Source of the DNA: Oceanobacter sp.
GTDB lineage: Bacteria > Pseudomonadota > Gammaproteobacteria > Pseudomonadales > Oceanobacteraceae
NCBI GenBank assembly: GCA_002733645.1
Contig: NVWL01000023.1
Location: forward strand, 1 to 43,230
Direction: 5' to 3'
DNA: 43,230 bases
Shown: positions 1 to 43,230 of the stretch, in pieces
Layout: each line of letters begins with the position of its first letter
Position numbering within the stretch: position 1 is the first letter of the stretch
Notes under the pieces: generated by a model
The model's input: only the letters and a program-made list of their open reading frames with translations
Database searches by the model: none
What the model was told of the DNA's origin: nothing
Made by a program: the position numbers and the translations under genes

Positions 1-225
1 GAGCGAGATAGCGACGCCGAACACCGGGAGAAGCTTGGTGCGGCCCTAACGGATTCTGAAAAACATCTCGCGGCCTGCCAGCAGCGGATCTCCGACCTCG
101 GAGAGCGGATGGCGGCGGTTGACGATCGAAATCAGCTCCTCGACGATGAAAATCGCCACCTGCTTCAAGAGCAAGCTGTCCTCCAGGGGCAGTTGAAACA
201 ACTGCAAACACACGGGGCTAAATAG
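1..225 (+). CDS. C-terminal end of a coiled-coil protein (5' truncated)
   Basis: Frame 1 is open from the window edge to a TAG stop, giving 74 residues with no start codon in view. The sequence is rich in Glu, Gln, Leu, Arg and Asp, with leucine and alanine spaced in heptad fashion, as in a coiled coil; it has no cysteine cluster, membrane segment or catalytic motif. It ends QLKQLQTHGAK. The DNA looks somewhat GC-richer than the genes that follow. I do not recognise the family and infer only a coiled-coil tail. The next gene begins 72 bases downstream on the same strand. Confidence 0.55.
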   Translation, partial: ERDSDAEHREKLGAALTDSEKHLAACQQRISDLGERMAAVDDRNQLLDDENRHLLQEQAVLQGQLKQLQTHGAK

Positions 226-297
226 CCCGCTATGTCGGCGTCGGCCCGACCATCCTTTAGTTTTGTGGGCAATGCCAATCGCGCAAGGAGAAGATAA

Positions 298-687
298 ATG
301 TCTACGGTGCTCACCGGCCGACTGCGGGCTGCGGCAAAACGCATCAAACATGATGCACTGACTGTCTATTTTGTGGCGCGAGACCCGAATACCCCGATCC
401 TCGTTCGCCTGCTTGCGCTCGCAATTGCAGCATACGCCTTAAGCCCAATCGATCTCATTCCGGATTTCATACCGATCCTGGGATATCTTGACGATATCAT
501 CCTGCTGCCGTTGGGCATCATCCTTGTCATCAAACTGACGCCATCAAGTGTGATAGAGGTGAGTCGCTCGAAAGCAGCCAAAGCAGCATCCAAACCAACT
601 AGTCAAGTTGCGGCCGCAGTCGTTATTGTCATATGGCTTTTATGTGCCGCAGCTTTTGGTTACTGGGTGTGGGATTACGGCAGGTAA
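298..687 (+). CDS. DUF1232 (YkvA-like) small membrane protein
   Basis: This 129-residue protein carries the DUF1232 signature: a hydrophobic segment followed by ALSPIDLIPDFIPILGYLDD at about residues 47-66. The family consists of small inner-membrane-associated proteins of unknown biochemical role. Membrane segments are visible at about residues 35-50, 65-80 and 103-122, the last near the C-terminus. AGGAGA lies 7 bases before the ATG, which supports the start. The N-terminus is basic (RLRAAAKRIK) and probably cytoplasmic. The 242 bases after it hold no gene I can support. Confidence 0.85.
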   Translation: MSTVLTGRLRAAAKRIKHDALTVYFVARDPNTPILVRLLALAIAAYALSPIDLIPDFIPILGYLDDIILLPLGIILVIKLTPSSVIEVSRSKAAKAASKPTSQVAAAVVIVIWLLCAAAFGYWVWDYGR

Positions 688-929
688 CGTATCGTCTGCA
701 CAAACTGGAATAGGTATTTTAGTACAGTAAAACAGATGGTTGAGCCACTTTTTGGAGGATTTCGTCAGAATCGTTGCCGACCCTCCAATGGTAACAAGTG
801 CCTTCCATAAACGATAAATGCAATACGCTTATGCAAAAGCAAAAAAATTCAACGTGTTGTTGGCTAGGGATGAGCTCTGGGTTTGTTGTGCAAAGCAAAA
901 AGGCAAATTTTACGCGCACTAATCCTGTG

Positions 930-1394
930 TTAGCTGGAAATCGGTGGTTTGTATGGCGAGTCAGTCGTTGTGCCCATATAGGCATTGCGGTAACTCTCTG
1001 AGGGATGATCGGAGATGAGTATTGGAGCCAAGACGGCAAGCGAAGAGAAGAAAGCTGGCGTCGAAACGCAGTGAGAGCCTGGGCATTGATGATCGTTGCA
1101 GCAGTCGTGGTTGGCGGCGCTAGAGTCAGGGCTTAAGTCCGTAAGAGGTGCGTGCGAATGGTTCGAATTTATTTCAGAGGACATGCTCATGTCATGATAT
1201 TGCGCGTGGGGGGAATGCTGCTGGTCATTGATAGCACGGCTGATTGAAACGTTTTGATCCGAAGCGATAACAGATTCAGATGACGCCGAACCACAAGACG
1301 TGCACGCCAAAGCGACCGGCTGTCCAATCATGGCCAGTACCAGAGTGAGGATGCCCAACACTCTTAATGGTATTTTATGACGTTGCATATGCAT
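930..1394 (-). CDS. small exported Cys/His-rich protein, CopL-like
   Basis: About 154 residues. A basic start is followed by a hydrophobic stretch ending PVALA, then CTSCGSAS, which reads as a signal peptide with cleavage ALA|C. The exported part is rich in His, Met and Ser (HSPHAQYHDMSMSS) and has the cluster HDCCNDHQCPGSHC. It ends in SPYKPPISS, like the short Pro-rich tails of CopL-type and DUF2946-type proteins associated with copper resistance. Metal binding in the periplasm is inferred from composition. The start is uncertain: ATGs at 1394 and 1388 both precede the signal peptide, and a TTG at 1433 would add 13 residues. Glutathione reductase lies upstream on the same strand. Confidence 0.6.
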   Translation of the reverse strand: MHMQRHKIPLRVLGILTLVLAMIGQPVALACTSCGSASSESVIASDQNVSISRAINDQQHSPHAQYHDMSMSSEINSNHSHAPLTDLSPDSSAANHDCCNDHQCPGSHCVSTPAFFSSLAVLAPILISDHPSESYRNAYMGTTTDSPYKPPISS

Positions 1395-1489
1395 GTTGTC
1401 GCGACGTATTTCCTGAAAATAACAAGTCATCAAATTAGTTTGACTATATGCTCTGGCAGTTAGATGGTCAATTCAGCCTAGCCCCAAGA

Positions 1490-2851
1490 TTAAAGACTAC
1501 GAGTTACCGAGCGCATAGTAACAAACTCTTCTGCGGCGGTTGGGTGAATGCCTATTGTGCTGTCTAGGTGCGCCTTGGTGGCACCGGCTTGCATGGCTAC
1601 TGCTAGGCCTTGAAGTATTTCACCTGCGGCCTCGCCAACCATATGGACGCCAATCACTCGGTCGTCTGAACGCCTCACAACAAGCTTCATTAATGTTCGT
1701 TCATCAGCCCCTGTAATGGTATGTTTTAGCGGCTTAAATTCAGAGGTGAAAATATCAATATCGCTCGGATGGGCGGCAACGGCTTCCTCTTCCGTTAAAC
1801 CGACCGTGCCAATGTTAGGCTGGCAAAAAACAGCGGTAGGGATCAGTTTATAGTCGATAGTGCGTTTGCCTTCACCAAACTGTTGGTCAACAAATACCAT
1901 GCCTTGCTGTAAAGCAACCGGAGTCAATGCCGGTGTGCCGATAACATCCCCAAGGGCAAAAACGCCCGGTATGTTGGTCTCGAATTGGTCGTCAGTAACA
2001 ATCGTGCCATCTTTGCGGAGTGTGACTCCGAGTTCTTCCAAGCCGAGGTTGTCTGTTTTAGGGCGCCGACCAGTCGCGTACATTAAGGTGTCGCATTCGA
2101 TATTAGAATCGTCGGTAAGTGTGCATGAGATACGACCATTGGCGAGCTTTTCGATGGCTTTAATGTCGGTGTTTACGCTGATTTCGACACCGCTTTTGGT
2201 AATCTCTTGCGCGGCATAGTCACGCACTTCTTGATCAAAACCGCGAAGAATTTGATCGCCGCGATACAGTAATCGCGTGTTCGCACCGAGGCCTTTAAAT
2301 ATGCCTGCAAACTCAACCGCTATGTAACCACCACCGACAACGATAATATCCTTTGGGAATGTTTCCATTGAGAACACATCGTTTGAATCAATGGCGTGTT
2401 CAATGCCCGGTACGTTAGGTTTGAAAGGCCAGCCACCGGTCGCGATTAAAATGCGTTTGGTGTGAAGCTCTCTGTCACCAACACAGACGATTCCTTGTGC
2501 CTTGATGCTGCCAGTTCCACGAATAATTTCGACTCCTGGGCCTTCAAGTATTTTATTGTAAATCCCATTTAACCGATTGATTTCTTTAGTTTTGTTATCT
2601 CTTAGTGTTTTCCAGTCAAAGTGTTTTTTGATAACCTCAAGACCAAAACCCTCTGCGTGATCTAAGTGTGCTGAAAACTCACTAGCATAGACAAAAAGCT
2701 TCTTGGGAACACAGCCAACATTGACGCAAGTACCACCCATGTACATATTCTCAATGACCGCGACTTTAGCACCAGTGGCTGCGGCCATTCGGCTGGCTCT
2801 TACGCCACCAGAACCGGCACCAATCACAACGAGATCGTATTGTTCAGACAT
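1490..2851 (-). CDS. gor: glutathione-disulfide reductase
   Basis: This 453-residue flavoenzyme reduces oxidised glutathione with NADPH in the cytoplasm. The N-terminal FAD site is VVIGAGSGGVRAS, followed by the redox-active disulfide GGTCVNVGCVPKK at about residues 39-51. The second Rossmann motif is VVGGGYIAVEFAG, with arginines in LLYRGDQILRGFD where the family binds the NADPH phosphate. ALGDV is the second FAD motif, and HPTAAEEFV near the C-terminus supplies the catalytic His-Glu pair. The length is normal. It is a single gene between the CopL-like gene and the end of the secretion operon. Confidence 0.96.
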   Translation of the reverse strand: MSEQYDLVVIGAGSGGVRASRMAAATGAKVAVIENMYMGGTCVNVGCVPKKLFVYASEFSAHLDHAEGFGLEVIKKHFDWKTLRDNKTKEINRLNGIYNKILEGPGVEIIRGTGSIKAQGIVCVGDRELHTKRILIATGGWPFKPNVPGIEHAIDSNDVFSMETFPKDIIVVGGGYIAVEFAGIFKGLGANTRLLYRGDQILRGFDQEVRDYAAQEITKSGVEISVNTDIKAIEKLANGRISCTLTDDSNIECDTLMYATGRRPKTDNLGLEELGVTLRKDGTIVTDDQFETNIPGVFALGDVIGTPALTPVALQQGMVFVDQQFGEGKRTIDYKLIPTAVFCQPNIGTVGLTEEEAVAAHPSDIDIFTSEFKPLKHTITGADERTLMKLVVRRSDDRVIGVHMVGEAAGEILQGLAVAMQAGATKAHLDSTIGIHPTAAEEFVTMRSVTRSL

Positions 2852-2905
2852 GTATTTCTCCTGAAGGAATTTTGAAATTAAGCAGTATTAAGCTTGGAGA
2901 TAACA

Positions 2906-2934
2906 GAAAAACAAAAGGCAGCCTTAAAACTGCC
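2906..2934 (-). terminator. Rho-independent terminator after gspM
   Basis: On the minus strand a 5-bp GGCAG/CTGCC stem, extendable by G-T pairs, with an 8-base loop is followed by TTTTGTTTTT. It lies 23 bases past the gspM stop and closes the secretion operon before gor. Confidence 0.75.
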
Positions 2935-2956
2935 CTGGTGGCTAGAAAAGCGAGGG

Positions 2957-3475
2957 CTAGCCTTGGGTAAAGGTCACGCGTAAATCGACACGTCCTGGCT
3001 CGGTCTGGCGATCAATATTGATCTGCCCAACCTGAACACCTTGAGTGCGAGATAAGCGCTCGATCCATTGGGCGGCATCATCAAACGATGTGTTATCAAC
3101 CCATACACGTAATGACTCGCCATCCTGCTCATATCGAGTGAGCTGTATTTGATCGCGCTTCGCCTGCTGACTCACGACAGCCAGAATAGGCTTGTCGATG
3201 TTTGACGACCTTGGTGATGAGCCGGAAAACCGCGCTCCGTTTTGAGCCATCAACTCATAAAATTGAGTTTTCGTTTCGAGCTCTTTTGATAACTCTCCAT
3301 TTTGACGGATCAACGGTGCGACAAAAATTGAGAATATAACGGCCAGAATAAGTAGGCCAAGCACCAAGCGAACAACCAGTTGATCTCGGGCGGTTTGAGA
3401 TTGATACCAATCTTGCGCTTGTCGAATTCGAGCATCTTCTGCAAATGCTGTGCGAACTTTATCTAGAGCCTTCAA
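2957..3475 (-). CDS. gspM: type II secretion protein M (inner-membrane platform)
   Basis: 172 residues with a cytoplasmic N-terminus, one membrane helix at about residues 35-58 (VRLVLGLLILAVIFSIFVAP) and a periplasmic domain whose ferredoxin-like end reads RVDLRVTFTQG. GspM partners GspL in the assembly platform that ties the GspE ATPase to the pseudopilus. Its ATG overlaps the gspL stop by 4 bases, indicating translational coupling. It is the last gene of the operon; no gspN follows. Sequence conservation in this family is low, so the call rests on topology, length and position. Confidence 0.88.
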   Translation of the reverse strand: MKALDKVRTAFAEDARIRQAQDWYQSQTARDQLVVRLVLGLLILAVIFSIFVAPLIRQNGELSKELETKTQFYELMAQNGARFSGSSPRSSNIDKPILAVVSQQAKRDQIQLTRYEQDGESLRVWVDNTSFDDAAQWIERLSRTQGVQVGQINIDRQTEPGRVDLRVTFTQG

Positions 3476-4677
3476 GCGGCACCTCCTACTTTAACACGGC
3501 CTTTAAACACACCTTTGTCGGCGGTAGCTGAGGATATCTCTGCCGTGAGCCCGCGAGCCTCTAGCGCTTGTTTGAATACTTGTAGATCGCCCTGCTCTTT
3601 AGCCGTCACATCAAGGAGGAACTCTCCCATCCGCTCGGAGTATCGTATGCTTTGAACTTCGATGGAGGCTTTCGCATTCCCCCCGCCCCACGCGTGAGCC
3701 ACTTCTGACATAATAGTGACAAAACCAGCGCCTGATTCTGTGGTGTTCTCGCCACGCAATTTACGACGGAATAATGCCTCGTAGTTGGACGTACGCTCAC
3801 CCGGAAACCAGCGCTTGTACAGAGTCAGACTCGCATCGGAGACCTGATCTACCTTTTGTGTAAGCTGATGATTTGCCACGCTAAGATAAACCACACTCAT
3901 AATCGCAAAAAATGCTGCAAATGCAGCGATACCACGCCACCACGCTGCAGGTTTGTTTTCTTCCGAGGCGCTAAGTACGCGGCCTTGTAACAGATTAACG
4001 TCGGAATCTTCAGAGAACACAGACGTTGTGCTTATCTCGATATCATCGAACGCTTCAGGGTAACCCGTAGCAATCGTACTCTTCAGGAGGTTAGCCTGAT
4101 CGCGAGATGGTGAAGATAGAGAGAGCACTCCATCAAAAGGAGAGTTGGCAACTGACTCTAAAAGCGCCGGGATCGCACTGTCAGGTAGGCGCCCCTCGAT
4201 ACGTCCAGGCAAGGAAACCAACCAATCATCATTACTGCGCGTAATAATATTACCGCTCACTAAAAGAGCCGTCTCAGGGACAAGAGACACTAATCGCACA
4301 TGATGCAGCGCGAGCACTTCCAGTAAGCGATCGACTAGATCAGAGGCAACCAAATACGCCTTGTGGCGACCGGCCACCGAGCCGGAAGGAATGATCGTGT
4401 AATCACTGATATCACCAATCAGCATATCCTCCAGAGCAAAGGGTATTGCACGATTCACGTGACGTCCTTTTACTCCCGGAAGAGATACCCAGCTTGCTGC
4501 ATAATTGTTAGCAGATAGCAGCAGTGATACCGGAGCAAGCTCAGCTTGTTCTTCTGCCCACTTTTCCAAATCAATCGTTTGATCGGCAGCGCGACCTATA
4601 GAGTCATTAGTACTACAAGTGATCATCCAGATCTCCTTGTCGGCATGCCATTCAACTAAATTATTTAACCTTGTCAT
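3472..4677 (-). CDS. gspL: type II secretion protein L (links GspE to the platform)
   Basis: 401 residues. An actin-like cytoplasmic domain occupies about residues 1-245 and includes the recognisable stretch SWVSLPGVKGRHVNRAIPFA and LEDML. One membrane helix follows at about 248-266 (GIAAFAAFFAIMSVVYLSV) and then a periplasmic ferredoxin-like domain. GspL recruits GspE to the membrane. It lies 24 bases after gspK and overlaps gspM by 4 bases. Length and topology are normal for the family. Confidence 0.92.
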   Translation of the reverse strand: MTRLNNLVEWHADKEIWMITCSTNDSIGRAADQTIDLEKWAEEQAELAPVSLLLSANNYAASWVSLPGVKGRHVNRAIPFALEDMLIGDISDYTIIPSGSVAGRHKAYLVASDLVDRLLEVLALHHVRLVSLVPETALLVSGNIITRSNDDWLVSLPGRIEGRLPDSAIPALLESVANSPFDGVLSLSSPSRDQANLLKSTIATGYPEAFDDIEISTTSVFSEDSDVNLLQGRVLSASEENKPAAWWRGIAAFAAFFAIMSVVYLSVANHQLTQKVDQVSDASLTLYKRWFPGERTSNYEALFRRKLRGENTTESGAGFVTIMSEVAHAWGGGNAKASIEVQSIRYSERMGEFLLDVTAKEQGDLQVFKQALEARGLTAEISSATADKGVFKGRVKVGGAA

Positions 4678-4701
4678 TATTTTCTCTAGTTCTAGGTCGC
4701 A

Positions 4702-5670
4702 TCACCAAACTTCCCGCGGCGCGCGTCTTGAAAAATCACGATACATGGTCGTCATACTACCATCTGCGATGGCCCTGTGTATCAACGCCTCAACCGTACC
4801 TATACGCCCATTTAGGTCGATTCTTGCAAATAACTCAAAATATTCAGTAGTTACACCGAAGTCGGAAACCACCATAGCCCCTGTGCTATTGTTTGCCTCC
4901 CCTTCCTCGGTCTTTCCTGCTTCTTGCATAACTCGATTAATCTGACTGGTACCAATGAAATCTTGAACGCTTGAAAAGCCATCGGCTCCACGGCTAGCGA
5001 TAATGGCATCAGCGTCCGCAAGGGTCAGGTTGTTATCCAGTGCTGCCAAAACAAAATTGGTTGCCGTATTTACGTTGAGCTGAGCACTCGCTGGAAGACA
5101 AGTGATATAGGGCTCTATTTTAGCGTAAGCGTCTAAATCTACATTCTCAATCAGCATCAGCTCGCTGGTATGTCGGCATGGCGTGTAAGCTGGGCGATAC
5201 GCTGGCGACAAGCTTAAGTACGTATTATCAACGTTACTCTCTTTGTCCAACCACTGTCGCCATGATGCGGCGATACCTATATCCAACCCCAAAAGATTAA
5301 GCAAGTTGCGAAAACGTGACTCTTGAACAGCAACGGCTCCGCCGGGTGTTAGGCCGTTCAAATTGAAGCGCCCTTGAGCATCTTGAATACGCAACGAAAT
5401 AACGCCAGGGTCGAGCGGAAAGGTTCGCTCGGTTGTCCATTCTTCGGCGGCATGATCAATTTCTTTGTTGGCTTCCCAGTCCAAATATAACCCGGCTTTG
5501 GCGGCGGATTCCGCACCTAATGCAAACAGACGCGCTTGTTGCTGAGCAAATAAAGTTGATGCTCGCCCTAGATCAACCGCTTGGCGCTCTATCATAGTCG
5601 TTGCCAAAATTGCTACGACGGAGAATATGAGCAATACCATCAATAGCACCATGCCGCGTTGGTTTTTCAC
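4702..5670 (-). CDS. gspK: type II secretion minor pseudopilin K
   Basis: GspK is the large minor pseudopilin at the pseudopilus tip. I place the start at GTG 5670 (VKNQRGMVLLMVLL), giving 322 residues: GGAGG lies 6 bases upstream and the GTG overlaps the gspJ stop as GTGA. An ATG at 5700 in the same frame has no comparable site and would overlap gspJ by 34 bases. The prepilin cleavage site is RG|MVLLMVLL; the usual Glu at position 5 is absent, which is normal for GspK. A helix-hairpin-helix-like region (DADAIIASRGADGFSSVQDF) sits in the second half. Confidence 0.93.
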   Translation of the reverse strand: MKNQRGMVLLMVLLIFSVVAILATTMIERQAVDLGRASTLFAQQQARLFALGAESAAKAGLYLDWEANKEIDHAAEEWTTERTFPLDPGVISLRIQDAQGRFNLNGLTPGGAVAVQESRFRNLLNLLGLDIGIAASWRQWLDKESNVDNTYLSLSPAYRPAYTPCRHTSELMLIENVDLDAYAKIEPYITCLPASAQLNVNTATNFVLAALDNNLTLADADAIIASRGADGFSSVQDFIGTSQINRVMQEAGKTEEGEANNSTGAMVVSDFGVTTEYFELFARIDLNGRIGTVEALIHRAIADGSMTTMYRDFSRRAPREVW

Positions 5671-6437
5671 CACAAACCTCCGTCGTGAGCAATCAACCAT
5701 ACCCGCTCTATCTCGCCAAAATGTGTGGTGGTGAAGCGTAATCGTATCGCCGCTGGTGCTTCCCCCACCGTTGGCGTGAGAGGTGGCCAGAAATCATAGG
5801 TATTTAAGGAGATACTGCCGTCTGTTGAGTCTTTGGTGCTTGCTGTGATCGTAAATTCGACATCGTCGATCTGATCCAGCAAAACTTGAGTTTTTGGCTC
5901 GGTATCATCTGCTTGATCAAGCACAGGCCAGTAGTAACGTATGAAACATTCACCGTCGCCGACGTATTCATCTGGATCAAGGCCTTCAGCGGCAGCTAAT
6001 CGCTCTAGTGCTGGCTCGCAAGGCTCAGAGTCAATTTCTTCGGTACGGTATGCCACGCGCTGTAACGTAGAGCGCGGATCATCGGTGATGGGGATGTTAC
6101 GCCAGCCTGCAATGGTGAATTCAATCGGATAATCACCCGACCCGAGCATGAGCTCGGATAAGGTATCCCCATACTCATCACGAATAGGTCGGTCAATAAA
6201 TTGCCCTATGTCACGCCCGAGCACCTGATTAAAACGCTGCATTTCTGCCAGTTCGGCTGAGCGCTCCTCTGTAGCACGACCAATGTTGGATACGTTACTT
6301 AGAAGTTGCACCGCTGCAATGCCAACCATAGCAGAGATCGATACTGCAACTAATACCTCAAGGAGCGTAAAGCCAGCGTGTTTGTTCAGTGCTTTAAAAT
6401 CGTGTTGTTGATGAGCCATCAAAAAGCCGCGTTTCAT
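5667..6437 (-). CDS. gspJ: type II secretion minor pseudopilin J
   Basis: 256 residues with a long prepilin leader ending in HAG|FTLLEVLVAVSISAMVG, including the Glu at position 5 used by prepilin peptidase and methylase. GspJ forms the tip complex with GspI and GspK. The ATG shares its A with the gspI stop (TAATG). The region after the helix is acidic, as is usual for the family. The 3' end overlaps the chosen gspK start by 4 bases. Confidence 0.93.
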   Translation of the reverse strand: MKRGFLMAHQQHDFKALNKHAGFTLLEVLVAVSISAMVGIAAVQLLSNVSNIGRATEERSAELAEMQRFNQVLGRDIGQFIDRPIRDEYGDTLSELMLGSGDYPIEFTIAGWRNIPITDDPRSTLQRVAYRTEEIDSEPCEPALERLAAAEGLDPDEYVGDGECFIRYYWPVLDQADDTEPKTQVLLDQIDDVEFTITASTKDSTDGSISLNTYDFWPPLTPTVGEAPAAIRLRFTTTHFGEIERVWLIAHDGGLW

Positions 6438-6838
6438 TAATGCGGCCCCATAACTGTAGATAAGGTAATCACGTAGTTATCTTTGAACTCTTCGGGAGCA
6501 ACCGATAAGTCTATTCGTACCATGCCGGGGAACTGGGTTTTTTCGACCTTGGTCAGAATATTCCATTCGTTATCCCCCATTTCGATAACGTCTTTATTTT
6601 CGCCCTCTCCTGGCGGAATGCCCGTGAGCTGGATTTCAGCCAAGCGATTTTCAGCAACAAAGGAGGCCATCGTCATCATGCGAACCGACAATAAGTTATC
6701 AACTCGCATACTGGCGGTGTCGGTGATAGTCACAGCAACACCAGCAAAAATTGCCACGGCGATCATAACTTCCAGCAAGGTAAAACCAAGTGAGTGCTTT
6801 AAGCGGCCCAAGGCGTGAGAGTTGAGTGACTTACGCAT
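6437..6838 (-). CDS. gspI: type II secretion minor pseudopilin I
   Basis: 133 residues from the ATG at 6838 (MRKSLNSHALGRLKHSLG|FTLLEVMIAV). The reading frame is open further upstream, but this ATG gives a normal leader length and overlaps gspH by only 8 bases. The helix after FTLLE and the ending NYVITLSTVMGPH fit GspI. Its role is to nucleate the pseudopilus tip with GspJ and GspK. It is embedded in the coupled gspH-I-J-K run. Confidence 0.92.
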   Translation of the reverse strand: MRKSLNSHALGRLKHSLGFTLLEVMIAVAIFAGVAVTITDTASMRVDNLLSVRMMTMASFVAENRLAEIQLTGIPPGEGENKDVIEMGDNEWNILTKVEKTQFPGMVRIDLSVAPEEFKDNYVITLSTVMGPH

Positions 6839-7403
6839 CTGTCCGCTCCATTCTCTGACGTACCGGGCCAACACCATCCCCGCTGAGCGTGATAATAAAA
6901 TCAGGGTCAGCGTCATGAGTAAGGATCATGGTGAATGGCGTGTACTCGTCGGATGACAGAAAGAGCAATGCAGGCTCCGGACCTGTGTCTTCGTCAAATA
7001 ACTCAGAAGGATCAATCTCTTCTTCGTCGATACTTAAGGTAATTTGGACTTCGGCGGGAATGGCGATCGACTGCCCAACATTCACATCAATGCCTTGCCA
7101 CGGGTTTTTCTGCAGCAGTGTTAGCTCTTCGGTCTCTAAATCTTGGGCAACTGATTTCAAACGTAGGTCGTAAAAGCCAAGAAGAATAAACTCCTCAGGC
7201 AACCACCCCACGCCTAAGTCTAGATTTTGAAATACCGCTTCTTCACGGTATTGACCAAACGCTACCGTAATACGATCGGCAAGCTGCTTGGTTTCATCTT
7301 GCGCTGCGCGGTCACTGGCTGACAAATTGACCATCGACAACAAGATGCCGACAATCATTAAAACAACCATTACTTCAATAAGAGTAAAACCGCGCTGGCG
7401 CAT
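6831..7403 (-). CDS. gspH: type II secretion minor pseudopilin H
   Basis: 190 residues starting MRQRG|FTLIEVMVVLMIVGILL, a very short leader with the prepilin peptidase site and Glu at position 5. The globular part is acidic and carries the GspH-type ending FIITLSGDGVGPVRQR. GspH connects the tip complex to the GspG shaft. It begins 5 bases after gspG ends and overlaps gspI by 8 bases. Confidence 0.92.
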   Translation of the reverse strand: MRQRGFTLIEVMVVLMIVGILLSMVNLSASDRAAQDETKQLADRITVAFGQYREEAVFQNLDLGVGWLPEEFILLGFYDLRLKSVAQDLETEELTLLQKNPWQGIDVNVGQSIAIPAEVQITLSIDEEEIDPSELFDEDTGPEPALLFLSSDEYTPFTMILTHDADPDFIITLSGDGVGPVRQRMERTDA

Positions 7404-7408
7404 GGAGG

Positions 7409-7840
7409 TTATAGCTCCTGACTACTGATATCAGCGGCGTCGCCTTCCCCGCCTTCACTGCCATCTGAACCAAGGGAGATGATTTCGTACTTACCCTTAT
7501 CCATGAAGTACATAAATTCACCATCCCAAGAATCCGTTGGTAGCTTGCCACCTTTTAAATAACCACCAGACTGATAGTTCTTTGGCTCTGGTGCGCTGGT
7601 CGGCTTTTGGATTAGAGCCTCTAAGCCTTGTTCTGTTGTTGGATAGCGAAAATTATGCAGCTTGTACATATCCAGCGCCCCCTCAACCAATTTAATTTGG
7701 TTTTTGGTGGTTTTGATACGAGCATCATCCGCAGAGCCAATGATGTTGGTTGCCACCATAGCCAAAATACCGCCAATAATGGCGATTACGACCATGACTT
7801 CAATCAGGGTGAAACCGCTCTGAGACTTGTTTAAACGCAT
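7409..7840 (-). CDS. gspG: type II secretion major pseudopilin G
   Basis: 143 residues beginning MRLNKSQSG|FTLIEVMVVIAIIGGIL. The globular domain has the hallmark YPTTEQGLEALIQKP and DSWDGEFMYF. The C-terminal loop SLGSDGSEGGEGDAADI matches the calcium-binding loop of major pseudopilins. GspG polymerises into the pseudopilus shaft. Length and motifs are typical, and the gene lies between gspF (9-base gap) and gspH. Confidence 0.96.
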   Translation of the reverse strand: MRLNKSQSGFTLIEVMVVIAIIGGILAMVATNIIGSADDARIKTTKNQIKLVEGALDMYKLHNFRYPTTEQGLEALIQKPTSAPEPKNYQSGGYLKGGKLPTDSWDGEFMYFMDKGKYEIISLGSDGSEGGEGDAADISSQEL

Positions 7841-7849
7841 ATATAACTC

Positions 7850-9061
7850 CTATTGCACCATTTGTTGTAATTCGAGAATCGGAAGCATGATTGCCGCAAC
7901 AATAGTTGCAACAATTCCACCCATGATCAAAAGCATCATAGGTTCAAAAATTGAGACTAGGCCTGTCACTGTGTTTTCGAGACCTTTTTCTTGCTGGTCT
8001 GCGGTTCGGGCTAACATGCTGTCTAGCTCGCCACTGCTTTCGCCACTGGCAATCATATGCAGCATAATCGGCGAGAAGAACTGTGACTCTTGCAGAGCTT
8101 TATGCAAACTAGAACCTTCACTGACGCGAGCTGTGGCTGTTGTTAACGCTTGATTAACCGGTACATTAAGTACGACGTCACTGGCAATGCGCATAGCTTC
8201 TACCAATGGCACGCCACTGCTGCTTAGAATAGCTAGCGTGCTGCCAAAACGTGCAGTATTAGCATCTCGCACAAATCGTCCAATGAAAGGTGTTTTGAGG
8301 ACGAGGCTGTGAATGTGTTTTTTAAAGGCAGCGCCGCGCATTAGGTGTACGAATACGGTAAGTGCGAGAACAAAAAAGGCCGCGACATAGATGCCGTAAT
8401 TAGTGATGAAGTAACTCAAATCCAACATGGCTTGAGTTAAACCGGGCAGGTCTTGCCCGTTTTTAACAAATACTTCAACAATGTCAGGCACAACAAACGT
8501 TAGAAGTGCAACTACAAGACCAACCGCAACAAAGGTTAAGGTCAGCGGATAAATAGCGGCTAGACGGATTTTTTGCGCGGACTCATGCGAACGCTCTGAA
8601 TAGTCAGCAAGGCGTACAAGCACGGCAGCGAGATTCCCCGAATGCTCACCAGCACTGACCGTCGATCGGAATAAGAGCGGAAAGGCTCTTGGGTATTCTT
8701 CCAACGCTTTTGCCAGCGTAAAGCCTTCAAGTACCTTAGCGCGGATGGCTAAGACCATGGCTTTGCTTTTTTGCTTTTCGGTTTGGTCGGCCAGTGCTTT
8801 TAATGATTCGTCAATCGGCAGCCCTGCACCAATCAGTGTTGCTAGCTGGCGAGTCAATAAGGCGCGTTCCGATACGGAGAGCGACGGGCCACGATCAAAA
8901 AAACTACGGTCTTTTTGTTTGACCTTGGTCGGCTCGACAGAAAGTGGCATCCAGCCTTTATCCCGTAATTGCTGTCGAATCTGACGCGCACTGTCAGCTT
9001 CTAGTACGCCCTTCTTCTGACGCCCATTTGCATCCAATGCCTGATATAAAAACGCTGCCAT
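7850..9061 (-). CDS. gspF: type II secretion inner-membrane platform protein F
   Basis: 403 residues, the usual size. Two GspF-type cytoplasmic domains are each followed by membrane helices, visible at about residues 170-192, 215-240 and 372-395 (MMLLIMGGIVATIVAAIMLP). The opening FLYQALDANGRQKKGVLEADS is the family N-terminus, and the repeats show ESLKALADQ and EAMRIASDVV. GspF is the polytopic core on which GspE drives pseudopilin assembly. It starts 2 bases after gspE. Confidence 0.96.
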   Translation of the reverse strand: MAAFLYQALDANGRQKKGVLEADSARQIRQQLRDKGWMPLSVEPTKVKQKDRSFFDRGPSLSVSERALLTRQLATLIGAGLPIDESLKALADQTEKQKSKAMVLAIRAKVLEGFTLAKALEEYPRAFPLLFRSTVSAGEHSGNLAAVLVRLADYSERSHESAQKIRLAAIYPLTLTFVAVGLVVALLTFVVPDIVEVFVKNGQDLPGLTQAMLDLSYFITNYGIYVAAFFVLALTVFVHLMRGAAFKKHIHSLVLKTPFIGRFVRDANTARFGSTLAILSSSGVPLVEAMRIASDVVLNVPVNQALTTATARVSEGSSLHKALQESQFFSPIMLHMIASGESSGELDSMLARTADQQEKGLENTVTGLVSIFEPMMLLIMGGIVATIVAAIMLPILELQQMVQ

Positions 9062-9063
9062 GA

Positions 9064-10635
9064 TTAGCCCTTAGATACTCGCAGAAGTTCTTCAATGGTC
9101 GTTTGTCCGGCCAGAACTTTACGAATGCCATCCTGACGGATGCTTGGGCCTAACGTGCGCGCGTGTTTTTCTAAATCCTGCTCACCCGCTTGGTCGTGAA
9201 TCAGGGTTTTCATTGACTCATCAATTTCGATAATTTCATAAATACCCTGACGACCACGATATCCAAGCTGATTGCATTTTTCACAACCCTTGGCGTGATA
9301 AATCATCGGTGCATCTTTTACATCTATTTCCATCAGGCGACATTCAGAAGCGTCCGCTTGAGCGGGTTGTTTACAGTCAGCACACAATACTCGCACTAAG
9401 CGCTGAGCGATAACTCCAATGACGGATGACGATAACAAGAAGGGTTCAACCCCCATATCTTGTAAGCGTGTGATGGCACCTACGGCGGTATTTGTGTGTA
9501 AGGTGGATAACACTAAGTGACCTGTCAGCGAGGCTTGAATCGCAATTTCAACCGTCTCTAGATCTCGAATCTCACCAATCATGACGACATCAGGATCCTG
9601 ACGAAGAATAGCCCTGAGGCCTTTCGCAAACGTCATGTCCGCCTTCAAGTTTACCTGGGTCTGACCAATCCCCGGTAAGCTATATTCCACCGGATCTTCT
9701 ACGGTAAGAATATTTCGACTGGTGTCATTTAACTCGCTAAGCGCACCATAAAGCGTGGTGGTCTTACCTGAGCCGGTTGGGCCGGTAACCAAGATAATAC
9801 CGTGCGGTTTGCTGATGATGTTGCGCATGGTATTTAGATCACGCTCAGCCATGCCAAGCTGTCCGAGCACTAAGCGCCCTGCTTGCTTGTCTAGCAAACG
9901 CATCACAACACGCTCGCCATGGCTGGATGGCATGGTGGAAACACGAACATCGACTTCACGACCACCAATACGTAAAGCGATACGGCCATCTTGTGGGACA
10001 CGCTTTTCCGCGATATCCAGCTTGGCCATGACTTTGATGCGTGAAACCAATAGTGCTGCAAGCGCGCGTTTAGGCTGTACGACTTCGCGTAGTACGCCAT
10101 CAACACGAAAGCGCACAACAAGGCGCTTTTCGTAAGTTTCAATGTGAATATCAGACGCGCCTTCTTTCACTGATTCTGTGAGAAGTGCATTGATAAGACG
10201 TTTAATAGGAGCGTCGCCTTCTTGCTCTAATAGATCTTCAGTTTCAGGGACTGAGTCAGCAAGGCTGGCAAGATCCATGTCATCACCAAGGCCTTCCACC
10301 ATATCCATCGCTTCAGAAGAGTCGCTTTGATAAGCCAAACCTAAGCGACGATCAAACTCATCGTCTGTCACAACAGACAATTGATACGGGCGACTTAAGT
10401 AACGCTGAACTTCCATCAATGCTTGGGCATTTAAACCTTCTTTATGAAGTAAGTTTACATGTCCCGGCTGGCTATCAATTAACACACCGTAGCGTTTTGC
10501 AAAGCTAAATGGCAGCCGCATGGTTAAGCTGCCACTCGTCATTGCTGGCGGCGCTTCTGGTGGAGCCGATTCGACATTAGAACTGGCTTCAAGGTTGTCG
10601 TTAGGCGTGATCGCGACTTCTGTATCTGAATTCAT
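9064..10635 (-). CDS. gspE: type II secretion ATPase E
   Basis: 523 residues. An N-terminal GspL-binding domain ([17 protein letters not shown] at about residue 36) precedes the ATPase core: Walker [11 protein letters not shown] near residue 285, an Asp-rich Walker B ([12 protein letters not shown]) and the His box STLHTNTA. A zinc-binding tetracysteine pair, CADC and CEKC, lies at about 415-450 and separates GspE from PilT. It is a cytoplasmic hexameric motor. It lies 63 bases after the dehydrogenase-like gene and is likely co-transcribed with it. gspC and gspD, which often precede gspE, are not in the window. Confidence 0.96.
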
Positions 10636-10698
10636 AATCTACTTGTTCTCTAATGTCATGATTGAGCTGACATTCTTCTGTGTCGTTTATCAAGTTGT

Positions 10699-12012
10699 TT
10701 ATCGATCACCGCGACCAACGCCTCTATAGACAAAGCCGTTTTGAGTTAAGGTCTCAGGATCGTATTGATTACGACCATCTATTATTATTTTGCTACGCAG
10801 CAACTTAGCAATTGCATTGAAATCTGGTTGGCGGAAAGGTTTCCATTCAGTCATTAGCACCAAAGCATCTGCATCAGGCAAAGCATCATACTGGTGAGCG
10901 CTGAGTGAGAGCTTTTTCAACAACATCTCTGAGGTACCTTGTGAGGCTAACTCGCCAACAGCTTCATTATTCGCTAAAGGATCATACGCTGCCACAATGG
11001 CTCCAGCATCCAGTAATTGACGAATCAATACAATAGCTGGCGATCCAGTGACATCACAGGTTTCTGGTCTAAAGGATAACCCCCAGATGGCAATGCGCTT
11101 TCCAGAGACGGAGCCTAACACTTGAGTTAGTTGCTTAAACGCCCAGTCAGCTTGTTTTTCATTGCGCAGCGCGACAGATTTGAGAAGTATTGGAGAAATC
11201 CCACCTTGCTCGGCTTTCTCAATCAAGGAGCTGACATCATCGGGCAAAGCAAGACCGCCATAGCCAACCCCTGGATATAAGTACGAATAACCAATTCGAC
11301 TGTCAGCGCCTATGCCGCGGCGTACGTTTTCAATATCAACACCTGAAACTTCCGCGATCGCCGCAATTTCATTCATTAAAGAGACACGCGTAGCGAGCAT
11401 GGCGCTGGTCGCAAACCGAGTTAGCTCAACGTCTTTGATCCCCATAAACATTAATCGATCATTCTGGCGTGAGAAGGGTTTAAATAATTCCGACATCTTT
11501 GAGCGTGTTTCGAATGAACTTACACCAAGAACAATACGATCAGGTCGCATGAAATCATCAATCGCGACCCCTTCTTTTAAGAAGTCAGGGTTGGCAACAA
11601 CATCAATAACAAGACCGGTATTGCGAGTTAGTAATTCGGAGTTGATCGCCTCCCCTAGCTGCTCAGTAAACCCAATTTCACCAGAAGTTCGATTGATAAA
11701 AACAAATTCAGAGGTCGCTTGCTCACCTAGGCTTTTCGCTATGGAGAAAGCAGTATCTATTGTTGACGAGGAAGATGCCAAGGCCAAGATAAACACGTCA
11801 CACTCATCAAGAGCTGCGTTTAAATCAAGGGTGTAGCTCAGGCGACGAGCGGCAATATTACTATCAAGCATGGCTTGCAAGCCTGGTTCACGAATCGACG
11901 CATCCGTATTGGCTGGCTGAGGAGTGTAGACAGTGACAAGATTCCCCATTTCCGCAAAACACGCAGATGCAACAAGGGCGGCATAGCCTGAACCGGCTAC
12001 TGAAACTTTCAA
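10699..12012 (-). CDS. UDP-glucose/GDP-mannose dehydrogenase-like protein lacking the catalytic Cys
   Basis: 437 residues covering all three domains of the nucleotide-sugar dehydrogenase family: N-terminal Rossmann (KVSVAGSGYAALVAS), central helical (NPDFLKEGVAIDDFMRPDRI, GADSRIGYSYLYPGVGYGG) and C-terminal UDP-binding (IAIWGLSFRPETCDVTGSPA). The active-site motif, normally GGSCFPKD or similar, reads GGLALPDD: the nucleophilic Cys is Ala255. The active-site Lys and Asn of the central helix read Arg199 and Ser203, the Glu of NPEF is Asp143, and the third Rossmann glycine is Ala. The frame is intact, so this looks like a maintained non-catalytic homologue. The start is TTG at 12012 with AAGGAT 6 bases before it. 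It probably heads the gsp operon. Confidence 0.85.
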   Translation of the reverse strand: MKVSVAGSGYAALVASACFAEMGNLVTVYTPQPANTDASIREPGLQAMLDSNIAARRLSYTLDLNAALDECDVFILALASSSSTIDTAFSIAKSLGEQATSEFVFINRTSGEIGFTEQLGEAINSELLTRNTGLVIDVVANPDFLKEGVAIDDFMRPDRIVLGVSSFETRSKMSELFKPFSRQNDRLMFMGIKDVELTRFATSAMLATRVSLMNEIAAIAEVSGVDIENVRRGIGADSRIGYSYLYPGVGYGGLALPDDVSSLIEKAEQGGISPILLKSVALRNEKQADWAFKQLTQVLGSVSGKRIAIWGLSFRPETCDVTGSPAIVLIRQLLDAGAIVAAYDPLANNEAVGELASQGTSEMLLKKLSLSAHQYDALPDADALVLMTEWKPFRQPDFNAIAKLLRSKIIIDGRNQYDPETLTQNGFVYRGVGRGDR

Positions 12013-12157
12013 AAGGATATCCTTCTCTTAACGTAAGTACAAGCGCACACTATTTATCAGAAAATACAGTGTAGGTGCAATTTAACCAATCCTAATTAGA
12101 GTCGGTAAGCTACCTTATTACAACAAAATGACAAGCGTATGACGTAAAAACAGGCAC

Positions 12158-12188
12158 AAAAAAGCCGACATCAAAATCTGATGTCGGC
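12158..12188 (-). terminator. Rho-independent terminator after etfA
   Basis: A perfect 10-bp stem (GCCGACATCA with its complement) and a 5-base loop are followed on the minus strand by six T. It lies 42 bases past the etfA stop. The remaining stretch, 12013-12157, is the only upstream space for a promoter of the dehydrogenase-gsp operon; I saw no convincing -35/-10 pair there. Confidence 0.9.
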
Positions 12189-12230
12189 CCATTTAAACAA
12201 CCATTGGCAATACGATGGTTGTAAGGCGTA

Positions 12231-13160
12231 TTACAGAGCTGAATCCAACTCAGGAATAGCGTCAAACAAATCAGCAACCAGACCGTAGTCTGCCACTTGG
12301 AAGATAGGAGCTTCTTCGTCTTTGTTGATAGCAACAATAACTTTAGAATCTTTCATACCTGCCAAGTGCTGAATGGCACCAGAGATACCAACAGCAACGT
12401 ACAAATCTGGAGCAACGATTTTACCCGTTTGACCGACCTGCATGTCGTTAGGTACAAAACCAGCATCAACAGCAGCACGAGAAGCGCCCACTGCAGCGCC
12501 AACTTTATCCGCTAATTTGTAGAGCATGTCGAAATTCTCGCCATTGCCCATGCCGCGACCACCAGAAATAACAACGCTAGCCGCTGTTAGCTCAGGGCGA
12601 TCTGACTTAGCCAGTTCTTCACTTGCGAATGCTGAAATGCCAGCATCTTTCGCAATATCAACGGCTTCAGTCGCTGCCGAGCCGCCTTCAGCAGCTGCTG
12701 CATCAAATGCAGTGCCGCGTACAGTCATTACTTTGATGCCATCAGAAGACTTAACAGTTGCGATGGCGTTGCCAGCGTAGATAGGACGCACAAAGGTATC
12801 TTCAGATTCAACACCGATCACCTCAGACACCATGTTTACGTCAAGCAATGCGGCAGCGCGAGGTAAGAAATCCTTACCTGTAGTGGTCGCAGCGGCCAAA
12901 ATATGGCTGTAGCCTTTGCCTAGCTCAGCAACAAGTTCGCCCATGTTTTCAGCGAGCTGATATTCGTACACAGCATTATCTGCAACCAATACTTTGCTTA
13001 CGCCTGCAACTTTTGACACAGCTTCTGCAACTGCTGCGCAGCCGCTACCAGCCACCAATACTTCAACGTCGCTACCAATTTTGGTTGCTGCGGTGATAGT
13101 GTTCAGAGTCGCGCCGTTAAGAGTGGCGTTATCGTGCTCTGCGATTACTAAAATAGCCAT
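12231..13160 (-). CDS. etfA: electron transfer flavoprotein subunit alpha
   Basis: 309 residues, the normal size. The N-terminal domain begins [15 protein letters not shown]. The C-terminal FAD-binding domain shows [51 protein letters not shown] and [19 protein letters not shown], all hallmark ETF-alpha motifs. With EtfB it forms the soluble heterodimer that takes electrons from acyl-CoA dehydrogenases and passes them to ETF:ubiquinone oxidoreductase, encoded divergently nearby. It follows etfB after 14 bases and ends in a strong terminator. Confidence 0.97.
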
Positions 13161-13174
13161 TACACAAACCCCTC

Positions 13175-13924
13175 TTAAAGAACTTTTGCTTCGTTTTTCA
13201 GTTTCTCAACCAGCTCGCTCACGCTACCAACTTTGATGCCGGCTGAACGCTGTGCAGGTGGAGTTACCTTGACTAGAGACAACGAACTCTTAATCTCTAC
13301 ACCTAGATCAGCTGGAGTAGTGATATCTAGAGGCTTACGCTTCGCTTTCATGATGTTAGGCAGTGATGCATAACGAGGCTCATTCAAGCGTAGGTCAACA
13401 GTAACGATCGCAGGTAAATTCAATGCAACAGTACGTGAGCCAGCATCTACTTCACGAGTCACGCTAACTTTGTCGCCATCAATGGCCACTTCAGAAGCGA
13501 AGGTCCCCTGCCCCATACCAGTGAGAGCACCTAGCATCTGACCAGTTTGGTTATTGTCACTATCGATAGTCTGCTTACCCATCAATACCAACTGAGGCTG
13601 TTCTTTTTCAACAACACCTTTAAGAAGCTTAGCAACCGTTAATGGCTCTAGTTTCTCATCAGTTTCAATCAAGATGCCACGATCTGCACCCAGAGCCAGT
13701 GCAGTACGAATCTGCTCCTGAGCTACTTTAGGGCCGATTGAAACCACTACGATTTCAGTAGCTACGCCTTTTTCTTTCAGGCGTACCGCTTCTTCTACGG
13801 CGATTTCGCAAAATGGGTTCATAGCCATTTTGACGTTAGTCAGATCAACATCAGAGTTGTCTGCTTTTACGCGAACCTTCACGTTGTAATCGATCACGCG
13901 TTTTACAGCGACAAGAACCTTCAT
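13175..13924 (-). CDS. etfB: electron transfer flavoprotein subunit beta
   Basis: 249 residues beginning [20 protein letters not shown]. Family motifs are [16 protein letters not shown], the nucleotide-binding stretch [10 protein letters not shown] and the recognition-loop region [19 protein letters not shown], which contacts partner dehydrogenases. EtfB binds AMP and docks the donor enzymes. GAGGAAT precedes the ATG. It is the first gene of the etfBA operon and is transcribed away from the ETF:ubiquinone oxidoreductase gene. Confidence 0.97.
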
Positions 13925-14282
13925 AGATTCCTCGTATTTCTCAAGTGGATGAAAAAAGGGTTAAGCAGCCGGAATGACACAACAATACTTACAAATACCC
14001 TTTCCAGCGCGCCATATTATTCGGATTGTGCCTCTCAAGGTCAAGCTCGGCCCTCATCAAACACGGATTAAAGCCGCGATTTACTGAACATCTTCCATGA
14101 AATCAGTTGCCTGCCCTACCTCAGATCGTATAATGGCGACATTTTTCGTCCCACTGCAGTGCCGATTTTAGTGCCGATTTTTAATATACGCGCATCAATA
14201 TCTGCGCCAGTGGTTCTATAACGCCCGCGAAAAGCGGCACCCTTTAGCCTGTTCTGTCAGGCTAAGCTGAGGAGATCATTTT
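13925..14282 (+). promoter_or_regulatory. divergent control region between etfBA and ETF:Q oxidoreductase
   Basis: 358 bases with no supported gene, so it must hold promoters for both divergent units. A direct repeat of AGTGCCGATTTT occurs near 14158-14182. An 8-bp hairpin (TTAGCCTG 14244-14251, loop TTCTGT, CAGGCTAA 14258-14265) ends just before the GAGGAG at 14269-14274 that serves the ATG at 14283. I could not assign a regulator or firm -35/-10 boxes. Confidence 0.5.
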
Positions 14283-15923
14283 ATGCAACGTGATGTAATG
14301 GAGTATGACGTAGTTATCGTTGGTGGCGGCCCTGCTGGCCTCTCGAGCGCATGTCGTATCAAACAACTGGCCAACGAAGCTGGTCAAGAAATCTCTGTAT
14401 GTCTAGTTGAAAAAGGCTCTGAAATTGGCGCTCACATCCTATCGGGTGCGGTCATTGAAGATCGCGCACTGAACGAACTATTCCCTAATTGGAAAGAAAT
14501 GGGGGCGCCTTTAAACACACCAGTCAAAGGCGACGAAGTATATTTTCTCACCTCTGGCGAGAAAGGTACTAAAGCACCTCATTGGTCTATCCCAAAACCA
14601 ATGCACAATGATGGTAACTATATTGTCTCTCTGGGCAATGTATGCCGCTGGTTAGGTGAGCAGGCTGAAGAGTTAGGTGTAGAAATCTACCCCGGCTTCC
14701 CTGCGGCATCACTCATTATCGAAGAAGGCGCTGTACAAGGTGTTGTGACTGGAGATATGGGCATTGCTGAAGACGGCTCGCACAAAGACAGTTACATGCC
14801 AGGTATGGAACTTCGCGCTAAGTACACAGTATTTGCCGAAGGTTGTCGTGGTCATCTAGGCAAGGAGTTAATTTCTGAATTTAACCTAGACGCCGGCAAA
14901 GACCCTCAGCATTACGGTATTGGTATCAAAGAATTATGGGATATTGACCCTGCCAATCACGAAGAAGGCTTAGTACTTCACGGTACAGGCTGGCCACTAA
15001 CTGAATCAGGCTCTACTGGTGGGTTTTTCTTGTATCACGCCGAAAACAACCAGGTGGTTGTTGGCTTGATTACAGATTTATCCTACAACAACCCGCACGT
15101 TAGCCCGTTTGATGAGTTTCAGCGTATGAAACACCACCCGGTGCTTAAGAAGTCATTAGAAGGTGGCAAACGCGTATCTTACGGCGCACGCGCTATTACC
15201 AAAGGCGGCCTAAACTGCCTTCCTAAAATGACCTTCCCTGGCGGCTTAGTGATTGGTTGTGATGCCGGCACATTGAACTTTGCCAAAATCAAAGGCACAC
15301 ACACTGCAATGAAAAGCGGTTTGGTTGCAGCTGAAGAGCTATTTAAAGCACTTCAAGCAGAACGTGCAAACGACGAAGTGATCGAATACAGCGCAGCCTT
15401 TGAAGCATCATGGGCTTGGGAAGAATTACACCGCAGCCGCAACTTCGGACCTGCCATGCATAAATTCGGAATCTTTGGCGGTGCTGCGTTTAACTTTATC
15501 GACCAAAACATCTTCCCCATCCCAGTCACACTTCACGACACGACAGCAGATCATGCTGTTATGAAACCAGCCGCTGAGTGCAAGAAGATTAACTACCCTA
15601 AACCAGACGGAAAGCTGAGTTTTGCGAAGCTTGATTCTGTATTTATTGGTAACGTTAATCACGCAGAAGACCAGCCGTGCCATTTGAAGCTGAAAGATGC
15701 CAGCATCCCACTGTCATCCAATCTTCCGTTATTTGATGAACCTGCGCAGCGCTACTGCCCTGCAGGGGTTTATGAAATCATTGAGGATGAAGCAGGTAAA
15801 CGCTTCCAGATTAACTCTCAGAACTGCGTCCACTGTAAAACGTGTGACATCAAAGACCCTGCACAGAACATTACCTGGGTGACTCCTGAGGGGACTGGCG
15901 GGCCTAACTATCCGAATATGTAA
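14283..15923 (+). CDS. electron transfer flavoprotein-ubiquinone oxidoreductase
   Basis: 546 residues, the usual length. This is a monotopic inner-membrane enzyme carrying FAD and a 4Fe-4S cluster; it oxidises reduced ETF and reduces ubiquinone. The FAD site is YDVVIVGGGPAGLSSACRIK. The middle carries GIKELW and the quinone-site stretch TKGGLNCLPKMTFPGG. The C-terminal cluster domain has C in RYCPAGVYE plus CVHCKTCDIKDPAQNI. GAGGAG sits 8 bases before the ATG. Divergence from etfBA links it to fatty-acid, and possibly hydrocarbon, oxidation (inference). Confidence 0.97.
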   Translation: MQRDVMEYDVVIVGGGPAGLSSACRIKQLANEAGQEISVCLVEKGSEIGAHILSGAVIEDRALNELFPNWKEMGAPLNTPVKGDEVYFLTSGEKGTKAPHWSIPKPMHNDGNYIVSLGNVCRWLGEQAEELGVEIYPGFPAASLIIEEGAVQGVVTGDMGIAEDGSHKDSYMPGMELRAKYTVFAEGCRGHLGKELISEFNLDAGKDPQHYGIGIKELWDIDPANHEEGLVLHGTGWPLTESGSTGGFFLYHAENNQVVVGLITDLSYNNPHVSPFDEFQRMKHHPVLKKSLEGGKRVSYGARAITKGGLNCLPKMTFPGGLVIGCDAGTLNFAKIKGTHTAMKSGLVAAEELFKALQAERANDEVIEYSAAFEASWAWEELHRSRNFGPAMHKFGIFGGAAFNFIDQNIFPIPVTLHDTTADHAVMKPAAECKKINYPKPDGKLSFAKLDSVFIGNVNHAEDQPCHLKLKDASIPLSSNLPLFDEPAQRYCPAGVYEIIEDEAGKRFQINSQNCVHCKTCDIKDPAQNITWVTPEGTGGPNYPNM

Positions 15924-15940
15924 TTTAGTATTTGGGAAAT

Positions 15941-15970
15941 AAAAAAAGGAGCCTAAAGGCTCCTTTTTTT
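15941..15970 (+). terminator. bidirectional Rho-independent terminator
   Basis: Seven A, a GGAGCC stem with loop TAAA, then GGCTCC and seven T. It is symmetrical, so it can terminate the ETF:Q oxidoreductase transcript and also transcripts arriving from the minus strand. Confidence 0.92.
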
Positions 15971-16008
15971 ACAGTTTGTTATTTTGGGGTGGTTGTTTCA
16001 ATAAATAA

Positions 16009-16026
16009 TGGCCAACTGGTAGGCCA
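16009..16026 (-). terminator. weak terminator-like hairpin after the DUF6160-like gene
   Basis: The minus strand reads TGGCC, an 8-base loop, GGCCA, then TTATTTATT. The stem is only 5 bp and the T tract is interrupted, so this is tentative. The stronger symmetrical terminator lies 40 bases further on. Confidence 0.35.
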
Positions 16027-16072
16027 GCCAGCCAATAACATGAATTCAAATTTTAAAGCACAGCAATTAATA

Positions 16073-16963
16073 CTAGTCGCGCCCAGAAATCTTAAAGGAT
16101 ATGTTATTAAGTGCTAAGTCATTAATTGAGATAGCACCAACCAAGCCGTCACCAACAGTAACTTTAGGCGCAACAATATCCATCACCGTTGGGAGGAGTT
16201 CTATATTTACCGAGTCTTCCTCTGGAGTCAAAATCAACCCTAAGGCAAATGCCCAACTTAAAGGCTTAGACTTTCCAAAAGTTTCAACCTCCTCAATGTA
16301 GTTTGCACCAGCAACAGTCACATCTTCAAATGCTAGTCCATTAGTAGATGCATCAATATCCATATCTTCAATTGCTATATCTGCAGATAAAATAACCTTA
16401 TTACCATCAGGCTCAACTTTCATAAGCAATCCAGCAGCGAGACCAATCATACTAAAGCTATCAACCAGTCTAACCGCTTCGTCGCCGCTTGAATCTAACG
16501 TCGAAATTGCACCCGTAGTAATCTTATAATCTATAAAGTTACCACTAGTTGGATTACCACTAACAACAAGCGCCCCATCAGATTGAATGTCTATTTCGAA
16601 TATAACTTCATCAAGGTTATCACTAGGGTTTGAGACAATGTTATTGTAGTCAAACCATCGAGACTTGTTCTCACCACCAATTTTCAAATCTTTAATTGAA
16701 AACGAGCCGCCATCGCCATCGCTGACATCTATGGTTTGCTCAATTAAGTTACCATTACCATCATCGACAAAAATAATTTCTTGAGTTATTACCTCCGTGT
16801 CGGTATAGCGAATTTCACCAATTTCAATCCCTAAATCAAGCTCGATGTTAACACCTGCCTGACCTGTAACGGAATGGAGTTCGTACTCAGAAAGCGGAGT
16901 CAGCTCGGCATTCACACCCGCTGATATAGCTGCGACGCAGCTAGCTAACAATATTTTTTTCAT
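16073..16963 (-). CDS. secreted DUF6160-like protein
   Basis: 296 residues from the ATG at 16963. The signal peptide is MKKILLASCVAAISAGVNA, cleaved before ELTPL. The mature start LSEYELHSVTGQAGVNIELD resembles the opening of DUF6160 (FilA-like) exported proteins, which are annotated as putative pilus or surface components. The rest is acidic and Asp/Gly-rich, with repeated beta-like stretches and no cysteine. The frame is open 20 codons further upstream, but that would bury the signal peptide. Function is unknown; export to the periplasm or surface is inferred. It could be a type II secretion substrate, but nothing in the sequence proves it. Confidence 0.7.
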   Translation of the reverse strand: MKKILLASCVAAISAGVNAELTPLSEYELHSVTGQAGVNIELDLGIEIGEIRYTDTEVITQEIIFVDDGNGNLIEQTIDVSDGDGGSFSIKDLKIGGENKSRWFDYNNIVSNPSDNLDEVIFEIDIQSDGALVVSGNPTSGNFIDYKITTGAISTLDSSGDEAVRLVDSFSMIGLAAGLLMKVEPDGNKVILSADIAIEDMDIDASTNGLAFEDVTVAGANYIEEVETFGKSKPLSWAFALGLILTPEEDSVNIELLPTVMDIVAPKVTVGDGLVGAISINDLALNNISFKISGRD

Positions 16964-17130
16964 GATAGGCGATCCATCAGTTTTTATAGTTTTATATCCG
17001 TCCAAGTGTAACGGAGCTTTCAAACGCTTCGCAACCTGAATATATCAACACTATCCAAGTTGGCCGGTATAACAAGGGTTTATCAGCGCATTAGGCTGTA
17101 ACTGGCACAATTTGCCATAGAGGAGGCTTT

Positions 17131-17649
17131 TTAAGCCATCAGAATCTGCTTGTGACCGAAAGAGTCCAGAATTAATTCATCGTCGAACTCATTCGCCAGC
17201 GCAGCTAGTGAGTAGTACGCATTGCGAGAAAAACGCGCATCAAGGCCGTCCCGAATGTGAATATAGGGAATGCTCACACCATCCACCTGCGAAAATTTCA
17301 GTAGATGTTCTGCATCTAACGGAATGGATCTACGCTCAGATGTGACAAGCATAACTCCACCATCAACCTCGGAGGCGGATATAATCTGTAGTGGCGTATC
17401 TTCAACTTGTATTCGCCACTTCTCAACCGGAGAGACGAGATAGTATTCGTCACCCTCTCGTTTGAGTATCGAGGAAAAAAGCAACACGAGGGATTCGCGG
17501 GTAAATTTGCCCCCTTCATGCCACCAACTACCATCCTTTTTTATCACCAGATTCATATCGCCACTCAAAGGCGGATTCCATAATTGAACCGGATACTTAT
17601 TTTTAGATTCAGCAACACCAAACTGTCCAGTAAAAGATTCAATATTCAT
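17131..17649 (-). CDS. DUF1285 family protein
   Basis: 172 residues. The diagnostic motifs are PVQLWNPPLSGDMNLVIKKDG, WWHEGG, LVLLFSSILKREGDEYYLV and SPVEKWRIQVEDTPL. The family is cytoplasmic with no firm biochemical role. The Shine-Dalgarno GAGG (17656-17659, minus strand) lies 6 bases before the ATG and is part of the last unit of a 13-bp tandem array that fills the gap to the upstream radical SAM gene. The two genes are probably co-transcribed. Confidence 0.88.
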   Translation of the reverse strand: MNIESFTGQFGVAESKNKYPVQLWNPPLSGDMNLVIKKDGSWWHEGGKFTRESLVLLFSSILKREGDEYYLVSPVEKWRIQVEDTPLQIISASEVDGGVMLVTSERRSIPLDAEHLLKFSQVDGVSIPYIHIRDGLDARFSRNAYYSLAALANEFDDELILDSFGHKQILMA

Positions 17650-17652
17650 TTA

Positions 17653-17756
17653 AAGCCTCTATATTAAGCCTCTATATTAAGCCTCTATATTAAGCCTCTA
17701 TATTAAGCCTCTATATTAAGCCTCTATATTAAGCCTCTATATTAAGCCTCTATATT
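17653..17756 (-). repeat. eight perfect 13-bp tandem repeats forming a ribosome binding site
   Basis: The minus-strand unit is AATATAGAGGCTT, repeated eight times without a mismatch (104 bases). It fills the space between the radical SAM stop codon and the DUF1285 start. The final copy supplies GAGG at optimal distance for DUF1285. Each copy also holds TAA and TAG, so the array cannot be translated far. GGCTTTAAAT occurs at both borders, which suggests how the array arose. Confidence 0.97.
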
Positions 17757-18652
17757 TAAAGCCCGCGCTGCCATTCCTGGCGCAAACTAATCTGCCCCGG
17801 TTTGTGTATGGCGATATCCAGCTGATCCAGCAGGCTTTGCTTGTCCTGCCCTAGACTCCCCTTGAGTGGGAGGTAATTGGAGGCGTGGTCACTTCTGAAT
17901 ATGGTGTTCTTAAGTTCTAAGTTGGCAATAAATTCACGCAACTCAATAAAAAGTCCATGCTGATCCGGCAACTCATATTTATAGCCTAGAGAATCAAAGC
18001 CAGCCTCCACGCGCGCAACCCCGAGCGGGTAGCTAACCACTAGCGTAGAAAGAAACTCAGGCTGTGTTTCAGACATTAAGCGGGCTGTGTTTATCGCATG
18101 CTGCGAACTAAGTGCCTTTCCACCCATCCCATTTAAAACCATGACAGATGAAGCAATGCCGGCCGCTTTAAGCTTAAGCAATGCCTCCTTTGTGGACTCG
18201 TAAGTTTCGCCTTTTGATATGGCCTGCAGTACTTTATCGTCACCACTCTCGGCGCCAACATAGGCAATACCAAAACCCAACTCACGAAGTCTAGTTAGAT
18301 CTCCGACGCTTTTCTTGCGAATGTTCCGCGGCAAACAATACGCACCGACCCGCTCAACCCACGGCAGTGATTCTTTTATCTGCAAAAGGATGTTTTCAAG
18401 GCGGCGCACAGGTAAAATAAGCGCATCACCATCAGCCAGAAAGACCTTGGTGAATCTAGGCCCTGCAGCTGCAGCTGCTTTGATTTCTGCTAAAACTTCC
18501 GCTTCATCACGAGCACGAAATTTTTTCTGCGGCTGAGTATACATATCGCAAAAGGTGCATTTATTCCAAGAGCAACCATTGGTTACTTGGAAAATCATGG
18601 AGCGACCTTCGCTAGGAGGGCGAAATACGGGTTCAATATAATCTGGAAACAT
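17756..18652 (-). CDS. radical SAM protein (COG1032-like) with a CX4CX2C cluster motif
   Basis: 298 residues. The cluster-binding cysteines are Cys27, Cys32 and Cys35 in NGCSWNKCTFCDMY, spaced CX4CX2C rather than the usual CX3CX2C. FLADGDALIL and VGAESGDDKVLQAISKG are the barrel motifs typical of radical SAM enzymes. No B12-binding or C-terminal TRAM domain is present. The substrate is unknown. The stop codon touches the 13-bp repeat array, after which DUF1285 begins on the same strand. The upstream gap to tRNA-Leu is 41 bases. Confidence 0.88.
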   Translation of the reverse strand: MFPDYIEPVFRPPSEGRSMIFQVTNGCSWNKCTFCDMYTQPQKKFRARDEAEVLAEIKAAAAAGPRFTKVFLADGDALILPVRRLENILLQIKESLPWVERVGAYCLPRNIRKKSVGDLTRLRELGFGIAYVGAESGDDKVLQAISKGETYESTKEALLKLKAAGIASSVMVLNGMGGKALSSQHAINTARLMSETQPEFLSTLVVSYPLGVARVEAGFDSLGYKYELPDQHGLFIELREFIANLELKNTIFRSDHASNYLPLKGSLGQDKQSLLDQLDIAIHKPGQISLRQEWQRGL

Positions 18653-18693
18653 AGTGCTATCACCTGAGTAAAAACGGAGACTGCGCAGTATAA

Positions 18694-18779
18694 TGGTGCC
18701 CGGGGCCGGAATTGAACCGGCACACTCTATGAGCGGGAGATTTTAAATCTCCTGTGTCTACCAATTCCACCACCCGGGC
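18694..18779 (-). tRNA. tRNA-Leu (anticodon TAA)
   Basis: 86 bases including encoded CCA. The acceptor GCCCGGG pairs with CCCGGGC; the anticodon loop reads TTTAAAA with TAA; the variable arm is long, as in type II tRNAs; the T loop is GTTCAATTC. It is the third tRNA of the Gly-Cys-Leu cluster, matching the E. coli glyW-cysT-leuZ position. Confidence 0.96.
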
Positions 18780-18829
18780 TAATAGGGTTGCCTTACGGCC
18801 AATCAATCACTGGAGTCAGGATTGAAAAG

Positions 18830-18903
18830 TGGAGGCGCGAGCCGGAGTCGAACCGGCCTACGTGGATTTGCAATCCAGTGCATAACCGCTTTGCTATCGC
18901 GCC
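18830..18903 (-). tRNA. tRNA-Cys (anticodon GCA)
   Basis: 74 bases including encoded CCA. The acceptor GGCGCGA pairs with TCGCGCC; the anticodon arm is TGGATTGCAAATCCA with GCA; the T arm is GCCGGTTCGACTCCGGC. It lies 50 bases upstream of tRNA-Leu in transcription order. Confidence 0.96.
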
Positions 18904-19108
18904 TTAATCTATCTGGCAAATAAGCACTGGATTCCAGCGACCTACTTACATTCAGCGCTTTGCTATCGCGCCTTAATCTATCTGGCAAATAAGCACTGGA
19001 TTCCAGCGGCCTACTTACATTCAGCGCTTTGCTATCGCGCCTAAATCTTTGCCCAAGTAAACACCGGATTTCAGTGCCCTATTGCATTTTAGTGCTTTGC
19101 GATCGCGC
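18904..19108 (-). repeat. three tandem tRNA-Cys-like fragments in the tRNA operon spacer
   Basis: Copies lie at 18904-18972, 18973-19041 and 19042-19108. The first two are 69 bases and differ at one position; the third is diverged. On the minus strand copies 1 and 2 start with the same 17 bases as tRNA-Cys (GGCGCGATAGCAAAGCG) and keep a GTAGG(C/T)CG like its variable/T region. They lack an anticodon arm and a matching 3' acceptor, so they are not functional tRNAs. Each keeps a hairpin near CTGGAATCCAG. Confidence 0.9.
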
Positions 19109-19136
19109 TTAACATTCTAAATCCTAAGATGAAGAA

Positions 19137-19212
19137 TGGAGCGGGAAAGGAGACTCGAACTCCCGACCCCAACCTTGGCAAGGTTGTGCTCTACCAACTG
19201 AGCTATTCCCGC
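19137..19212 (-). tRNA. tRNA-Gly (anticodon GCC)
   Basis: 76 bases including encoded CCA. The acceptor GCGGGAA pairs with TTCCCGC; the anticodon arm is ACCTTGCCAAGGT with GCC; the T loop is GTTCGAGTC. It is the first tRNA of the operon, 233 bases before tRNA-Cys, with a strong promoter just upstream. Confidence 0.97.
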
Positions 19213-19225
19213 TTAAGTGCTGCGC

Positions 19226-19253
19226 ATTGTAAATATCGTAGCTGGTGAGTCAA
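19226..19253 (-). promoter_or_regulatory. promoter of the Gly-Cys-Leu tRNA operon
   Basis: The minus strand shows TTGACT (19253-19248), a 16-base spacer and TACAAT (19231-19226), then a GC-rich discriminator GCGCAGC before tRNA-Gly. Such discriminators are typical of stringently controlled stable-RNA promoters; regulation by ppGpp here is inference. Confidence 0.85.
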
Positions 19254-19335
19254 GCCTTTTTTCTTAATTTTTAAGAACTTAGCTCAACTCGTTGATTCTC
19301 AAACACACCACTCGGAATGATATCTGACCAATAGA

Positions 19336-19878
19336 TTAGCGCTTTAACTCAGGCCATGCAGCTTTAAGGTAAACGAGCATTGACCAAAGAGTTAACACTG
19401 CGGCCGCATACAGTGCGTACATACCTATCATTTCATAAGCACTGCCATCGGATGCACCCAATAATATAGCGATGGACGCCATCTGCAGCGCTGTTTTGAT
19501 CTTGCCAATATTACTCACTGCGACACTGGCGCGTTTTCCTAATTCAGCCATCCACTCTCGCAATGCCGAAATAACAATCTCACGACCAACGATAATCATT
19601 GCAGGAATAGTCAGCCATATGTCTGCAAAGTGCTCTACCAGCAATACCAGTGCGACACACACAATCAACTTATCAGCCACAGGATCAAGAAAAGCGCCCA
19701 AAGCAGAGGTTTGGTTTAGTTTGCGGGCCAGGTAGCCATCCAGCCAATCTGTCGCCGCCGCTGCTGCAAACAGTAACGCCGCCCATATGCGTCCGCTTTC
19801 GCCTAGCCAGTAAAAACAAATCACCATCAACGGAATCATAAAGATCCGACCCAAAGTGAGCGTGTTGGGTACATTCAT
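19336..19878 (-). CDS. pgsA: CDP-diacylglycerol--glycerol-3-phosphate 3-phosphatidyltransferase
   Basis: 180 residues, an integral membrane enzyme that makes phosphatidylglycerol phosphate, the first committed step to phosphatidylglycerol and cardiolipin. The CDP-alcohol phosphotransferase motif is complete: DWLDGYLARKL, then GAFLDPVADK (D-x2-DG-x2-AR-x8-G-x3-D-x3-D) at about residues 44-70. Several membrane helices flank it. The opening MNVPNTLTLGRI is typical. It follows uvrC by 8 bases, the conserved uvrC-pgsA arrangement, and precedes the tRNA operon. Confidence 0.97.
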   Translation of the reverse strand: MNVPNTLTLGRIFMIPLMVICFYWLGESGRIWAALLFAAAAATDWLDGYLARKLNQTSALGAFLDPVADKLIVCVALVLLVEHFADIWLTIPAMIIVGREIVISALREWMAELGKRASVAVSNIGKIKTALQMASIAILLGASDGSAYEMIGMYALYAAAVLTLWSMLVYLKAAWPELKR

Positions 19879-19886
19879 CGGGGGTA

Positions 19887-21713
19887 CTACTCCTGTTCTT
19901 CCCCATGCAGGGAGGCAAATATTTTAGCCGCCAAGGACTTACTAATCCCTGGCACTTTTTCAAACTCGTCCCTTGGCGCACCGCGCATATTACGCAGACT
20001 ACCAAAATGAAGCAAAAGCTCTCTGCGCCGTTTTGGACCAACCCCAGGAAGGGTTTCTATATCAGACTGCCCTCTTTTCTTTGCTCGAGCCTTTCTGTGC
20101 CCAGTAATCGCAAAGCGATGAGCCTCATCACGAACATACTGCAGCAATCTAAACCCTTCATCATGAGGGTTGGGCATAAGGGGCCTTACGGCCTCTGGTC
20201 GCCAAAGAAATTCCCAGCCACTTTTTCGGGTCGTCCCTTTTGAGATCCCCAGCAGGAAAACACTCGGCAGCTCAAGATCTTCCAACACTGTATTTACACG
20301 CGACACTTGCCCTTGCCCACCATCGATCAATAATAAGTCAGGTAAATCGCCTTGATCTTTCATTCTTGTTAAATGCCGCCTAACAGAATCCTCAAGGGCC
20401 GCATAATCATCTCCTGCCGTCACGTGCTTCACCGAGAAGCGACGATAGCGCGATTTATCCAACCCCTCCTGCCCATACACAACACACGATGCGTAAGCCG
20501 CTTCTCCTTGCGCATGACTAATATCAAAACATTCAATTCGCTTAGGTGTCGCTGGCATATCCAACAGTGTCGAAACCAATTCAAGCTTATCAAGTGCCAC
20601 CCGATGCCCTGACAGCTTTGACTGAATACTGGTTCTAGCATTTTCCTGCGCCATCACCAACCACTGGCGCGCCTCACCCCTAACGCCCCGCATGTGCTTC
20701 GCGCGCTCTCCGCGCTGCTTAAGTACATCCAGCATTGGGGCTAACCTATCCCCCTCAATATCGGCAATAATATTGTCGGGCAGCATATCTGAAGCGTGCC
20801 CACCAATGTAATATTGCTCAATAAACGTAATCAGCACATCGTCAGCGTCATCTCCCGCAGGATTACCCGGAAAAAAACTTTGCGAGTTGGTTAATCGCCC
20901 CACACGAAACATAAGTTTTTGCACGCAAACTACCGATTGCCATTCTGTAATCGCCCACACGTCTGCGTCGTGATCACCACTTTCAACTGTTTGGCGTTCC
21001 TGAATTCGGCGCAAGAAATCAATACGATCTCGATATTCAGCGGCCTTCTCGAATTCTAAAAAGCCTGATGCTTCATCCATCGCGCCTTGCAGATCAGTAA
21101 TCAATACTCGAGATTTGCCTTCTAGAAATAAACGAGTTCGCTCTATATCCCGCTGATATTCAGCTTCTGAAATAAGGCCGACACATGGTGCCGAACAGCG
21201 CTTAATTTCATATTGCAAACACGGACGACTGCGATGATTAAAGTATGAGTCTTCACAATTTCTCAGCAAAAACAGACGCTGAATATAGTTCTGCGCCTCT
21301 CGCACTGCTTGCGAATTCGGGTAGGGGCCATAGTAATTCCCTGATCGTTTACGCTTACCACGCCGATAAGCCAACAAAGGATACTTATGATCCGACAGGT
21401 GTAGATAAGGATAAGATTTATCATCTTTAAGCAAGATATTGTAAGGCGGACGATGCTGTTTAATCAGGGTCTGTTCAAGGATTAAGGCTTCGGACTCACT
21501 CGCCGTCACAGTAATATCTAAGTGATCAATTTTGGCAACAAGCGCAACCGTTTTGGTGTTTAACCCACGAGCACGAAAGTAACTCGACACGCGATTTTTT
21601 AGGTTTTTGGCTTTGCCAACATAGAGCAGCTGCTGGTCTGCGTCATACATACGATAAACCCCTGCTCTTTGAGTCAGGGATTGTAGAAAGGCTTTGATAT
21701 CAAAGGATGGCAT
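19887..21713 (-). CDS. uvrC: excinuclease ABC subunit C
   Basis: 608 residues, full length. UvrC makes both incisions in nucleotide excision repair. The N-terminal GIY-YIG nuclease reads AGVYRMYDADQQLLYVGKAKN; CLQYEIKRCSAPCVG is the conserved cysteine region; a UVR motif lies near AMDEASGFLEFEKAAEYRDR; the RNase H-like half has ECFDISHAQGE and LLIDGGQGQ; tandem helix-hairpin-helix motifs close it (LPGVGPKRRREL, VPGISKSLA). The ATG overlaps the gacA stop as TAATG, so the two are coupled as in other gammaproteobacteria. Confidence 0.98.
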   Translation of the reverse strand: MPSFDIKAFLQSLTQRAGVYRMYDADQQLLYVGKAKNLKNRVSSYFRARGLNTKTVALVAKIDHLDITVTASESEALILEQTLIKQHRPPYNILLKDDKSYPYLHLSDHKYPLLAYRRGKRKRSGNYYGPYPNSQAVREAQNYIQRLFLLRNCEDSYFNHRSRPCLQYEIKRCSAPCVGLISEAEYQRDIERTRLFLEGKSRVLITDLQGAMDEASGFLEFEKAAEYRDRIDFLRRIQERQTVESGDHDADVWAITEWQSVVCVQKLMFRVGRLTNSQSFFPGNPAGDDADDVLITFIEQYYIGGHASDMLPDNIIADIEGDRLAPMLDVLKQRGERAKHMRGVRGEARQWLVMAQENARTSIQSKLSGHRVALDKLELVSTLLDMPATPKRIECFDISHAQGEAAYASCVVYGQEGLDKSRYRRFSVKHVTAGDDYAALEDSVRRHLTRMKDQGDLPDLLLIDGGQGQVSRVNTVLEDLELPSVFLLGISKGTTRKSGWEFLWRPEAVRPLMPNPHDEGFRLLQYVRDEAHRFAITGHRKARAKKRGQSDIETLPGVGPKRRRELLLHFGSLRNMRGAPRDEFEKVPGISKSLAAKIFASLHGEEQE

Positions 21714-22360
21714 TAACTTGTTTCGTTAGGATCAATCAACCCGAAGCGTAGCGCCAAATGAGTAAGAGCCACATCATTATCAACACTGAGCTTTTCAAAT
21801 ATTCGATACCGATAACTATTAACCGTTTTCGGACTCAAAAATAAAGCCTCACTAATCTGAGCAACCTTCTGGCACTTTACAATCATAATGGCAATTTGCA
21901 GCTCTCGCTCAGACAAGGCGTCAAACGGAGAGCCCGATTCGCCTTGAAAAGGCCTCAAGGCCATCTTTTGTGCAATTTCTGGACTAATGTACTTTTGCCC
22001 AGATTTCACTTTAATGATGGCGCGCAGCATCTCATCTAGATGCGCTCCTTTGGTTAAGTAACCAGAGGCGCCAATTTTCATCAATCGAGAAGTATAAGGG
22101 TCGCCGTCATAAACGGTAAGCGCAACAATTTGAATCTCAGGCTGACGCTGGAGAATTTTTTGCGTTGCTTCCATCCCACCAATGCCGGGCATGTTGATAT
22201 CCATCAAGATAACATCAGGCTCAAGCTCCCGAGACATTACGATGGCCTCTTCGCCGCTAGCGGCCTGCCCAATAACATCTATTTGCTCTGCATCAGCAAG
22301 CAGCCGGCTAATGCCAGACCTCACCAATTCAAGATCATCAACTACAAGAACGCGTATCAA
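21713..22360 (-). CDS. gacA: response regulator of the GacS/BarA system
   Basis: 215 residues (UvrY in E. coli). The receiver domain has acidic residues VVDD, the phosphorylation Asp in VILMDINMPGIGG (about residue 54), Thr/Ser in VALTVYD and Lys in YLTKGAH. The C-terminal LuxR-type HTH reads LSERELQIAIMIVKCQKVAQI, then LFLSPKTVNSYRYRIFEKL. In relatives it activates Rsm/Csr-titrating small RNAs. The start is TTG at 22360 with GAGG 6 bases upstream; a weak start suggests low expression. It lies 51 bases after patZ and overlaps uvrC. Confidence 0.95.
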   Translation of the reverse strand: MIRVLVVDDLELVRSGISRLLADAEQIDVIGQAASGEEAIVMSRELEPDVILMDINMPGIGGMEATQKILQRQPEIQIVALTVYDGDPYTSRLMKIGASGYLTKGAHLDEMLRAIIKVKSGQKYISPEIAQKMALRPFQGESGSPFDALSERELQIAIMIVKCQKVAQISEALFLSPKTVNSYRYRIFEKLSVDNDVALTHLALRFGLIDPNETS

Positions 22361-22411
22361 AGTAATCCTCTATGCAAACGATCGTTCAGAATGGGGAATA
22401 TACCAAAGCCA

Positions 22412-25129
22412 TTACACTGGGTATATGCGTTTACTCTGCCAACTATACTTCATTGGATTAAGTGACTTAGCGACTTCAACCACACCTTCAGCCGAATTCA
22501 TGTTTTGGGTGAAGCCTAAGCGCTGAGCAAGCTTAAGCATAGGCCCATTTTCAGGAAGCACGGATCCATAAATTTGGATGACGCCACGCTCCGTCAGATA
22601 ATCAATAATACGACTCATCAAGTGATGCCCAAGACGCTCACCACGACTGTTATCATCGACAATCACAGAGAATTCAGCAGCAACATCATCGGGGTCAATC
22701 CAAACACGGACCACACCAAATAACAGCCCCTCTTTCAAGGCAATAAATGCCATCTCACGATCGTAATCAATCTGTGTTAAACGAGCTAATTCGGTATGAT
22801 CAAAACGGCGTCGTGACGAGAAAAAACGCAAACGCAAACTCTCCGCACTCAAGCCATTGTAGAACGCTTCCAGTTGCGGCTCATCCTCACCACGAATAGG
22901 ACGCACCAAGTAATTATTACCTTGTGGGCTTTGATAGTCCCCAGTCAATTCTGTGGGGTACGGCAATATAGCGCATTTCATTGGCTGCCCGACCTTGGCG
23001 GCCACCCCTATGACCCTAAAGCGCCCAATTTGATGGCGTATTGCATTTACTTCCAAACCTTCCAGCCAAGTATGGTTCAGCGCAATATGAGATAAAGCCA
23101 CCAACCAACGCTCAAGAGTCAGTAAATCTTTTTCAGGGTCTTCAGAGCGCTCTTCCAACACTTCGAAAAAGTGAGATCGACGGATCAGCTTCTCTGCCAA
23201 ATTTGCATTCAACGGAGGCAAAGCCACTCGCCTATCTACCAATATGTCAGCCGTTGTCCCTCCTCCACCAAAAAACAAAAAGGGGCCTATTTCATCATCG
23301 CGACCGATACCAAAAGAGAACTGAAGATTATCAAGCGCACGATGCATAGTTTGGAGTGTATATCCCAGCACTGGGCTTTCAGGGAAGCGATCTCGTATTA
23401 ATGCCTCAAGAGAATTAGCCGCGGGCTTCAATTCTTTCGGGTGGCCTAGATCACGAACCACACTGCGAATCCGCTCACGAGGGTTATCACCATAAGCAAA
23501 AGGATACAGGTAGTCGCGGTGATGAACTCGAAGCACCCAAGGTGACGGTACGCTCTCGGCATCCTCAATAAGAGCATCTAGGTCACGCCTGTAAATATTA
23601 TCCGCACAAGGGAAGCCATAAGCCCGCAATAACTCATACGCCGACTCCGGTGGCAAATACTCGCCAACACCAAAGCTTTTTCTTAGCTGCGCATCAAGGC
23701 GGCTATGCTGCGCAGTGATAGGAATTTCGAGACTCTCAGGGGTCTCTCGGAGCAAATCCTGGGTTTTTTGATGCTGTACCATGTACATATATGACTTCAC
23801 AGCATTGTCTGGAGTTTCAAAGGTAGGAATCAGCGCCCTATCAAAGGCCGCCCTAGCCCCCTCAACCGAGTACTCCCCGACCCAGCTCGTCAATACGGTT
23901 TTCTGAGTGCGCGCCGCAACATCAATCAATGCTTCGGCATTTGCCAGTGGATCTGTGCCTAGCCCTGGCGTATAAACAACTAATAGAGCATCCACCGATT
24001 TATCCAACAACACCGTTGTGGCAACGTTTTTCAACTGCTCAGGGTCTAGCTCGGGGTTTAGTAGAATTGGGTTTTCGGCCTTCAAATAATCAGGCAAGCT
24101 CGCGAGTAATTTCTTTTGCGTATCGCGCTCAAGCGTTGCCAACATTCCCTTATCATAAAACAACCTGTCAACCGCGATGATCGCGGGACCTCGTCCGTTG
24201 GCAATAATAGCCAATCGCGGCCCAAAGCGTTCACGACGCCCCCCAAGGGCATCCACGCAATCGAACAATTCATCGGTAGCATTTACCCGCAACACCCCTG
24301 CTCGCGCCAAGACTTCATCAATCAGATCATCCCTGCGTGCTAGCCCCTTAGGCGCAACAACTTTATTTAAAGGGCTATCAGGAAAGCGATTATTCTTAAC
24401 CGCAAGCACGAGCTTATGGCGAGACGCTGCTCGCAGAGAGCGAACCAGTCCTCGCCCTGAACGAATTTCATCCAACTGCACCAGCAGAGTACGTACTTTG
24501 GGTTCTTGAGCAATATAATCAATCAAATCAGAAATCGTAACATCCTCGCTGCGTCCCAGTGTTGCAACGTGCGAGAAACCAATCCCTCGACTGTACGCCC
24601 AATCCATAACCCCCGACGCCAGCGTACCTGATTGACCAATATAAGCGATGTGGCCTTTTTTAACAGGCACATGCAAAAAGCTCGCGTTTAGGTTTCGGTG
24701 TGAGATAACAATTCCCAGACAATCGGGGCCTAAAATCCGCATACGAGTCTGCTGAATGATTCGATCAATCTTTTCTGAATTTGGACGATACTGCCAAGAG
24801 CGTGTTCTCGCCATGCCGCCGGTCAAGATCATCGCCGCCTCAACACCAATAGCATGAAGTTGCTTTATCACACGAGGAACCGTGTCGGCAGGCGTGCAAA
24901 TAATTGCCAAGTCAGGCACATTGGACTTCAACTGGGAGACTTTCGAAAACGCAGTAACGCCATAGACACTGTCATAGCCTCGGCTATTGACTGGCAAGAT
25001 GGTACCCGGAAATTCACCCTGCGTAATATTACGCATAATTGCACCGCCCAAGCTTCCTTTACGCTCAGATGCACCAATAACTGCGACCGTTTCTGGTTTG
25101 AAAAAGCGTTCCAGTGAGCGGGTGCCCAT
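22412..25129 (-). CDS. patZ: protein lysine acetyltransferase, acyl-CoA synthetase-like plus GNAT (PatZ/YfiQ type)
   Basis: 905 residues, close to the family's size of just under 900. The N-terminal NDP-forming acyl-CoA synthetase-like domain opens SLERFFKPETVAVIGASERKG, with IGQSGTLASGVMDWA around residue 170. An ATP-grasp-like part follows (about 490-710). A GNAT domain closes it from about residue 730: LRLRFFSSRRRFDHTELARL, MAFIALKEG, VIVDDNSRGERLGHHLMSRI and YGSVLPENGPMLKLAQRLGF. In enterics this enzyme acetylates and inactivates acetyl-CoA synthetase and other proteins. GGGGGA lies 7 bases before the ATG. A deacetylase-like gene is divergent, 77 bases away. Confidence 0.93.
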   Translation of the reverse strand: MGTRSLERFFKPETVAVIGASERKGSLGGAIMRNITQGEFPGTILPVNSRGYDSVYGVTAFSKVSQLKSNVPDLAIICTPADTVPRVIKQLHAIGVEAAMILTGGMARTRSWQYRPNSEKIDRIIQQTRMRILGPDCLGIVISHRNLNASFLHVPVKKGHIAYIGQSGTLASGVMDWAYSRGIGFSHVATLGRSEDVTISDLIDYIAQEPKVRTLLVQLDEIRSGRGLVRSLRAASRHKLVLAVKNNRFPDSPLNKVVAPKGLARRDDLIDEVLARAGVLRVNATDELFDCVDALGGRRERFGPRLAIIANGRGPAIIAVDRLFYDKGMLATLERDTQKKLLASLPDYLKAENPILLNPELDPEQLKNVATTVLLDKSVDALLVVYTPGLGTDPLANAEALIDVAARTQKTVLTSWVGEYSVEGARAAFDRALIPTFETPDNAVKSYMYMVQHQKTQDLLRETPESLEIPITAQHSRLDAQLRKSFGVGEYLPPESAYELLRAYGFPCADNIYRRDLDALIEDAESVPSPWVLRVHHRDYLYPFAYGDNPRERIRSVVRDLGHPKELKPAANSLEALIRDRFPESPVLGYTLQTMHRALDNLQFSFGIGRDDEIGPFLFFGGGGTTADILVDRRVALPPLNANLAEKLIRRSHFFEVLEERSEDPEKDLLTLERWLVALSHIALNHTWLEGLEVNAIRHQIGRFRVIGVAAKVGQPMKCAILPYPTELTGDYQSPQGNNYLVRPIRGEDEPQLEAFYNGLSAESLRLRFFSSRRRFDHTELARLTQIDYDREMAFIALKEGLLFGVVRVWIDPDDVAAEFSVIVDDNSRGERLGHHLMSRIIDYLTERGVIQIYGSVLPENGPMLKLAQRLGFTQNMNSAEGVVEVAKSLNPMKYSWQSKRIYPV

Positions 25130-25206
25130 CTTAAATCCCCCTTATCGTGCTGGTGTTTTCATGCCTGAAGGTTAAACTGGACAAAAATCGCTGGCCAGAC
25201 CCTCTA

Positions 25207-26124
25207 ATGACATTTGCATTTTACACATCAGAAGAGCACTTCTCACATCAAACGGAAGATGATCATCCTGAGCATGCGATGCGTATCATGGCTATTGAAC
25301 AGGAGCTTAAATCGCGCAACCTATGGGAGCAACTGATTCATGCCAATGGAGAAGAAGCCAACCTACCAGATATACTCCGAGCTCACAGCAAAGGATACGT
25401 CGAACAACTCCATCTCATCCAGCCAAAGCATGGCCACATCTACGTTGATGAAGACACCGCAATGACGCCGGGGTCGCTAAAAGCCGCATTATGGTCTGCC
25501 GGTTCATGTACAACAGCCCTAGATGCACTTACTGCCAATAAGTTTAGCTCAGCGTTTGTGGCAACACGCCCGCCCGGCCATCACGCCGAACATAAAAAAG
25601 CCATGGGGTTTTGCTTCTTTAATAATGTTGCTATCAGCGCATTAAGAGCGGCCGACATTCATCACTACCAACGCATTGCCGTGCTCGACTTCGACGCCCA
25701 CCAAGGCAACGGCACAATAGATATTCTTGGAAACGATCAGCGCTTTTTACTGCTATCAAGTTTTCAGCACCCCTTTTATCCATACACACACTATCAAGAG
25801 TCCAAATACACTAATTTAATCAATGTACCTTTGGCATCCGGAGCAGGTAGTGCGACCTTTCGAGCCGCGATTGAAGAGCGCTGGCTACCTGCATTGAAGC
25901 ACTTCGGCCCAGAAATCATTATTGTATCTGCGGGATTCGATGGTCATAAAGATGACCCAATGGCTGAATTAAATTTGACCGATGATGATTACCGCTGGTT
26001 AGGTGAGCTCATACACAAACACACCAATCCAAAGCGAGTCCCCATACTCAGCATATTAGAGGGTGGCTACAACTTAAACGCTCTAGGTCGCTCAGTGTCA
26101 GAGTATATAAATGGCGCAAAATAA
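25207..26124 (+). CDS. histone deacetylase-like zinc amidohydrolase
   Basis: 305 residues from the ATG at 25207 (MTFAFYTSEEHFSHQTEDDH); the frame is open 20 codons further to a GTG but without family residues. The class II HDAC-type fold shows HPEHAMRI, TRPPGHHAEHKKAMGFCFFN (catalytic His pair), VLDFDAHQGNGT (zinc-binding Asp and His) and VSAGFDGHKDDP (zinc Asp), ending ILEGGYNLNALG. All catalytic residues are present. The substrate could be acetyl-lysine, an acetylpolyamine or another amide. Its position divergent from patZ suggests a protein deacetylase (inference). Confidence 0.93.
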   Translation: MTFAFYTSEEHFSHQTEDDHPEHAMRIMAIEQELKSRNLWEQLIHANGEEANLPDILRAHSKGYVEQLHLIQPKHGHIYVDEDTAMTPGSLKAALWSAGSCTTALDALTANKFSSAFVATRPPGHHAEHKKAMGFCFFNNVAISALRAADIHHYQRIAVLDFDAHQGNGTIDILGNDQRFLLLSSFQHPFYPYTHYQESKYTNLINVPLASGAGSATFRAAIEERWLPALKHFGPEIIIVSAGFDGHKDDPMAELNLTDDDYRWLGELIHKHTNPKRVPILSILEGGYNLNALGRSVSEYINGAK

Positions 26125-26257
26125 GTAACTTCTGGCACGACACAATCAAAAGTACGCACCTTGTTACTTTAAATCACAGAATCAGACACAACCCCTCATG
26201 AAAGCCTGCGCGCTCTGCGGCACACTAAATTCATATTCAAGGGCGAGAGAGATTCAC

Positions 26258-26410
26258 ATGATCAATAAAAACGCATCAGGAATTATCCAAGTAGCGGTTG
26301 CAAACCCGGTATCATTACAACGAATCACCCGCATGGAATGGGCACTGGCCGCTTTAATCGCGGGATGGAGTGGATCGGTCCTCGCCATAGCAATAATGCG
26401 ACTCATCTAG
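26258..26410 (+). CDS. possible 50-residue single-span membrane protein
   Basis: An open frame MINKNASGIIQVAVANPVSL and onward to RLI*, with one membrane helix near its C-terminus (WALAALIAGWSGSVLAIAIM). GAGAGA sits 5 bases before this ATG; a longer in-frame start at 26198 lacks a site. I do not recognise a family. Composition is plausible for a small membrane protein, but this could be chance. Confidence 0.35.
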   Translation: MINKNASGIIQVAVANPVSLQRITRMEWALAALIAGWSGSVLAIAIMRLI

Positions 26411-26544
26411 GGTGGTGGTCTATTTATTAAAAAGTAACGGCCTGTTTGTTAATGTGGCGCCAAGCCGAAAAAGACCATCTCAGCTTGAGGCTCCATTCAA
26501 GTAAATATCAAGAAGTTCAATGTTAAAGCTAGACGATATTAGCA

Positions 26545-26991
26545 CTAGACCGTTACCTTGGCCGCTGCAATTACAGGCGGCAAAAGAAAAGCCCACATCC
26601 CAGCAAGCACTATATTACTTAAACCAAAGGCGATTAAGCGGTGATAAACATTGTTATAGGAAAGATGTATTGCGCAATGGATAAAACGAAGCAATGCATA
26701 ACCCCATGCCAGAACCAACACTTCAATTCCAACAGCTTCGAGCAGGTAAGATAAAGTACAAGCGAAATAGAACAGGATGGGTAGCTCTAAAAGATTCATG
26801 TAGCTTCTATTTGCAATGACTACAAACTCGGGTACTCGATCTGATTCCCCCAGTTTGAAATCATCTTTTGTCACCAAGCCGTTCAACGCTGCTTTGAACC
26901 TTTGAAAAGGAATCAACAAAAGGACAATAAAAGTCAAACCAACCAGTGCGAGTGCAGGCAGAAATATCTGAGCTTGATTAACTTCATTCAT
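26545..26991 (-). CDS. MAPEG family membrane protein
   Basis: 148 residues with four membrane helices, as in the MAPEG family (glutathione-linked eicosanoid-type membrane proteins, in bacteria of mostly unknown substrate). Recognisable parts are RVPEFVVIANRSYMNLLELP at about residues 52-71, containing the N-x3-E-like pair of the substrate site, and the third-helix stretch WGYALLRFIHCAIHLSYNNV with the R-x3-H-type pattern. The length is typical. It stands alone, convergent with the small ORF before it. Confidence 0.88.
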   Translation of the reverse strand: MNEVNQAQIFLPALALVGLTFIVLLLIPFQRFKAALNGLVTKDDFKLGESDRVPEFVVIANRSYMNLLELPILFYFACTLSYLLEAVGIEVLVLAWGYALLRFIHCAIHLSYNNVYHRLIAFGLSNIVLAGMWAFLLPPVIAAAKVTV

Positions 26992-27360
26992 TTTCTATTC
27001 CGATGCTTATTCCCATACCTTAAAGGCAGGCATTATTAACAACAAACTACAGGGCTCGATAAAGACTACGACACCAGGCTCACAAAGAACACTCGAAGCA
27101 CAAAAATTTAATACTCCAAAATGACTTGATCAAAGAAGCCCAAGACAAATAATAATGCTGAACGAAAAGAGAAGAAAAGGAACGAACGAGCAAGCTGATA
27201 ACCAAGCCTGCCACTACGCGAAGAGTTTAATTTTAAAAGATAACAACTCGGCGCAGTCTCACCTGAAGGGTTTTTCGCTGCACCTCAAATATTGGAACGG
27301 TCAGGTGTAATTAAGAAGGTAAAGGAAGTTGAATTGGGAGTGGGCATTTTCAACGCACAC
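26992..27360. other. intergenic stretch without recognised content
   Basis: About 370 bases between the MAPEG gene and the tRNA-Ser terminator. I found no supported ORF, RNA or repeat; the right side of the + strand is A/G-rich. It must contain the MAPEG promoter on the minus strand, but I could not pick out clear boxes. Confidence 0.4.
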
Positions 27361-27386
27361 AAAAAAGCCCCGCTTACGCGAGGCTT
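27361..27386 (-). terminator. Rho-independent terminator after tRNA-Ser
   Basis: The minus strand reads GCCTCGC, loop GTAA, GCGGGGC and six T. It starts 12 bases past the tRNA-Ser CCA end. Confidence 0.92.
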
Positions 27387-27398
27387 CTCTGTTAAATA

Positions 27399-27489
27399 TG
27401 GCGGAGGGATAGGGATTTGAACCCTAGATACGCTACTAACGTATGCCGGTTTTCAAGACCGGTGCTTTCAGCCGCTCAGCCATCCCTCC
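27399..27489 (-). tRNA. tRNA-Ser (anticodon TGA)
   Basis: 91 bases including encoded CCA. The acceptor GGAGGGA pairs with TCCCTCC, discriminator G. The anticodon arm CCGGTCTTGAAAACCGG contains TGA. A long variable arm (ATACGTTAGTAGCGTAT) marks a type II tRNA. Promoter and terminator both lie next to it, so it is a single-gene unit. Confidence 0.97.
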
Positions 27490-27499
27490 AATGGCGCTT

Positions 27500-27527
27500 A
27501 TAATAGCGTCTCGAAAAAAAACGTCAA
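27500..27527 (-). promoter_or_regulatory. promoter of tRNA-Ser
   Basis: The minus strand has TTGACG (27527-27522), a 16-base spacer with a T run, and TATTAT (27505-27500), then a short discriminator with GCGCC before the tRNA 5' end. Confidence 0.85.
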
Positions 27528-27575
27528 CTTCTTTTTTAAAATCAATTCACTAGCCCACTTTGCTACTGATTAATC

Positions 27576-27593
27576 TTCGATCAAATGATCGAA
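27576..27593. promoter_or_regulatory. palindrome upstream of the tus operon
   Basis: TTCGATCA-AA-TGATCGAA is a perfect 8-bp inverted repeat with a 2-base centre, 83 bases before tusD. The short centre suits a dimeric regulator site better than an RNA hairpin. No regulator can be named. Confidence 0.4.
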
Positions 27594-27676
27594 AAACCTC
27601 TTACATTCCGGCCCTCAGACTTTTATCATAGCTACCTAACTTTAACGCCCGCGGCGAAGGTAAATGACGAAGGCTT

Positions 27677-28063
27677 ATGGCAAACATAACCGTACTTATC
27701 ACTAGCTCGCCCTTTGGTAATAATATTCATGCGCTCGCGCAGAGATACATTAATGCTGCCGTAGAACACCACACGATAGACCGTATTTTCTTTTACCAAG
27801 ATGCTGTACTGGTCGCCAATCAAGCTCAGCAGCCACCTCAAGGGCAAGTCTCAATACTTTCACAGTGGAAGTCTCTGGCAGAGTGTAACAATATTCCGTT
27901 GCAGGCCTGCATTGCGAATAGCTTACGTCGTGGCCTAACCGACGCTGCCGAACAAGCCCGGTACGACCTACCGTTCGCCAGTCTCGACCCTACCTTTGAG
28001 CTCTGTGGGCTGGGCGATATGGCAATGGCGCATAAAAACTCCGATAAGGTGGTGCAGTTCTAA
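27677..28063 (+). CDS. tusD: sulfurtransferase complex subunit TusD
   Basis: 128 residues of the DsrE fold. TusD receives persulfide sulfur in the relay for 2-thiolation of tRNA wobble uridine (mnm5s2U). The conserved sulfur-carrying cysteine is Cys78 in LQACIANSLRRG, at the same number as in E. coli. The opening is ITVLITSSPFG. It is the first gene of tusDCBE, and its stop overlaps the tusC start as TAATG. Confidence 0.95.
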   Translation: MANITVLITSSPFGNNIHALAQRYINAAVEHHTIDRIFFYQDAVLVANQAQQPPQGQVSILSQWKSLAECNNIPLQACIANSLRRGLTDAAEQARYDLPFASLDPTFELCGLGDMAMAHKNSDKVVQF

Positions 28064-28407
28064 TGACCTCATCCACACTTATCCATGTAACGACCCCCCC
28101 ATCGCCGGACTGCGAAGCCTTGGAATACGCTTTAGCGCTGGCGGCGTTTGATCTTGAGGTTGCTATTGTATTTTCCGGGGATGGCTTGTTTTGGCTACAA
28201 CCCAATCAAAGTGCGCGTTCTGTCGGCGGCAAAAGCCCTTCAAAGTTATTGGCCGCCCTTCCTATGTTTGGCATAGAAAATGTGGGTTACAGCAGCTCAG
28301 TGGCTTTAGATGCTGATAGTTTAAATCTTTCCGACAATGCCACCCGACTCAATCAAGATGAGTGTGCCCAGTGGCTGAGTCGAGCGAATCATGTGGTGAG
28401 TTTTTAA
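28063..28407 (+). CDS. tusC: sulfurtransferase complex subunit TusC
   Basis: 114 residues, DsrF-like. TusC forms the central hexamer with TusB and TusD. Recognisable stretches are EYALALAAFDLEVAIVFSGD, LFWLQ and KLLAALPMFGIENV, followed by the short VVSF end. The catalytic relay cysteine is on TusD, so its absence here is normal. It is coupled to tusD and sits one base before tusB. Confidence 0.93.
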   Translation: MTSSTLIHVTTPPSPDCEALEYALALAAFDLEVAIVFSGDGLFWLQPNQSARSVGGKSPSKLLAALPMFGIENVGYSSSVALDADSLNLSDNATRLNQDECAQWLSRANHVVSF

Positions 28408-28408
28408 T

Positions 28409-28669
28409 ATGCCGATATTACATCAGGTTATGGCGTCAGAGCCGCATTTATTGAAACAGCTCAGCCAAGTGATTAGCAGTGAAGATTCAGTAATATTTTT
28501 AGGTGATGGTTGTTATCAGCTCAGTCGTTGGCCACTCGCTAATAGCACTTTTACGATAACAGAAGATTTAGCCATGCGCGGCCTTGAAAACACGGCAGCC
28601 AAATCCATCACCTCTCAAGACTGGGTCAATATGACACTCAGCCACACCAGTGTGATGACGTGGAAATGA
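28409..28669 (+). CDS. tusB: sulfurtransferase complex subunit TusB
   Basis: 86 residues, DsrH-like, slightly shorter than E. coli TusB. It opens MPILHQVMASEPHLLKQLSQ and has the DsrH-type core SVIFLGDGCYQL and the short C-terminal helix SQDWVNMTLSHTSVMTW. It completes the TusBCD hexamer. Its TGA overlaps the tusE ATG. Confidence 0.9.
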   Translation: MPILHQVMASEPHLLKQLSQVISSEDSVIFLGDGCYQLSRWPLANSTFTITEDLAMRGLENTAAKSITSQDWVNMTLSHTSVMTWK

Positions 28670-28986
28670 CCTCAAAACACATAGAAAAAGATAAAGACGG
28701 CTTTTTAGTCAACCTGGAAGACTGGTCTCCTACGGTGGCGGAAGAGCTCGCTCAAGCCGAAGACATCACACTTAGTCCAGAGCACTGGGAAGTGCTGAAT
28801 GCTCTGCGTGATTTTTACCAAGAATTTGATCTTTCACCTGCGATGCGACCACTGACTCGTTATTTGAAGATTAAGCTAGGCCCAGAAAAAAGTACCAGTA
28901 TTTATTTAATGACCCTATTCCCGGGCAGCCCTGCCAAATTAACTGCCAAAATAGCGGGACTGCCCCGCCCGGAGAACTGCCTGTGA
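28666..28986 (+). CDS. tusE: sulfurtransferase TusE (DsrC-like)
   Basis: About 106 residues. TusE accepts sulfur from TusD and delivers it to MnmA. It has the DsrC/TusE signature WSPTVAEELAQAEDI, EHWEVLNALRDFYQEFDLSP and MRPLTRYLK. The active cysteine is penultimate (ENCL). I use the ATG at 28666, which overlaps the tusB stop as ATGA; a GTG two codons earlier is possible. Its own stop overlaps the next gene's GTG start. Confidence 0.95.
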   Translation: MTSKHIEKDKDGFLVNLEDWSPTVAEELAQAEDITLSPEHWEVLNALRDFYQEFDLSPAMRPLTRYLKIKLGPEKSTSIYLMTLFPGSPAKLTAKIAGLPRPENCL

Positions 28987-29951
28987 ACAAACATCCTCTC
29001 GCAGATCATGTACGTATTTTAGCGCGTGGTAAACACGCCAGCCGCAACATGACCGTCGAAGAAGCCGAATACACCATGTCGATGTTCTTAAAAGGCGAAT
29101 GCGAACCGGAGCAAATTGGCGCTGTGTTTATGTTGCTGCGCGTTCTGGAAGAAACCTCCGACGAGATTGCCGGTTTTGCCAAGGCGATCAATGCTTATTG
29201 GCCAGCAGGCGCTGAGCAGTACGACTTAGTATGGTCGAGCTATGCAGGCAAACGTCGTCAACCTATGTGGTGGGTGCTGTCTGCGCTCCTACTTACGCAA
29301 ATGGGCTACCGCATTTTGGTGCACGGAACACTGTCCCATACCGAAGGTCGAGTTTACGCGCACGAAGTATTTAGCGAACTTGGTCTGGTCAGTTTAACCA
29401 AAGACACACTCGCATCCTCTGATGCGCCGTTAGCATATCTGCCTTGCTCGGAGATTCACCCAGTACTGCAACAATGGTTGGCGCTGAAGTCGGTATTGGG
29501 CGTTCGCTCACCGATCAATACCGTATTGAAAACCATCGCGCCTGCGCATACGCCCTCCGTGCAGGGTGTTTTTCATCCGAACTACAAAGCGATTCATGCT
29601 GGTGCCGCTCAGCTTAACGAAGACCATTTAATGGTCATCAAAGGTGAAGGTGGCGAGTTTGAAGTGAACCCTGAGCGAAAATGTGTTGCCACTTACAGCT
29701 TGGACCAAGAATTAGGCGAAATCACGATTCCAAACCAGAAGAGTCACTTTGATAACAAACCTGATTCGCCCGATTCGGACTGGCTGAAAAAAGTGTGGAA
29801 AGATGAATACACATCCGATTATGCCGACGAAGCTATTTTAGCGACGGCGGCACTGGCACTGTGTGCCATTCAAAAGAATCATGATTACGAAAAGGCACTC
29901 AGCGAATGCAAAAGTGCCTGGCAAGTGCGTGATCGCGGGCTGATTAAGTAA
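28983..29951 (+). CDS. TrpD2/YbiB-like protein (anthranilate phosphoribosyltransferase fold)
   Basis: 322 residues. The N-terminal helical domain reads LARGKHASRNMTVEEAEYTM and ECEPEQIGAVFMLLRVL, as in the glycosyltransferase family 3 fold. The larger domain has SSYAGKRRQPMWWVLSALLL and VLVHGT-like ILVHGTLSH, and INTVLKTIAPA. The glycine-rich PRPP loop of true TrpD (GTGGD) is not seen, which fits TrpD2/YbiB; E. coli YbiB is reported to bind nucleic acid. It begins with GTG overlapping the tusE stop (GTGA), so it belongs to the tus operon. Confidence 0.88.
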   Translation: MNKHPLADHVRILARGKHASRNMTVEEAEYTMSMFLKGECEPEQIGAVFMLLRVLEETSDEIAGFAKAINAYWPAGAEQYDLVWSSYAGKRRQPMWWVLSALLLTQMGYRILVHGTLSHTEGRVYAHEVFSELGLVSLTKDTLASSDAPLAYLPCSEIHPVLQQWLALKSVLGVRSPINTVLKTIAPAHTPSVQGVFHPNYKAIHAGAAQLNEDHLMVIKGEGGEFEVNPERKCVATYSLDQELGEITIPNQKSHFDNKPDSPDSDWLKKVWKDEYTSDYADEAILATAALALCAIQKNHDYEKALSECKSAWQVRDRGLIK

Positions 29952-29955
29952 GAAA

Positions 29956-29990
29956 GACGCCAAACTAAGCGCTTGACGCCAAATTAAGCG
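29956..29990. repeat. two 16-bp direct repeats between convergent genes
   Basis: GACGCCAAACTAAGCG at 29956-29971 and GACGCCAAATTAAGCG at 29975-29990, one mismatch and a 19-base period. A degenerate third copy (AGCGCCAGCCTAG) runs into the cysG 3' end. It fills the 40 bases between the trpD2-like gene and cysG. Confidence 0.7.
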
Positions 29991-29991
29991 T

Positions 29992-31359
29992 TTAGCGCCA
30001 GCCTAGCTTGGAATGAAGATTCACCACACTGCCAACAATAGTCAACGTCGGTGCTTGAATCTCTCTACCCTTAACGTAGTCAGGCATCGTATTGAGTGTA
30101 CCCGTGTGCACCTTTTGATCTGGCAAGGTGCCCTTTTCAACCAGCGCTATTGGCGTATCACTCGGCATACCATGCGCAATCAATTGTTTGCAGATCTCTG
30201 GCAACCCAACCAACCCCATATAAATCACTAGCGTTTGCGATGGATGAATCAATTCATTCCAAGGAAGATCACAGGTGCCATTTTTCATATGGCCCGTCAC
30301 AAAACGAACGCTTTGCGCATGATCTCGATGCGTTAGAGGAATACCGGAATACGCAGAGCAACCACTGGCGGCAGTAATTCCTGGAACCACCTGAAACGGC
30401 ACACCCGCTTCGGCTAGCTCTTCAATTTCTTCGCCACCACGACCAAAGATAAATGGATCACCGCCTTTAAGACGCAAAACACGCTTACCTTGCTGGGCTT
30501 CAACCACCAAACGCTGGTTGATATCCCCTTGTGGCACGGCGTGATCGCTACGTGCTTTGCCTACGTAGATTTTCTCAGCATCCGTGGGAATCAAATCCAT
30601 AATGCGTGGGCTAACCAAGCGATCGTAGAAAACGACATCCGCCATTTGAATCAAACGTAACGCACGGAAGGTAAGAAGATCAGGATCACCCGGCCCAGCA
30701 CCGACCAAAAAGACTTCACCGCGAACTTCATCTTCGCCATTGAGCAACTTCTCGGTAATGGCTTCTGCCAGGTCAGGATGTCTGGCCAAAATTTGCTCGG
30801 GCGCTTGCGATCGCATCCAACGACGCCAAAACTGGCCGCGCTCTTTCGATGAACCTTCCGCGCGCAAGCGATTTCTGAGTGTTTCCATCCACAAAGCCAG
30901 ACGACTGTAGTCATCAGGAATAAAGGCTTCGATACGCTCACGCACATAACGTGTTAAGGCTGGCGTGGAGCCACTGGTAGACACGGCTATTTTGAGAGGC
31001 GAGCGATCAATGACCGCCGGGAATGAAAAGTCATTATCTTCCGGCTCGTCAGTACGACAAACCCGGGCACCTGCCTTGCGAGCTAAATCGGCCTGCGTTT
31101 GATTCGCCTCAGTAGAATCCGTGGCGAGCACCACATAATCAGAGGCCTGATAAACTTCATCGCCCGCTGTTTTAAGCTCCAGCGTAATACTCTTAGCGTC
31201 AGCCAATGCCTGAATATATTCAGACACTTGAGGCGAAATTACCCGCACGGATGCGCCGGAGCGCACCAGTGTTTTTACTTTGCGGGTAGCAACATCACCG
31301 CCACCGACAACAACAAACGAACAGCGAGCGCCATTCAATACCAGTGGCAAGCTACTCAT
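29992..31359 (-). CDS. cysG: siroheme synthase (dehydrogenase/ferrochelatase plus uroporphyrinogen methyltransferase)
   Basis: 455 residues, full-length fusion. The N-terminal precorrin-2 dehydrogenase/ferrochelatase part has [16 protein letters not shown] and the Ser region [17 protein letters not shown]. The C-terminal SAM-dependent methyltransferase has [47 protein letters not shown] and [19 protein letters not shown]. Together they make siroheme from uroporphyrinogen III for sulfite and nitrite reductases. It overlaps serS by 4 bases. Confidence 0.98.
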
Positions 31360-32639
31360 GCAGAGATAACGTCCTTTCCACCCATGTATGGGCGCAACAC
31401 ATCAGGAATAACGATACTGCCATCGGCTTGCTGGTAGTTTTCAAGTACGGCAACCAAAGTACGGCCCACTGCTAAACCAGAACCATTAATAGTGTGCAGG
31501 TATTCAGGTTTGTTGGTTGCAGGGTTACGCCAACGAGCCTGCATACGACGGGCTTGGTAATCACCAAAATTACTGCACGATGAGATCTCGCGGAATTTTT
31601 GCTGTCCGGGTAACCACACTTCAAGGTCGTAGGTTTTCGCTGCAGAGAAACCTAGGTCGCCACCACAAAGAATCACTTTGCGGTAAGGAAGGTTCAGTTT
31701 TTGCAGAATTACTTCGGCGTGGCCGGTCAGTTCTTCTAATGTTTTTTCAGATTCGTCGGCACGTACAAATTGCACGAGTTCAACTTTGTCGAACTGATGC
31801 TGACGAATCATGCCGCGCGTATCACGGCCATAACTTCCGGCTTCACTACGAAAGCACGGCGTATGTGCTGCTTTTTTAACCGGCAGTTGTACGTCATTAA
31901 CCGCATCACGCAATAAGTTAGTGACTGGCACTTCTGCGGTAGGAATGAGATAGAGATCTTTGTCGCCCTGCGCCTGAGGAATCTTAAATAAGTCTTCTTC
32001 AAACTTAGGCAGCTGGCCAGTGCCTTCCAATGCTTGGCGATTGACCAAGTAAGGGACATAGGTCTCTTCGTAGCCGTGCTCGTCAGTATGGGTGTCGAGC
32101 ATAAACTGACTGATCGCCCGATGCAGACGTGCAATAGGCCCACTCATTACTGCAAAACGAGAACCGGCCACTAACGCACCGGCATCAAAATTCAAACCAA
32201 ATGGCGCACCGACATCAACGTGATCTTGCGGTTCGAAATCAAACTCAGGCAGCGTGCCCCACTTTAGAACTTCAACGTTATCGTCTTCGCTAGCGCCCAC
32301 AGGTACTTCCGCCACTGGAACGTTAGGTACTGACATCAAAAAGTCATGCAAATCAATCTCAGCTTGCTTAGCGGCTTGCTCGGCACGAGTGATGTCCGCA
32401 TCAAGGCCACTCATCACCTGAGCTTTTGCATCTTCTGGCGACATACCTTGGCCAATAAGCTGGCCAATCTGCTTGGAGGCTTTTTTCTTCTCAGCTTGCA
32501 GTGATTGCGCTTCGGTCATCGCTGTTTTACGAGCGCCGTCGAGCTTATTAAAAGCCGAATCGTCAAAGGAAAAGCCTTTTTTAGCTAAGGCTGCTTTAAC
32601 GTCTTCAATGTTGTCACGAATATATTTGATATCGAGCAT
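31356..32639 (-). CDS. serS: seryl-tRNA synthetase
   Basis: 427 residues. A long N-terminal coiled-coil arm (about residues 28-105, [20 protein letters not shown]) contacts the long variable arm of tRNA-Ser. The class II core shows motif 2 [20 protein letters not shown], then FDKVELV, and motif 3 [18 protein letters not shown]. It charges tRNA-Ser in the cytoplasm. It follows crcB after 10 bases and overlaps cysG. Confidence 0.98.
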
Positions 32640-32649
32640 GATTCTTTTC

Positions 32650-33024
32650 TTAGACCAGAGATTTAGATAACCAAATTCCAGCAGCGGTGGCCGCCAGACA
32701 ACCCAGCAAGCTAATACCTATATAAGCGATAAACGCTTCGTATCGAGATTGCTGCAGGAGTGAAATACTTTCTAGGGAAAAGGTGGAAAACGTGGTGAAG
32801 GCCCCTAAAAACCCCACCATCGCCAATTGTTTGTGGTGATCGCCACCAAAATGATTTTCGACCAAATAAACATAGGCAATACCAATAACGAAGGAGCCTA
32901 ACAGGTTCACCGAGAGCGTTCCATAGGGGAACGGCTTGTCAGCCCAACGAAATACCGCGGTTGCCATCGAAAAGCGTGCAACAGCACCGAGTGCGCCACC
33001 TAGAGCAATCCAGAAGTACATCAT
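32650..33024 (-). CDS. crcB: fluoride channel protein
   Basis: 124 residues with four membrane helices. It has the Fluc-family motifs [25 protein letters not shown] (pore Asn) and [15 protein letters not shown] (Phe box and sodium-site Thr/Ser). It works as a dual-topology dimer that exports fluoride. The start ATG overlaps the rarA stop (ATGA). Embedded this way, it has no space for its own fluoride riboswitch, and I saw none. Confidence 0.96.
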
Positions 33025-34376
33025 AATTCTTCATCACCTGTTGTTTGCCCAGAGCCATGAATCGCATCATGGCCATATCGCTGCTGGGTGCTGGTTTGGT
33101 TTAAATAACGCAGGTGTTCAAGTTTTGCTCCTATTTTTTGCTCCAGCCCACGATCCGTTGGGTGGTAAAACAGAACATCACTTAATTCTTGAGGAAGGTA
33201 ATTTTCACCTGCGGCAAACGCTCCCTGCTCGTCATGGGCATACCGGTATTCGGCACCATAATCGAGACTAGCCATTAATTTGGTCGGAGCATTGCGAAGG
33301 TGTAATGGTACTTCATAGCTTGGTGATTCTTGTACCAGTTTTCGTGCCGCTTTGTACGCTGTGTACACTGCATTGCTCTTGGGTGCGCAGGCGATGTAGG
33401 CAACTGCTTGCGCCAAAACGAGTTCACCTTCTGGGCTGCCTAAGCGTTCTTGAGCTTCCCAAGCGTCAGTGCAGATACTCAATGCACGCGGGTCGGCATT
33501 GCCTATGTCTTCACTGGCCATGCGCACCAATCGACGGGCCACATATAAAGGATCGCAACCACCATCCAACATGCGGCAAAACCAATAAAGAGCACCATCT
33601 GGATCAGAGCCGCGCACGGATTTATGCAGTGCAGAAATTTGATCGTAAAACGCTTCACCGCCTTTGTCGAATCGACGGAAGCTGGTTACTAGAACCGCTC
33701 GTACATCGTCTTCAGTCAATGGCGTTTGACCATTAAGCTGCAAGGCTTGCTCTAACAGGTTCAGACTTCGACGCGCATCGCCATCGGCGGCCTGAACCAA
33801 CGCTTTCAGTGGTTCGATGTCGTCTTGCTGAATCCCTTCTACGGCTAAGCCGCGTTGAATAACAGTCAGCAATTCATCGTCTGTGAGCGATTTGAGTACA
33901 TACACCTGCGCACGAGACAGCAGTGCGTTGTTAAGTTCAAATGAGGGGTTTTCAGTAGTCGCACCAACAAAAACAAAGGTGCCGTCTTCAACGTAAGGTA
34001 AAAATGCATCTTGCTGTGATTTGTTAAAACGATGGACTTCATCGATAAACAAAAGGGTTTTGCGCCCTTCTGCTTGCGCTTGTTTTCCGCGTTCAACGGC
34101 TTCACGAATTTCTTTTACGCCAGCCATCACAGCACTGAGTGAGATAAAGCGCGCATCAACATAGTTCGCAATAAGGCGAGCCAATGTTGTTTTACCCACA
34201 CCGGGCGGGCCCCATAGAATTAGAGAGTGGATCTGTCCGGCATCTAGAGCTCGTCGTAGCGGCGCATCGGAGCCAACCACATGCGACTGACCAACATATT
34301 CGTCAAGTGACGCAGGCCTTAAACGTGAGGCCAGCGGCTCGTAGGGCGATTCTCGTTCAAATAGATCAGCGGCCAT
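33021..34376 (-). CDS. rarA: replication-associated recombination protein A (AAA+ ATPase)
   Basis: 451 residues. It opens LASRLRPASLDEYVGQSHVV; Walker A is LWGPPGVGKTTLARLIA (about residue 58), Walker B LLFIDEVHRFNKSQQDAF and sensor 1 VGATTENPSFELN. The C-terminal tetramerisation part contains YDQISALHKSVRGSDPDGAL and MASEDIGNADPRAL. RarA (MgsA) acts at stalled forks. The gene overlaps lolA by 11 bases and crcB by 4. Confidence 0.97.
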   Translation of the reverse strand: MAADLFERESPYEPLASRLRPASLDEYVGQSHVVGSDAPLRRALDAGQIHSLILWGPPGVGKTTLARLIANYVDARFISLSAVMAGVKEIREAVERGKQAQAEGRKTLLFIDEVHRFNKSQQDAFLPYVEDGTFVFVGATTENPSFELNNALLSRAQVYVLKSLTDDELLTVIQRGLAVEGIQQDDIEPLKALVQAADGDARRSLNLLEQALQLNGQTPLTEDDVRAVLVTSFRRFDKGGEAFYDQISALHKSVRGSDPDGALYWFCRMLDGGCDPLYVARRLVRMASEDIGNADPRALSICTDAWEAQERLGSPEGELVLAQAVAYIACAPKSNAVYTAYKAARKLVQESPSYEVPLHLRNAPTKLMASLDYGAEYRYAHDEQGAFAAGENYLPQELSDVLFYHPTDRGLEQKIGAKLEHLRYLNQTSTQQRYGHDAIHGSGQTTGDEEL

Positions 34377-35019
34377 GACGTCCGTCGATCACATCCACCC
34401 CTTCCGGGACGATAAAATAAAAGGCTTGGTCGTCTAATTCAGGGTTAAGCAAAAGCCCAGTAAAACGAATTTCAGTAATCTGACCCGCCGCATCAAAGAT
34501 GCGCATAAAAGCGAGCTTGTCGCCCTTGTAGTCGAACTCCAACGCTTCAAAAAGCTGACTACGATCCATCGGTTTTAATACGTAACGATCAATGCCCTTG
34601 CCACTCGTCACTTCAGGCTGAGTGACTTGGTAATTAGCGGCAATTTCGCTTGTGTTACCACTCAGCAGTAACGCAGGCGTGTCTTGAAGTTTGGCTTCAA
34701 GCTGACGAATAGTGACCTGTTCAAGATCCATATCGTAAACCCAAACCAACTCACCATCAGACACCACTAGTTGCTCGTAAGGCGGCTCTGTCTGCCAGCG
34801 CATCTTGCCCGGACGGGCGACCGTTAAGGTGCCGCTCAACGATTGCAAAACCTCACCAGACTGATCGAGCGTCACTTGCTCAAAATGGGTTTCCATTGAG
34901 CTAACCACATCAAGGCGCTTGATAAACGAATCCAGTGCAGCTTCGGCGAATGCGACCGTGGAAAAAGACAAAGCCAACACACCTGCGCTAATACTCGACA
35001 ATATTTTCAAATGATACAT
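34366..35019 (-). CDS. lolA: outer-membrane lipoprotein carrier protein
   Basis: 217 residues from the ATG at 35019; the frame is open further but overlaps ftsK. The signal peptide is ILSSISAGVLALSFSTVAFA, cleaved before EAALD. The mature protein has the LolA pattern SMETHFEQ, then SGTLTVARPGKMRWQTEPPY, ELVWVYDMDLEQV and the end part ITEIRFTG. It shuttles lipoproteins across the periplasm from LolCDE to LolB. It lies 23 bases after ftsK and overlaps rarA. Confidence 0.95.
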   Translation of the reverse strand: MYHLKILSSISAGVLALSFSTVAFAEAALDSFIKRLDVVSSMETHFEQVTLDQSGEVLQSLSGTLTVARPGKMRWQTEPPYEQLVVSDGELVWVYDMDLEQVTIRQLEAKLQDTPALLLSGNTSEIAANYQVTQPEVTSGKGIDRYVLKPMDRSQLFEALEFDYKGDKLAFMRIFDAAGQITEIRFTGLLLNPELDDQAFYFIVPEGVDVIDGRHGR

Positions 35020-35042
35020 CCTCAGTTTCTGTACTCTTGTAC

Positions 35043-37769
35043 CTAGCCGCCGGATGACGGTGCTAATACTTCTCGGCTGCCATTGTGTGCAGGTGGAGAC
35101 ACCACTCCTGCCGCCTCCATGGTTTCGACAAGTCGCGCAGCTCGGTTGTAGCCGATACGCAACTTCCGCTGCACGGATGAAATAGAACATTTGCCACTTT
35201 CTATCACTAAAGCCACGGCTATATCATAAAGTTCATCTTGCTCGCCATCAGAACTACCTGCGCCCCCTTCACCCGGTAGCGAGCCGTCCTCACCTACTTG
35301 TGTGATCTCTTCTAGGTAATTAGGTTCGCCACGTGTTTTCCACTCGGCGACTACGCGATGAACTTCGTCATCATCAACAAAGGCGCCGTGAACTCGCTCA
35401 GGTAACGCACAGCCCGGTGGCATATAAAGCATGTCACCATGACCAAGTAATTGCTCCGCTCCGCCTTGATCAAGAATCGTCCGAGAATCGATTTTGGAGG
35501 ACACCTGAAACGCAATTCGAGTGGGTACGTTTGCTTTAATCAGTCCCGTAATTACATCCACCGAAGGGCGCTGCGTTGCAAGCACCATATGAATACCTGC
35601 AGCACGGGCTTTCTGAGCAATACGCGCAATAAGCTCTTCCACTTTCTTACCTACGACCATCATCATGTCGGCAAATTCGTCGATCACAATAACAATATAA
35701 GGTAATGGTTCTAATGTTTGTGGCGTAGTGTGTACTGATTGGTCAATCTGCCACAGTGGATCAAGTAGCGGCTTCCCTTCTTCAATCGCGTCTCTGACTT
35801 TCTTATTGAAGCCCGCGAGGTTTCGAACCCCCATGGCGGCCATTAATTGGTAACGACGTTCCATTTCAGCCACCGACCAACGTAAGCCGCTGGCGGCTTC
35901 TTTCATGTCGGTAATGACTGGGGTTAGCAAATGGGGAATGCCTTCATAGACCGATAATTCCAGCATTTTTGGATCAACGAGAATCAAACGTAAATCCGCA
36001 GGTGTCGATTTAAACAACAAAGAAATCAGCATGGCGTTCACACCCACTGATTTACCCGAACCCGTCGTACCCGCAACCAGCAAGTGCGGCATTTTAGCCA
36101 AATCGGTAATCACAGGGTTACCAGCAATATCATGCCCCAGCGCTAAGGTTAATGGTGATTTTGATTTTTCGTAATCTTGTGTGGATAGCACTTCGCCCAA
36201 AGTCACCATGGCGCGGTTTTCATTAGGAACTTCGATTCCCATCACCGATTTTCCGGGAATCACCTCAACAACACGAACGGCAACCATCGCCATGGAACGT
36301 GCTAAATCTTTAGCCAGATTCGAAATCTTACTCGCCTTTACACCCGGCGCTGGCTGGATTTCAAAGCGCGTAATCACTGGGCCAGGAGCAATGGCGGTAA
36401 CTTCAATCTTTACACCAAAATCAGCAAGCTTTTGAATTAATAGCGCCGAAAGATCACGCAAGCGTTCTTCTGAAAAGCCGCTTTGAATATCAGTGCGCGG
36501 AGGGTCAAGTAAAGCAATAGAAGGCAGCGGGTCTGTGTTTTTAAACAAACTGCCCTGTAGATCGCGCTTGGCACGATCGCTCGGCCCAGACTCACGCTTT
36601 TCTAGCGGCTCAATGCGAAGGGCTTCTTCTTGCAGAGCATCATGCAGCACTTCAGTGTCGACTTCAGGCTTTAGCACTTCTGTAGCGGGAGGCTTGGCCG
36701 CCTGCTTTTTAGGTTGAGGAACTACGTTTGCGACACTAGGTGATACTGGAGTGCTCGATGATCTTTTTTGGGCGCGAACATAGGCAGGCTCTTCTGCATC
36801 ATCGTAGTCTGACGTTTCACTTTCCCAAGGTGGAATATCACTATCAGGCAAGTCGGAATCATCCGTGGCGCTAAATCCGCTAAAGTCCATTAATGGATCA
36901 GCGGCAGGCGAGTCATGATTCAGTTCACGATCCAAGGCGTTCGATTCAACACTTCCACCTTGGCGCTTCTTAGCTGCATTAGTTGTCTTGAGAAAGGATA
37001 ATGAGAATACTGCCCGTAGACCCGAAAGCCGCTGCGCAAATGAGCGTTTAGGAAGCTGAGAATCTAAACCATCCAAAGAAGCACTGTCGTTAAGCGGTAA
37101 TTGCTTGGGCGTCGCAACGGGTGAGGCAGCTGAGTGCGAATAGCTACTTGCATCTTTCTTTTGAACGCTGCCGTTTTCGCGGGTATGTGTCGACGTCGAA
37201 GAATCCAACAAGGACAATACGCCCCCGCCCAATCGCTCAAAAAAGTGCAACCAAGAGAATTCCAAAAACAGCACCGACCCTAAGGCCAGCATGACGATAT
37301 AAATAAGCGCCGTCCCAACAAAACCAAATAAGGGAGTCAGTAAGTCAGACAGCAATTGTCCAAGAATGCCACCCGCGCCAGCAGGAAGTTGCGCTCCAGA
37401 CCAAATACTTATCGAAGCAACCCCCGCCAGAGATGCCAAGGTGATTAACAATCCACAACCTCGTAGCAGCCATATTCTCCCAGCAATCGCTGGTGCCTTA
37501 CGAAATAACAGCCATGCCTTAGCAAGAATTAAGGTAGGAAAAGCAAAAGCTAAATAACCCAAGCTATGTAAAAGAAAATCAGCTAAGTAGGCACCAACAC
37601 GGCCTGCGGAGTTATCCGCCTGCTCACTACCAACCACTGACCAAGCCACATCTTCAGGATCATAGCTAAATAAAGCTATAAACAGTAAAAGACAGCCGAG
37701 CGTAAGCAAAAGAAAAACAACGTCGTGTTTCTTCTGCCAAACCGAATTTTGCATATTGTCTGTTGCCAT
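35043..37769 (-). CDS. ftsK: DNA translocase FtsK
   Basis: About 908 residues from the ATG at 37769 ([10 protein letters not shown]); a TTG 16 codons upstream is also in frame. Four membrane helices span about residues 15-180. A long acidic, Ser/Pro-rich linker follows (about 200-400). The motor has Walker [17 protein letters not shown], then [20 protein letters not shown], and Walker [15 protein letters not shown]. The C-terminal gamma winged helix ([20 protein letters not shown]) reads KOPS and contacts XerD. It coordinates chromosome-dimer resolution with septation. Confidence 0.97.
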
Positions 37770-37867
37770 GTCGCTTTCAGAATGTTCCGATGACAAAATA
37801 ATCCCTAATATCAACAACTTCTGAGGGGAAGTCTAACACGCCTTATGAGGTGTGTTTATCGCATAAT

Positions 37868-38575
37868 ATGATCGATTGGTTAGATGAATTCCAGCCGCCG
37901 GCGTTCCCTAGTACTGCCCGCGCACTTAAAGAGCCAAATGGACTGCTCGCCGCGGGCGGACTTTTATCACCTGCGTGGCTAGATGCCGCTTATCGCAAGG
38001 GCGTTTTCCCTTGGAACGACCCAGAGGAAGAGCGACTTTGGTGGACGCCGTCCCCTAGAGCCATTATCACGCCACAGTCCTTCAGGGTGCCTAAGCGCTT
38101 GGCGCGTGAAGCTCGCAATAGCGACTTTCGCGTAACAGCTAATGTATCTTTTTCAAATGTCATTAAGGGATGCGCAATCCCCCGAGAGGACAACTCAGGG
38201 ACCGTTGCTGGCACATGGATTGATGACGAAATCCTCACTGTCTATCCTGAGTTAAACAATGCAGGCCGAGCGCTTAGCATTGAATGCTGGGCATCTGATG
38301 GAAGACTCGTAGGTGGGTTTTATGGATTGATAATAGGACGCGCATTATTTGGTGAGTCCATGTTTTCACGCGTGAGCGGCGCTTCTAAAGCGGCTTTTGC
38401 TTATGCAGCTCCTATCCTTTTCGAACTTGGCATTGAGTTGATCGACTGCCAAATGAAAACAGACCACCTGTCTCGGTTCGGTATACTTGAGGTTGAGCGC
38501 CATGAGTTCGAAGCGCTACTAGCGTCTGCCATTAACGCCCCGCCAGTACCTTCGATTCCAGGAGTGATACGTTGA
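37868..38575 (+). CDS. aat: leucyl/phenylalanyl-tRNA--protein transferase
   Basis: 235 residues from the ATG at 37868 (MIDWLDEFQPPAFP); an in-frame GTG 6 codons earlier is less like the family. Motifs are LKEPNGLLAAGGLLSPAWL, YRKGVFPWND, LWWTPSPRAII and GGFYGLIIGRALFGESMFSR. The enzyme adds Leu or Phe to proteins with N-terminal Lys or Arg, marking them for ClpS-ClpAP, both encoded nearby. The stop overlaps the bpt TTG start. Confidence 0.97.
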   Translation: MIDWLDEFQPPAFPSTARALKEPNGLLAAGGLLSPAWLDAAYRKGVFPWNDPEEERLWWTPSPRAIITPQSFRVPKRLAREARNSDFRVTANVSFSNVIKGCAIPREDNSGTVAGTWIDDEILTVYPELNNAGRALSIECWASDGRLVGGFYGLIIGRALFGESMFSRVSGASKAAFAYAAPILFELGIELIDCQMKTDHLSRFGILEVERHEFEALLASAINAPPVPSIPGVIR

Positions 38576-39276
38576 GGTCTATTTCATTATTCACCCCTGG
38601 AGAGACTCACGACTGCCCCTATCTAGATGATAGACAAGCGCTAAGCCAGTACGTCGATCCAAGGTTAGAATTGAATGAATTTGAATTAAGCACACTTAGC
38701 CGCTTAGGATTTAGGCGCAGTGGCAAGCTACTCTACCGTCCCGCTTGCCCCGGCTGTATGGAATGCCTGCCTGTGCGACTGCCGGTGAATCAATTTGTAT
38801 TAAGTAAAAACATGAAGCGACTGATCAAGCGCTCTCAATCGTGGACACTACAGGTTGTCGAGCCGAATGATGCGGATCGGTATTACAACCTATACGAACG
38901 CTACATCACAGAGCGACACCGAGATGGCGATATGTTCCCCCCGTCTCGCAAAACATTTTCTGAGTTCTTAGCTGAAGACTTTGGTAACACGCGCTTTCTT
39001 ACCGCCACAGAGGGAGATGAACTCGTCGGCGTATTGGTATTCGATCAATTTGATGACGGATTATCCTCGGTATACTGCTTTTATGCTCCAGAGCGAGAAA
39101 AGGACTCAATAGGCACCACCCTCATAATTCGACTCAGCCAGCTGACAAAATCACTCGGCCTGCCATACAACTATCTAGGCTATTACGTTAATGGTTGTCG
39201 CAAAATGGACTACAAAACACGTTTTAAACCCATTGAGGTACTGCAATCTGGGTCGTGGCAACCGCTGAAAGACTAA
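38572..39276 (+). CDS. bpt: aspartate/glutamate leucyltransferase
   Basis: 234 residues, ATE-like. The N-terminal part has the cysteine cluster PACPGCMECLPVRLPV and the C-terminal GNAT-like domain has RYITERHRDGDMFPP, SSVYCFYAPE and LPYNYLGYYVNGCRKMDYK. It adds Leu to N-terminal Asp or Glu, giving a second entry to the ClpS pathway. The start is TTG at 38572, overlapping the aat stop (TTGA), with coupling implied. Confidence 0.96.
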   Translation: MRSISLFTPGETHDCPYLDDRQALSQYVDPRLELNEFELSTLSRLGFRRSGKLLYRPACPGCMECLPVRLPVNQFVLSKNMKRLIKRSQSWTLQVVEPNDADRYYNLYERYITERHRDGDMFPPSRKTFSEFLAEDFGNTRFLTATEGDELVGVLVFDQFDDGLSSVYCFYAPEREKDSIGTTLIIRLSQLTKSLGLPYNYLGYYVNGCRKMDYKTRFKPIEVLQSGSWQPLKD

Positions 39277-39349
39277 TCATCTTTGCCTTAGGCTAGTTTT
39301 TAGTGCAGAATGCGCGCGCGTTGAACAAGATTCAGACAGGTGATAATGA

Positions 39350-39568
39350 ATGGCAAAAGATGATCACATTGAAATGGAAGGCGAAGTCATCGACACGCTT
39401 CCTAATACAATGTTCCGAGTAAAATTAGAGAACGGCCACGTAGTGACCGCTCATATTTCTGGCAAAATGCGTAAGAACTACATTCGTATTTTGACAGGCG
39501 ACAAGGTTAAAGTGGAATTGACCCCATACGACCTGAGCAAGGGACGCATTACTTACCGCGCCCGTTGA
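39350..39568 (+). CDS. infA: translation initiation factor IF-1
   Basis: 72 residues, a complete OB-fold: [40 protein letters not shown] and [18 protein letters not shown]. It binds the ribosomal A site during initiation. AGGTGA lies 7 bases before the ATG. It is separated from bpt by 73 bases and faces clpA. Confidence 0.98.
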
Positions 39569-39584
39569 TCAAATGCCGTTAGTG

Positions 39585-39610
39585 GTGGTGCCAACCTAGG
39601 CTGGCACCAC
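39585..39610. terminator. shared hairpin between convergent infA and clpA
   Basis: GTGGTGCCA (39585-39593), an 8-base loop and TGGCACCAC (39602-39610) form a perfect 9-bp stem that includes the last clpA codons. Neither strand has a real T run after it, so termination strength is uncertain. Confidence 0.5.
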
Positions 39611-41854
39611 TTCCGGCAACTCCAGCACCAACTCCCCTTCCGATACCAGCACTTCGATTTCTCCGCCTTTCGAGAGCTCTCCGAAAAGAATTTTCTCTGC
39701 AAGTGGCTTTTTAATCTTGTCCTGAACCAGACGAGCCATTGGTCGTGCGCCCATTTTTTCGTCGTAACCGTGTTCGGCCAACCACAAACGAGCGTCTTCA
39801 CTGATGTTAAGCATCACACCCTTGTCATCCAACTGCCCTTGCAACTCAGCCAAGAACTTATCAACAACATGAAGTATTGTATCGCGACCTAAGGCCTCAA
39901 ACTGGATGATATTGTCCAAACGGTTTCTGAACTCAGGGGTGAACATTTTCTTCAGTTCTTCACCACCATCCGTACTGTGATCCTGATGAGTAAAGCCAAT
40001 ACTTGCACGGCTCATCTGAGCAGCACCCGCATTCGTTGTCATCACCAAAATAACATTACGGAAATCCGTTTTACGGCCGTTGTTGTCAGTTAGCGTACCG
40101 TGATCCATAACCTGAAGAAGAATATTGAACACTTCAGGGTGTGCCTTCTCGATTTCATCAAGCAGCAGCACACAATGTGGTGTCTTATTTACCGCCTCAG
40201 TTAACAAACCACCTTGGTCGTAACCGACATAGCCCGGAGGCGCACCGATCAAGCGAGATACAGTATGACGCTCCATGTACTCCGACATATCAAAACGTAC
40301 TAACTCCATTCCCATAACAGAAGCAAGCTGACGAGTGACTTCTGTTTTACCTACCCCGGTTGGGCCGGCAAACAAGAATGAACCAATCGGCTTCTGCGGG
40401 CTATTCAAGCCAGCGCGAGACATTTTAATGGCTGTTGACATAGTCTGAATCGCTTCATTCTGGCCAAAGACCACCATCTCAAGTTTATCTTCCAGCTTGA
40501 AGAGCAGCTCTTTATCAGAGGCAGAGACAGATTTCGGTGGAATGCGTGCAATCGCGGCAACTACTTCTTCAATTTCAGTCACCCCAATTTGCTTTTTACG
40601 CTTACTTGGTGCCAAAAGCTGCTGCAAAGCACCAGCCTCATCAATAACATCAATCGCCTTGTCGGGCATATTTCGGTCATTAATATAGCGATCAGCAAGC
40701 TCAGCAGCGGTGCGGAGTGCTTTATCTGTGTATTTAAGCTTGTGATGCTCCTCGAAGCGCGACTTAAGACCTTTAAGAATTTTGTAGGTATCTTCAACCG
40801 ATGGCTCAGAGACATCAATTTTCTGGAAGCGGCGAGTAAGCGCACTGTCCTTCTCGAAAATTCCACGGAATTCAGTAAAGGTGGTCGAACCTATACAACG
40901 CACCTCACCGGAGCTCAGCAATGGCTTAAGTAAGTTGCTGGCATCCATCACCCCACCAGACGCGGCACCCGCACCAATAATGGTATGGATTTCATCAATA
41001 AAGAGAATGCCGTGCGGCTGGCGCTTAAGTTCAGCCAGCAGTGCTTTAAATCGCTTCTCGAAGTCACCGCGGTATTTAGTGCCCGCGAGTAAAGCCCCCA
41101 TATCCAAACTGTAAACAACCGCATCATTGATCACGTCCGGCACTTCACCATCGACAATGCGCTTTGCTAAGCCTTCAATTATGGCCGTTTTACCGACACC
41201 TGAATCCCCCACCAAAAGCGGGTTATTCTTACGACGACGAGCCAATACCTGAACTAGGCGACTGACTTCCATTTCACGACCAATTAATGGATCGATTTTG
41301 CCATCGCGAGCTTGACGATTAAGGTTGGTGGCATATCCTTCGAGCGCTGACTTAGAGGCGTTTTCACCCTCTTCATCCATCGAATCTGACGATTGATCTG
41401 CGCTATCTTCTGGACCATTCACCTTAGAGATGCCATGAGAAATATAATTCACAACATCAATACGGGCGATATTTTGTTGTTTAAGGAAATACACCGCCTG
41501 GCTTTCCTGCTCACTGAAGATAGCGACAAGTACATTTGCACCCGAGACCTCAGCTTTACCAGAAGATTGCACGTGAAAAACTGCACGCTGCAAAACACGC
41601 TGAAAACCTAGCGTAGGCTGAGTCTCCTGCTCTCCACTGGCTTCAGGGATTAAAGGCGTAGTTGAATCTACAAATTCATCGAGATCCTTACGCAACTTGA
41701 GGATATCTGCACCACACGCCTGCAATACATTGGCGGCGGCGTCATTATCTAACAATGCGAGCAACAAGTGCTCAACGGTCATGAACTCATGACGCTTGGA
41801 ACGGGCTTCTTTGAATGCTTCATTCAAAGTTTGCTCGAGCTCTCTATTCAGCAT
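39596..41854 (-). CDS. clpA: ATP-dependent Clp protease ATP-binding subunit ClpA
   Basis: 752 residues, full length. The N-domain opens [21 protein letters not shown]1 Walker A is [20 protein letters not shown], Walker [16 protein letters not shown]2 Walker A is [18 protein letters not shown] and Walker [15 protein letters not shown]. The D2 part of the ClpP-binding IGF/L loop is seen in [10 protein letters not shown]. No long M-domain is inserted, which separates it from ClpB. It unfolds substrates for ClpP and takes N-degron cargo from ClpS, encoded 14 bases upstream. Confidence 0.98.
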
Positions 41855-41868
41855 AACGCCTCCTGATT

Positions 41869-42240
41869 TCAGTCATCTGCCGGGGCGATTTCGCACATAA
41901 GTGGATGTTGGCAGTCCTTAGAGTATTGATTCACAATCGCCGCTTTAGTTTCAGCAATATCTTTAGTGTAGACGGCGCACACGGCGCTGCCTTTATTATG
42001 AACAGTTAACATTATTTCAGTTGCCTGCTCCGGGGTTTTACCAAAATGCTGCAGTAAAACCTCAACCACAAACTCCATGGGTGTGTAATCGTCGTTCAGC
42101 ATCACCACGCTGTACATCGCTGGTCGCTTCAGTGCAGGAAGCGATTCCTGCACGGCAGTATTGCCGCTGTCTTCGTGGTGAGTGTCCTCACTACTTAATA
42201 CTAGATGAGATTTAGTCATGTCGCGCCCGAAGGTTTCCAT
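41869..42240 (-). CDS. clpS: ATP-dependent Clp protease adaptor ClpS
   Basis: About 123 residues. The core is complete: MYSVVMLNDDYTPMEFVVEV (binding-pocket Asn, Asp and Met), TEIMLTVHNKGSAVCAVYTK (His of the pocket) and DIAETKAAIVNQYSKDCQHP. It delivers proteins with Leu, Phe, Tyr or Trp N-termini to ClpAP. The start is unsure: ATG at 42240 and ATG at 42219 both lack a clear site, and the frame is open to 42300. Confidence 0.93.
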   Translation of the reverse strand: METFGRDMTKSHLVLSSEDTHHEDSGNTAVQESLPALKRPAMYSVVMLNDDYTPMEFVVEVLLQHFGKTPEQATEIMLTVHNKGSAVCAVYTKDIAETKAAIVNQYSKDCQHPLMCEIAPADD

Positions 42241-42317
42241 GTTTGCCAAATAAGTCACATGATAACGCTCACAATGACACAGCACCACATTCCATGCCAT
42301 ATGGCTGTTTTAATGTC

Positions 42318-42385
42318 TTGACGGGCCATTTTTCACGGCGTAGGGTATTTCCTAGCTATCAAGATGTTGGGTGGTCCAGCATCTT
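42318..42385 (+). promoter_or_regulatory. cspD promoter candidate and leader hairpin
   Basis: TTGACG (42318-42323), a 17-base spacer and a poor TAGGGT (42341-42346) could be the promoter. The leader then folds as AAGATGTTGG, loop GTGGT, CCAGCATCTT (42361-42385), a 10-bp stem with one G-T pair. It ends 15 bases before AGGAGG and is not followed by a T run. Confidence 0.5.
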
Positions 42386-42411
42386 CACCGGATGTAAATA
42401 AGGAGGTTGAT

Positions 42412-42702
42412 ATGGCTACAGGGACTGTAAAATGGTTCAACAATGCAAAAGGCTACGGCTTCATCTTAAGTGACGATACCAACGAGGATCTTTTTGCACA
42501 CTACTCTGTGATTGATATGGACGGCTATCGCACCCTTAAAGCTGGGCAGGCGGTTAAGTTTGATATTAAACCTAGCGACAAGGGCTTGCATGCAATCAAT
42601 ATTCAAGCCGCTAATCAGACCACAAGCCTCAGCAGTGAAACCCCGGCCACTGAAAGCGACGCCTCAACCACCAACACTGAGCAGTCAGTTGAAATGGCAT
42701 AG
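42412..42702 (+). CDS. cspD: cold-shock-domain protein CspD
   Basis: 96 residues from the ATG at 42412, with AGGAGG (42401-42406) at ideal distance. The cold-shock domain has GTVKWFNNAKGYGFI (RNP1) and DLFAHYSVI (RNP2). A Ser/Thr-rich tail of about 28 residues follows (TTSLSSETPATESDAS), making it longer than E. coli CspD. CspD proteins bind single-stranded DNA and RNA and can inhibit replication in stationary phase. The position opposite clpS-clpA is conserved in gammaproteobacteria. Confidence 0.94.
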   Translation: MATGTVKWFNNAKGYGFILSDDTNEDLFAHYSVIDMDGYRTLKAGQAVKFDIKPSDKGLHAINIQAANQTTSLSSETPATESDASTTNTEQSVEMA

Positions 42703-42756
42703 GCATCGATTAAAAATTCGATTTAAAAGAGCCTAAGCTGAAGTGTGATGACATAA

Positions 42757-42921
42757 AAAACCACTATTGGGCCATTACTTTCCCACAGTTTTAAGTAGCA
42801 CTGTAGCTGACACCGAACAGTGGTTTTAATATCTAGGCCCAATGCCTCCCAAGGGGAACTTATCCCCTTACCGGCGGGCAGAAACAGACATCTCATCAGT
42901 TTCTGCGACGGCCCCAGGGGC
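42757..42921. other. cluster of RNA-like stems downstream of cspD
   Basis: AAAACCACT (42757-42765) pairs with AGTGGTTTT (42819-42827), and ATTGGGCC (42766-42773) pairs with GGCCCAAT (42836-42843), in interleaved order. Further stems follow: AAGGGGA/TCCCCTT (42851-42869), GCAGAAAC/GTTTCTGC (42878-42906) and GCCCC-A-GGGGC (42911-42921). No ORF is supported. It may be a cspD terminator plus a leader or small RNA. I do not recognise a known RNA family. Confidence 0.45.
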
Positions 42922-43036
42922 GCTAAAGCATGGTCGCTGCTATTCCCTTTTAGGTGAAATATCTGATTTTCTATCTCATACCCCTAGAACCTTTTACTTT
43001 TTAATTAGCACCGTTTGATTTGAAATGCAGCTTCGC

Positions 43037-43230
43037 GGACTTTTCTTTAATCGGCGTGCGTGCGGCGCCAGACAACAAAGTCATTCTGCGGCCTTTAGAG
43101 CAAAACCTTGCTCCGGAGCGAAGCAAGAAATATGGATGCTTTAAGAGGTCGCTCCGGGGCGGATTGTTTTGCGTGCCGCATAATGACTGCCGTTGGCTGG
43201 ATGAAGCCGGATGCGCCGAGAAGAGAGGAT
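43037..43230. repeat. long imperfect inverted repeat at the window edge
   Basis: Nested matching blocks are AGTCATTCTGCGGC (43079-43092) with GCCGCATAATGACT (43175-43188), GCAAAAC (43100-43106) with GTTTTGC (43166-43172), and CTCCGGAGCGA (43111-43121) with TCGCTCCGGGG (43149-43159). Weaker pairing extends outward on both sides to the window end. The centre is 27 bases. No gene is supported here. It resembles a non-autonomous or dispersed palindromic element; copy number cannot be seen. Confidence 0.65.

Follow-up and report, generated by a model that had tools for sequence, protein, structure and literature searches.

A UDP-glucose dehydrogenase-like gene between etfA and gspE that appears to encode an old pseudoenzyme

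In the window, the whole 43,230-nucleotide stretch of Oceanobacter DNA analyzed here, a gene resembling that of UDP-glucose 6-dehydrogenase (Ugd) lies directly before gspE, and its product departs from the family at several catalytic positions. This raises the question of whether the gene is an error, a decaying relic, an enzyme with altered chemistry, or a protein kept for a purpose other than catalysis. The minus strand of the gene is open throughout and the plus strand is rich in stops; the TTG start is preceded a few bases 5' by AGAAGGA. The preliminary description had reported an intact frame spanning the three Ugd domains, and the profiles bore this out. PF03721, PF00984 and PF03720 matched above their cut-offs with 86, 87 and 93 bits, and NCBIfam TIGR03026 gave 280 bits (cut-off 189.8), so both the family profile and the three-domain fold of UDP-glucose 6-dehydrogenase were present. 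The best solved relative found by phmmer was BceC (E 1.6e-98). With the AlphaFold model (mean pLDDT 88.4, pTM 0.83), the best solved Foldseek match was BceC 2y0d, with a TM score of 0.96 and 39% identity. Residues 252-254, in the former catalytic loop, had pLDDT below 50. No extra domain was seen in the Pfam profiles or in the AlphaFold model. The features are collected in Table 1.

Table 1. Coordinates of the ugd-like gene, its domains and substituted codons, and its neighbors in the window
Feature	Position	Strand	Basis or remark
Putative ugd-like pseudoenzyme gene	10699..12012	-	437 aa, TTG start
N-terminal NAD-binding domain, residues 1-176	11485..12012	-	PF03721; most eroded part: A12, T30, GTPP motif lost, T109/S110
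Central domain, residues 195-285	11158..11430	-	PF00984; R199, S203, A255; kept D259, R239, G252, G253
C-terminal UDP-binding domain, residues 308-419	10756..11091	-	PF03720; best conserved; Lys320 = R315
Ala12 codon, place of third Gly of GxGxxG	11977..11979	-	Alignment to linked orthologues
Asp143 codon, place of NPEF Glu	11584..11586	-	Alignment to BceC 2y0e and linked orthologues
Arg199 codon, place of active-site Lys	11416..11418	-	Alignment to BceC 2y0e and linked orthologues
Ser203 codon, place of active-site Asn	11404..11406	-	Alignment to BceC 2y0e and linked orthologues
Ala255 codon, place of catalytic Cys	11248..11250	-	Alignment to BceC 2y0e and 28 linked orthologues
gspE, type II secretion ATPase	9064..10635	-	TIGR02533, 699.6 bits, cut-off 630.25
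gspF, G, H, I, J, K, L, M, in order	2957..9061	-	Profiles, except gspH (gene order and prepilin motif)
etfA and etfB, upstream neighbors	12231..13924	-	Profiles; ancestral neighbors of gspE
Terminator-like hairpin with a 13-pair stem and a following T run	12162..12190	-	After etfA, before ugd

All five substitutions named in the preliminary description (A12, D143, R199, S203 and A255) held when the protein was aligned to BceC 2y0e and 28 linked orthologues. The alignment added T30 in place of the Asp at the β2 end, which we take to be an NAD-site position, the loss of the GTPP motif, TS in place of the ST of KST, and R315 in place of Lys320. The Cys, Lys and Asn required of an active UDP-glucose 6-dehydrogenase were therefore all absent (A255, R199 and S203). 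The NAD site kept G7 and G9 but not the remainder of what such an enzyme requires, having A12, T30, no GTPP, T109 and S110. On the UDP-sugar side, G252, G253, R239 and R414 (presumably Arg442 of the human enzyme) were kept, and the Lys-to-Arg change at 315 touches a diphosphate contact. The general base Asp264 was present as D259. One source lists 18 residues invariant in 229 family members (PMC4794789); in the numbering of the Streptococcus enzyme, where the catalytic trio is Cys260, Lys204 and Asn208, the window protein keeps 9/18. These are Gly7, Gly9, Pro140, Glu201, Asn219, Gly257, Gly258, Asp264 and Asn287, and those lost are Gly12 (to Ala), Thr83 (motif gone), Ser117 (Thr), Thr118 (Ser), Glu141 (Asp), Lys204 (Arg), Asn208 (Ser), Cys260 (Ala) and Lys320 (Arg). 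For the human enzyme, in which R239 corresponds to Arg260, PMC3184952 describes a Cys-to-Ala mutant that fails to carry UDP-glucose through to the end of the reaction, and strongly lowered activity when Lys is mutated. The window protein is an enzyme homologue without several conserved catalytic residues, as a pseudoenzyme is defined.

Orthologues were compared across 44 genomes of the window's family, with genera labelled g1 (that of the window), g2 and so on. The ugd gene adjoined gspE on the same strand in 28/44, so the same-strand linkage to gsp genes expected in relatives for a type II secretion component was observed. On its other side lay etfA in 27 of the 28, the exception being L138, where etfA fell outside the hit list. 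The 28 linked copies, counting the nearly identical L150 and L151 separately, formed one clade (support 96/99) against an outgroup of 15 unlinked or other Ugd. Eight of the nine genus genomes searched, the window's own included, carry the gene, G003 being the exception. One genus copy, L013 of G001, scored the same as locus L027 of Thalassolituus maritimus, which suggests that the genus is Thalassolituus. The gene does not accompany the type II system everywhere: gspE follows etfA directly in G003, G026, G028, G031 and G036, from g1, g6, g7 and g8, and in seven g4 genomes that also lack ugd. Four of the 44 genomes (G013, G018, G032 and G039) could not be assigned to either class. The gap between etfA and gspE in G003 (L114:1283-1488) is about 200 bases long and holds a terminator-like hairpin only, with no visible ugd remnant. 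Two TAG codons were noted within the gspE match of G012 (C1:1786053-1787612).

Among 145 genomes of the order, a visual comparison of hit coordinates (E 1e-85 and 1e-150) showed same-strand ugd-gspE adjacency in the window's family only. In three genomes of one other family (G067, G106 and G164; L171, L170 and L172), an intact ugd and gspE are divergent, head-to-head, and an epimerase-like frame comes after the ugd. In G064 the two genes are 4.3 kb apart. PMC6971210 places gspE2 and ugd of Shewanella vesiculosa HM13 in one polysaccharide gene cluster, not side by side.

The preliminary description had proposed a search for gspE-adjoining orthologues with like losses, and the genus supplied them. 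Seven of its eight copies keep only 9-11 of the 18 invariants; the eighth (G002) keeps 17. All 18 were kept in 8/28 linked copies (seven of g8, one of g2) and in 63 of 64 unlinked relatives, a difference whose Fisher value of 7e-13 is overstated because the sequences are related and kinship was not corrected for. The single exception among the 64 was a second, degraded Ugd in L106. This Ugd-like frame (L106:8024-9325, in an Agitococcus genome bin) has lost the Cys and NAD-site residues; its NAD domain falls under the Pfam cut-off, and good scores are found for its central and UDP domains. Alongside lie an intact ugd, pgi and a gene for a nucleotidyl transferase, and the degraded frame runs off the stretch. 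It is a separate second case of the same erosion.

Among the linked copies, the Cys was lost in 11/28 and kept in 17/28, and the Asn was kept in 14/28. The Cys gave way to Ala, Gly and His in g1, where four copies keep a Cys, to Phe in g3 and g7, and to Arg and Gln in g6. At a minimum, the Cys state changed 4 times on the ugd tree and 5 times on that of gspE+etfA, with several forks open. According to the preliminary description, linked orthologues that keep Cys, Lys and Asn would point to a sequencing error or recent decay. Such copies do exist (9/28, all in other genera), but they imply an active ancestor rather than either of these. A sequencing error, or decay confined to a single genome, was ruled out by the degraded state common to 7/8 genus copies. 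A recent frameshifted pseudogene was also rejected, as stops and frameshifts were found in 0/28 linked copies.

The erosion was unequal across the protein. Alignment columns that do not vary among 21 intact sequences were traced in five of the seven degraded g1 copies (L013 and L015 left out) and in seven of the 13 other non-intact linked copies (L016, L148, L150, L151, L153 and L154 left out). Catalytic cells had changed in 16/25 cases in g1 and 12/35 in the other degraded copies, and NAD cells in 18/30 and 7/42. UDP-side or structural cells had changed in 5/45 (all Lys320 to Arg) and 0/63, the classes being our own grouping and several members of this last one being structural. Among the remaining columns, the changes in g1 and in the other degraded copies came to 113/265 and 95/371 in the N domain, 57/185 and 43/259 in the central domain, and 12/140 and 16/196 in the C domain. 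The retained UDP-side residues would fit UDP-sugar binding.

The general-base Asp, which would not be needed without catalysis, was kept in 28/28 linked copies, and Tyr10 in 27/28. This retention speaks against a simple reading of no chemistry at all, and it would suit a protein that still catalyzes, though with altered chemistry or a different cofactor, such as a single oxidation step, a different NDP sugar, or NADP. The Lys-to-Arg change preserves charge, some linked copies of g7, g3 and g6 retain most of the NAD site, and the human C276A mutant still oxidized added aldehyde intermediate, according to PMC3184952. We nevertheless regard a changed enzyme as quite unlikely. A12, T30, the loss of GTPP and T109/S110 weaken NAD binding alongside the Cys, Lys and Asn losses, no basic residue at the β2 end indicates NADP, and the low-confidence stretch of the model falls in the former catalytic loop.

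Selection was estimated in a degraded trio (L012, L013 and L015) that keeps the Cys and has lost NAD residues as well as the Lys, Asn and Glu; for the window copy, a search for relatives near enough for dN/dS found none. The closest degraded pair, L012/L013, gave a dN/dS of 0.055 (95% 0.029-0.091), and the other two pairs gave 0.039 and 0.049. Intact ugd pairs gave 0.023-0.054, gspE in the trio pairs 0.004-0.010, and a g3 pair with Cys to Phe 0.069, with dS near saturation. In a neutral simulation, the frame stayed open in 52/300 copies (0.173) at 0.05 changes per site and in 0/300 at 0.3. The rate of ugd relative to gspE+etfA was 2.1 in g8, 3.6 in g7, 7.7 in g3, 8.0 in degraded g1, and 3.4 and 8.0 in two g6 pairs. 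Constraint on degraded ugd is thus relaxed, as seen from the faster degraded copies (g1 versus g8), but strong. The earlier suggestion of a pseudoenzyme held by selection gained some support here, with seven genus copies both open and degraded and low dN/dS in the trio, which keeps its Cys.

These data bear on a slow decay, in which UDP-glucuronate synthesis passed to an unrelated Ugd, leaving the linked gene redundant, and the degraded copies are stages of its loss. Such a course would account for the climb of the rate ratio from about 2 to about 8 and for the clean absence of the gene from the five genomes named above, an absence that also counts against a protein being kept. At least one other PF00984 protein occurs in 26/28 linked genomes, as redundancy would require. 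Redundancy did not track degradation, however, because a Cys-to-Arg copy is the only PF00984 protein of G025 (G006, at 84% completeness, also shows just one such protein), while genomes of g8 and g2 with an intact copy hold a second one too. With dN/dS of 0.04-0.055 in the trio, no frameshift or stop in the linked copies and the UDP-side invariants spared, we consider slow decay unlikely, though the least so of the alternatives to a retained pseudoenzyme.

The second PF00984 protein would also be needed by another alternative, that of an inactive subunit which forms mixed oligomers with an active Ugd paralogue and tunes it. There is precedent in other enzyme families, for example a dead decarboxylase paralogue (PMC5201418). 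Identity with the usual second Ugd reaches only about 25%, and G025 has no other Ugd at all, which makes this arrangement very improbable.

The transcriptional context was then considered. The gap of 63 bp between ugd and the downstream gspE (10636..10698), on the same strand, was as first described; gspC is on another contig. Terminator-like sites numbered 7 in the search against 4.5 expected by chance, and the etfA-ugd hairpin had the longest stem; between ugd and gspE none was found. A promoter scan returned 7 sites against 6.8 expected, no better than chance, and none was convincing. The placement of ugd at the head of the type II operon fits the hairpin before it and the lack of one after it, but is not backed by a promoter. 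Since a hairpin separates etfA from ugd and none separates ugd from gspE, ugd and gspE are likely co-transcribed, as far as the DNA alone indicates. The uninterrupted path into gspE would also suit a leader frame, kept open only so that no stop cuts gspE transcription. We find this scarcely credible, as it explains an open frame but neither dN/dS near 0.05 nor the spared UDP-side residues, and gspE is kept in relatives without the gene. Elsewhere in the window (16073-17023), a DUF6160 protein weakly matched FilA, a pilus protein model, with a score far under the cut-off.

Taken together, the low dN/dS of the trio, the sparing of UDP-side and structural invariants apart from one Lys-to-Arg change, and the losses across linked relatives make it likely that the gene encodes an old pseudoenzyme, neither an error nor a decaying pseudogene. 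In the window's family, an active BceC/TuaD-type UDP-glucose dehydrogenase gene would have come to lie between etfA and gspE, and some genera still carry it as an intact enzyme gene. In g1 and parts of other genera, the residues that serve the second oxidation (Cys), the transition-state charge (Lys and Asn) and NAD have been lost, with the fold and the UDP-sugar side retained. Several lineages would have given up catalysis, the gene being retained in order to bind. A second Ugd may have allowed the catalytic loss, although intact genomes have one too.

On balance, we think it probable that this pseudoenzyme binds a UDP sugar without oxidizing it and acts by binding, as a ligand-responsive or structural partner. 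Within this account, we infer UDP-glucose binding, action through a partner, and, from position only, a tie between that partner and type II secretion. The suggested part in secretion, as regulator, sensor or scaffold, agrees with the kept UDP-side residues; its link to secretion is one of gene position, and the case is weakened by the five relatives that keep gspE without the gene. A UDP-sugar sensor, in which a former UDP-glucose dehydrogenase ties type II secretion assembly or output to the sugar-nucleotide (carbon) state, is accordingly put forward as a tentative and rather doubtful idea. At this single locus, within one bacterial family, the gene is intact, partly eroded, heavily eroded or absent, and the halves of the enzyme erode unequally. 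With this series, the passage from enzyme to pseudoenzyme can be tested among close relatives, and a specific connection of sugar nucleotides with type II secretion comes up that is itself open to test.

Searches of the open-licence literature turned up no description of a pseudoenzyme belonging to the UDP-glucose dehydrogenase family. Pseudoenzymes in general keep the fold and lack conserved catalytic motifs, according to PMC10211241, and the window protein does likewise. OpgH and UgtP, described in PMC3723540, are UDP-glucose-responsive moonlighting glucosyltransferases that use UDP-glucose as a nutrient signal and target FtsZ. The likeness is one of analogy only, that of a sugar-nucleotide-binding protein reading UDP-glucose as a nutrient signal; unlike the window protein, they have an unrelated fold, are active enzymes, act on FtsZ and have been tested in the laboratory. 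BceC of Burkholderia cepacia (2y0c/2y0d/2y0e) and the TuaD-type UDP-glucose 6-dehydrogenases (TIGR03026) resemble the window protein in their three domains, length and fold, at 39-40% identity, and share Tyr10, the general-base Asp and most UDP-side residues, but their Cys, Lys, Asn, NPEF Glu and NAD site are replaced in the window protein. The intact gspE-linked Ugd of g8 (seven) and g2 (one) share the locus and clade of the window gene, are about 47-49% identical to its product, and retain every one of the 18 invariants.
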